Below are positions 1 to 33,572 of a DNA stretch of 33,572 nucleotides, piece after piece (position 1 is the first letter of the stretch; every line of letters begins with the position of its first letter). The position numbers and the translations under genes were made by a program. Location: positions 1 through 33,572 of the forward strand of contig JALHSU010000168.1 in the NCBI GenBank assembly GCA_022865345.1, written 5' to 3'. The notes under the pieces are model-generated. The model was not told the DNA's origin, made no database searches, and saw only the letters and a program-made list of their open reading frames with translations. Source of the stretch: Candidatus Zixiibacteriota bacterium (GTDB lineage Bacteria; Zixibacteria; MSB-5A5; RBG-16-43-9).

Positions 1-637
1 CCGGGAAAATCTGGACTTCATGTTTTAACTGTTGACCGCTATATCTCATATCCGTCCCAAAATTAGACATGCTCATTCCCAGTTTCAGACTTCTAAAACC
101 AGTTTCATACTGGAGCCCAAGATCAAATGCTAAACCATTAGCACTTAATTCCCAAATAACCTGACGAACAAATTTAGCATTTATTCCAGTCGTGAGCCGG
201 TCAGTAATTCTCCGGGCATAGCTTGCTCCTACGACCATATCATAGGCGGTGAATTCGACCCCGGTTCCCTCTGGCTGTTCTACCGTGGTTTCTTCAAAAT
301 TAGGCATAGACAAGATTCCTATGAAAATTCCAGCTGCACCACTTCCCAGAGGAAAACCATAGGCGATATTGTCATAATTTATCTTGGCAATCCATTCGGT
401 ATGAGTGAAGCTCAGTTCAGAGCCTCTCAGACTGGCTAATCCGGCTGGATTCCAGAAAACTGAGGTAATATCAGCAATTGAAGCCGTTACTGCTTCTCCT
501 TTACCTATATTCTGAGCACCTACGCCGATTTTCAAAAACTGTGCTCCAGAAGTGCCAACCTTACTTATGTCGTCACTGAAAACCGTGCTGGCACCCAAAA
601 GGAGAACGCAGGCAATAAAGATAATTAATTTTTTCAT
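1..637 (-). CDS. PorV/PorQ family outer-membrane protein (C-terminus beyond left edge)
   Basis: Translating the minus strand from the ATG at 637 gives 212 uninterrupted codons to the window edge. The protein starts with a Sec signal peptide (MKKLIIFIACVLLLGAST, mature part near SDDISKV). It then shows the PorV/PorQ hallmark: 'IGVGAQNIGKGEAVTASIAD' followed by 'SVFWNPAGLASL', the family's N-terminal strand containing WNPAG. Repeated amphipathic strands suggest an FadL-like beta-barrel. In Bacteroidota, PorV shuttles type IX secretion clients and PorQ acts in their attachment; many paralogues in candidate FCB phyla have unknown clients. A strong ribosome-binding site (AAAGGAGGAA) lies just before the ATG. 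It is the third gene of the operon, 21 nt after the stop of the CTD protein, so that neighbour is a plausible client. The family call is firm; PorV versus PorQ versus another paralogue cannot be decided from the N-terminal part. Confidence 0.85.
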   Translation of the reverse strand, partial: MKKLIIFIACVLLLGASTVFSDDISKVGTSGAQFLKIGVGAQNIGKGEAVTASIADITSVFWNPAGLASLRGSELSFTHTEWIAKINYDNIAYGFPLGSGAAGIFIGILSMPNFEETTVEQPEGTGVEFTAYDMVVGASYARRITDRLTTGINAKFVRQVIWELSANGLAFDLGLQYETGFRSLKLGMSMSNFGTDMRYSGQQLKHEVQIFP

Positions 638-658
638 TTTCACATTCCTCCTTTGGTT

Positions 659-3496
659 TTACCGAATTATGGCGAACCTGCCGACTTTTTCCCCGAAATC
701 TGAACTTACGTGGTAGATATATACACCACTGGCTGGAATCTGATCATTTCTGGTCAGGACGTTCCAGGTCTCCTGTCCGCTATCAGAATTATGTTCTAAT
801 TGCTGAATTAAATTACCCGCTAAGGTATAAATTCTGATAGTACATTTGTCCGGCAGGTGTGTGAACATCAGATGTGAAACGTTCGGGTCTCGGTCAAGTT
901 CATTTCTAACAAAGTAAGGGTTCGGCACCACCTTGATTTTATCCATATCGAACTTCGCCTGGCTAGCATTGATGTAAGCCGCCTTGGTGCTGAATGAGAA
1001 AACATCAACCGGAGCATTGGGCTTAGTAGCAATGATGTGGAAAATCTGCCCATCAGCCAGCTCAGATAAGCTGTGCCCCGATCTGATTAAAGGCCACATC
1101 GCATACAGCACATCAAAAGCATCTGCTTCAAACCTGATATTGTGAGTGGTGTAGAAAGTCAAGGCCGTGTCGCTGTAAGTGCTGTTGAAGATGAACAGAT
1201 ATTCTCTATCGCTATTGCTCTCAGTTGGCCCCCAGGTACTGTCATAGGAAGTAGATGCCATGTTATCTACAAAAGCCGCATTCAACTGTCTGGCTGGTGA
1301 ACTGGTTGTATCCCAGACGGTGAAAGGAACTTCAAAGTATCCTATACACCCGTAATTGGGAGACCCGCCTCTTAAATAATCATAGGCTTTTTGCTTGGTG
1401 GTGGGGCTAAACCTTATATCCACATCCACAAAATCAGTTGATAAATCGGTTATTGAACTCCCTGGGAAGAAGAAATAATAACCCAGATCCAATCCACCAA
1501 AGAAGTAAGTACCACCCCAATCCACACCGGTTAGCCATCTTGACCCAACCGTATCCGGAGTCCATCCCCAATCTCTGATACCTGTCGGAGGGCCACTTAC
1601 CCGAACCATAATGCCGTCCAAGATCTTATAAGTGTTGTCCCCAGACTGATTAGTTTGGTTGACCAGAAGCGTGTCTCCTGTGGTGACGTTGATTAAATTC
1701 CAAGTAAGATCAGCATTAAAGGTTACCCGATAATCATCCCCGGTTACCTGATTGGGATCAATAACTTCAACAGTAACAACTCCTTCACTCAACCTCCCTG
1801 AAGAAGTATGAGTAGCTGTATCCTGAGCGGTCGGGGCTGTATATCCGGCTGGATTAGTACCTGCAACAACCTGAACTAATGAAGCCCTCACTCCGCTTTC
1901 CAGTGATTTCGGGCTTTTGGGTTGATAATCGAAGGCGGTTACAGCATAAGAATAGGTTTCACCATTTATCACATTAACCGAATCCACAAAATATCGCTGT
2001 ATCCCAGTGTCATTTCCTAAATGAACAGTCACCACATTAGGAAGTCCGGAAACCGGATCAACTACCTCTTCAGTCACATTAGTAACACCGTCTGCCAGGT
2101 CAAATTCATCCAATAATTGAAAATCGCCCTCTACCCCGGATCTGCTTCGATACACCCGATATCCCTCGAAATCATATTGCCTTAAACTGGTATCATTTGC
2201 GGCAAAAGGCTCAAAGCTGGATTCCGAGGTATCTCCCCAGACCAGAGTAACCTTTCGATCTCCCGGGACTGCCTTAACTACTGGAGCTACAGGAGGTCTC
2301 GGGGCAACAAAATGAGCATTATAAAGGGTTTGAGCATAATCAGAGTTTATCTTGAGGAGATTCTCATTTTCACCCGCTACGACCCCAAAAACCACTCGAG
2401 TAGAATCTCCGACCTTTAATTTAAAAGGACCGGAACTCTGACAGAATCTTTTGTCCTGAGGAGAAACGTCCACGTCAAAAGGTCCTCCTGGGCGAGGACT
2501 GCCCGATTTGGTAAGTCCAGCCATCAGATTGTATCTTTCTTCATCATTAGCCGGGTCAGTGTCAATGGTGAACAGGGTCAGAGCGGTCAGACCCAACTGG
2601 TTACCGGCTGAATCGGTTGGGCTTTGGAAGTACCTGAAACCCATCATCCCGGGCCTGCCTTGAATGTCCTGGTCAAATTCAAGATTATAATTGTAAACCC
2701 AGCAAAAGTTTCGGGCAGCATCAAACCCGATCATATCATCCGTGGCATTTCCTAAATCCGGGTCAGAGGTAATCCCGATGTAAACTGAATCTAAATCACG
2801 ATCACCCTGATTATAGATATCCCAGACCACAAATATGATGTTCTTGTCAAGCTTGGAATTGAAACTATAGGTAGTCTGCTTTACAAAGACATTCAACTGG
2901 TCTCCAGAACTGGCTTGGGCATCGTGATAAGTAATGTCTGCGTCATTATAAAAACACCAGCTATCTTCAGCCGAAACAAACTCTGGATTCCCTAAGCTAT
3001 CCCTTACCGGCCAAAGACTATCAGCTTCTCTGGGGCTCCAGGCAGATGATTCAGTGGAAAGTAGAATCGGCCAGGTTATCGGGGGTCCAACCACACCATG
3101 GTCAGCAGTGTAAGGCGCGGTGATTATGCCAGGTCCCCATTCAGAATAACCATCGTTCGGGTTGTATCCATAGCTGACCACCTTTTTTAAACCTCCGCCA
3201 GAGGGAATCTGCGCCCCGATCCAGATTCCAGAGCCATAAAGATACATATTTCCGGTTCCCTGAGGCCATTCTGTTCCCGCTCTGCCAGTAAAGGGATTTT
3301 GGGAAAAGACCGCATCATTTTGAATCGGCATCTTGATATTATTAGTGGTCAGATATTTGGCATCTGTTGGATTAATCAGAGGCTTGGCCAGGGAATTTAC
3401 AGGTGCTTGTTTAGTTTTGGCTTCAGCCGAAACGACCAAAAAAGTCAAAAGCACTGTTCCAAGCACCAAGAGCTTAAGTATTTTTTTCTTTCTCAT
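659..3496 (-). CDS. Large secreted protein with Fn3-like domain and type IX-like C-terminal sorting domain
   Basis: A 945-aa protein with a signal peptide (basic MRKKK start, hydrophobic core to about residue 25, SAEA cleavage region). Residues 30-400 form an extended domain rich in Trp, Asp and Gly that I do not recognise. Around residues 405-545 there is a fibronectin-III-like segment ('KVTLVWGD', 'FEGYRVYRS', 'YAVTAFDY'). Residues about 851-945 look like a T9SS type A sorting/FlgD-like domain: 'VVPNPYFVRNEL', 'CTIRIYTLAGNLI', 'ASGVYIYHV' and a terminal 'EKVGRFAIIR'. This type of domain directs export through the type IX system and surface attachment. The start is supported by GGAGGGAGGAA about 8 nt before the ATG. 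It lies 25 nt after the receptor gene and 21 nt before the PorV/PorQ gene, so it is co-transcribed. Substrate and exact role are unknown; a surface-exposed partner of the receptor is an inference. Confidence 0.82.
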   Translation of the reverse strand: MRKKKILKLLVLGTVLLTFLVVSAEAKTKQAPVNSLAKPLINPTDAKYLTTNNIKMPIQNDAVFSQNPFTGRAGTEWPQGTGNMYLYGSGIWIGAQIPSGGGLKKVVSYGYNPNDGYSEWGPGIITAPYTADHGVVGPPITWPILLSTESSAWSPREADSLWPVRDSLGNPEFVSAEDSWCFYNDADITYHDAQASSGDQLNVFVKQTTYSFNSKLDKNIIFVVWDIYNQGDRDLDSVYIGITSDPDLGNATDDMIGFDAARNFCWVYNYNLEFDQDIQGRPGMMGFRYFQSPTDSAGNQLGLTALTLFTIDTDPANDEERYNLMAGLTKSGSPRPGGPFDVDVSPQDKRFCQSSGPFKLKVGDSTRVVFGVVAGENENLLKINSDYAQTLYNAHFVAPRPPVAPVVKAVPGDRKVTLVWGDTSESSFEPFAANDTSLRQYDFEGYRVYRSRSGVEGDFQLLDEFDLADGVTNVTEEVVDPVSGLPNVVTVHLGNDTGIQRYFVDSVNVINGETYSYAVTAFDYQPKSPKSLESGVRASLVQVVAGTNPAGYTAPTAQDTATHTSSGRLSEGVVTVEVIDPNQVTGDDYRVTFNADLTWNLINVTTGDTLLVNQTNQSGDNTYKILDGIMVRVSGPPTGIRDWGWTPDTVGSRWLTGVDWGGTYFFGGLDLGYYFFFPGSSITDLSTDFVDVDIRFSPTTKQKAYDYLRGGSPNYGCIGYFEVPFTVWDTTSSPARQLNAAFVDNMASTSYDSTWGPTESNSDREYLFIFNSTYSDTALTFYTTHNIRFEADAFDVLYAMWPLIRSGHSLSELADGQIFHIIATKPNAPVDVFSFSTKAAYINASQAKFDMDKIKVVPNPYFVRNELDRDPNVSHLMFTHLPDKCTIRIYTLAGNLIQQLEHNSDSGQETWNVLTRNDQIPASGVYIYHVSSDFGEKVGRFAIIR

Positions 3497-3521
3497 TACC
3501 TTTTTCCTCCCTCCGCTTGGG

Positions 3522-6215
3522 TTAAAAGCCTAAAACCAGCCCAGCTCGCACCATTCTGGGAACATCATAATTATCCGGGTCCTTAACTGCTGATCTATAA
3601 CGCGAGACATATGGTTCGCTGGTTACACCTAAAAGCTCAATTACACCATCCGTATTGGGTTTGCCGGAGGACTCATAAACCGCACGAACATTCTCATTAT
3701 CCGTAAGATTTATGACCTCTAAGTAAAAAGTGCTATTAAACATGCCCATCCTGAAAGCCTTATCTGCTTTTAAATCCAAGCGGTAAGTCCAGGGTTGTCG
3801 TGCGGAGTTCACTTCTCCCAGGGCTTTACCCAGACCCTGCAAGTTGAAGGCGACTGGAGTTCGAGGAGTATAAGGGAATCCGCTTCCCACAGTGAATAAA
3901 ATGTTCAATCCGGCATTTCTGAAAGGCTGAACCCCTTCTTTTTCTCCTGCCCGGATGTCAATGTCCGCTGAGATGGTGTGTCTCTGGTCGAAGTCCAGAT
4001 AAAACTCCGTTTTGGGGAAGACGATATTCAGGCCGGTAGCGCTGGTGATATAATCGTAATACCCTTCTCTCTGATAGGAGCCGGTTCCCTTGGCTTCGGA
4101 AAGAGTATAGGAGATCTTGCCAGAAATGAAGCGTTCCTTTCTTTTCTCTAAGGCGAATTCAACCCCTCTTACTCGGGCATAATCGGAATTAGTATAGATA
4201 ACATATCTGTTCAATCCTGTGCGTAAACGGGTATCAACCAAGTTAGTCATGTTTTTCGAAAAGAGGGTCACATCAAATCTTAAAGTAGGCGAGAAAGTCC
4301 GGGTGAGCCCGGCCTCATAGGCGATAGTCTTTTCTGATCCTAGCCCGGGATCACCTATGATGGCATTACCTGTATTTATGTAATTAATGGCATCTGCCAC
4401 CCCCTCATACAGGTACTGCAATTGCGGCGGTTGAAAGAAATGGCCATAGGTGAAATGAAACAAGGTGTTCTCTGAAACCGGGAAGGCAATACCTAAACGA
4501 GGACTGACCTTGTAATCTAACGGGGTATTTTCAGTTCCTTTGTTCACATCCAACTGGTCGATGAAACGCTCTGCACCAGCCTTTAGCATATCGAAACGAA
4601 GTCCGGCATTTACCACCATACCCTGGAACTCCATCTTGTCCTGAATATAGAATGCCCCAGTTACCGGCTTGTAAGGCTTGCCATGAGAAATGGTCCCGTG
4701 AATATTATAATCCTTGTCATAGTTGTCTAAGAAAGGATTGGCTCTCCAGGGAAGGTCGATTCTGAACCATCGAACCGTGTAAAACCGGGCTTCAAAGCCG
4801 CCTTTAACCTGATGGTATGGATTAACCTGACTGACTATATTGAAGTTGACTCCGGTGTAAAGCGATTGTCTTTTGGAATAGACCCTCTGGCTCACTCCAG
4901 GCAGGTAGTAGATATTGCTTCCATCCTGTCTCTTATTGTCTCCATATGACCAGCCACTGGTGCGGTAATCATATCTTCCATCCGGACCATATAAGGAATC
5001 AGTCCAACTAACGGTATTGATATAATCATTGAAATCACTCCATAGACTATCATCACCTCTTTCTACCTTGGTTACAAAGTAGTTTACCGAAAGGTCGTAG
5101 AATGTATTTTTACTGATATTGTGGGTTAAGGTGAGATAATACATCTGGTTGTTTCTTTCTTGCCTGCTCAGATGATTCAAATTATACCGCCAGAGGATCT
5201 GAAATTCCTTCCTCTTTTCATTGAAGTAGCTGCCCCCAGCTTTTAATTTCATGCTCGGGGTCAGATCATAATTCAGTTTACCAAATCCTGAATATCCCTT
5301 TAGCCAATTTTCAGGTTTCCGTCCTTCCCATCCGGAGCTGGGATTCCAATCGTTTCGATGCGAATACTCAAAAGAGGCAAAATACTTCAACTTTTTCCCA
5401 ATAAGTGGACCCGCCAAGGAGAAATCCGCATTGTTATAGGCGAAACCGTTAGTGCTGCCCATGAACTCATCCGTTCGAAGCTCGAGTTGACCAGTAGTCT
5501 TTATTGCAGATTCCTTTGTAACTGTATTAACCACGCCAGACATGGCCTGTCCATACTCAGCGTTAAATCCACCGGTCAAAACCACGACCTCTGCGATGGC
5601 GTTGTTATTCAATCCTGCACCTATACCTCCGGTTACGATATCCTGAGTATTGAAACCATCGATGAAATAATTTACCTCCCCAGGTCTTCCACCGCGGATT
5701 TGAATTGCCGTGCCTTGACGATTATCTCCAGCTACTACCCCTGCCTGTAGCTGGGCTACAGCTTGAAAACCACGAACCGGCATCTGCTTGATCTCATCTG
5801 AAGTGATGATTTTGGTTGAACCGGTAACGTCCTTTTCGATCAAAGGTCTTTCCGCTACCACCGTGGTAACTTTTCCTAACTCAACGGCGGACACAGTCAG
5901 GTCGAAATTAACCTCGGTAGTCAGGTCAGGAACAACCAGGATCTCTTCCTTGCGGATCGAGGTATATCCAATTACTACTGCTTCGACGCTCTGTTTCCCG
6001 GCAGGGACGTTTATGATGGTGTACCGACCATCCGGCCCTGTGGCGGCTCCTATATTTGTTCCAACTACCCTTATCGACACTCCAGGAAGGGCCTCGCCGC
6101 TCTGCTTGTCTTTGACTATCCCAGTGAGTTTTCCCGTAATCCCTGCTAAACAAAAGGGATAAGTAAAAACCACCAGGAGCACAACTGAAATAGCCAGCTT
6201 GATTAGATTTTTCAT
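3522..6215 (-). CDS. TonB-dependent receptor with N-terminal carboxypeptidase-regulatory-like domain
   Basis: An 897-aa outer-membrane receptor. A signal peptide (residues 1-25, ending near FCLAG) is followed by a carboxypeptidase-regulatory-like domain at about 27-110 ('LTGIVKDKQSGEALPGVSI', 'TGPDGRYTIINVPAGKQ'). The plug domain follows at about 120-235 ('MPVRGFQAVAQLQAGVV', 'IQIRGGRPGEVNYFIDG', 'EVVVLTGGFNAEYGQAMSG'). The remainder is a 22-strand-type beta-barrel rich in aromatic alternating strands, ending in Phe (VRAGLVLGF) as expected for Bam-dependent insertion. This Oar/SusC-like architecture is typical of FCB bacteria. Such receptors import large or scarce ligands using TonB energy; the ligand cannot be read from the sequence. 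It is the first gene of a three-gene operon behind a promoter at about 6510-6539. The immediate ribosome-binding site is GGAGGGAAGTAA before the ATG. No SusD-like lipoprotein is adjacent, which argues against a classical glycan-uptake pair. Confidence 0.9.
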   Translation of the reverse strand: MKNLIKLAISVVLLVVFTYPFCLAGITGKLTGIVKDKQSGEALPGVSIRVVGTNIGAATGPDGRYTIINVPAGKQSVEAVVIGYTSIRKEEILVVPDLTTEVNFDLTVSAVELGKVTTVVAERPLIEKDVTGSTKIITSDEIKQMPVRGFQAVAQLQAGVVAGDNRQGTAIQIRGGRPGEVNYFIDGFNTQDIVTGGIGAGLNNNAIAEVVVLTGGFNAEYGQAMSGVVNTVTKESAIKTTGQLELRTDEFMGSTNGFAYNNADFSLAGPLIGKKLKYFASFEYSHRNDWNPSSGWEGRKPENWLKGYSGFGKLNYDLTPSMKLKAGGSYFNEKRKEFQILWRYNLNHLSRQERNNQMYYLTLTHNISKNTFYDLSVNYFVTKVERGDDSLWSDFNDYINTVSWTDSLYGPDGRYDYRTSGWSYGDNKRQDGSNIYYLPGVSQRVYSKRQSLYTGVNFNIVSQVNPYHQVKGGFEARFYTVRWFRIDLPWRANPFLDNYDKDYNIHGTISHGKPYKPVTGAFYIQDKMEFQGMVVNAGLRFDMLKAGAERFIDQLDVNKGTENTPLDYKVSPRLGIAFPVSENTLFHFTYGHFFQPPQLQYLYEGVADAINYINTGNAIIGDPGLGSEKTIAYEAGLTRTFSPTLRFDVTLFSKNMTNLVDTRLRTGLNRYVIYTNSDYARVRGVEFALEKRKERFISGKISYTLSEAKGTGSYQREGYYDYITSATGLNIVFPKTEFYLDFDQRHTISADIDIRAGEKEGVQPFRNAGLNILFTVGSGFPYTPRTPVAFNLQGLGKALGEVNSARQPWTYRLDLKADKAFRMGMFNSTFYLEVINLTDNENVRAVYESSGKPNTDGVIELLGVTSEPYVSRYRSAVKDPDNYDVPRMVRAGLVLGF

Positions 6216-6283
6216 TTACTTCCCTCCAGATTTTGAGTGGTTTTAGTTTCCTAAAAAGCATTAGCACCTTTATCCCCCGATAT

Positions 6284-6295
6284 CACCTCCTTTGA
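6284..6295 (-). promoter_or_regulatory. Perfect anti-SD match inside the receptor leader
   Basis: On the minus strand the leader holds AAAGGAGGTGAT, complementary to 11-12 nt of the usual 16S rRNA 3' end, about 70 nt upstream of the annotated ATG. That ATG has its own separate ribosome-binding site. The same 11-mer sits in the leader of the subtilase gene. It could be a ribosome standby site or the start of a short leader peptide. Confidence 0.45.
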
Positions 6296-6509
6296 TAAAT
6301 AAAGGTCCTTGTTAGCCTTCGGTAGTATCTTCAGCCTGCTTCACTTTTCAAACCATCCCCCGATGTCGAAAAGCTTCCCTCTCTCCGTGAGAAAACAGTG
6401 GCAATTTGGAGCAGAAGCCTATTGATTTTATAGTTGTTATTTTGGTTTAAGAATACTTGCGCCCAAAGCCTTTCCTAAACCCAACAACTTCTTGGTATGG
6501 AATTATCTT

Positions 6510-6539
6510 TAAATAAAGAACCCGACTTGATTTTGTCAA
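6510..6539 (-). promoter_or_regulatory. Predicted sigma70-type promoter of the TonB-receptor operon
   Basis: Read on the minus strand, TTGACA (6534-6539) is followed after 18 nt by TATTTA (6510-6515). The perfect -35 box is the main support; the -10 box is weak. It predicts a leader of nearly 290 nt before the receptor ATG at 6215. Confidence 0.5.
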
Positions 6540-6753
6540 GAGAAAAATTGCTCACACCCCAAAAAAGTTGTTGGGCTACATAAGATTAATCGGAAAGAAA
6601 GGGGGAAACTTTAGGGGGTAAAGCTGGCACTAAGCAGTCATTACGAGTTCTAAAGACGCGAAGCAACTTACTCACCTGTCATCTGAAGGACTGCCTTATC
6701 ATCTTTAGGGCTTCCCGCAGTGATAACTAAAGAGGCTGTACATCGCGTTATTG

Positions 6754-6790
6754 ATGAAAAAGATGAAGGGCAGGCACAAGACCTGCCTTT
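6754..6790 (-). terminator. Intrinsic terminator after the aminotransferase gene
   Basis: On the minus strand AAGGCAGG and CCTGCCCTT pair (7-8 bp, one bulge) around a short loop, then CATCTTTTTC follows. The position, 77 nt after the aminotransferase stop, fits termination of the tkt-aminotransferase operon. Confidence 0.6.
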
Positions 6791-6866
6791 GAGACTTTAT
6801 TGATCAATCAACTGTATCTGAAGTCCCTTCCGTCTCACATCTTAGGTCTAACGTCTTCCTTCGTCC

Positions 6867-8030
6867 TTACAGCTTTGCTAAGAATTTCCTCATCCTCTCC
6901 AAAGCCTTATTGATATTCTCTACTGAATTTGCATAGGAAAGCCTGAGGTAACCTTCTCCGAATTTGCCAAAAGCGGTGCCGGATAAAACCGCAACCCCGG
7001 CTTCGTTCAAAAGAGCATCTGCTAATTTCTTGGTATCCCATCCGATCTTTTTCACATTCGGGAAAACATAGAAAGCGCCCTTGGGAGACGGGCAGGAAAG
7101 CTTGGGGATATCACAGAGCCCCTTAACAATCACGTCTCTGCGCCTTTTGAACTCTTTGACCATCTTATCTACTTCGCTCTGATCTCCGGCTATGGCTTCA
7201 ATAGCTGCTCTCTGAGTAAAGCTGGCAGTGCAGGAGTTACTGTTAGTCATCAACCTGGCAATATGCGGGGCTAAGCTTTTGTTCATCACCCCGTATCCTA
7301 TCCTCCAGCCAGTCATGGCATAGGTTTTGGAAAGCCCGTCTAAGATTATGGTCCTTTCTTTCATATCCGGCAAAGATGCAATACTGTGATGTTTCCCTTC
7401 ATAGAGTATCCGCGAATAGATCTCATCTGAGAGAACCTGAATATTTTTAGAAAGGGCGATATCGGCAATTGCTTTTAAATCCTCCAGGGTTAAAATTCCT
7501 CCAGTCGGGTTCTGAGGAGAGTTTATGATTATCAGTTTTGTTTTCGGAGTGACCTGCTTCTTCAGTTCATCTATGTCTAATCTGAAGTCGTTCTCCTCCC
7601 GCAGTTGGATCGGAACCGGCTTGGCTCCGAGGAACTCGATCACCGATTCATAAATGGGAAATCCGGGATTGGGATAGATCACTTCATCCCCTTCATCCAC
7701 TAAGGCTAAGATGGAGAAAAACATTATGGGCTTACCGCCAGGGGTGACTACCACCTCATCCGGATCCACCAGAATCTTCCGGGTATCAGCCACGTAACGG
7801 GCAATTACTTCTCTCAACTCAGGCAGACCAGCAGAAGGACCGTAATGGGTATACCCTTCTTTTAAAGCTTCTATTGCTGCATCGGTGATGTTCTGGGGAG
7901 TGTTAAAGTCCGGCTCCCCGATCTCTAAATGAACGATCTCCTTCCCCTCTTTTTCTAACTGCTTGGCTCGGGCTAAAACCTCAAATGCGGTTTCAGTTCC
8001 CAGGTGTGACATCCTCTGAGCTAATTTCAT
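6867..8030 (-). CDS. Pyridoxal-phosphate-dependent class I/II aminotransferase (aspartate aminotransferase-like)
   Basis: A 387-aa protein, full length for fold-type I aminotransferases of the AspC/AspB group. Visible signatures are 'NPTGGILTLEDL' (substrate/PLP Asn), D202 and Y205 in 'LSDEIYSRILY', the Schiff-base lysine K235 in 'DGLSKTYAMTGWRIGYGV' with R243 for the cofactor phosphate, and a C-terminal 'GEGYLRLSYANS' whose Arg binds the substrate carboxylate. It should transfer amino groups between an amino acid and 2-oxoglutarate in the cytoplasm. The exact donor (Asp, Ala, aromatic) cannot be told from the sequence. The start is supported by CGGAGGATCCT before the ATG. It lies 86 nt downstream of transketolase, probably in the same transcript, with a terminator after it. 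Confidence 0.9.
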   Translation of the reverse strand: MKLAQRMSHLGTETAFEVLARAKQLEKEGKEIVHLEIGEPDFNTPQNITDAAIEALKEGYTHYGPSAGLPELREVIARYVADTRKILVDPDEVVVTPGGKPIMFFSILALVDEGDEVIYPNPGFPIYESVIEFLGAKPVPIQLREENDFRLDIDELKKQVTPKTKLIIINSPQNPTGGILTLEDLKAIADIALSKNIQVLSDEIYSRILYEGKHHSIASLPDMKERTIILDGLSKTYAMTGWRIGYGVMNKSLAPHIARLMTNSNSCTASFTQRAAIEAIAGDQSEVDKMVKEFKRRRDVIVKGLCDIPKLSCPSPKGAFYVFPNVKKIGWDTKKLADALLNEAGVAVLSGTAFGKFGEGYLRLSYANSVENINKALERMRKFLAKL

Positions 8031-8116
8031 AGGATCCTCCGAAAATTATTAGATTCTGTTATATATAAAAACCTGATTTTAAAATATTAGTCCTGAGTAA
8101 CACTCTGAAAATTAAC

Positions 8117-10135
8117 TTAAGAGCTCTTTTTTTGATCATAAAGCTCTTTAGCCTTTTGCGCGATATGCTCGGCTGAGACCTCGAACTCCTTTATCAGCTC
8201 CCAGGGCTGACCTGACTCACCAAATCTGTCTTTGACTCCGATCATTCCGAATAAAATCGGCTTCTTATAAACCTCTTTTGCTTCCAGAATAGTGGAGGAA
8301 ACATAGTTTCCCAAACCTCCGATCTGATGCTCCTCAGCAGTGACCACAACCCCAGTCTCCGAAGCGGCCCTGATTATGGTTTTTTTGTCAAGGGGCTTCA
8401 GTGTATGCAAATTCACCACCCTGGTTTCGATTCCAAAGTCTTCTTTCAGAATCCAGGCAGCCCTCATCGCTTCCGGAACCTCGGGCCCGCAGGCGATTAT
8501 AGCCAAATCCTCGTTTTCAGATTTATACTGAGAGGAAAGCATGGTCTCAAAAGCATGAATGAACTCCTGTTCCTCTCCTCTATACCTGATTATATTTGCC
8601 TCACCAAAAACAAATGGAGTATCCTCGAAAGTGACTATCGGGGTTGCTTCTCTGGCAAATCTCAGGAACTTGGGTCCTTTGACGTTGAACAAAAGAAATT
8701 CAGTAGCCTTTTTTGTTTCGATCGAATCACAAGGGACTTCCACATGCATATTGGGAAGCCCGCACATCTGGAAAAGGTCTTCCAGAGCTTGATGAGTGGC
8801 TCCGTCCGGGCCTACCGAGACGCCACCGTGTGCGCCGGCTATGAAAACGTTTAAATTGCCGTAGCAGACAGTGGTTCTGAGCTGGTCTAAATTCCTGCCT
8901 GCGGCGAAAACCCCATAGGTGCCGAAAATCGGGAGCTTGCCTTCTTTGGCTAATCCTGCAGCAACTCCGGTTCCGCTCTGCTCAGCTATCCCCATGCTGA
9001 GGAATCTTCTTTTCCTTTCAGGGTGCTTTTCATAGAACTGGCTTATGGCGATTGAGCCGGAGATATCCGCACCCAGGCAGATAATCCTCTCGTCGTCACC
9101 TTTTTCATCCAGAGCCCTGCCAAACCCTAATCTGGTTGGGTCCATCTTCACTTTCATGTTCGGTTGCTTATTCCAGAAATAATCCTTTTTGAACTTGGGC
9201 ATTTTCGCTTCCAGTTCCGTAGAAACTTTAGCCTGGTAATCGTCTGCTTTTTTGAAAAGCCTGTCCCGGTCCAATTTCTTTTGAAGTCCTAATTCCTCTA
9301 AAGCCTTATCCATCTGTTCGCAAACTGGCGATTTTCCGTGCCAGCCTGCTACATTTTCCATAAAGCTTACCCCTTTGCCCTTGATCGTATGCGCAACTAT
9401 GACAGTGGGTTTACCCTTGAGGGTTCTGGCCTTCTCAAAAGCTTCCAAAATCTCCTTCATATTATGCCCATCTATCTCCAGCACATTCCAGTTAAAAGCC
9501 TTATACTTATCCACGATCGGGTCGATATTCATTACCTCTTCAACCCAGCCATCTATCTGCAGGCGGTTCTTATCAATGATGTTGATGAGGTTATCCAATT
9601 TATAATGCCCTGCCTCCATTACTGCTTCCCAGATCTGTCCCTCCTGATGTTCTCCGTCTCCGGTCAAGGCGTAGATATAATAATCTTTGCTATTTAACTT
9701 TGCAGCTAAGGCTATTCCGTTCGCTATGCTCAACCCCTGACCTAAAGAGCCAGTTGAGGCTTCAACTCCCTTGAGTTTTAACCAGTGTGGATGCCCTTGA
9801 AAAGGTGAATAGAGCTTTCTTAAGGTCACCACCTCTTCGATATCGAAGTATCCTGAGATCCCCAGGCTCAGATAGAGCGATGGTGCTTTATGGCCGGTTG
9901 ACCAGATAATCCTGTCCCGGTCCTCCCAGGACGGGTTTTTGGGGTCGTGCCGGGCAACTGAAAGGTATAAAGCTGCGCAGATATCCATAATCGACATAGT
10001 TCCGCCCGAATGGCCTGAGCCAGCCGCACAAAGGGAGATCATGTTATAACCCCTCATCAAATTGGCAGCTTCGATCAGTTCTTCTATGGTGTAGTTTTTT
10101 CTTATACTTCCGGTTTTAGAATCCAAGATCGGCAT
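8117..10135 (-). CDS. tkt: Transketolase
   Basis: A 672-aa full-length transketolase that exchanges two-carbon units between ketose and aldose phosphates in the non-oxidative pentose phosphate pathway, using thiamine diphosphate and a divalent metal. The N-terminal domain (about 1-290) has 'GSGHSGGTMSIMDICAALYL', 'STGSLGQGLSIANGIALAAK' and the ThDP motif 'GDGEHQEGQIWEA' ending with 'NLINIIDKN'. The pyrimidine-binding domain follows at about 345-515 ('SMGIAEQSGTGVAAGLA', with the catalytic Glu), then the C-terminal domain from about 535. The variant resembles the split archaeal/Thermotoga two-subunit type joined in one chain. The start is supported by CAGGAGGTAAA before the ATG. It has its own promoter (10206-10233) and is the first gene before the aminotransferase. 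Confidence 0.95.
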   Translation of the reverse strand: MPILDSKTGSIRKNYTIEELIEAANLMRGYNMISLCAAGSGHSGGTMSIMDICAALYLSVARHDPKNPSWEDRDRIIWSTGHKAPSLYLSLGISGYFDIEEVVTLRKLYSPFQGHPHWLKLKGVEASTGSLGQGLSIANGIALAAKLNSKDYYIYALTGDGEHQEGQIWEAVMEAGHYKLDNLINIIDKNRLQIDGWVEEVMNIDPIVDKYKAFNWNVLEIDGHNMKEILEAFEKARTLKGKPTVIVAHTIKGKGVSFMENVAGWHGKSPVCEQMDKALEELGLQKKLDRDRLFKKADDYQAKVSTELEAKMPKFKKDYFWNKQPNMKVKMDPTRLGFGRALDEKGDDERIICLGADISGSIAISQFYEKHPERKRRFLSMGIAEQSGTGVAAGLAKEGKLPIFGTYGVFAAGRNLDQLRTTVCYGNLNVFIAGAHGGVSVGPDGATHQALEDLFQMCGLPNMHVEVPCDSIETKKATEFLLFNVKGPKFLRFAREATPIVTFEDTPFVFGEANIIRYRGEEQEFIHAFETMLSSQYKSENEDLAIIACGPEVPEAMRAAWILKEDFGIETRVVNLHTLKPLDKKTIIRAASETGVVVTAEEHQIGGLGNYVSSTILEAKEVYKKPILFGMIGVKDRFGESGQPWELIKEFEVSAEHIAQKAKELYDQKKSS

Positions 10136-10205
10136 TTTACCTCCTGCATAGTTTTTTCATACAAGTCCCAAAAAATAATCCTTGTGAAATTTGTAACATA
10201 GTGAA

Positions 10206-10233
10206 AATATATCAAATTAAATCTCTTTGTCAA
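10206..10233 (-). promoter_or_regulatory. Predicted sigma70-type promoter of transketolase
   Basis: Minus strand TTGACA (10228-10233), 16-nt spacer, TATATT (10206-10211). Near-consensus boxes give a leader of roughly 60 nt before the tkt ATG. Confidence 0.7.
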
Positions 10234-10280
10234 ATCATTTTAGGCCAATTTTTGCTTTACAGATAAGTTATGTCCAAATT

Positions 10281-10352
10281 GTAGTTTCTCGATTTATCGA
10301 GTCTTACAGATCCGTTGCTCGGACAAAAATGCCCAATAAATTGGGCAACTAC
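10281..10352. repeat. Tandem GTAG-hairpin repeat cluster
   Basis: Three short palindromes in a row bounded by GTAG and CTAC: one around CTCGATTTATCGAG, one around TCCGTTGCTCGGA and one around GCCCAATAAATTGGGC. They match the style of other intergenic hairpin clusters in this window (for example 19561-19683). Confidence 0.6.
10324..10346 (-). terminator. Probable intrinsic terminator after coaE
   Basis: On the minus strand GCCCAA and TTGGGC pair around TTTA, followed by ATTTTTG. It lies 17 nt after the coaE stop. The hairpin belongs to the repeat cluster at 10281-10352, so the repeat may have been co-opted as a terminator. Confidence 0.5.
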
Positions 10353-10362
10353 ATCATCCCTG

Positions 10363-11007
10363 CTAGGGAAGGAGTTCAATTCCTGTCCCGCTTGTCTTCC
10401 TCTGTCTAACCATTTTAGAGATGAGTTTCTCCCACAAAAAAAGAACTTTTTCCCTCAATTCTTTTAAGTCTTTATCATTTCTAATAATGTAATCAGCATA
10501 TCCTCGTCTGGTCTTGTGATTTATCTGGGCTTTAATCCTGCTCAAAGCTTCCCTTTGAGTATAACCTAAATTATGTTTTAGCCTTTTTAAGCGGTTGTTC
10601 AGGTTTGACTCTACTAAGATCAGATAATCTAACTCTTTTTGTAGCCCCCATTCGATAATCAAAGCCGCATCCACAATGACAATTCCCGGACCTTTTTTTC
10701 TATGTTCCCTGATTTGTTTCCTCAGATTGGAAAGAAGATAAGGGTGAACGATTGTATTCAATTTGTCCCTGTTTTCTATGGATGAGAAGGCAACTTTGCC
10801 CAGCTTCCTTCGATTAAGCTCCTTATTACTACTTAATATTCCTTCTCCAAATATCCTGACCAGTTTTTTGAGAACCGACCGATTTTTCTCCACCACCTCT
10901 TTGCCTATTTCATCTCCAGAAATGATTTTCGCCCCTGATTTTTTGAAAATATTTGCCACCTCAGTTTTACCTGAGCCGATCCCGCCTGTGATGCCGATTA
11001 TTTTCAT
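10363..11007 (-). CDS. coaE: Dephospho-CoA kinase
   Basis: A 214-aa protein catalysing the last step of coenzyme A synthesis, ATP-dependent phosphorylation of the 3'-OH of dephospho-CoA. A P-loop is at residues 5-15 ('GITGGIGSGKT'). The CoaE family motifs 'SGDEIGKEVVEKN', 'HPYLLSNLRKQI' and 'IVIVDAALIIEWGL' follow, and the lid/CoA domain contains 'RLKRLKHNLGYTQREALSRI'. Length and motif order are normal for the family. The upstream Shine-Dalgarno is weak (AAGAAA). It lies 324 nt downstream of polA in the same direction; the gap is filled with palindromic repeats, so separate transcription is possible, but I see no clear promoter. Confidence 0.93.
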   Translation of the reverse strand: MKIIGITGGIGSGKTEVANIFKKSGAKIISGDEIGKEVVEKNRSVLKKLVRIFGEGILSSNKELNRRKLGKVAFSSIENRDKLNTIVHPYLLSNLRKQIREHRKKGPGIVIVDAALIIEWGLQKELDYLILVESNLNNRLKRLKHNLGYTQREALSRIKAQINHKTRRGYADYIIRNDKDLKELREKVLFLWEKLISKMVRQRKTSGTGIELLP

Positions 11008-11023
11008 ATTTGTTTTCTTTCTA

Positions 11024-11102
11024 TGTCATTCTGAGGGAACGAAGTGACCGAAGAATCCACACAGATTCTTCGCTCCGCCTTTGGCAGAGCTCAGAATGAC
11101 AA
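11024..11102. repeat. REP/MITE-like palindromic element, copy 1
   Basis: Bounded by TGTCATTCTGAG and its inverse CTCAGAATGACA. An inner inverted pair, GAAGAATC...GATTCTTC, is separated by six bases. A second copy lies at 26078-26179. There is no coding capacity, so any movement would depend on a transposase elsewhere. Confidence 0.7.
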
Positions 11103-11221
11103 TCCCAGAGAGCATCCTCTTAATTCAATTGTTGTAAGGACAAAACACTATTCCATCCTACACTATGCGAGGCTAAAAGTCTCAAGACCTTGACGGCTTC
11201 GCACTACGAATAAGAGCCTTC

Positions 11222-11277
11222 GCAAGGCTGAAGCCTTGCCCTACATATTGGGCGAGTCCGCCTGCGGCGGATCGCCC
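11222..11277. repeat. Two adjacent intergenic hairpins (GTAG-type family)
   Basis: GCAAGGCT-GA-AGCCTTGC (11222-11239) is followed by CCTAC. The second hairpin (11250-11277) has outer arms GGGCGA/TCGCCC and inner arms TCCGCC/GGCGGA with one bulged G. Read on the minus strand the first unit begins GTAGGGCAAGG, like the other hairpin repeats in the window. Confidence 0.6.
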
Positions 11278-11331
11278 CTATAGCTTTTATCCGTTATTCG
11301 TCATCAGTTATCCATCATTATTCTGTTTTTA

Positions 11332-14028
11332 TTAACTCATTTCCAGCCAGTTTTTCCCTATTTTTATATCCACCTTGATCGGGACTTTTAATTTAACCGT
11401 ATTCTCCATCTTATCCCTTACCATCTCCTTAATTTCCTCCAGCTCCGATTTGTGCACCTCAAATACCAACTCATCGTGCACCTGCAGAATCATTTTGGAT
11501 TTTTTTCTTTTGAGGATTTTAGCTATCTCGATCATAACCACTTTGATTAAATCTGCGGCTGAGCCCTGGTGCGGGGTATTGATGGCGACCCTTTCCGCGA
11601 ACTCTCTTTTCTGCCGATTGGGACTTTCAATTTCCGGGATATACCTTCTTCTTCCTAAAAGCGTGGTGACATACCCATCTTTTCTGGCTTTCTCAATTAA
11701 GTTTTCCAGATGCTCCTGAACTTTAGGGTATCTTTTGAAATAGATATCAATAAACATCGAGGCTTCTTTGGGAGTCATATCAGTCTGCTGGGAGAGCCCG
11801 AACGCGCTTACCCCGTAGATTATGGCAAAATTGGCAGTCTTGGCAACTCTTCTCTGCTCAGGAGCAACCTTGTTTATGGGTACACCGAAGACCTCGCTTG
11901 CGGTTCGGGTATGAATATCCTCGCCTTTGAAAAAAGATTCCATCAAAGTTTCATCTTCTGAGAAATGAGCCAGAATCCTCAGCTCGATCTGAGAATAATC
12001 CGCTGATAACAAAAGATAATCCTCGTTCCTGGGGATAAACCCTTTCCTGATCCGGCTGCCGATCTCGGTTTTGATCGGGATATTCTGTAAATTAGGCTCG
12101 GAGGAGGAAAGCCTTCCAGTTGCAGTCACTGTTTGGTTGAATGAGGTGTGCACTCTGCCGGTCTTTTTGTTGATCAGAGCAGGGAGAGCGTCGATATAGG
12201 TGGATTTCAATTTGAAAAGCTGGCGGTACTCTAAAAGCTTCTGAGGAAGTGGGTGAACCCTGGCTAATTTTTCCAGGACTCCGAAATCAGTAGAATCGAG
12301 GGTTTTTTTAGCTGTTTTTCTAAGGGGGGTCAGTCTTAAATCCTCAAATAAGACCTTGCTCAATTGCTGAGGAGAATTGATGTTGAACTCTTTGCCAGCC
12401 AATTTATAGATCTGCCTGGCAAGTTTTGATAACTCGAGTTCCATCTGTTCGGAAAGCTCTTTCAGGTAATCTACGTCAATTGAAATCCCTGTCATCTCCA
12501 TCTCAGCCAAAACCCGTATCAGAGGCAGCTCCACCTCATAGAAAAGGTTATCCAGAAGAGCCTGCTTTAGCTTAGGCTCCAGCACTTCTTTCAGCCTTAG
12601 AGTAAAATCTGCATCCTCGCAGGAATATCTGGAAGCAGATTTAATCGGAACCTGAGCAAAACTTATCTGTTTTTTCCCGGACCCGATCAAATCCGAGATC
12701 GGCATCATCTTGTAATCTAAATACTCTAAGGCTAAATTGGAGAGGCTGTTCTGTCTTCCGGAGGGATTCAGAAGATAGGAGGCGATCATAGTATCGAAAC
12801 CTATACCTTTAAGCTCGACTCCCTCATTTTTCAGAATCTCTAAATCGAACTTCAAGTTCTGACCGATTTTCGTTATAGATTCGTTTTCTAAAACAGGCTT
12901 GAACTCTTCGAGCAGCAGTTCGATCTTTAGATTTTTACCCTCCGTATGTCTGAGCGGAATGTAAAATGCCTCCTCTTTTTTCAGAGCTATAGATATTCCC
13001 ACTAACTGCGCCACTATCGGGTTTATGGAGGAGGTTTCAGTATCCACTGCGAACTCGCCTTTCTCAACAATCCTGTCAAGAAGCTTCTTGAACTCCTCTT
13101 CATCCTCCACGGTCTTGTATTTGACCTTCTCCAGCTTTTCCCCAGAAGTGACCTCCTGGAGGAATTTGCTGAACTCCAATTCCTTGAAAAGCTCCTTTAA
13201 CTTCGGAAGGTCAAACTCACTTCTGGAAAGCTGTTTTAGATCCAGTTCGATGGGTACATCAGTCTCGATGGTTACTAACTTCTTAGAGAGTCTAGCCAAG
13301 TCTGCATGCTCTTTCAAATTCCGGGAGACATTTTTTCTTTTGACTTTATCTGCATTAGCTAAGACTTTTTCCAGATCTCCGAATTGATGAATTAATTCCA
13401 CAGCGGTTTTTTCACCCACTCCCGGAATCCCTGGAACGTTATCCGAGGCATCCCCCATTAATCCCAGAAGGTCTATAACTTTTTCCGGAGGGATTCCATA
13501 TTTTTCTTTTACCTTTTCCTGGTCATAGACCTCTATCTCCTCTCCGCTTTTCCTCGGATTCAAAACCTTAATATTTTCGTCCACCAACTGTAAAAAGTCC
13601 TTGTCTCCGGTTACCAGAATCACCTCTAAACCTTTATTTTCGGCTTTACGAGCTAAAGTGCCCATCAGATCATCCGCTTCAAATCCCTCCATCTCCAGGA
13701 CGGGAATATTCATCCCCTTAACCAACTCCATTATTCGAGGAAGCTGGGAGACCATCTCATCCGGCATTTTGGCACGGGTAGATTTATATTCTTTGTAGAT
13801 TTCATGCCTGAAAGTTGGGGCTTTAGTATCAAAGACCACCCCGATATAGTCAGGCTCCTCCTCTTTCAGGATTTTAAAAAGGGAATTGGCAAATCCAAAA
13901 GCGGCTGAGGTATTCTCACCTTTGGAATTAATCAGAGGATTTCGGATGAAGGCAAAATAGGATCGATAAGCTAAAGCCGACCCGTCGATTAAGAAAAGGC
14001 GTTTCTTCTTTTTTCCGCTTTCGGACAT
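11332..14028 (-). CDS. polA: DNA polymerase I
   Basis: An 898-aa three-domain polymerase for Okazaki-fragment processing and repair. The 5'-3' exonuclease/flap domain is at about 8-300 ('LIDGSALAYRSYFAF', 'EADDLMGTLAR', 'DASDNVPGIPGVGEKTA'). The 3'-5' exonuclease domain is at about 310-500 and keeps the proofreading residues: DTET in 'FAVDTETSSINP', Asn/Asp in 'GQNLKFDLEIL', and Tyr/Asp in 'SRYSCEDADFTLRL'. The polymerase domain has motif A with D677 in 'SADYSQIELRILAHFS', motif B in 'RRVAKTANFAIIYGVSAFG' and motif C with D852 in 'QVHDELVFE'. All three activities therefore look intact, unlike many Pol I proteins that lost proofreading. Its promoter at 14047-14075 gives a very short leader. 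Confidence 0.96.
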   Translation of the reverse strand: MSESGKKKKRLFLIDGSALAYRSYFAFIRNPLINSKGENTSAAFGFANSLFKILKEEEPDYIGVVFDTKAPTFRHEIYKEYKSTRAKMPDEMVSQLPRIMELVKGMNIPVLEMEGFEADDLMGTLARKAENKGLEVILVTGDKDFLQLVDENIKVLNPRKSGEEIEVYDQEKVKEKYGIPPEKVIDLLGLMGDASDNVPGIPGVGEKTAVELIHQFGDLEKVLANADKVKRKNVSRNLKEHADLARLSKKLVTIETDVPIELDLKQLSRSEFDLPKLKELFKELEFSKFLQEVTSGEKLEKVKYKTVEDEEEFKKLLDRIVEKGEFAVDTETSSINPIVAQLVGISIALKKEEAFYIPLRHTEGKNLKIELLLEEFKPVLENESITKIGQNLKFDLEILKNEGVELKGIGFDTMIASYLLNPSGRQNSLSNLALEYLDYKMMPISDLIGSGKKQISFAQVPIKSASRYSCEDADFTLRLKEVLEPKLKQALLDNLFYEVELPLIRVLAEMEMTGISIDVDYLKELSEQMELELSKLARQIYKLAGKEFNINSPQQLSKVLFEDLRLTPLRKTAKKTLDSTDFGVLEKLARVHPLPQKLLEYRQLFKLKSTYIDALPALINKKTGRVHTSFNQTVTATGRLSSSEPNLQNIPIKTEIGSRIRKGFIPRNEDYLLLSADYSQIELRILAHFSEDETLMESFFKGEDIHTRTASEVFGVPINKVAPEQRRVAKTANFAIIYGVSAFGLSQQTDMTPKEASMFIDIYFKRYPKVQEHLENLIEKARKDGYVTTLLGRRRYIPEIESPNRQKREFAERVAINTPHQGSAADLIKVVMIEIAKILKRKKSKMILQVHDELVFEVHKSELEEIKEMVRDKMENTVKLKVPIKVDIKIGKNWLEMS

Positions 14029-14046
14029 AATTGACCTGCAGGAGTT

Positions 14047-14075
14047 ATGATACTATTAAATTTGTTTCAGGTCAA
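14047..14075 (-). promoter_or_regulatory. Predicted sigma70-type promoter of polA
   Basis: Minus strand TTGACC (14070-14075), 17-nt spacer, TATCAT (14047-14052). The predicted start site is only about a dozen bases before the polA ATG, so the leader would be nearly absent. Confidence 0.6.
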
Positions 14076-14140
14076 TAAGTTTGTGGGAATTTCCCCTTTG
14101 ATTTACAAGAAGTTAGCCCCTCTCTACAGGCTTTTGTTTC

Positions 14141-14266
14141 AATTTTGTTTCAATTGGGGTTGGGTTATTATGGGTTTTCTTGGGTTATGATGGGTCTTGA
14201 GGAATCCAGGTAAACTCTTGACTATCTATCTAATACGCTGAAAAACAAGGGGTTCCCACGCCCCCT
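14141..14266. repeat. 125-bp direct repeat A with G-quadruplex-like decamer array
   Basis: Shares with repeat B (16804-16928) an opening AATTTTGTTTCAATTGG, a G-rich decamer array, then GAGG, GCTGAAA and a closing GGGTTCCC(A/G)CGCCCCC. GGG triplets at 14162, 14172, 14182 and 14192 are exactly 10 nt apart, with 7-nt loops TTATTAT, TTTTCTT and TTATGAT; a fifth G-run lies just before. Together A and B bracket the subtilase gene. Confidence 0.75.
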
Positions 14267-14275
14267 AAATTTTAC

Positions 14276-14304
14276 TTGACAAAAATGGAAACCGGTTTTA
14301 TTTT
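14276..14304 (+). promoter_or_regulatory. Predicted sigma70-type promoter of the subtilase gene
   Basis: TTGACA (14276-14281), 17-nt spacer, TATTTT (14299-14304). A consensus -35 box and ideal spacing. It lies immediately after direct repeat A and predicts a leader of roughly 250 nt. Confidence 0.6.
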
Positions 14305-14459
14305 TACTTCAGAATATACTTCGATTTTCATTCACGCTCACTTGTTATTCTTTTTTGAAGCTTTAAAAAGTTAGCCTTCTAAACCGATTAAAGGAGGCGA
14401 GGAAGCGGACATAGACCATTTCTTATAAAGGGGAACTGGTCTTATTAACTTTTTCATGA

Positions 14460-14470
14460 AGGAGGTGATT
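14460..14470 (+). promoter_or_regulatory. Perfect anti-SD match in the subtilase leader
   Basis: AAGGAGGTGAT lies about 88 nt before the annotated ATG, which has its own site (TTGGAGGTTTGAT). The motif is complementary to the usual 16S 3' end and recurs in the TonB-receptor leader. A following TTG codon could open an 8-9 codon leader peptide, but its spacing is poor. Confidence 0.4.
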
Positions 14471-14557
14471 TTTATAGAGAATCGCTTGAAGTATTTCAGT
14501 TTTCTTTTTCAGTGAACAGATTCTCCCAGAAAAGTTTAATTTTTTTGGAGGTTTGAT

Positions 14558-16351
14558 ATGAAAAAGTTGTTCTTCTGGTTGCTGTTGTCAGGAGTAGTGC
14601 TGGCAATGCTGATGGGCGGTTGTTCCAAGCAAACCCAAAAGATCACGGGACCCCAAGCACAACTGGCTCCTTTGTTCAACCAAACTCCGGGGGCAAAATA
14701 TATTCCTGGTTCCTATATCGTGGTGTTTAAGGAATCAGTTGCAGATGTAGACAAAGACGTGGATGAGATCGGTCAGCGGTATACTCTCAAAGCGGATTTT
14801 CGCTACAAGCATGCTCTCAAAGGATTTGCAGGGAAGCTTTCCCCTGCCGTGGTCGAGGCATTACGGAACGATCCGCGCATCGCCTACATAGAGCAGGATC
14901 AGATAGCGCATATGGATGCTACCCAGACTAATCCTACCTGGGGACTGGATCGGATCGATCAGCGGGCCCTTCCTCTGGACAACTCCTATACCTACAACCA
15001 AACCGGTGCTGGAGTTGATGTGTATTGTCTCGATACCGGCATCCGATTCACGCACGTGGACTTTGGCGGCCGTGCGGTTACCGGTTATGACGCCATCACA
15101 ACGGGCGGTACAGCGGCGGATGGCAATGGCCACGGTACGCACACTGCGGGCACGATTGGCGGGGCGACCTATGGCGTTGCTAAGGCTGTTAGCCTGATCG
15201 CCGTCCGCGTGCTGGACGACACTGGCCACGGCACGTACGCTCAGGTGATTGCCGGGGTCGATTGGGTAACAGGAGATCACACCACTACTCCTGCGGTCGC
15301 CAACATGTCCCTCGGCGGGCCCCTGGATGCGGCGCTCGACCAGGCCGTCAGGAATTCGATTGCCGATGGGGTGACTTATTGCGTGTCCGCCGGAAACTTG
15401 TCAGCCGATGCCTCGACTCAGTCGCCTGCTGACGTCGGTGAGGCGCTCACCGTGGGCGCGACCAACAACTCCGATGCGTTCGCCTATTTCTCGAACTACG
15501 GAAGCATCGTTGACGTTCAGGCTCCCGGGGTCAACGTCACGTCGGACTATTACACCTCGGACATTGCAACAACGACCATGTCAGGCACGTCGATGGCCGC
15601 TCCGCACGTGGCGGGCGCAGCCGCTCTGTACCTCGAAGCGAACCCCACTGCGACGCCTGCCTCGGTTCACAACGCCATAATCGGCAATGCCACGACCGGC
15701 GTGATTACCAGTCTTCCCATGGGGACGGCCAACAGGCTTCTCTACTCGATCATCAGCACGACGCCCCCGGTTGTACCCGCGCCTCCTGTACTGAGCTCTC
15801 CCGCGAACGGCGCAACCGGCGTGACGCTTCCTGTCGCTTTCTCGTGGAATGCGTCTTTTGGCGCGACATCCTACCGGGTCCAGGTCTCCACCAGCTCGGC
15901 ATTCACTACGACCGTGTACGATCACGCTGGCATCAGCTCGACCTCGGTGAGCGTTTCCGGGCTGGCCCCCAGCACGCTGTATTACTGGCGCGTGAACGCG
16001 ACCAACGCGGCCGGCACGAGCAACTGGTCTACGGTCCGGAGCTTCACGACAGGCACAGGCATGGGTCCTGCGGCGCCCACGCTCGTGTCCCCGGCCAACG
16101 GTGCGAACAACGTGCCGAGATCTCCGACGCTTACGTGGAATGCGTCTTCTGGCGCGACGTCCTATCGCGTCCAGGTGTGTTGGGACCAGTCGTTTAATAC
16201 GAACGTGTATGATCGATCCGGCATCACGTCGACCTCGACGGTTGTCACCGGGCTTGCTGGCAAGACGCTCCATTACTGGCGCGTGAACGCGACCAACGCG
16301 AACGGTACGAGCAAATGGTCCACGACCTGGTCGTTCACAACCAGGAAATGA
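14558..16351 (+). CDS. S8 (subtilisin/proteinase K-like) peptidase lipoprotein with two Fn3-like repeats
   Basis: A 597-aa secreted serine protease. Residues 1-22 are a lipoprotein-type signal ending in MLMGGC. Residues about 48-120 are an inhibitor I9 propeptide ('GSYIVVFKESV', 'KGFAGKLSPAVVEALRNDP', 'IAYIEQDQ'). The catalytic domain runs from about 125 to 395 and has Asp159 ('YCLDTGIRFTH'), His192 ('GNGHGTHTAGTIGG'), oxyanion Asn280 ('SAGN') and Ser345 ('MSGTSMAAPHVAGAAALYL'). It most resembles the aqualysin/proteinase K branch. Two tandem Fn3-like domains of about 97 residues close the protein and are nearly identical over long stretches of DNA. Base composition changes sharply inside the gene: 24 of 60 bases are G/C at 14701-14760 against 40 of 60 at 15301-15360. 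This suggests a chimeric or recently acquired gene. It is followed by a strong terminator and has no operon partners. Confidence 0.93.
   Translation: MKKLFFWLLLSGVVLAMLMGGCSKQTQKITGPQAQLAPLFNQTPGAKYIPGSYIVVFKESVADVDKDVDEIGQRYTLKADFRYKHALKGFAGKLSPAVVEALRNDPRIAYIEQDQIAHMDATQTNPTWGLDRIDQRALPLDNSYTYNQTGAGVDVYCLDTGIRFTHVDFGGRAVTGYDAITTGGTAADGNGHGTHTAGTIGGATYGVAKAVSLIAVRVLDDTGHGTYAQVIAGVDWVTGDHTTTPAVANMSLGGPLDAALDQAVRNSIADGVTYCVSAGNLSADASTQSPADVGEALTVGATNNSDAFAYFSNYGSIVDVQAPGVNVTSDYYTSDIATTTMSGTSMAAPHVAGAAALYLEANPTATPASVHNAIIGNATTGVITSLPMGTANRLLYSIISTTPPVVPAPPVLSSPANGATGVTLPVAFSWNASFGATSYRVQVSTSSAFTTTVYDHAGISSTSVSVSGLAPSTLYYWRVNATNAAGTSNWSTVRSFTTGTGMGPAAPTLVSPANGANNVPRSPTLTWNASSGATSYRVQVCWDQSFNTNVYDRSGITSTSTVVTGLAGKTLHYWRVNATNANGTSKWSTTWSFTTRK
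15845..16337 (+). repeat. Tandem 291-bp (97-codon) duplication inside the subtilase gene
   Basis: TGGAATGCGTCTTNTGGCGC occurs at 15845 and again at 16136, 291 bp apart. A second matched block, ATTACTGGCGCGTGAACGCG, recurs at the same offset. The two units encode the two Fn3-like domains, and the high DNA identity points to a recent in-frame duplication. Confidence 0.75.
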
Positions 16352-16422
16352 CGATGGACTGAATTGTTGCGGCTTGCCTGTTTGAACGGTTCGTTCGGTA
16401 GCTGAAACGAGGAAATTGCAAG

Positions 16423-16452
16423 AGGCGTCCCGTACGAGGGACGCCTTCTTTA
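16423..16452 (+). terminator. Intrinsic terminator after the subtilase gene
   Basis: AGGCGTCCC (16423-16431) and GGGACGCCT (16438-16446) form a perfect 9-bp stem with a 6-nt loop, followed by TCTTTATT. It is 71 nt after the stop. Confidence 0.85.
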
Positions 16453-16474
16453 TTCTCACTCGCTTCTCAAGATC

Positions 16475-16501
16475 GTAGAGACGTATCGAGATATGTCTCT
16501 G
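16475..16501. repeat. GTAG-type intergenic hairpin
   Basis: GTAGAGACGTATCGAGATAT followed by GTCTCTGC: AGAGACGTAT pairs with ATATGTCTCT with one wobble or mismatch. It has the same form as the first unit at 19561. Confidence 0.55.
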
Positions 16502-16527
16502 CTGTCAATAGCTAAAAAAACCTATCT

Positions 16528-16599
16528 TTTCCGGTAACTCACTGGTAGAGTGAGCGTCTGTTAACCGTCAAGTTGCAGGTTTGAGCTCTGCCCGAGGAG
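16528..16599 (+). pseudogene. Degenerate tRNA-Asn (anticodon GTT)
   Basis: The 72-nt stretch aligns end to end with a bacterial tRNA-Asn. The D arm is intact (ACTC/GAGT around ACTGGTA), the anticodon loop is CTGTTAA with GTT at its centre, the T stem is GCAGG/TCTGC, and the 3' acceptor strand is CCGAGGA plus discriminator G. The 5' acceptor strand TTTCCGG no longer pairs cleanly (one mismatch, two wobbles). The anticodon stem AGCGT/CCGTC has mismatches at both ends, and the T loop reads TTTGAGC instead of TTCGA-type. No CCA is encoded. These changes make a functional tRNA unlikely. A relic tRNA beside a foreign-looking gene is a classic sign of an integration site, but no integrase is in view. 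Confidence 0.7.
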
Positions 16600-16769
16600 T
16601 TTTCACTTTTTTCGCGTAATTCAATGTTCGCTACTCTATTGTACCTGACGTTTTCCCAACCTGAAAATCTTCTCACACCCTGTGCCTGCTGAAATGCGAC
16701 CGTTAGTAAGGTTTCCCCATAAAATCCCGTAGAGATTCTCTCAGGCAGATGTAATTTTGCACAAATAGG

Positions 16770-16794
16770 GATAGGGGGACGCTACCCCCCTATC
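16770..16794. repeat. G-rich intergenic hairpin
   Basis: GATAGGGGG (16770-16778) pairs with CCCCCTATC (16786-16794), a perfect 9-bp stem with a 7-nt loop, ten bases before direct repeat B. It lacks a clean T-tract, so a terminator role is uncertain. Confidence 0.5.
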
Positions 16795-16803
16795 TCCTGT
16801 TTA

Positions 16804-16928
16804 AATTTTGTTTCAATTGGAGTTGGGTTTTCTTGGGTTATGATGGGTTATTATGGGTATCGAGGTAATTGGCTAATTTGTTGTTAATCTTGTTAATAGG
16901 CTGAAACACAAGGGTTCCCGCGCCCCCT
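16804..16928. repeat. 125-bp direct repeat B with G-quadruplex-like decamer array
   Basis: Second copy of the repeat at 14141-14266, in the same orientation. GGG triplets at 16825, 16835, 16845 and 16855 keep the exact 10-nt period. The three loops are those of copy A in rotated order (TTTTCTT, TTATGAT, TTATTAT), so the internal array has shifted by one decamer. Confidence 0.75.
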
Positions 16929-16960
16929 TTTTTGTTGCAGATCAATAAATTCATATTGGC

Positions 16961-17024
16961 GTAGGGGTTCAAAATTTGGTACCCCTGCAATTTGTTCTTG
17001 GAGAGAGGCATGGCGATCCATGCC
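16961..17024. repeat. Two GTAG-type intergenic hairpins
   Basis: GTAGGGGT...ACCCCTGC (16961-16988) and GGCATGG-CGAT-CCATGCC (17007-17024) are adjacent palindromes of the kind found at five other sites in the window. Confidence 0.55.
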
Positions 17025-17111
17025 CATGCATTAATAAATTTCAAAAAGTAGAATCCTCAGCTCAGACGGGGGTAATATTTTTTTAATTTAATATAAAAAG
17101 TTTGGAACAAA

Positions 17112-17129
17112 TATGTAAGTACTTACGTA
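17112..17129. promoter_or_regulatory. Palindromic operator, probable MarR autoregulatory site
   Basis: TATGTAAGTACTTACGTA is an 18-bp palindrome with one mismatched pair; its core GTAAGTACTTAC (17115-17126) is perfect. It lies 41 nt before the ATG of a MarR-family gene, between a TTGGAA box (17102-17107) and possible -10 sequences (TAATAT at 17128, TATAGT at 17135). Size and position are typical of MarR operators. Confidence 0.6.
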
Positions 17130-17169
17130 ATATTTATAGTTATTAAGGAGAGTAAAAAGGTACCTACAT

Positions 17170-18135
17170 ATGGACCTCTTAAGACAGCTTGGGCCCTTAG
17201 CTATCGCCAGCAGGTTAAGGCGTTTGACAGAGTGGCTCTATAAGGATGGTGCCCGCATTTACCAGGAGCTATCTTTGGATTTTGAGCCGCGCTGGTTTCC
17301 ACTTTTTTATCTTTTGAAGGAATCGGGTGAAATATCAGTTACCCATGCAGCTCAGGCTTTAGGGATGACCCATCCAGCTATCAATCAGATTGCCGGAGAG
17401 ATGTCACGCCGAGGGTTCGCGGAATCGATTAGTGATAAAAAAGATAAACGCAAAAGGCTTCTGCGACTCACCCAAAAGGGCAGAAAAGCCCTATCCTCGC
17501 TTGAGCCGGTTTGGAAAGATTTCAAATCTGCGGCAAGTGACCTTTTGAGTGAAGCGGGTGATGATTTTCTAGCAACAGTTGAAAGATTAGAGGACGCCTT
17601 AAAGGAAAAGGGGATGTACGAAAGAATAACTCAACGAATCAAAAATCGCCAGCTCAAGAGAATTCAAATCCTAAATTACCAGCCACAGTTTAAAAAATAC
17701 TTCAAGTCACTCAACTATGAATGGCTCAGGGAATACTTTAAAGTGGAAAAAGAGGATAAAAAATTACTTTCCAGCCCTTACGAAAGAATAATCAAGCCCG
17801 GAGGGTTTGTTCTCTTTGCCCGCCTGAATGGTAAAATTGTTGGCACCACTGCATTAATCAAACATGATAGACATACCTATGAGCTGACCAAGATGGCGGT
17901 TAAAAGAACTGCTCAAAGACAGCAGGTAGGACGTAAACTTGCACTTGCCGCAATTGAAAAAGCGAAAAACTCAGGTGCCAAGAGAGTAATTTTACTCACC
18001 AGTCCAAGATTAACTGCAGCTTATAATCTCTATCGCTCTTTAGGCTTTATCGAATTATCTGGAGATCAGCCTTGGGCAACCCTCTACCACCGTGGAGGGA
18101 TTCCCTTGAGCTTGGATTTGAAAAATAAACCATAA
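17170..18135 (+). CDS. MarR-family regulator fused to GNAT acetyltransferase
   Basis: A 321-aa two-domain protein. Residues 1-150 form a MarR winged helix-turn-helix: 'GEISVTHAAQALGMTHPAIN' is the DNA-reading helix region, and 'DKKDKRKRLLRLTQKG' is the beta wing. Residues about 165-310 form a GNAT N-acetyltransferase fold, with acetyl-CoA motif A near 'RQQVGRKLALAAIEKAK' and the C-terminal 'AAYNLYRSLGFIEL'. This MarR-GNAT architecture is known in other bacteria, but the acetylated substrate is generally not. The likely translation signal is AAAAGG nine bases before the ATG. A perfect palindrome just upstream implies self-regulation. The S41 peptidase gene starts 19 nt downstream, so both are probably controlled together. 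Confidence 0.88.
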   Translation: MDLLRQLGPLAIASRLRRLTEWLYKDGARIYQELSLDFEPRWFPLFYLLKESGEISVTHAAQALGMTHPAINQIAGEMSRRGFAESISDKKDKRKRLLRLTQKGRKALSSLEPVWKDFKSAASDLLSEAGDDFLATVERLEDALKEKGMYERITQRIKNRQLKRIQILNYQPQFKKYFKSLNYEWLREYFKVEKEDKKLLSSPYERIIKPGGFVLFARLNGKIVGTTALIKHDRHTYELTKMAVKRTAQRQQVGRKLALAAIEKAKNSGAKRVILLTSPRLTAAYNLYRSLGFIELSGDQPWATLYHRGGIPLSLDLKNKP

Positions 18136-18154
18136 AACTTAAAAAGGAGGTGTT

Positions 18155-19552
18155 ATGTCCCAAGTAAAGTTTGAAGCTGAGAGTAAAATGCAGGGCTTAT
18201 TGTTTAGAGCGGGATTAATTCTTTTTTTTCTAATACTATTGACACTGTTTGGTTTGTTCCTGAAATCTGTACAGGCACAGCCACCCTCTCAAAAGCCACC
18301 AGACAGGTTAATTGACGCACAAATGCAGTTGGACGTAATCGACAGCGTGTCCCGGGCATTGAATGAAGTCTATGTTTTCCCGGAGGTGGCAAAGGAGATG
18401 GAGAAATACCTCCACAAACAGTACGATCAGGGAAAATATAAAAACATAACCAGCTTAAACCAGTTCTGTCAAAAGCTGACCGAGGATCTCCAAGAAATAA
18501 GTAAGGATAAGCATCTTGGGGTCAGGTTCGCATCTGACGAGATGATTGCTAAGTTTGAAGGAGATACCCTCACAGATGAGGAGAAAAAAAGAGACCTTGA
18601 GCAAAGACGCAGGGATAACTTTTGTTTCAAGGAGATAAAACTTCTGGAGGGGAATATCGGGTACCTCGATCTCCGCTGTTTTTCGGAAGCTACAGATGCG
18701 GGATTTACTGCCATTGCCGCTATGAATTTCTTAGCCTATGCAAATGCCATCATTTTCGACCTGCGTCAGAACGGAGGCGGTTCGCCCAGCATGATCCAGC
18801 TTATCTCCAGCTATCTTCTCAAGGAGCCGACTCATCTCAACAGCTTCTACATCCGCAAGTCCGATTCCATCCATCAGTTCTGGACCCAGGCATACGTTGA
18901 AGGTCCCCGCTTGACCGATGTGGATGTTTATGTCCTTACCAGCAGTTACACTTTTTCTGGAGCAGAGGAGTTCACCTACAATCTCAAGAACTTAAAAAGA
19001 GGGACCATAATCGGGGAGACCACCGGCGGCGGAGCCCATCCCGTCGATTTTAAAATTTTTCACTATCTTAATGTAGGTATGAGCCTGCCCTTTGGACGGG
19101 CAATCAATCCTATCACTGGCACCAACTGGGAAGGGACGGGGATCACTCCTAACATTGAAGTACCTCAAGAGAAGGCACTGGATGTAGCTCATCTCAAAGC
19201 ACTGGAGAAATTGCTTGAAAAAGTCAAAGACCCAAAGAGAGAGGCTGAACTTAAATGGGCAATAGAGGGTAAAAAAGTATTGCTCAATCCGGTTAAAATC
19301 GAGGAGAAAAATCTGAAAATATATGCAGGCCAGTATGGTCCCAGAAAAATCTTGTTTGAAAATGGAGAATTATATTATCAGCGTGAAAACAGACCTAAAT
19401 ACAAACTCATATCTATGGGTGACCACTGGTTTATGCTGGATGGCCTGGATTATTTCCGGATTCAATTCGTAGTGGATGAAAAGGGCAAAGCCACAGAGCT
19501 GATTGGTCATTATAACAGCGGACCTGCGGATAGTAATAAGCGCGGTAAATAA
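18155..19552 (+). CDS. S41 family peptidase (IRBP/tail-specific protease-like), membrane-targeted
   Basis: A 465-aa serine protease. Residues about 18-42 are a hydrophobic signal or anchor segment ending SVQAQ. An IRBP-type N-terminal helical domain covers about 55-150 ('SVSRALNEVYVFPEVAKEME'). The S41 core at about 155-345 has 'GNIGYLDLRCFSEA', 'IIFDLRQNGGGSPSMIQLIS', the nucleophile region 'LTSSYTFSGAEEFTYNLK' (Ser268 predicted) and 'GETTGGGAHPVDF'. A C-terminal domain of about 90 residues ('YAGQYGPRKILFENGELYY') resembles the small beta domain found at the end of many secreted peptidases. No PDZ domain is evident. It probably acts on peptides in the periplasm. AAGGAGG lies just before the ATG, and the gene is 19 nt after the MarR-GNAT gene. 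Confidence 0.88.
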   Translation: MSQVKFEAESKMQGLLFRAGLILFFLILLTLFGLFLKSVQAQPPSQKPPDRLIDAQMQLDVIDSVSRALNEVYVFPEVAKEMEKYLHKQYDQGKYKNITSLNQFCQKLTEDLQEISKDKHLGVRFASDEMIAKFEGDTLTDEEKKRDLEQRRRDNFCFKEIKLLEGNIGYLDLRCFSEATDAGFTAIAAMNFLAYANAIIFDLRQNGGGSPSMIQLISSYLLKEPTHLNSFYIRKSDSIHQFWTQAYVEGPRLTDVDVYVLTSSYTFSGAEEFTYNLKNLKRGTIIGETTGGGAHPVDFKIFHYLNVGMSLPFGRAINPITGTNWEGTGITPNIEVPQEKALDVAHLKALEKLLEKVKDPKREAELKWAIEGKKVLLNPVKIEEKNLKIYAGQYGPRKILFENGELYYQRENRPKYKLISMGDHWFMLDGLDYFRIQFVVDEKGKATELIGHYNSGPADSNKRGK

Positions 19553-19560
19553 AAAATTCT

Positions 19561-19683
19561 GTAGAGACGCATCGCATGCGTCTCCACGCCTTTGGAGTGC
19601 ATCGTCCGTGTCGATGCCGAAGCAGGAGCGAACCTATGTGTTCGCTCCGATTTATTCGGACAGACATAGGGGTCTGCCCCTAC
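19561..19683. repeat. Cluster of four GTAG-type intergenic hairpins
   Basis: Four consecutive palindromes: GAGACGCATCGCATGCGTCTC, GCATCG...CGATGC, GGAGCGAAC...GTTCGCTCC, and GGACAGAC...GTCTGCCCC. The cluster opens with GTAG and closes with CTAC. It starts 9 nt after the S41 stop codon. Confidence 0.7.
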
Positions 19684-19726
19684 AAAAAATCAAAAGCCCC
19701 GGTTCTTTTTTTAAAGCCAGGGCTTT
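19684..19726 (-). terminator. Intrinsic terminator of the perR-side transcript
   Basis: On the minus strand AAAGCCCTGG and CCGGGGCTTT pair over 10 bp (one G-T wobble) around a 14-nt A/T-rich loop, followed by TGATTTTTTG. It lies just after the small ORF that ends at 19747. Confidence 0.75.
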
Positions 19727-19746
19727 ACCCTACCTCATCGATCCCT

Positions 19747-19926
19747 TTATAGCGTTTCGTCTCCTCTTCCTTTCTCCTCCCGTATATCCAGGATCTCTAA
19801 CTCCTCGTTTAAGATCTTATTCACCACTTTGATGAACTGCTGCAGGTTCAGCTTCTGGAGTTTGTAGGGATGCCAGCAGAGTTTCTGCGAGATCGGTTCG
19901 ATCTCCTTCTTCTTGGATTTGGACAT
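19747..19926 (-). CDS. Small basic protein of unknown function
   Basis: A 59-aa open frame starting MSKSKKKEIEPISQK and ending EEKGRGDETL, with a Lys-rich head, a central segment with a possible helix ('LQQFIKVVNKILNEELEI') and a charged tail. I do not recognise it. A longer GTG start two codons upstream exists, but GAGGGG is best spaced for the ATG at 19926. Reasons to think it is real: a good ribosome-binding site, a terminator 20 nt after its stop, and its place directly after perR on the same strand. A Fur/PerR-box-like sequence lies in the 71-nt gap before it. It has no membrane segment. Confidence 0.5.
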   Translation of the reverse strand: MSKSKKKEIEPISQKLCWHPYKLQKLNLQQFIKVVNKILNEELEILDIREEKGRGDETL

Positions 19927-19961
19927 CCTCACCCCTCAAAATAAAAAGCCCATTTAAAATA

Positions 19962-19980
19962 ATAACAATAACCATTATCA
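19962..19980 (-). promoter_or_regulatory. Fur/PerR-box-like sequence upstream of the small ORF
   Basis: The minus strand reads GATAATGGTTATTGTTATT, matching 14 of 19 positions of the classical Fur box. The overlapping TGATAATGGTTATTG matches 10 of 14 fixed positions of the Bacillus PerR box. It lies between perR and the small ORF. The region is A/T rich, so a chance match is possible. Confidence 0.35.
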
Positions 19981-19997
19981 TATACGAATAAAAAAAA

Positions 19998-20396
19998 CTA
20001 TTGATTAAGTTTTAAACAATTTAAACAAACGCCGTGAAATGCAACCTCCACCTTTTCGATTCTGAACTTTACTTTTTTCTGAGCTTCAGCCTTCAGGTTT
20101 TTTTCCAGATCCAGAAAAAGGTCGTAGATCTTCCCGCATTTTTTGCAGATGAAATGCTGGTGAGAAGAGGTATCCGCATCGAAATGGTCAAAGGGCGTGC
20201 CAAACTGAAGCTTCCTTATGGCTCCCTTCTGGTGAAGATTATTCAAATTGCGGTAGACTGTGCCCAGGGAAAGTTTGGGGATTTTTTTCTTGGCCTGGAA
20301 GTAGATCCAGTCTGCAGTCGGATGGATTTTGGTTCCTTTTAAGGTCTTTAGGATTTCTTGTCTTTGCCGGCTAAATCTTTCGAATTTTTCTTCCAT
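19998..20396 (-). CDS. perR: Fur-family peroxide-sensing repressor, PerR type
   Basis: A 132-aa Fur-family metalloregulator. The N-terminal winged helix includes 'HPTADWIYFQAKK' and 'LSLGTVYRNLNNLHQKG'; the C-terminal dimerisation domain carries two CxxC pairs for structural zinc (C84/C87, C124/C127). The candidate regulatory-metal ligands H25, D73, H79, H81 and D92 match Bacillus PerR H37, D85, H91, H93 and D104 with a constant offset of 12, and so do the four cysteines. Asp at the last ligand position, where Fur has Glu, is the residue linked to peroxide sensing. The start is supported by CAGGAGCTT before the ATG. It overlaps the end of nadD by 49 nt in another frame, an unusually long overlap that implies coupled expression. 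Confidence 0.85.
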   Translation of the reverse strand: MEEKFERFSRQRQEILKTLKGTKIHPTADWIYFQAKKKIPKLSLGTVYRNLNNLHQKGAIRKLQFGTPFDHFDADTSSHQHFICKKCGKIYDLFLDLEKNLKAEAQKKVKFRIEKVEVAFHGVCLNCLKLNQ

Positions 20397-20995
20397 AAGC
20401 TCCTGTAAAGATTTTTGGACTGTATGAACTCTTCCACTCCCGCAGGGACCAGATATCTGATCGATTTTCCTTGTCTGACCCTCTCCCTGATCTGGGTCGA
20501 GGAGATATTCAATCCGTTTATTGGAATCAAAAGACTTCTTTTAACAAATCTATTCTTTGGATTTATCCTGTTAAATCCGGGCCTTAAAGCGATCACCACT
20601 TTAACCTTCTGAAAAATTTTTTCCGGCTCCTTCCAAGTTGGTAGCTCATCTATTGCATCTGAGCCTAAAAGAAAAAAAAGCTCCGAATCTTTGTAGAGCT
20701 TCGCAAGCCGGGTCAGAGTATCTATGGTATAGGATTTCCCTTTTCTTTTGAGCTCGATATCGGAGATCAAAAAATCCGGATTATCCCGAATTGCCATCTC
20801 GACCATTTGCAGACGGTCTTTAGCTGAAGAGATGGGATGGTTTTCCTTATGTGGAGGATTAGCCGAGGGGATAAATATTACCTTCTGTAGCTTAAACTCC
20901 TCTTTTAATTGCTCAGCCAGGATCAGATGCCCGCAGTGTATCGGATCAAAGGTTCCGCCTAAAATCCCCAATCTTTTTTTTCTGTCCCTTGGCAT
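20348..20995 (-). CDS. nadD: Nicotinate-nucleotide adenylyltransferase
   Basis: A 215-aa enzyme that joins ATP and nicotinate mononucleotide to form deamido-NAD in the cytoplasm. The nucleotidyltransferase motif 'GGTFDPIHCGH' (residues 13-23, with H20 and H23) opens the protein. 'FIPSANPPHKENHPI', 'SYTIDTL' and 'FFLLGSDAIDELPTWKEP' are typical NadD segments, and the second signature 'NISSTQIRERVRQGKSIRY' lies near residues 165-183. The length is normal. The start sits 16 nt after the bamD-like stop, with AGGAG rather far upstream, so translation may depend on coupling. The perR gene begins inside its last 49 nt. Confidence 0.94.
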   Translation of the reverse strand: MPRDRKKRLGILGGTFDPIHCGHLILAEQLKEEFKLQKVIFIPSANPPHKENHPISSAKDRLQMVEMAIRDNPDFLISDIELKRKGKSYTIDTLTRLAKLYKDSELFFLLGSDAIDELPTWKEPEKIFQKVKVVIALRPGFNRINPKNRFVKRSLLIPINGLNISSTQIRERVRQGKSIRYLVPAGVEEFIQSKNLYRSLWKKNSKDLAGKDKKS

Positions 20996-21011
20996 TCTAA
21001 GTCAGGATCTC

Positions 21012-21773
21012 CTATTTCTTGGCCTGAATATCTTTATCCAATTTATTAAGCCTGGCTTTTACCTTGCCGGCTAATTTATCCCCCGGATATTTCTCTAAGA
21101 ATTTACGGTATTCCAGCTCTGCCAGATCAGATTTTTTCTGCTCCCGGTAGGATTCCGCTATCAGGAAACTGGCTGGAGCCGCATATTTTGTGTCAGAGTA
21201 TTGGTCCAACACATCCTGAAGATAGATTAGAGCGGCATTGTAATGTTTCAACTTATAGTAAATGCGGCCATTATTATATAGTTTTTGAGCCAGTTTTGAA
21301 CGTGCCTCAAATAAAAGCTTCTGCGCTTCCTGAACATGCTGGCTCTCCGGATATTCATCCAGAAAATCCTTCAGCTCCTGGATTGCCTTCAAGGTATTAG
21401 TCTGGTCGAGTTCTGCCTTGGGCGAATCCTTATAATGAGCATAAGCTATCATAAATGAAGCCTCATCTGCCAGGGGGCTTTCAGAAAAAGAGGAAAGCAC
21501 TTTTTTGAATTCTCCAACTGAGCTTGAGTAGTCCTTATCTTTGAAATAGCACATCCCCAAAAGGTATTGAGCTGAGTCCACAAAGGCAGCACCCGGATAG
21601 TTGAAAATCAGCTTCTGAAACTCCATGACTGCGTTAGAGTATTTTTTCTTCTTATACTCTTTCTTGGCTAAAGCGAACTGATCCTCAGCTCCCAGAACCG
21701 GAGTTTCCTTTCGGGCAGCAGCGCAGCTTAAGATCAAAGGTAATAGACTAAGACACAACCATTTTCTAAACAT
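21012..21773 (-). CDS. bamD: BamD-like outer-membrane assembly lipoprotein
   Basis: A 253-aa TPR lipoprotein. I place the start at the ATG at 21773 because AAAAGGAG sits four bases before it; an ATG at 21797 would add eight unsupported residues. The signal ends in 'LLPLILSCAAARKE', a lipobox-type cysteine. The mature part is a string of TPR-like repeats: 'AKKEYKKKKYSNAVMEFQKL', 'AQYLLGMCYFKDKDYSSSV', 'ASFMIAYAHYKDSP', 'NGRIYYKLKHYNAALIYLQD' and 'LAELEYRKFLEKYPGDKLA'. Length and repeat number match BamD, the Bam-complex subunit that helps insert beta-barrels. A YbgF/CpoB-type TPR protein is a possible alternative. It follows an unknown secreted protein and precedes nadD, all in one run. Confidence 0.75.
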   Translation of the reverse strand: MFRKWLCLSLLPLILSCAAARKETPVLGAEDQFALAKKEYKKKKYSNAVMEFQKLIFNYPGAAFVDSAQYLLGMCYFKDKDYSSSVGEFKKVLSSFSESPLADEASFMIAYAHYKDSPKAELDQTNTLKAIQELKDFLDEYPESQHVQEAQKLLFEARSKLAQKLYNNGRIYYKLKHYNAALIYLQDVLDQYSDTKYAAPASFLIAESYREQKKSDLAELEYRKFLEKYPGDKLAGKVKARLNKLDKDIQAKK

Positions 21774-21783
21774 GTTTCTCCTT

Positions 21784-22440
21784 TTAACGGTTGGCAAAAA
21801 AAAGATAGATTAAACCCCCTACTACCACAGTAACTACAGCCGGTTCTATATACTTCCCCCAGGTGCTCTCTGGAATCTCAGGGCATAAGAACGGATATTG
21901 CCTGTTATTCAGTGAAAGAAGCTCTTCTTTCCTCAGAAGATCAGAATTCTTTCTCTCTCCTCTCTTACTCCATAAGATTTTTCCATCCGGATCGCTCAAG
22001 CTAAAAGATATCGCTACTTGTGATTCCCTTGTTATCCAGCTTTTACCAAAGAGCTTTTTCCTTTTGATCTCCGGATATTCCAGGTTCAGCTTTATAATCC
22101 TGTAAGACAACAGCGGCGAGAAGCTCTCCTGTCCCTCTTTTTTTCCTACGCCGACCGGCCCTCTTTTGGAAAGGAACGAAACTATTTCCTCTTTGACTAT
22201 CCAGGCAGACTGATTTTCCCCTTCTTCCTTTACCCAGACCATCTGTGAATCGATTGGGGCATCTTTTAGACAATCCTCTAACACATCTTTTATAGTCTGC
22301 CTCAAAAATACCTCATTGGTCAGAGGTACAATCTTTTCCTGGGCTAAGCTCTTTGAGGAAAAAAAAATGGAGACTAAAAAAAAGACTCTAATCCAGAAAG
22401 AAGTTCTTTTCGATTTGGACTTGTAAACCCGATCAGCCAT
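21784..22440 (-). CDS. Envelope protein of unknown function with C-terminal membrane segment
   Basis: A 218-aa protein I cannot place in a family. The N-terminus has a basic stretch and a signal or anchor segment ('FWIRVFFLVSIFFSSKSLAQ'). The middle part (about 40-180) alternates polar and aromatic residues and reads like a beta-rich periplasmic domain ('SPLLSYRIIKLNLEYPEIK', 'ESQVAISFSLSDPDGKILWS'). Near the C-terminus a hydrophobic helix ('VVTVVVGGLIYLFFANR') suggests a second membrane anchor with a very short tail. Its ATG overlaps the lytic transglycosylase stop (ATGGCTGA), implying translational coupling, and the bamD-like gene starts 10 nt after its stop. Position between a cell-wall enzyme and an outer-membrane assembly factor suggests an envelope role, which is inference only. 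Confidence 0.75.
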   Translation of the reverse strand: MADRVYKSKSKRTSFWIRVFFLVSIFFSSKSLAQEKIVPLTNEVFLRQTIKDVLEDCLKDAPIDSQMVWVKEEGENQSAWIVKEEIVSFLSKRGPVGVGKKEGQESFSPLLSYRIIKLNLEYPEIKRKKLFGKSWITRESQVAISFSLSDPDGKILWSKRGERKNSDLLRKEELLSLNNRQYPFLCPEIPESTWGKYIEPAVVTVVVGGLIYLFFANR

Positions 22441-23086
22441 ACTTGGCCTTAAGCTCCTTATATCTTTTAAGTACCTTGGCTAAGAAATAGGTGGGGAGTT
22501 TATCGCCTGATTTAATCTTCGTTCTCAGGGCATCCTCACCCACGTTATAGGCGATTAGCGCTTTCTTAACATCCTTGAATTTCAGAATCAGCTCAAAAAG
22601 ATGCAGAGTCCCTAACTGGATATTCAAAGCCGGGTCGAACAAGGAGAGAGAGTCTTTTAACTCCAGGCCGCTTCTTCTGGCTAAGTCTTGCCCTACCGAG
22701 GGTTTCACCTGCATAAGACCCTGAGCTCCTAACATCGATTCCTCATCTTTTTTGAAAGAGCTTTCAGTCAAAATCAATGCCATAATCAGAAGCGGATCGT
22801 AGCTATATTTTTTGCTTTCGGAATAAATGACACCGCCGAGCTTAACAGTATCTTCCTTGCTTAACCCTACCTTGAAATCCTCGATTATCTTTAAGATTTT
22901 GACCCGGTCCTCTAATTCCTTGATCTTCTGCTCCTGCTCCTGGATGAGCTTGACTTTTTCTCCCCTCTCATAAAGAAGGTAGACCAGTCCTGCAGTCTGA
23001 AGCAGGTAGATAAAAATCAGAATGAAGGTAACAGACTTGGAGATAGTCAGCCCTGCTTTACGGATTATTTTTATTCCCAGGACCAT
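22433..23086 (-). CDS. Membrane-anchored lytic transglycosylase (SLT domain)
   Basis: A 217-aa protein. A single membrane segment (about 18-38, 'SVTFILIFIYLLQTAGLVYL') is followed by a short coiled coil (about 42-68) and a transglycosylase SLT domain from about 80. The catalytic Glu108 lies in 'LILTESSFKKDEES'; 'GAQGLMQVKPSVGQDLA', 'LFDPALNIQLGTLHL' and 'ALIAYNVGEDALR' are the family's other motifs. The enzyme should cleave peptidoglycan glycan strands to 1,6-anhydro products in the periplasm. GAGAGAGGATT precedes the ATG. It lies 15 nt after the radical SAM gene and overlaps the next gene by 8 nt. Confidence 0.9.
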   Translation of the reverse strand: MVLGIKIIRKAGLTISKSVTFILIFIYLLQTAGLVYLLYERGEKVKLIQEQEQKIKELEDRVKILKIIEDFKVGLSKEDTVKLGGVIYSESKKYSYDPLLIMALILTESSFKKDEESMLGAQGLMQVKPSVGQDLARRSGLELKDSLSLFDPALNIQLGTLHLFELILKFKDVKKALIAYNVGEDALRTKIKSGDKLPTYFLAKVLKRYKELKAKYG

Positions 23087-23101
23087 AATCCTCTCTCTTT
23101 T

Positions 23102-23917
23102 TTAGAATACTAACTCCAACTCAAAGGGTGAATCCTTATGTAATTTTCGGATTTTTGCTCTGAGTTTTTCAGCATAAGACCCATTTGAATAATAAGTACT
23201 CTGATAATGAGATAAAAGTTCTGGGAAATTCAAGCTCAAAAACTTATTAAGTCTGGACCAGATGGACGGGGTGTAGTTCATCTTGTCAACATAGATATAT
23301 TTTACCCCGGCCTCAATCGCTTTATTGAAAACCGAGCTTATGCTTTTTTCTGTGTCGGAGAAGTAAGGAAGAATTGGACCAAAAAAGATGAAGGTGTTTA
23401 TTCCCTCTTGATTTAACCTTTTCAATGCTTCAAACCTTCTCTCCACAGGCGAAGCTCCAGGTTCGAATTTGCTCTGGATCTCAAGGTCCAGGCAGGTGAT
23501 GGTAAAACCGACCTCAGGGTCCTTTAACTTTTTCAGAAGGTCTATATCCCTTAAGACCAGGTCAGATTTTGTCTGGATATGCACAGAAAAATTATATCTG
23601 GAAAGTATCTCCAAAGCTCCACGGCTAAGTTTATACTTTTCCTCTAAAGGCTGATAAGCATCCGTTACCGAGCTTAACATCACTACTCCAGGTTTGGCTC
23701 TTTTAGCCTCCTTTTCCAGCCTTTCCAGGAAATTAACCTTAACATCCACAAAACTCCCCCATTCCTCCGAATGGTCAGTAAATCTTTTCATAAAAATAGC
23801 ATAGCAATAGGCACAGTTATGCTCACACCCGGTATATGGATTCAAACAATAATCCACCCCTGAAATCCGGGATTTAACCAAGGCGTTCTTACAGGTTATT
23901 TCTTTGAGTTTGAGCAT
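23102..23917 (-). CDS. Radical SAM protein of the spore photoproduct lyase-like (SPL/COG1533) family
   Basis: A 271-aa radical SAM protein with the iron-sulphur cluster motif 'GCEHNCAYCYA' (C31, C35, C38, CX3CX2C) near the N-terminus, preceded by 'CLNPYTG' as in the SplB-like 'DNA repair photolyase' family. Further family segments are 'VVMLSSVTDAYQPLEEKYKL', 'VHIQTKSDLVLRD' and 'INTFIFFGPILPYFSD'. True spore photoproduct lyase repairs a thymine dimer in endospores. This organism is unlikely to sporulate, and most relatives of this length have no proven substrate. It lies 17 nt after the HEPN gene and 15 nt before the lytic transglycosylase gene. Confidence 0.88.
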   Translation of the reverse strand: MLKLKEITCKNALVKSRISGVDYCLNPYTGCEHNCAYCYAIFMKRFTDHSEEWGSFVDVKVNFLERLEKEAKRAKPGVVMLSSVTDAYQPLEEKYKLSRGALEILSRYNFSVHIQTKSDLVLRDIDLLKKLKDPEVGFTITCLDLEIQSKFEPGASPVERRFEALKRLNQEGINTFIFFGPILPYFSDTEKSISSVFNKAIEAGVKYIYVDKMNYTPSIWSRLNKFLSLNFPELLSHYQSTYYSNGSYAEKLRAKIRKLHKDSPFELELVF

Positions 23918-23934
23918 AACAAAGGTATTTATTT

Positions 23935-24324
23935 CTAATTTGTCTTAGCTTCTTTTGAAAGATAGTCTTCTATATCCCCGAGAAATTCTTTAGCCCAGGT
24001 CAGTGCCTCTTTTGCCTCTTCTTTTCCAACCTGAGGAGCAAAACTATAATCACCAACCAATCTTTTCTCAAAGGTCTTGCTTAACCTTTTGCCCATTTCA
24101 GGTTTAAAGATACCGGCCTTTACAAAATACTTACCAAAAAGGGAGATGACGCTTTTATGAGATGAGAAATCCAATTTTTTTGTTAAAAGCACCGCTTCGG
24201 CGGCATAGAACATCGCATAATAAGAGCGAGATACTGAGGAATCAAAATCTTCCTCTCTCAACAGTATCTCTGCGCTTTTGATATACCTCTTGGCCCTCTG
24301 GATTAGGCTTTTTATCTCTTTCAA
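23935..24324 (-). CDS. HEPN-domain protein, partner of an MNT nucleotidyltransferase
   Basis: A 129-aa all-helical HEPN protein. I start it at the TTG at 24324, which overlaps the MNT stop as TTGA and has GAGGG nine bases upstream; an upstream in-frame TTG would make it 143 aa with no such support. Core motif: 'DFDSSVSRSYYAMFYAAEAV' (about residues 26-45), then 'EKRLVGDYSF' near 87-95. The canonical RX4-6H ribonuclease motif of HepT toxins is not visible; the corresponding site reads R88-x3-D92-Y93. HEPN/MNT pairs include type VII toxin-antitoxin systems in which MntA AMPylates HepT. Whether this pair is toxic or has a housekeeping role is open. Confidence 0.82.
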   Translation of the reverse strand: MKEIKSLIQRAKRYIKSAEILLREEDFDSSVSRSYYAMFYAAEAVLLTKKLDFSSHKSVISLFGKYFVKAGIFKPEMGKRLSKTFEKRLVGDYSFAPQVGKEEAKEALTWAKEFLGDIEDYLSKEAKTN

Positions 24325-24656
24325 ATCTTTATTCCCTCTTTTTTGATATGCTGATATAATGGCCAAATTGAGTTTTCAAGTTCATTTTCCGAAAGAGGAT
24401 AAACTGAAATCAACTCACCAGTGTCCAGCTCCAAATCATATAGAACCTCACATATCTTATCTATTTCTTTTCCTTTGTTCACCTTTCCTTTGAGAATAAC
24501 AGCAATATCTATATCCGATTCTTTATTTGCTCTGCCTTTCGCAAAAGAGCCATAAAGAAAAACATCCACCAGCCTGTTGCCGTAAACTCTTTCCAGAAGT
24601 TTTCTTATCTGGGGTAAAAGAGGTTTTATCTCCTTCCTTGATCTAACAGTCTTCAT
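24321..24656 (-). CDS. MNT-type minimal nucleotidyltransferase, partner of the HEPN protein
   Basis: A 111-aa protein starting at the ATG at 24656 (AAAGG upstream); a longer TTG start at 24686 would run into the preceding hairpin. It carries the intact nucleotidyltransferase signature GSX10DXD in 'YGSFAKGRANKESDIDIAVI' (G36, S37, D48, D50). A third acidic residue is likely E81 in 'DTGELISVYPL'. The family transfers nucleotides from ATP to the HEPN partner, neutralising it in type VII toxin-antitoxin systems. Gene order MNT then HEPN, with a stop/start overlap, is typical. It follows rimO by 61 nt. Confidence 0.85.
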   Translation of the reverse strand: MKTVRSRKEIKPLLPQIRKLLERVYGNRLVDVFLYGSFAKGRANKESDIDIAVILKGKVNKGKEIDKICEVLYDLELDTGELISVYPLSENELENSIWPLYQHIKKEGIKI

Positions 24657-24688
24657 ATCATCATTACCTTTGAAACTTAAATTCAAAT

Positions 24689-24713
24689 GGACAGAACGAT
24701 GTTCTGTCCCTAC
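24689..24713. repeat. GTAG-type intergenic hairpin
   Basis: GGACAGAAC-GAT-GTTCTGTCC followed by CTAC; on the minus strand GTAGGGACAGAACATCG. A perfect 9-bp stem between rimO and the MNT gene. Confidence 0.65.
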
Positions 24714-24717
24714 AGAG

Positions 24718-26055
24718 TTACAAAACCTCCCCTATCAAATCATAATCCTTCCACCCGGTAATTTTGATTTCAGCAAATTCTCCAATCTTCAAATTTTTTC
24801 CTTTAACCAGAATCACCCCATCAATCTCCGGGGCTTCTTTTTGGCTGCGGGCGATGTAGTGACCGGGCATTCCATTGGGACCATCTGCCTTTGACTCGAT
24901 CAGGACTTTGACCTTTTCTCCTACTCTTTCTTTATTCTTCTCAAAAGCAATCCCCTGTTGAAAGGTCATAAGTCTATCCAATCTCTGGTTTTTTTCCTTG
25001 AAAGACAGGTGCTCTTTTAATTTAAAGGCTTCAGTCCCTTCCTCTCTGGAATACGTGAAAACCCCCAACCTGTCGAATCTCTGGCTCTCCACAAAATTCA
25101 GAAGCTCGTCAAATTCCTCCTTGCTTTCTCCCGGGAAACCAACAATAAAAGTAGTCCGCAAGACTAAATCTGGAATTCTGGTTCTCAAGTTATCAATCAG
25201 TCTTTCAACCCCTTTTCGCTGAATTTTTCTTCCCATCAGAAAAAGAAGTTTATCTGAGATATGCTGGAGCGGAAGGTCTAAATACTTACAAACTTTCTCA
25301 TTTGAGGCAATTTCTTCAATCAATTCCCCGGAATAATGAGCCGGATGAGTATAAAGCAGCCTGATCCATTCGATTCCTTCAATTTTGGAAAGCGAAGAGA
25401 GTAATTCAGGTAATTTCTTTCCTCCATAGATATCTTGCCCATAGAGAGTTGTATCCTGGGCTATCAGATTTATCTCCCTGACACCGTTTCCTGCCAGAGT
25501 CCTTGCCTCTTCTAAGATTTTTTCAATCTTTCTACTTCTATATTTTCCCCTGATAAGTGGAATTGAACAGTAGGCGCAGAAATTATCGCAACCATCTGCT
25601 ATCTTCAGGTAGGCATAAGGTGAGAACTGAGGCATTTTTGACTTAGAGGATTCTTCATACTCCTCAGGCACAGGCGAAATAAAACAAACCCTATTCCCCT
25701 TTTCTATCTCAGAACATACCCTGCCTATTTTGTCCAACTCATTTAACCCTAAAATCGCATCTATCTCCGGCATAGATTTCCATAACTGGGAATTATATCT
25801 TTGAGCCAGGCATCCGGTCACCACGATCTTTTTCCCGTTATTCCCATTTTTAAATCTGGAAAGCTCCAAAATCGCATTTACTGACTCTCTTTTGGCTTCG
25901 TCGATGAACCCGCAGGTATTGACGACAAAGATGTCTGCTAAATCTTTTTCCTCGGTCAACTCAAACCCGCAAGAGACCAGTTGAGCCTGGATAGCCTCGG
26001 AATCCAGATCGTTTTTGGGACACCCAAGTTTTACTATATTTACTTTTATTCCCAT
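24718..26055 (-). CDS. rimO: Ribosomal protein S12 methylthiotransferase
   Basis: A 445-aa full-length methylthiotransferase that adds a methylthio group to an Asp of ribosomal protein S12. The N-terminal MTTase domain has cysteines C12, C48 and C82 for one iron-sulphur cluster ('KLGCPKNDLDSE', 'VVNTCGFIDEAKRES', 'VVTGCLAQRY'). The radical SAM core has C156, C160 and C163 in 'IADGCDNFCAYCSIPLIRGK' for the second. 'CPKNDLDSE' and 'FIVGFPGESKEEFDELLNF' are characteristic of RimO rather than MiaB. A C-terminal TRAM domain (about 375-445) ends the protein. GGAGTAA precedes the ATG. It lies downstream of lolA, separated by a palindromic element. Confidence 0.95.
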   Translation of the reverse strand: MGIKVNIVKLGCPKNDLDSEAIQAQLVSCGFELTEEKDLADIFVVNTCGFIDEAKRESVNAILELSRFKNGNNGKKIVVTGCLAQRYNSQLWKSMPEIDAILGLNELDKIGRVCSEIEKGNRVCFISPVPEEYEESSKSKMPQFSPYAYLKIADGCDNFCAYCSIPLIRGKYRSRKIEKILEEARTLAGNGVREINLIAQDTTLYGQDIYGGKKLPELLSSLSKIEGIEWIRLLYTHPAHYSGELIEEIASNEKVCKYLDLPLQHISDKLLFLMGRKIQRKGVERLIDNLRTRIPDLVLRTTFIVGFPGESKEEFDELLNFVESQRFDRLGVFTYSREEGTEAFKLKEHLSFKEKNQRLDRLMTFQQGIAFEKNKERVGEKVKVLIESKADGPNGMPGHYIARSQKEAPEIDGVILVKGKNLKIGEFAEIKITGWKDYDLIGEVL

Positions 26056-26077
26056 TTACTCCACAACCTTCCATTAT

Positions 26078-26179
26078 TGTCATTCTGAGGGAAGTCCGCC
26101 TTTGGCGGAATGACCGAAGAATCTCGCTCTTCAGTGAAATCAGATTCTTCGTCCTGCCTTCGGCGGGCTCAGAATAACA
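26078..26179. repeat. REP/MITE-like palindromic element, copy 2
   Basis: Bounded by TGTCATTCTGAG and CTCAGAATAACA, with inner arms GAAGAATC and GATTCTTC. It matches the element at 11024-11102 at both ends and the inner arms, but has extra small palindromes (GTCCGCC...GGCGGA, CCTGCC...GGCGGG). It fills most of the gap between lolA and rimO. Confidence 0.7.
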
Positions 26180-26192
26180 TTTAAGAGATTTT

Positions 26193-26861
26193 TTATTCTT
26201 TTTTACCGCCCATCCCGGTCAAGTCCACCAACTCCACCCCTGCCGGAGGATTAAACACGAATCTGGAATCTGAAATCTCCACATCCGGCTTTATCTCCCT
26301 GAAACTCAAAGTAGTGAGGTTATCATTCAGGTCCTGATACTCAATCCTCTGGGCTAAAAGAGTCTCCTTTTCAAAGAAAACTGTGATCCTGGTGAAAAAC
26401 TCGCCTTCGGTCTTGGAAGTATAAACCATTTTATAACAGTTTTTCCCGGCGATTCTCTTTTCCCCCTCAAGATTATAATTATAATTTTTCCTGAAATTGA
26501 AAAGATAATCGTTCGGCCTGAAAAGGTCTTTTGATTTGTCTGTGCGATTTTTTGTCACCTGTTTATTCTCTTTGGAATAGACCCAGATATAATCTCCATC
26601 AGAAACCACCACCTGCAAAGGCATCTCTATCCTGAACCTGTTCGGATTTTTCAGATACATCTTCCCTTTGAACTTGCGCAGAGTCGAAAAATCCTCAGAC
26701 TTAATCTCCTCCTGAAAACTGATGGAGAGAGTTTTTAAAGAATTATACTTTTCCTCTATCCTTAAAGCTAATTCTTCTGAAGTCAACCCCTGGTTTGAAT
26801 GAATCCAGACTGGAGTGATCAAGAACCAAACGAAGGTAAGACTAAATATTGTTCTCTTCAT
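26193..26861 (-). CDS. lolA: Outer-membrane lipoprotein carrier protein LolA-like
   Basis: A 222-aa periplasmic protein. I start it at the ATG at 26861: it gives a proper signal peptide ('MKRTIFSLTFVWFLITPVW') and has GAGG upstream, whereas the longest frame adds 27 residues lying inside ftsK. The mature part matches the LolA/LolB fold: 'RIEEKYNSLKTLSISFQEEI', 'FKGKMYLKNPNRFRIEM', 'VVVSDGDYIWVYSKENKQV' and 'YKMVYTSK'. LolA ferries lipoproteins from the inner to the outer membrane. The start overlaps the end of ftsK by 20 nt, so translation is probably coupled. The ftsK-lolA order is also seen in other bacteria. Confidence 0.88.
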   Translation of the reverse strand: MKRTIFSLTFVWFLITPVWIHSNQGLTSEELALRIEEKYNSLKTLSISFQEEIKSEDFSTLRKFKGKMYLKNPNRFRIEMPLQVVVSDGDYIWVYSKENKQVTKNRTDKSKDLFRPNDYLFNFRKNYNYNLEGEKRIAGKNCYKMVYTSKTEGEFFTRITVFFEKETLLAQRIEYQDLNDNLTTLSFREIKPDVEISDSRFVFNPPAGVELVDLTGMGGKKE

Positions 26862-29145
26862 TCTTTTTTTCCTCAAGAGGTAAATCCCCTTTTTCCAAAT
26901 AGCTTCTATCCACCAAAACCTCTCTGGCTTTGCTCCCGTCATAGGGTCCGACTATCCCATCCCTCTCCATCTGGTCTATGAGCCGGGCCGCCCTTTGATA
27001 TCCTACTCCTAATCTTCTCTGCAAAAGGGAGACCGAACCCTGCCGGTGGCGTATGACTATCTCAACTGCCTGCTTGTAAAGGTCATCCTCCTCTTTTTCA
27101 TCCCATCCTTCTGTTAGCTCCAGCTTATCGTCTTCCCGGGTGAAAACTCCGATGGGAGTGGGAACGTAATCCTGGGATTTAATGAAATCCACCATTTTCT
27201 GAGTCTCCTCGCTGTTGATATAAGCTCCATGAATTCTCTGGGGCTCAGGATGGCCAGTCTGGATGAAAAGCATATCCCCGCTTCCTAAAAGCTTTTCCGC
27301 ACCTGACCCATCGATTATCGTCCGGGAGTCTATCCTGGAAGCTACCTGAAAAGCTATCCTGGAAGAAAAATTAGCCTTGATCAAGCCAGTGATAACGTCT
27401 ACTGAGGGTCTCTGTGTAGCTAAGATCAGGTGAATTCCTACTGCCCGTGCCATCTGAGCTAAACGGGTTATTAAAGCTTCGGTTTTCAAAGAGCTGGACA
27501 TCATCAGATCAGCCAGTTCATCCACGATTATAACTAAATACGGAAGCAACCCCTCTTTTTTCTTCTTTTTATTGTAATCCTCGATGTTCCTAACTCCTAT
27601 CCGGGCTAATTTCTTATACCTTTCCTCCATCTCTACTACCGCTTCAGATAGCACTCTCTCCGCAGCTTTCGGATGAGTGACCACAGGCCTTTCTAAATGA
27701 GGGATCTGGTTGTAAACGGTCAACTCCAGCATCTTGGGATCTATCATTATGAACCTTATCTCCTCCGGATGAAGACGGTAAAGCAGGCTGGCCAAAATCA
27801 CGTTTATGCAGACGCTCTTTCCGGAGCCGGTAGCACCGGCGATCAGCAGATGAGGCATCCTGGAAAGGTCAGTCACTAAAGGCTCACCAGAAATAGTTTT
27901 GCCCAGGGCTATAGCTAAACGATGATTCGTGTTCTGAAAAGAAGGAGAGACTAAAATCTCTTTAAGATATACCGTTTGCGGACTTTTATTCGGTATCTCC
28001 ACACCCACAGCTGCTTTTCCTGGTATTGGGGCAACTATCCTTATCCTCTTGGCTTGGAGAGCTAAAGCCAGGTCATCTGACAGGCTCATTATCTGATTTA
28101 CCTTAACCCCTGGAGCAGGTTTGAACTCATACCGGGTGATCACCGGTCCCGGACTTTTCTCAATTAAATCTCCCTCTATCCCTATGCCAAAAGTTTCCAG
28201 AGTCTCTCTTAACACTTTAGCCGTTTGATTCAGCTCATCGTTCGTGACTGAAGGTTTTATCTGAGGAGGCTCATTTAGAATCGAAAGCCCTGGATACTGA
28301 TAAGCTCCGATCTTGCTCTCTTCTTTACCCCGGACTAACCTCAAAGAGCTTTTCAATTCGCCGACTAAGTTTACCTGCTCCTCCCTTTCCTCTTCCGAAT
28401 CTATTCTTTCGTGCCTGACATCTTTTATCTGTGGAATTTCTTCGACTATATGTTCATCTTTTTTGTCCTTCTCCAAAGTATCCCTGATCTCCTCAACTCT
28501 CTGAGTCCTTCTTTTCTCCATCCTTTTTAACCCCCACCACTTGCTTCCCCGATCGTAAAATCTCTGGAAGATCGATTTGCTGAAAAGCAAAGATTCAGAG
28601 AACTTCCAGGGTGTAGCCAGTAAAGCCACCACTATTAAGAAGGCTAAACTGAGGGTGTAAGAGCCAAAGGTCCCAAAGATCTTGACCAGGATTTTAGCAG
28701 AAAGAAGAGAAAACCATCCGCCTATGGTTACTTTAGAAAAATCTTGCCCGGCACTGGCATTAGCCCAGGAGATAGAGAAAAAAATTCCCAGAAGGAAAAT
28801 AAAGGCAAAGATATAGACGGTCTTTTTGAAAAGGGTGGAAAACTCAGTTTTGAAAAGAAAATTAGTTCCCCAGAAAACTAAAATTATCGGCAGGAAAAAA
28901 GAAGAGAGACCTAAAAGATAATACAGGGCATAAGAGACCAGAGCTCCCATAATGCCAGCTTGATTTTTTACAGGATGAGTGAAAAGCTTACCCAAACTGT
29001 TCCAAGATAGCTGATTCAGGAACTTTGTGTCTCCGGCATAGCTGTAAGTGATAAGGCTGAGTAAGACAAATAAAGCCAAAGCCCAGAGCAAAACCCCAAA
29101 GATCTCGTTTTTCCGGTCAGCAGAGATATTTTTGAAAAGCTTCAT
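26842..29145 (-). CDS. ftsK: DNA translocase FtsK
   Basis: A 767-aa septal DNA translocase. Four membrane helices lie in residues about 15-185, then a charged linker (about 205-300). The alpha/beta motor domain begins near 305 ('VKVNQIMSLSDDLALALQAK'). Walker A is 'AGATGSGKSVC' with K443, and Walker B is 'LVIIVDELADLMM' with D542. The C-terminal gamma winged helix (about 690-755; 'HRQGSVSLLQRRLGVGYQRA') reads KOPS-type polar sequences and activates XerCD in other bacteria. It pumps chromosome ends through the closing septum. A promoter at 29195-29223 precedes it, and it heads the long co-directional run that includes lolA and rimO. Confidence 0.96.
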   Translation of the reverse strand: MKLFKNISADRKNEIFGVLLWALALFVLLSLITYSYAGDTKFLNQLSWNSLGKLFTHPVKNQAGIMGALVSYALYYLLGLSSFFLPIILVFWGTNFLFKTEFSTLFKKTVYIFAFIFLLGIFFSISWANASAGQDFSKVTIGGWFSLLSAKILVKIFGTFGSYTLSLAFLIVVALLATPWKFSESLLFSKSIFQRFYDRGSKWWGLKRMEKRRTQRVEEIRDTLEKDKKDEHIVEEIPQIKDVRHERIDSEEEREEQVNLVGELKSSLRLVRGKEESKIGAYQYPGLSILNEPPQIKPSVTNDELNQTAKVLRETLETFGIGIEGDLIEKSPGPVITRYEFKPAPGVKVNQIMSLSDDLALALQAKRIRIVAPIPGKAAVGVEIPNKSPQTVYLKEILVSPSFQNTNHRLAIALGKTISGEPLVTDLSRMPHLLIAGATGSGKSVCINVILASLLYRLHPEEIRFIMIDPKMLELTVYNQIPHLERPVVTHPKAAERVLSEAVVEMEERYKKLARIGVRNIEDYNKKKKKEGLLPYLVIIVDELADLMMSSSLKTEALITRLAQMARAVGIHLILATQRPSVDVITGLIKANFSSRIAFQVASRIDSRTIIDGSGAEKLLGSGDMLFIQTGHPEPQRIHGAYINSEETQKMVDFIKSQDYVPTPIGVFTREDDKLELTEGWDEKEEDDLYKQAVEIVIRHRQGSVSLLQRRLGVGYQRAARLIDQMERDGIVGPYDGSKAREVLVDRSYLEKGDLPLEEKKNEENNI

Positions 29146-29194
29146 ATTATCAACTCATCTGGTAATTGAAAACTAAAGCACTTATTTTTGTAAT

Positions 29195-29223
29195 ATCTTA
29201 TCATCAAATCAATGAAATGTCAA
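29195..29223 (-). promoter_or_regulatory. Predicted sigma70-type promoter of ftsK
   Basis: Minus strand TTGACA (29218-29223), 17-nt spacer, TAAGAT (29195-29200). A consensus -35 box and ideal spacing, with a leader of about 40 nt. Confidence 0.6.
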
Positions 29224-29311
29224 TTGTTTTTTAATAGAAAACCGTCTTTGAACCATCTGGTCACTTTCAAGGACGAGGTGTAAGTAATGTGAATGCTCAA
29301 GTTTATTAAAT

Positions 29312-29344
29312 AAAAAGCCCTCAATTTTTCAAAGAGGGCTTTTT
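29312..29344 (-). terminator. Bidirectional intrinsic terminator after the SBBP/dockerin gene
   Basis: AAAAAGCCCTC (29312-29322) and GAGGGCTTTTT (29334-29344) form an 11-bp stem with T-tracts on both strands. On the minus strand it follows the SBBP/dockerin stop at 29362. Confidence 0.85.
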
Positions 29345-29361
29345 CAGGGGACAGAGTGACT

Positions 29362-30849
29362 TTAGCAAGGAGGTGGAGATCCACCTTTTAATAGATAATT
29401 TATAAGATAAACCACATCAGAAATGGATACTTTCCCGTCACAGTTGGCATCTCCTGATCCTGAAGGATTCGAAGCAGGTCCATACCTAAAAAGATAATTG
29501 ATTAGGTAAACTATATCTGAAACGTCCCGTTGTTTATCACCATTCGTATCTCCGCGCATAAAAAAATTAATATATTTAATAGTAGCATAGTCACCTAACC
29601 CTATTATACCATAACTGCAACCAGTTACATAGACATTACCATAATTATCTGTTGTAATGGAATAAGATTTGTCATCCAAGTTTCCAGGCCCGTTGTATCT
29701 CCTCACTCCAATTTCATTTCCATACGAGTCATACTTTATTGTGGCATAGTCATAGTTGGCGTTTGGCCAAATCCAATTTTGGGAACTATATCCAGTCACA
29801 TAAACATTACCAGAATCATCTGCTACCATAGCTAAAGCCACATCCCAGTAATTTCCCGGTCCATTATATCTTCTTACCCATGCAGTATCTCCATTAGTAT
29901 AATACTTTACAGTAGCGTAGTCGTGCGATGTATGGTCACCCCAACTATAGCCAGTCACATAGATATTATTGAAACCGTCTATGGCTATAGCAGTAGCATA
30001 ATCATAATAATAAGGATTCCCCGTACCGTTATATCTTCTTACCCAGGCAGTATCACCATTCGGATAATACTTTATAGTAATATAGTCATCCTGACCTCCG
30101 GTCACACACACATTGTCAGAACCGTCGAGAGCTAGAGCAACACCACCCCAGGACCTGACCCATAACTCTTCTCCTTCTGCATTGTATTTTATCGTCCCAG
30201 TTGTCCCACTCACATAAACATTGTTAGAGTCATCAACGGCTATTGCGAACGCATCGTCTTCGGAGTAGTCTGGACCGTTGTATCTGCGCAACCAAGCAGT
30301 ATCTCCATTGGAATGATACTTTATAGTAGCATAGTCATAGCCTGTGGTATCGCCCATACTGGCTCCTGTAACATAAGCGTTACCATAACCATCCACGGTA
30401 ATAGCAAGAGCTTTATCCTGTAAGTTCCCCGGTCCATTATATTTTCTGACCCAGGCTGTGTCTCCATTAGGATAATACTTTATGGTAAGGTAATCCCAGT
30501 ATGTCGCATTGCCCCAACTCACTCCAGTCACGAAGACGTTACCATATCCATCTATAGCAATAGCATAAGCTTCCTCCCAGTCACATGATGGTCCATTGTA
30601 TCTTCTCACCCAAGCAGTATCTCCATTAGGATAATACTTTATCGTAACACAATCATAGTTTGTTCCGATGCCGTAACTTCTCCCAGTCGTATAAACATTA
30701 CCAGAATCATCTACGACTATTGCATTAGCTGCATCATAGTCATTCGCTTGCCCATTAAATCTTCTCACCCAAGCAGTATCCAAAGACTGAGTAAAAGCAG
30801 GCAACGTCAAAAATAAAATCAAGAAAAACATCAAGAGGATTCTAACCAA
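29362..30849 (-). CDS. Secreted SBBP-repeat beta-propeller protein with C-terminal dockerin
   Basis: A 495-aa exported protein. The signal peptide is 'LLMFFLILFLTLPAFTQS'. The start is taken as the TTG at 30849, because the first ATG (30831) would remove the basic n-region and has no ribosome site; this is uncertain. Residues about 23-430 are eight SBBP (seven-bladed beta-propeller-type) repeats built on 'DTAWVRRYNGP', 'AIAIDGYGNVYVTG' and 'DYATIKYYPNG'; repeats 4 and 5 are clearly shortened. Residues about 433-495 form a dockerin with two calcium-binding loops ('GDTNGDKQRDVSDIVYLINY' and 'GDANCDGKVSISDVVYLINY'). Dockerins bind cohesins in secreted complexes; no cohesin is in this window. It is a single-gene unit with its own promoter and terminator. 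Confidence 0.88.
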   Translation of the reverse strand: MVRILLMFFLILFLTLPAFTQSLDTAWVRRFNGQANDYDAANAIVVDDSGNVYTTGRSYGIGTNYDCVTIKYYPNGDTAWVRRYNGPSCDWEEAYAIAIDGYGNVFVTGVSWGNATYWDYLTIKYYPNGDTAWVRKYNGPGNLQDKALAITVDGYGNAYVTGASMGDTTGYDYATIKYHSNGDTAWLRRYNGPDYSEDDAFAIAVDDSNNVYVSGTTGTIKYNAEGEELWVRSWGGVALALDGSDNVCVTGGQDDYITIKYYPNGDTAWVRRYNGTGNPYYYDYATAIAIDGFNNIYVTGYSWGDHTSHDYATVKYYTNGDTAWVRRYNGPGNYWDVALAMVADDSGNVYVTGYSSQNWIWPNANYDYATIKYDSYGNEIGVRRYNGPGNLDDKSYSITTDNYGNVYVTGCSYGIIGLGDYATIKYINFFMRGDTNGDKQRDVSDIVYLINYLFRYGPASNPSGSGDANCDGKVSISDVVYLINYLLKGGSPPPC

Positions 30850-30896
30850 TGGTTTTCCATTCTTTAAAAATATTAAAACTATTCTTTGTCACACTT

Positions 30897-30924
30897 AATC
30901 TAAAAGATTTCTAAATTTTGTCAA
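30897..30924 (-). promoter_or_regulatory. Predicted promoter of the SBBP/dockerin gene
   Basis: Minus strand TTGACA (30919-30924), 16-nt spacer, TAGATT (30897-30902). The predicted start site is about 40 nt before the TTG codon, which agrees with the long start choice. Confidence 0.5.
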
Positions 30925-31060
30925 GCAAAAAAGGGAAACCATTCTAAAGTGTTGCAACTAGATTCTTTAGGTTCGGCTTGCTATCGTAACGTGTGCCAAC
31001 GTAGACTCACCATCCGTAATCTATCTATATTTTCAACAATATCTCTAAAAAAATAAAAAA

Positions 31061-31085
31061 GGCAATTCCCGTACGGGGGATTGCC
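31061..31085 (-). terminator. Bidirectional intrinsic terminator after HU
   Basis: GGCAATTCCC and GGGGATTGCC pair over 10 bp with one wobble around GTACG, flanked by A-tract and T-tract sequence. It ends HU transcripts on the minus strand, 42 nt after the stop. Confidence 0.8.
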
Positions 31086-31111
31086 TTTTTTAACTCATAA
31101 AATCTTTCTCT

Positions 31112-31169
31112 ACCTCACAGCATCCTTCAATGACTTCCCGACCTCACAGCATCCTTCAAAGATTTCCCG
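31112..31169. repeat. 29-bp tandem duplication at the 3' end of the HU gene
   Basis: Units 31112-31140 and 31141-31169 both begin ACCTCACAGCATCCTTCAA and differ at only two of 29 positions. Because 29 is not a multiple of three, the second pass is read in another frame and gives a new stop. Confidence 0.9.
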
Positions 31170-31411
31170 GCTTTGAAACGCGGCACTCTGGCTGCGGCTA
31201 TCTTTATCGGCTCGCCGGTTTGAGGATTCCTTCCGGTGCGGGCTTTACGCTTCCCAACCGAGAACGTGCCAAAACCTACGAAACTTACTTTCTTCCCCTT
31301 CTTCAGGGAACTGGTCACGCCATCGAAAAAGGCGGCCAGGGCTTTGTGGGCCTGGGTTTTGGTTACATTGGCTTCCTTGGCAATCTTGGAAACCAGTTCT
31401 TCTTTCGTCAT
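31127..31411 (-). CDS. hup: HU-family DNA-binding protein (C-terminus altered by duplication)
   Basis: A 94-aa histone-like nucleoid protein that bends and packs DNA. It has the full HU fold: the helical 'MTKEELVSKIAKEANVTKTQ', the beta arm with 'GRNPQTGEPIKIAAARVPRF' carrying the conserved Arg-Asn-Pro tip, and the closing 'KAGKSLKDAV'. HU proteins of this type usually stop just after that helix. Here the frame runs on as RSGSH because a 29-bp tandem duplication shifts the frame; the downstream copy still encodes the expected ending (AVR then TAG) at 31110. The protein is probably functional, since the addition is only four residues. The start has AAGGGGGTGA upstream and a strong promoter at 31467-31495. 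Confidence 0.95.
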   Translation of the reverse strand: MTKEELVSKIAKEANVTKTQAHKALAAFFDGVTSSLKKGKKVSFVGFGTFSVGKRKARTGRNPQTGEPIKIAAARVPRFKAGKSLKDAVRSGSH

Positions 31412-31466
31412 CGACTCACCCCCTTAATCTGGGCTAAGGGTTAAGGTTTTTTAGTTTACGCCCCAA

Positions 31467-31495
31467 AGAATATAGTACCTATGTGGGTTTGTCAA
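31467..31495 (-). promoter_or_regulatory. Predicted sigma70-type promoter of HU
   Basis: Minus strand TTGACA (31490-31495), 17-nt spacer, TATTCT (31467-31472). The leader is about 50 nt. Confidence 0.65.
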
Positions 31496-31564
31496 GGATT
31501 ATTTTTATTTTTCTAATTTTTTTTTATACATACACCCGACTCGGGGCTGATAAAATAAGGAGTT

Positions 31565-33572
31565 TTAATACCCCCGCTCCCTGATGCCCACCATTCCTTT
31601 CTCCAGCTTGACTTCGGGCAAGGCTTTGATATTTATCCTGAAATAGTAGCCCTGCCTGACTCCATTGGCTATCCAGGTAAAGTTGCCCTCCCAGCAGTGC
31701 AGGTCCCGATAAAACACAAAGCTCTGCTCGACGATTTTCTTCAGGGTAAAATCATAATGGGTAAGATAGTTCACATGCCACTTTTCGGTCAGCGAGAAAT
31801 CCAGGGAAAGACTCAGCCAGTGGTTTTTAATGGTTCCCGGGGAGTACCTGGTCTCCGAATACCTGTGGCTTAAAGAGAAATTATAGCTCTTTCCGTTTTT
31901 TCCTTGTTCTCCTTCACCCTGTCCCGAAGCTCCCCAGACGCCTCTGTGAGACAGACTGGTGTTCAGGCTTAAATTCAGCAGGCGGGGATGTAAAAGGTCA
32001 AGCTCTTTGGTTTCGAGATTATAAGGGTCATGGGTGAATGTTAGACCTATGTCTATTCCGGGAATAGCATTTGACCTCAAGCTGGAGGAAAGATTAGATA
32101 GTTTGTGCTCCTTGGCTAAGAAGTTGTAACCTGTGCTCAGGGTGTAATTGAAAAGCTCAAACTTGCTCTCTTTACCTTTCTTCTCGGTTTTCATTTGCAA
32201 AAGATGAGTAAAACTGAAGTTAAGCATCTGGGCTTTTCCTCCTCCGCTCCCCACTCCGGTATAGTAGACAAAGGGAAGATGCCTTGTTATCTCTGGAACA
32301 AAGATCAAGTCCAGACTGGGTGTCATAACCTGCCTGATTCCGGTTACCCTGCCCAGCTTTGGACGGAAAGTCCCAAAGATCGTGGTCCTGGCATTTAAAC
32401 CTACGGAATATGTTCCCCTGCGGGCGGGTGAAGAATTTTTCAGTGTCTGGCTCAGACTGGTATCGGTCGAGAAAACATAATACCAGGTCTCTCGATAATC
32501 TAAATTAGGTGACAGGATAAGCCAACTGAAAAGGGTCTGGGGAAAAGTCAAATGAAAGGAATTATCCAGACTGACAAATTGCTTCCGGGCAAAATTGTCA
32601 CTCACCCTGATTTTGCTATAATAGTTCTGAAAAGAAGAAGCAAATGAGAGATACAGGTTTTGGTACCATCTTTTGGGCTGGCCAAGCTTAGACCTGTCCT
32701 TTGGATCCAAATTCGGAAAAGGTGAAAAAGCGGGCTGGGTCAGACTGACCGAGGGAAGATTCATTGTTTTTGAATCTGTATCTAAGTTCTCCGTCCGTAA
32801 TACCACCAGGGATATAGCCGCACCATGATATCTGGTAGCTAAATTTGCCTGGGAGGTAATGATACGGTTCCTTCTTTCTGCCGCATCAAAACTATACAGG
32901 CGATAATATGAGCTATTATTTACGAACCTTCCATTCGCAGAAAGCCTGGTCACCGGGGAGAGCGTCTGCGAATGGTTCACCACCAGGTCCCAATACTCAG
33001 TAGTGCTTTTGCTAAAAGCTGTTTCAGAGACATCTCTTTTGTAGGAACTGGCAATGCTCCCGTTATAAAGATACCTTTTCGCATATCTGAAATTCTCTCT
33101 TACGAGCCAGCCGGTATTTTCGAAAAAATCGAAGCTGGTCTCCAGGTCCCAGTAGTCCGAAGGTGCCAAGTAATAACCTAAGTTACGGATGAAGTATTCC
33201 CCGGAAACAAAGTTTCCCACCTCGAATGCCAGAAACCCGGAGTGCCTGCCTGGTTTAATGGGAAAGATATAAAACGGTATTGCCGCAACCGGAATCTTTT
33301 CGATATACATGACCACGGGCCTGACAATCACCTTGTCTTTCGCAATTATTTTCATCTTCCGGGAATAGAAGTAATAATGTGGAGTATCTAAATCACAGGT
33401 GGTATACCTGCCACCTGAAGCTAAGAAAACATCATCTTTTATTCTTCCCAATTCGTTTCCATGATAATATCCTCCTTGGAACTCAGTCTGGCCTGCTTTG
33501 ACTTTCCCCTTACGGGTTTGAAGATAGTAGCTCATCTCCTCACCTTTTATCTCCTCTTTCCCATCCATCAAA
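31565..33572 (-). CDS. lptD: LPS-assembly protein LptD (N-terminus beyond right edge)
   Basis: The open frame runs off the right end, so the first in-frame start codons at the edge are not the true start; the N-terminal signal and part of the OstA/LptA-like beta-jellyroll are missing. The visible 668 residues begin within that jellyroll ('YYLQTRKGKVKAGQTEFQGG', 'VFLASGGRYTTCDLDTPHYY', 'DKVIVRPVVMYIEKIPVAAI') and pass through 'YIFPIKPGRHSGFLAFEVG' into a large beta-barrel ('DYWDLETSFDFFENTGW'). This matches LptD of FCB and proteobacterial type, which inserts lipopolysaccharide into the outer leaflet. The protein ends RERGY with an aromatic last residue, as expected for Bam substrates. It lies upstream of HU on the same strand, 153 nt apart. 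LptD together with LolA and BamD shows an LPS-bearing diderm. Confidence 0.92.
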   Translation of the reverse strand, partial: LMDGKEEIKGEEMSYYLQTRKGKVKAGQTEFQGGYYHGNELGRIKDDVFLASGGRYTTCDLDTPHYYFYSRKMKIIAKDKVIVRPVVMYIEKIPVAAIPFYIFPIKPGRHSGFLAFEVGNFVSGEYFIRNLGYYLAPSDYWDLETSFDFFENTGWLVRENFRYAKRYLYNGSIASSYKRDVSETAFSKSTTEYWDLVVNHSQTLSPVTRLSANGRFVNNSSYYRLYSFDAAERRNRIITSQANLATRYHGAAISLVVLRTENLDTDSKTMNLPSVSLTQPAFSPFPNLDPKDRSKLGQPKRWYQNLYLSFASSFQNYYSKIRVSDNFARKQFVSLDNSFHLTFPQTLFSWLILSPNLDYRETWYYVFSTDTSLSQTLKNSSPARRGTYSVGLNARTTIFGTFRPKLGRVTGIRQVMTPSLDLIFVPEITRHLPFVYYTGVGSGGGKAQMLNFSFTHLLQMKTEKKGKESKFELFNYTLSTGYNFLAKEHKLSNLSSSLRSNAIPGIDIGLTFTHDPYNLETKELDLLHPRLLNLSLNTSLSHRGVWGASGQGEGEQGKNGKSYNFSLSHRYSETRYSPGTIKNHWLSLSLDFSLTEKWHVNYLTHYDFTLKKIVEQSFVFYRDLHCWEGNFTWIANGVRQGYYFRINIKALPEVKLEKGMVGIRERGY

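Follow-up and report, generated by a model that had tools for sequence, protein, structure and literature searches.

Helically phased GGG arrays as probable excisionase sites of integrase attachment sites in a Candidatus Zixiibacteriota genome

The window analyzed here, a stretch of 33,572 nucleotides of Candidatus Zixiibacteriota DNA, carries upstream of polA an insert of 2.87 kb (~2.9 kb) with a GC-rich subtilase cargo and no integrase, bounded by two copies of a repeat that contains a GGG array. Its left limit is an 18-bp sequence (TTTGTTTCAGGTCAATAA, 14061..14078) that is directly repeated at the right limit; we propose it as the attL core, and it occupies the empty-site position ahead of polA. 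Repeat A follows on the + strand, with a tandem of an 11-bp motif (motif pair A, TGTTTCAATTTTGTTTCAA, 14135..14153; TRF period 11), an array of four TGGG units at 10-bp steps (array A, 14161..14195) and a conserved tail (AAGGGGTTCCCACGCCCCC, 14249..14267). The cargo gene (14558..16351, +) encodes a secreted subtilase with Peptidase_S8, I9 propeptide and fn3-type repeats in Pfam, and in the GC profile its stretch reaches ~62% GC versus ~43% in the surroundings. Further on lies a second, decayed copy of tRNA-Asn (16528..16599, +), which is called by Rfam (tRNA, 31.7 bits) and not by ARAGORN, and which agrees at 62/68 positions with the intact tRNA-Asn on contig C214. A G/C-rich hairpin (GGGATAGGGGG ... 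CCCCCCTATCTCC, 16768..16797, +) then directly precedes motif pair B (TGTTTAAATTTTGTTTCAA, 16798..16816, +), which has one mismatch and is followed by array B, again four TGGG units at 10-bp steps (16824..16858, +), by its conserved tail (AAGGGTTCCCGCGCCCCC, 16910..16928, +) and by the right copy of the 18-bp repeat (TTTGTTGCAGATCAATAA, 16931..16948), the proposed attR core. Several other motif-pair copies have a hairpin of different sequence at the equivalent position. We propose the two motif pairs as arm-type sites of an integrase and the two arrays as sites of a recombination directionality factor (RDF, or excisionase). Neither an integrase, with Pfam included, nor an RDF gene was found in the insert.

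The GGG feature of the window is real and non-random. The pattern GGG(N7GGG)x3 occurs at 14162-14194 and 16825-16857, in both cases on the + strand, whereas its expectation is 0.02 per shuffled window and two arrays arose in 0/100 shuffles. The exact 10-nt spacing, together with the loop words and their order (TTATTAT-TTTTCTT-TTATGAT in copy A and TTTTCTT-TTATGAT-TTATTAT in copy B), bears out the description in the initial annotation. That annotation also took the changed loop order as a sign of slippage or rotation of the array. The order does differ, but the TGGG offsets are equal in both copies; therefore, the array has not moved, its start and register are fixed, and the apparent rotation is a shift by one 10-bp unit. 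These offsets of 8, 18, 28 and 38 from the end of the motif pair are shared by both window copies, C156:13886, C204:11705 and an array of a relative (G005:C4). Each window array is held within a longer direct repeat (14135-14256 and 16798-16919, 75% identical; 77% over 131 bp in a second alignment). A genome-wide look for further copies, which had been suggested as a check, did find them: the whole 2.86-Mb genome has four GGG(N7GGG)x3 arrays, two in the window and the others at C156:13913 and C204:11732. All four are directly preceded by, and stand on the same side of, a tandem pair of the 11-bp motif (TTTTGTTTCAA or TTTGTGCCAA type), the pairs being of the TGTTTCAATTTTGTTTCAA or TGTGCCAAATTTGTGCCAA type, allowing for the single mismatch of pair B.

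The two copies of the 18-bp repeat enclose repeat A, the subtilase gene, the decayed tRNA-Asn copy and repeat B, and agree at 16/18 positions, a value reached in 0/300 shuffles of the flanks. In two relatives (G001 and G002), the polA-upstream sequence is present once and the insert is absent. Both lack a stretch longer than the insert, from 14079 to about 19624-19682. The segment 16949-19624 encodes a MarR-GNAT protein and an S41 peptidase, a pair that is missing here in G001 and G002 and is found elsewhere in G003 and G009. Since the two genes occur as a unit in the latter genomes, this module may have been inserted separately here or lost from the relatives. In G002, which belongs to the same genus, the polA-upstream locus (L303:1806-4053, on G002:C104) holds a different insert, and the site is a hotspot; the gene of that insert is presumably FG-GAP-like and ends in what look like dockerin-like repeats. 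A tRNA-derived core was also considered for the window copies and rejected: the window core matched no tRNA of its own genome above the shuffled level, the tail AAGGGGTTCCCACGCCCCC of repeat A had no match among those tRNAs, and the 18-bp repeat was found instead.

The motif pair extends well beyond this locus. A degenerate pattern for it retrieved eight copies in the genome, a count that leaves aside the mismatched pair B and in which the C271 copy is the same DNA as the C156 copy because of a contig overlap. In the search of relatives, 11/59 genomes (this one counted) had the pair, and in one of them (G010:C40) a pair of the window type is flanked by an integrase gene and the 3' end of tRNA-Met. 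The exact 19-mer TGTGCCAAATTTGTGCCAA occurs at 97 loci in genome_contigs, in hosts that include Zixibacteria, Nitrosomonas, Lactococcus, Streptococcus, Chlamydiae and others. Within 300 bp of it there is a tRNA at 53/97 loci, a tyrosine integrase at 30/97 and either of them at 65/97, compared with 7.0%, 8.1% and 13.1%, respectively, at positions drawn at random from these loci. In viral contigs, a tRNA or integrase is near 18 of the 26 exact 19-mer sites, and a pattern joining the TGTTTCAA type to the start of the array had no match. This distribution suggests that the motif marks attachment sites of tyrosine integrases; it behaves as expected of arm-type sites, which the integrase would bind. 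Titles and abstracts among the matches listed do not describe the motif (searched as TGTGCCA with attP and integrase and as TTTGTGCC with integrase).

A fuller version of the layout is found at an apparent tRNA-fMet island of the same genome. Contig C271 carries a tyrosine integrase gene (12221-13288) with a motif pair within its 3' end; next to the pair lies a displaced piece of tRNA-fMet, 45 nt that match the 3' half of that gene exactly. At its opposite end, C271 shares an exact 141-bp overlap with the start of C156. Contigs that adjoin at a repeat commonly overlap in this way; hence, the join is likely, though unproven. C156 carries a motif pair, a GGG array and an intact tRNA-fMet gene at what appears to be the other end of the island, so that, with the join via the 141-bp overlap, equal arm-type repeats stand at both ends (C271:13248-13266 and C156:13886-13904). 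An HTH_17 protein of 70 residues is encoded on C271 as well (6514-6726), and its best PHROG is PHROG 66, "excisionase and transcriptional regulator" (E 1.3e-7), which makes it the island's candidate RDF; HTH_17 gave three hits in the genome, two of them above the cut-off. Core duplications recur across these sites, with the 45 nt of tRNA-fMet at the island, 24 nt identical to the tRNA-His 3' end at the terminus of the C204 copy and the 18-bp repeat in the window. The distance from the array to the core is also similar, as 73 bp separate the final GGG of array B from the right core of the window and the tRNA-His copy on C204 has 76 bp at the corresponding place. On a single contig of a relative (G005:C68), the order is integrase, motif pair, tRNA-Met relic, cargo, motif pair, GGG array and tRNA-Met relic, and the integrase is 80% identical to that of C271. 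At this locus (L061, reverse strand), the tRNA-Met relics at the two ends of the cargo have a T-arm-region insertion in common, which looks like the result of copying one end.

Across related arrays, the period is kept and the word is not. We compared 19 arrays from this genome and its relatives, a set that omits C271:75 (the same DNA as C156:49), C95:5 (the C204 end), the integrase-side pairs G052:C17, G010:C232 and G010:C40, and G047:C3, a pair without an array. Four GGG at 10-nt steps are present in 5/19. Three arrays of genome G026 have the strongest period 10, at z scores of 7.0, 8.6 and 8.7, with zero GGG, and in several relatives the first one or two units read TATG, TACG, TATA or TAGG. 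The arrays of three other copies in the genome (C156:49, 2342 and 6462) are broken, and both window arrays have all four units intact and in register. Retention of the period where GGG is lost favors what the initial annotation had entertained as its alternative, namely, a series of protein-binding sites that all face one side of the B-DNA helix. The G026 loci (L055, L056 and L057) are element ends in which a five-unit 10-bp array of the TTGGTAAAAA/TAGATAAAGA type is followed by a core resembling a tRNA 3' end.

In other bacteria, too, the flanks of the 19-mer show an excess of this periodicity, with a combined Z of 5.9 upstream and 4.4 downstream after de-duplication at 75% identity (88 and 85 flanks remaining from 97). 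Since the combined Z of control flanks also rose as high as 5.2 (at period 6), counting strongly periodic flanks is safer than pooling Z: a period-10 Z above 3 was obtained for 10/88 upstream and 8/85 downstream flanks, as opposed to 1/96 and 0/96 controls. The 10-bp words differ among these flanks (TTGCAC, TCGC, GCAC, GGTAAA and TGGG). The enrichment did not recur in viral contigs: 0/12 upstream and 0/14 downstream flanks of the exact 19-mer exceeded a Z of 3, most of these sites being on the integrase side, and the degenerate pattern, whose matches there are mostly due to chance, gave period-10 Z scores of -1.1 and 2.5.

We consider that the array is probably a helically phased row of sites for an excisionase. 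It has the geometry of such a row, with period 10, offsets of 8/18/28/38 and a position between the motif pair and the right core, which starts 73 bp farther on. The GGG arrays would thereby belong to attR-type arms of tRNA-targeting integrative elements with lambda-type tyrosine integrases. The arm-type site of the integrase would be the tandem TGTTTCAA/TGTGCCAA motif, and the 10-bp array between this motif and the crossover core would be the row of binding sites for the RDF of the element, predicted to be of the HTH_17 type. On such a row, the excisionase would line up head to tail on one helix face, bend the arm and help the integrase to excise the element.

The proposed arrangement has precedents. 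According to PMC4880445, the X1-X1.5-X2 excisionase sites of phage lambda lie in the P arm between arm-type and core-type sites, and lambda attR (P2, X1-X1.5-X2, H2, core), with Xis, offers the same order of arm-type sites, phased excisionase sites and core. Lambda has three units, whereas the arrays described here comprise four or five 10-bp units with other site words, a tRNA or intergenic core and a candidate RDF of the HTH_17 type. RDFs generally recognize direct repeats spaced by one turn of the helix, and in phage 186 the RDF Apl binds cooperatively to five direct repeats at att spaced in 10- to 11-bp steps (PMC7498355); our arrays are alike in placing direct repeats at helical pitch at att and differ in sequence and candidate RDF. 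According to PMC11963761, RdfS forms filaments with no apparent consensus site; therefore, the words of RDF sites need not be strict. The kind of site would thus be an already known one, an ordinary att/RDF site, and the novelty lies in its occurrence in a little-studied lineage.

Regarding the insert itself, the 18-bp repeats and motif pairs at both ends and a cargo without an integrase fit either a cis-mobilizable element or a relic. According to PMC3146451, cis-mobilizable elements (CIMEs) and the tandem ssrA islands of Dehalococcoides likewise have cargo between att repeats without an integrase and are possibly mobilized by the integrase of a neighbor; the latter use a serine recombinase, and the window insert is intergenic, upstream of polA. 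Islander-type tRNA islands with tyrosine integrases share the duplication of a tRNA 3'-end core and an integrase adjoining one end, as opposed to the window insert, which has no integrase and is not at a tRNA. The genome does encode a candidate integrase for mobilization in trans. The insert would be movable only by such a trans-supplied enzyme, or it may be a fixed relic. Both of its ends bear the array, whereas an att model predicts an array at just one of them; the second array could stem from a former tandem arrangement.

That the window copies are inert att relics without a present function has somewhat less than even chances in our judgment and is compatible with the excisionase-site reading. 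The missing integrase, the mismatch in pair B, the decay of the tRNA-Asn copy and the three broken arrays elsewhere in the genome all speak for it. On the other hand, both window arrays have stayed intact and in register, the flanking 18-bp repeat still matches at 16/18 positions, and an integrase with related arm motifs is available in trans.

Excisionase sites are the most likely assignment of the array, followed by a second class of arm-type sites of the integrase itself, contacted by its N-terminal domain. We regard this latter assignment as unlikely. It would account for the location of the array within an att arm in fixed register with the motif pair, and the arm-type sites of lambda all belong to integrase; yet, TGGGTTWTNN, the array unit, bears no resemblance to the TGTTTCAA/TGTGCCAA motif found at both element ends, and the word varies among elements that have this motif in common. 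Moreover, in the islands examined, the array sits at the end distant from the integrase gene, and the 18 array-bearing loci taken from the flank-periodicity results are rarer beside integrase genes (2/30 versus 16/67, p = 0.05, Fisher test).

The initial annotation had been titled as a G-quadruplex candidate. Both window copies and three more do offer the four G3 tracts of quadruplex motifs, here with 7-nt loops, but a function as such a structure, in DNA or in the transcript, appears very improbable. Quadruplex formation does not need an exact 10-bp step, and the four tracts are absent from most of the 19 arrays, including those of G026 with their GGG-free period and those with altered first units. 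As the G tracts are unconserved and the period is conserved, we rejected the quadruplex as the main reading.

Even less probable is a dispersed MITE-like repeat family or host regulator site unrelated to recombination, which the eight motif-pair copies in one genome, several between ordinary genes, might suggest, but which is at odds with the integrase/tRNA association at 65/97 loci across bacteria and with exact tRNA 3'-end cores at copies in this genome. CRISPR-like repeats, brought to mind by the word GTTTCAAT, were likewise set aside once the motif was seen to lie next to integrases and tRNAs. Integron attC sites, suggested by the cassette-like layout, were another reading considered.

With the array read as a row of excisionase sites, an apparent G-quadruplex becomes a readable recombination site, and the presence of a GC-rich protease gene upstream of polA would be explained. 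A tandem TGTKYCAA pair plus a 10-bp array could provide a simple DNA signature for the ends of integrated elements, even integrase-less ones, in phyla that have received little study. Should the array word turn out to track the excisionase, sequence data would suffice to match directionality factors to their sites. The generality of element-specific 10-bp words beside one arm motif merits further investigation. Tentatively, and with the odds against it, we envisage that a widespread integrase family shares the TGTGCCAA/TGTTTCAA arm motif while the element-specific 10-bp word names the excisionase of each element, and that in this Zixibacterium integrase-less, att-bounded cargo is moved in trans by the fMet island's integrase and excisionase, which would amount to a cassette system on lambda-type att sites.

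Other repeats were observed in the window. Tandem repeats of 159 bp occupy positions 30431-30780 within the gene 29362-30849, which encodes a repeat protein with what we take to be a dockerin-like C terminus and has similar genes on C156, C271 and C95. Short intergenic repeats at 24685-24714 and 11022-11057 have several copies in contigs of relatives, and a 29-bp tandem duplication (93% match) spans 31112-31169 at the 3' end of an HU/IHF-looking gene.

Follow-up and report, generated by a model that had tools for sequence, protein, structure and literature searches.

The window, by which we mean the whole stretch of 33,572 nucleotides analysed here, is an entire contig (G000:C168) of a 2.86-Mb genome that is 96.6% complete and assembled in 275 contigs. 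Between polA and nadD it carries a 5.6-kb insertion containing, in order, one copy of a dispersed att-like repeat, an S8 peptidase gene, a relic of a tRNA-Asn gene, a second copy of the repeat and two further genes (Table 1).

Table 1. Features of the polA–nadD interval, in window coordinates.
Position	Strand	Feature	Evidence
14061–14078	+	Left member of 18-bp imperfect direct repeat	16/18 match; native sequence upstream of polA
14080–19681		Interval absent from G001, filled by another gene in G002	Synteny
14135–14266	+	Left copy of dispersed att-like repeat, part B	77% identical to 16798–16928
14270–14576	+	5' region and first codons of S8 gene, homologous to native C214 S8 gene	BLAST match to C214:5302–4998, 84% over 311 columns, E 3e-88
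14558–16351	+	S8 peptidase gene with I9 propeptide and Fn3-like domains	Pfam; body foreign-looking from about 14577
16422–16447	+	Terminator-like hairpin of S8 gene	Scan: 10 pairs, then T-rich tail; 80 bases before relic
16506–16527	+	5' leader remnant of tRNA-Asn, CAATAGCTAAAA..., common to C214 locus	BLAST, alignment with C214, promoter scans
16528–16599	+	tRNA-Asn(GTT) pseudogene	Rfam tRNA, 31.7 bits; 9/72 bases changed vs intact gene
16651–16928	+	Right copy of att-like repeat, parts A and B	Relatives of the repeat end in tRNA-His 3' ends
16931–16948	+	Right member of 18-bp imperfect direct repeat	16/18 match
17170–19552	+	MarR-GNAT fusion gene and S41 peptidase gene, second part of insertion	Pfam; G003:C36, 75% DNA identity

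Homology with the congener G002 ends at position 14079 and returns at 19624, and G002 itself has a different gene at this site, of the FG-GAP/VCBS-repeat type (family assigned by eye). The same flanks are about 285 bp apart in the congener G001, and in SM1_73, a member of the same order, about 200 bp separate polA from a nadD-like gene. Mis-assembly appears unlikely, judging from the finding of both flanks in the same order in G001 and G002. The pair of genes in the second part of the insertion is present elsewhere in G003, and no MarR-GNAT gene was found in G001 or G002. This gene (17170–18135) encodes a MarR-type regulator fused to a GNAT acetyltransferase and is patchily distributed across the class. 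The interval may be a genomic island: it is absent from G001 and has a GC-rich S8 gene and the 18-bp repeat (16/18), but no integrase gene was found in the block, and the right flank of the 18-bp repeat is non-native. The S8 gene looks foreign, in agreement with the sequence-only reading of this DNA: its GC3 is 0.68, and a search of 133 genomes of the class yielded a single close relative (72% identity), in G035 of another family, at a locus with a GC content of 56%.

Structure and decay of the relic tRNA

A cmscan search against Rfam places the tRNA family RF00005 at exactly 16528–16599 of the forward strand, over the full model (1–71), with 31.7 bits against a gathering score of 29 (E = 0.0056). 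With E values of up to 1 allowed, no other RNA family matches the window, and ARAGORN calls no tRNA anywhere in it, the relic included. An intact tRNA-Asn(GTT) gene, the sole intact one found in the genome, lies on another contig (C214:2975–3046) and scores 67.5 bits. Besides the relic, the genome has 43 tRNA matches above the cut-off, scoring 48.5–76.1 bits. Apart from C214 and the window it has no strong tRNA-Asn-like place, the anticodons of the 13 matches with the lowest scores having been read in part. Contig C178 carries a probable selenocysteine tRNA with a TCA anticodon (L047:3409–3503; ARAGORN).

Relative to the intact 72-nt gene the relic has nine changes (C2T, C3T, T4C, A15C, G30T, C41T, T42C, C55T and C60T), seven of them in stems. 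The acceptor stem now has two G-U pairs and one C.A mismatch, the anticodon stem T.C and A.C mismatches plus one G-U pair, and the T stem one G-U pair, while the T loop has changed from TTCGAGC to TTTGAGC, with alteration of its conserved C. The D stem still has its four pairs, and the anticodon is still GTT. Standard pairs fall from 21 in the intact tRNA to 18 and Watson–Crick pairs from 21 to 14, the cloverleaf energy goes from −27.9 to −11.8 kcal/mol, and the predicted best fold is not the cloverleaf. With a recognisable tRNA, a damaged structure and an intact paralogue (31.7 vs 67.5 bits; 18 of 21 pairs), the relic is a full-length tRNA-Asn(GTT)-derived pseudogene. The sequence-only reading had described the same picture, a full-length tRNA-Asn(GTT) with intact D arm and anticodon, broken pairs in the acceptor and anticodon stems and an altered T loop, and its view of a decayed duplicate is confirmed by the combination it had asked for, an intact tRNA-Asn elsewhere and a low covariance-model score here.

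The passing Rfam score and the intact D stem and anticodon would also suit a functional or regulatory tRNA-like RNA, which the earlier reading placed second and which we regard as extremely unlikely. In a neutral simulation, in which nine changes of the same kinds were placed at random in 5000 runs, the mean number of standard pairs was 18.04 (sd 1.30). The 18 pairs observed equal this neutral mean, which argues for an absence of constraint on pairing, and no compensatory pair was found. The changed T-loop C and the non-cloverleaf fold also speak against function, as do the expression signals. The C214 tRNA-Asn is preceded by a promoter, TTGACA-16-TATATT, and similar promoter-like sites are readable 5' of the intact tRNA-Asn genes of relatives, whereas a promoter scan found no such site upstream on the strand of the relic, which has the strong terminator-like hairpin of the S8 gene upstream. 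The relic copy is apparently silent, to judge by these signals. Finally, no orthologue of the relic was found at this site in the congeners G001 and G002. The intact tRNA-Asn is identical at 72 of 72 positions in G000, G001, G002 and G003, which are four genomes of one family and two genera.

Relationship to the native tRNA-Asn locus

A BLAST comparison of window positions 14001–20000 with the C214 locus yielded two matches. One is the 5' region of the S8 gene and the other, at 16506–16599, joins the relic and its leader to the tRNA-Asn of C214 and its leader, with 84% identity (E 7e-23, far beyond chance); the leader part of the match is short and A-rich. At the native locus a 605-residue open frame for an S8-type peptidase, so called from its similarity to the window S8 protein (E 3e-19), lies directly upstream of the tRNA-Asn in the same orientation. 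The order and orientation of S8 gene and tRNA-Asn are alike in the window and in C214, and both ends of the native block are present in the window. In G003, of the same family, the tRNA-Asn adjoins the same htpX-like gene (named by eye) without an S8 gene.

Among 20 genomes searched, the sequence of the 5' region occurs at two places in G000 and at one each in G001 and G002, in the latter two always at the S8–tRNA-Asn locus. With just these two places in the genome, the match cannot be put down to a dispersed leader. In a tree of the 5' region the window copy falls together with C214 (82% bootstrap), and its branch is three times longer (0.185 vs 0.061). The divergence of the relic tRNA, 12.5%, is near the 17% of the noncoding 5' region.

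The body of the window S8 gene has only 23% identity to that of the native C214 gene and differs in GC3 (0.68 vs 0.52). Three parts of the native locus are lacking from the window copy: the peptidase body, the flank 3' of it and the promoter of the tRNA. As the matches are limited to the two ends, the window lacks the segment that runs from the start of the native peptidase to about 22 bases short of the tRNA, and the foreign-looking GC-rich S8 gene, with its own terminator, occupies its place. The absence of the native gene body between the two ends, together with the difference between the S8 bodies, makes the block a mosaic. Because the whole tRNA, about 22 bases of its leader and the 5' region of its native neighbour were duplicated together, the tRNA is best regarded as a passenger in a copied block.

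We considered whether a foreign or phage tRNA-Asn could have arrived with the S8 gene, never having been a copy of the family's own gene. The foreign look of the S8 gene and the presence of tRNA-Asn in many phages would fit such an origin, but identity to the family's tRNA-Asn reaches 92% over 74 nt, compared with 73–80% for other members of the order and with partial matches of 76–85% for phages. The tRNA query has no significant DNA match in G035, the genome with the closest S8 gene. No phage or distant genome was found to have a tRNA-Asn with the nine changes of the relic, and an outside origin is most improbable.

Flanking repeats and other tRNA loci

The block begins right after the left copy of the att-like repeat and is followed by the longer right copy. 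Relatives too have copies of it, and this genome has more, with several each on C156, C204 and C95 or among them; most copies are intergenic. Those on C156 (L189) lie at 24, 2304, 6211–6495, 9059, 13585 and 13891, and further copies at 8382 and 11564 of L190 and at 2742, 3696 and 6925 of L191. The repeat, 130–280 bp long and often in one orientation, spaces single genes at kilobase intervals and gives the appearance of a cassette-type array built from the ends of old integrative elements. Three copies (G000:C204, G002:C46 and G001:C142) end in the 3' end of a tRNA, GGGTTCAAATCCCGTCACCCA or a near variant; the tail of the C204 copy has 24 exact bases in common with the 3' end of the genome's tRNA-His, and in G001:C142 a distance of 1.4 kb separates a tRNA-His-like sequence from a 3' copy. 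Since this layout is that of a distal attachment site, the repeat would most simply be the arm region of elements integrating in tRNA-His. No integrase gene was found beside a repeat copy, none of the tyrosine integrases of the genome has a clear part B copy adjoining it, no part B was seen at the native tRNA-Asn loci, and viral contigs yielded no exact match to it. In C271 a tyrosine integrase gene is followed by a tRNA-like 3' half, CTCATAACCCGAAGGTCGTTGGTTCAAATCCAACCCCCGC (L203, about 2000–2160), which is probably an attachment site in a tRNA-Met.

The 18-bp direct repeat encloses both att-like copies and the block. Equal matches were obtained in none of about 3000 background windows, a result that is suggestive only, as the pair was picked after being seen. 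Direct repeats of 16–20 bp and mosaic cassettes are usual in islands (PMC6917214).

At the intact tRNA-Asn itself, large serine recombinase genes end at the 3' end of the tRNA in this genome (L039:1466–3046, G000:C214) and in G002 (L041:1840–3473, G002:C11). In G001 a glyoxalase-family (VOC) gene follows the intact tRNA-Asn, and in G002 the VOC gene follows a tRNA-Asn-like remnant on a different contig (L046, about 2540–2640, G002:C79). From the recombinase genes at its 3' end and the displaced VOC gene, the tRNA-Asn would seem to be still in use as an insertion site by serine-recombinase elements. The VOC gene, taken as a marker, did not lead to the far end of the C214 element, the genome holding only a 39% homologue.

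Copies derived from tRNA-Asn were also seen at L032:1660–1745 (G001:C15), L034:1660–1745 (G002:C11), L033:1590–1720 (G003:C152) and L046:2540–2630 (G002:C79), in two genera; in all of them the anticodon arm is swapped at the same point for a palindrome such as TCCCGCATGTTTGCGGGA, and in G003:C152 two copies stand in tandem about 80 nt apart. One could imagine that such pseudogenes of this family, the relic and the palindrome copies of G001, G002 and G003, are kept as alternative landing sites for serine recombinases, sparing the single functional tRNA-Asn. We hold this to be very unlikely. Of the serine-recombinase elements that sit at an intact tRNA-Asn in G000:C214 and in G002:C11, no trace is found at the relic.

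Origin and significance of the relic

Integration scars duplicate the 3' part of a tRNA. The sequence-only reading had proposed an integration scar here, and a classic form of it would have a tRNA-Asn-integrating element leave a displaced tRNA-Asn copy beside its cargo gene. Serine-recombinase genes do occupy tRNA-Asn in C214 and in G002:C11, the adjoining gene is foreign-looking, and the six bases 3' of the relic (TTTTCA) equal the flank of the unoccupied tRNA-Asn of G001. However, the scar interpretation fails its main test, because what was duplicated is not a 3' end but a full-length tRNA, 5' leader included, together with the 5' region of its native neighbour. Moreover, no serine-recombinase remnant adjoins the relic, the sole matches being to the tRNA itself, and the S8 gene is found 5' rather than 3' of the relic. 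We therefore consider an attachment-site scar very unlikely. In favour of the proposal, besides the decay and the foreign-looking gene, the region is an insertion with mobile-element-like repeats; the relic itself is not the scar, nor is it the att-like feature of the locus, as the relatives of the flanking repeats carry tRNA-His and not tRNA-Asn ends.

The whole tRNA with its leader and the native S8 5' region (84%), which is otherwise confined to native loci, lead us to interpret 14270 to about 16605 as a relocated mosaic copy of the genus-native S8 peptidase–tRNA-Asn block, with the relic as its right-hand end, and we hold this interpretation with considerable confidence. In the proposed course of events, the block would have been copied to its new place between polA and nadD, and, before or after this, its peptidase body and tRNA promoter would have been replaced by the unrelated GC-rich S8 gene. 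Once without its promoter, and with an intact gene still present on C214, the tRNA copy would have been dispensable and free to mutate. Its source may have been a close unsampled relative rather than G000. Integrative elements may have moved the block, but not via the relic; more tentatively, these could have been elements with tRNA-His-type attachment ends, since two arm-like repeat copies and the 18-bp direct repeat bracket the block. No intermediate state between the copying of the block and the exchange of the peptidase was found. The copied-block account explains why there is a relic, why it lies beside a foreign-looking gene, why its promoter is missing and how fast it has changed.

The tRNA pseudogenes that arise in bacteria from duplicated segments resemble the relic in being full-length, diverged and promoterless copies beside an intact paralogue; the difference is that here the protein gene of the block has given way to an unrelated gene from the same family. 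A literature search found no close account of bacterial tRNA pseudogenes of this kind. Islands integrated in tRNA genes with a displaced tRNA 3' fragment, as outlined by Williams (2002; cited in PMC6917214), share with this locus a foreign-looking gene, direct repeats and insertion by a conserved gene, and the flanking repeats have relatives ending in tRNA-His 3' fragments; unlike in the islands so outlined, the relic is not a 3' fragment and has a 5' leader.

The relic is a fossil from an ordinary kind of genome change. An attachment-site scar is not the only possible source of a decayed tRNA beside a foreign gene, and here it was the comparison of the flanks that exposed a relocated block. 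The att-like repeat, with tRNA-His ends in some of its copies, borders genes in Zixibacteria and may help to map gene gain in these uncultured bacteria.
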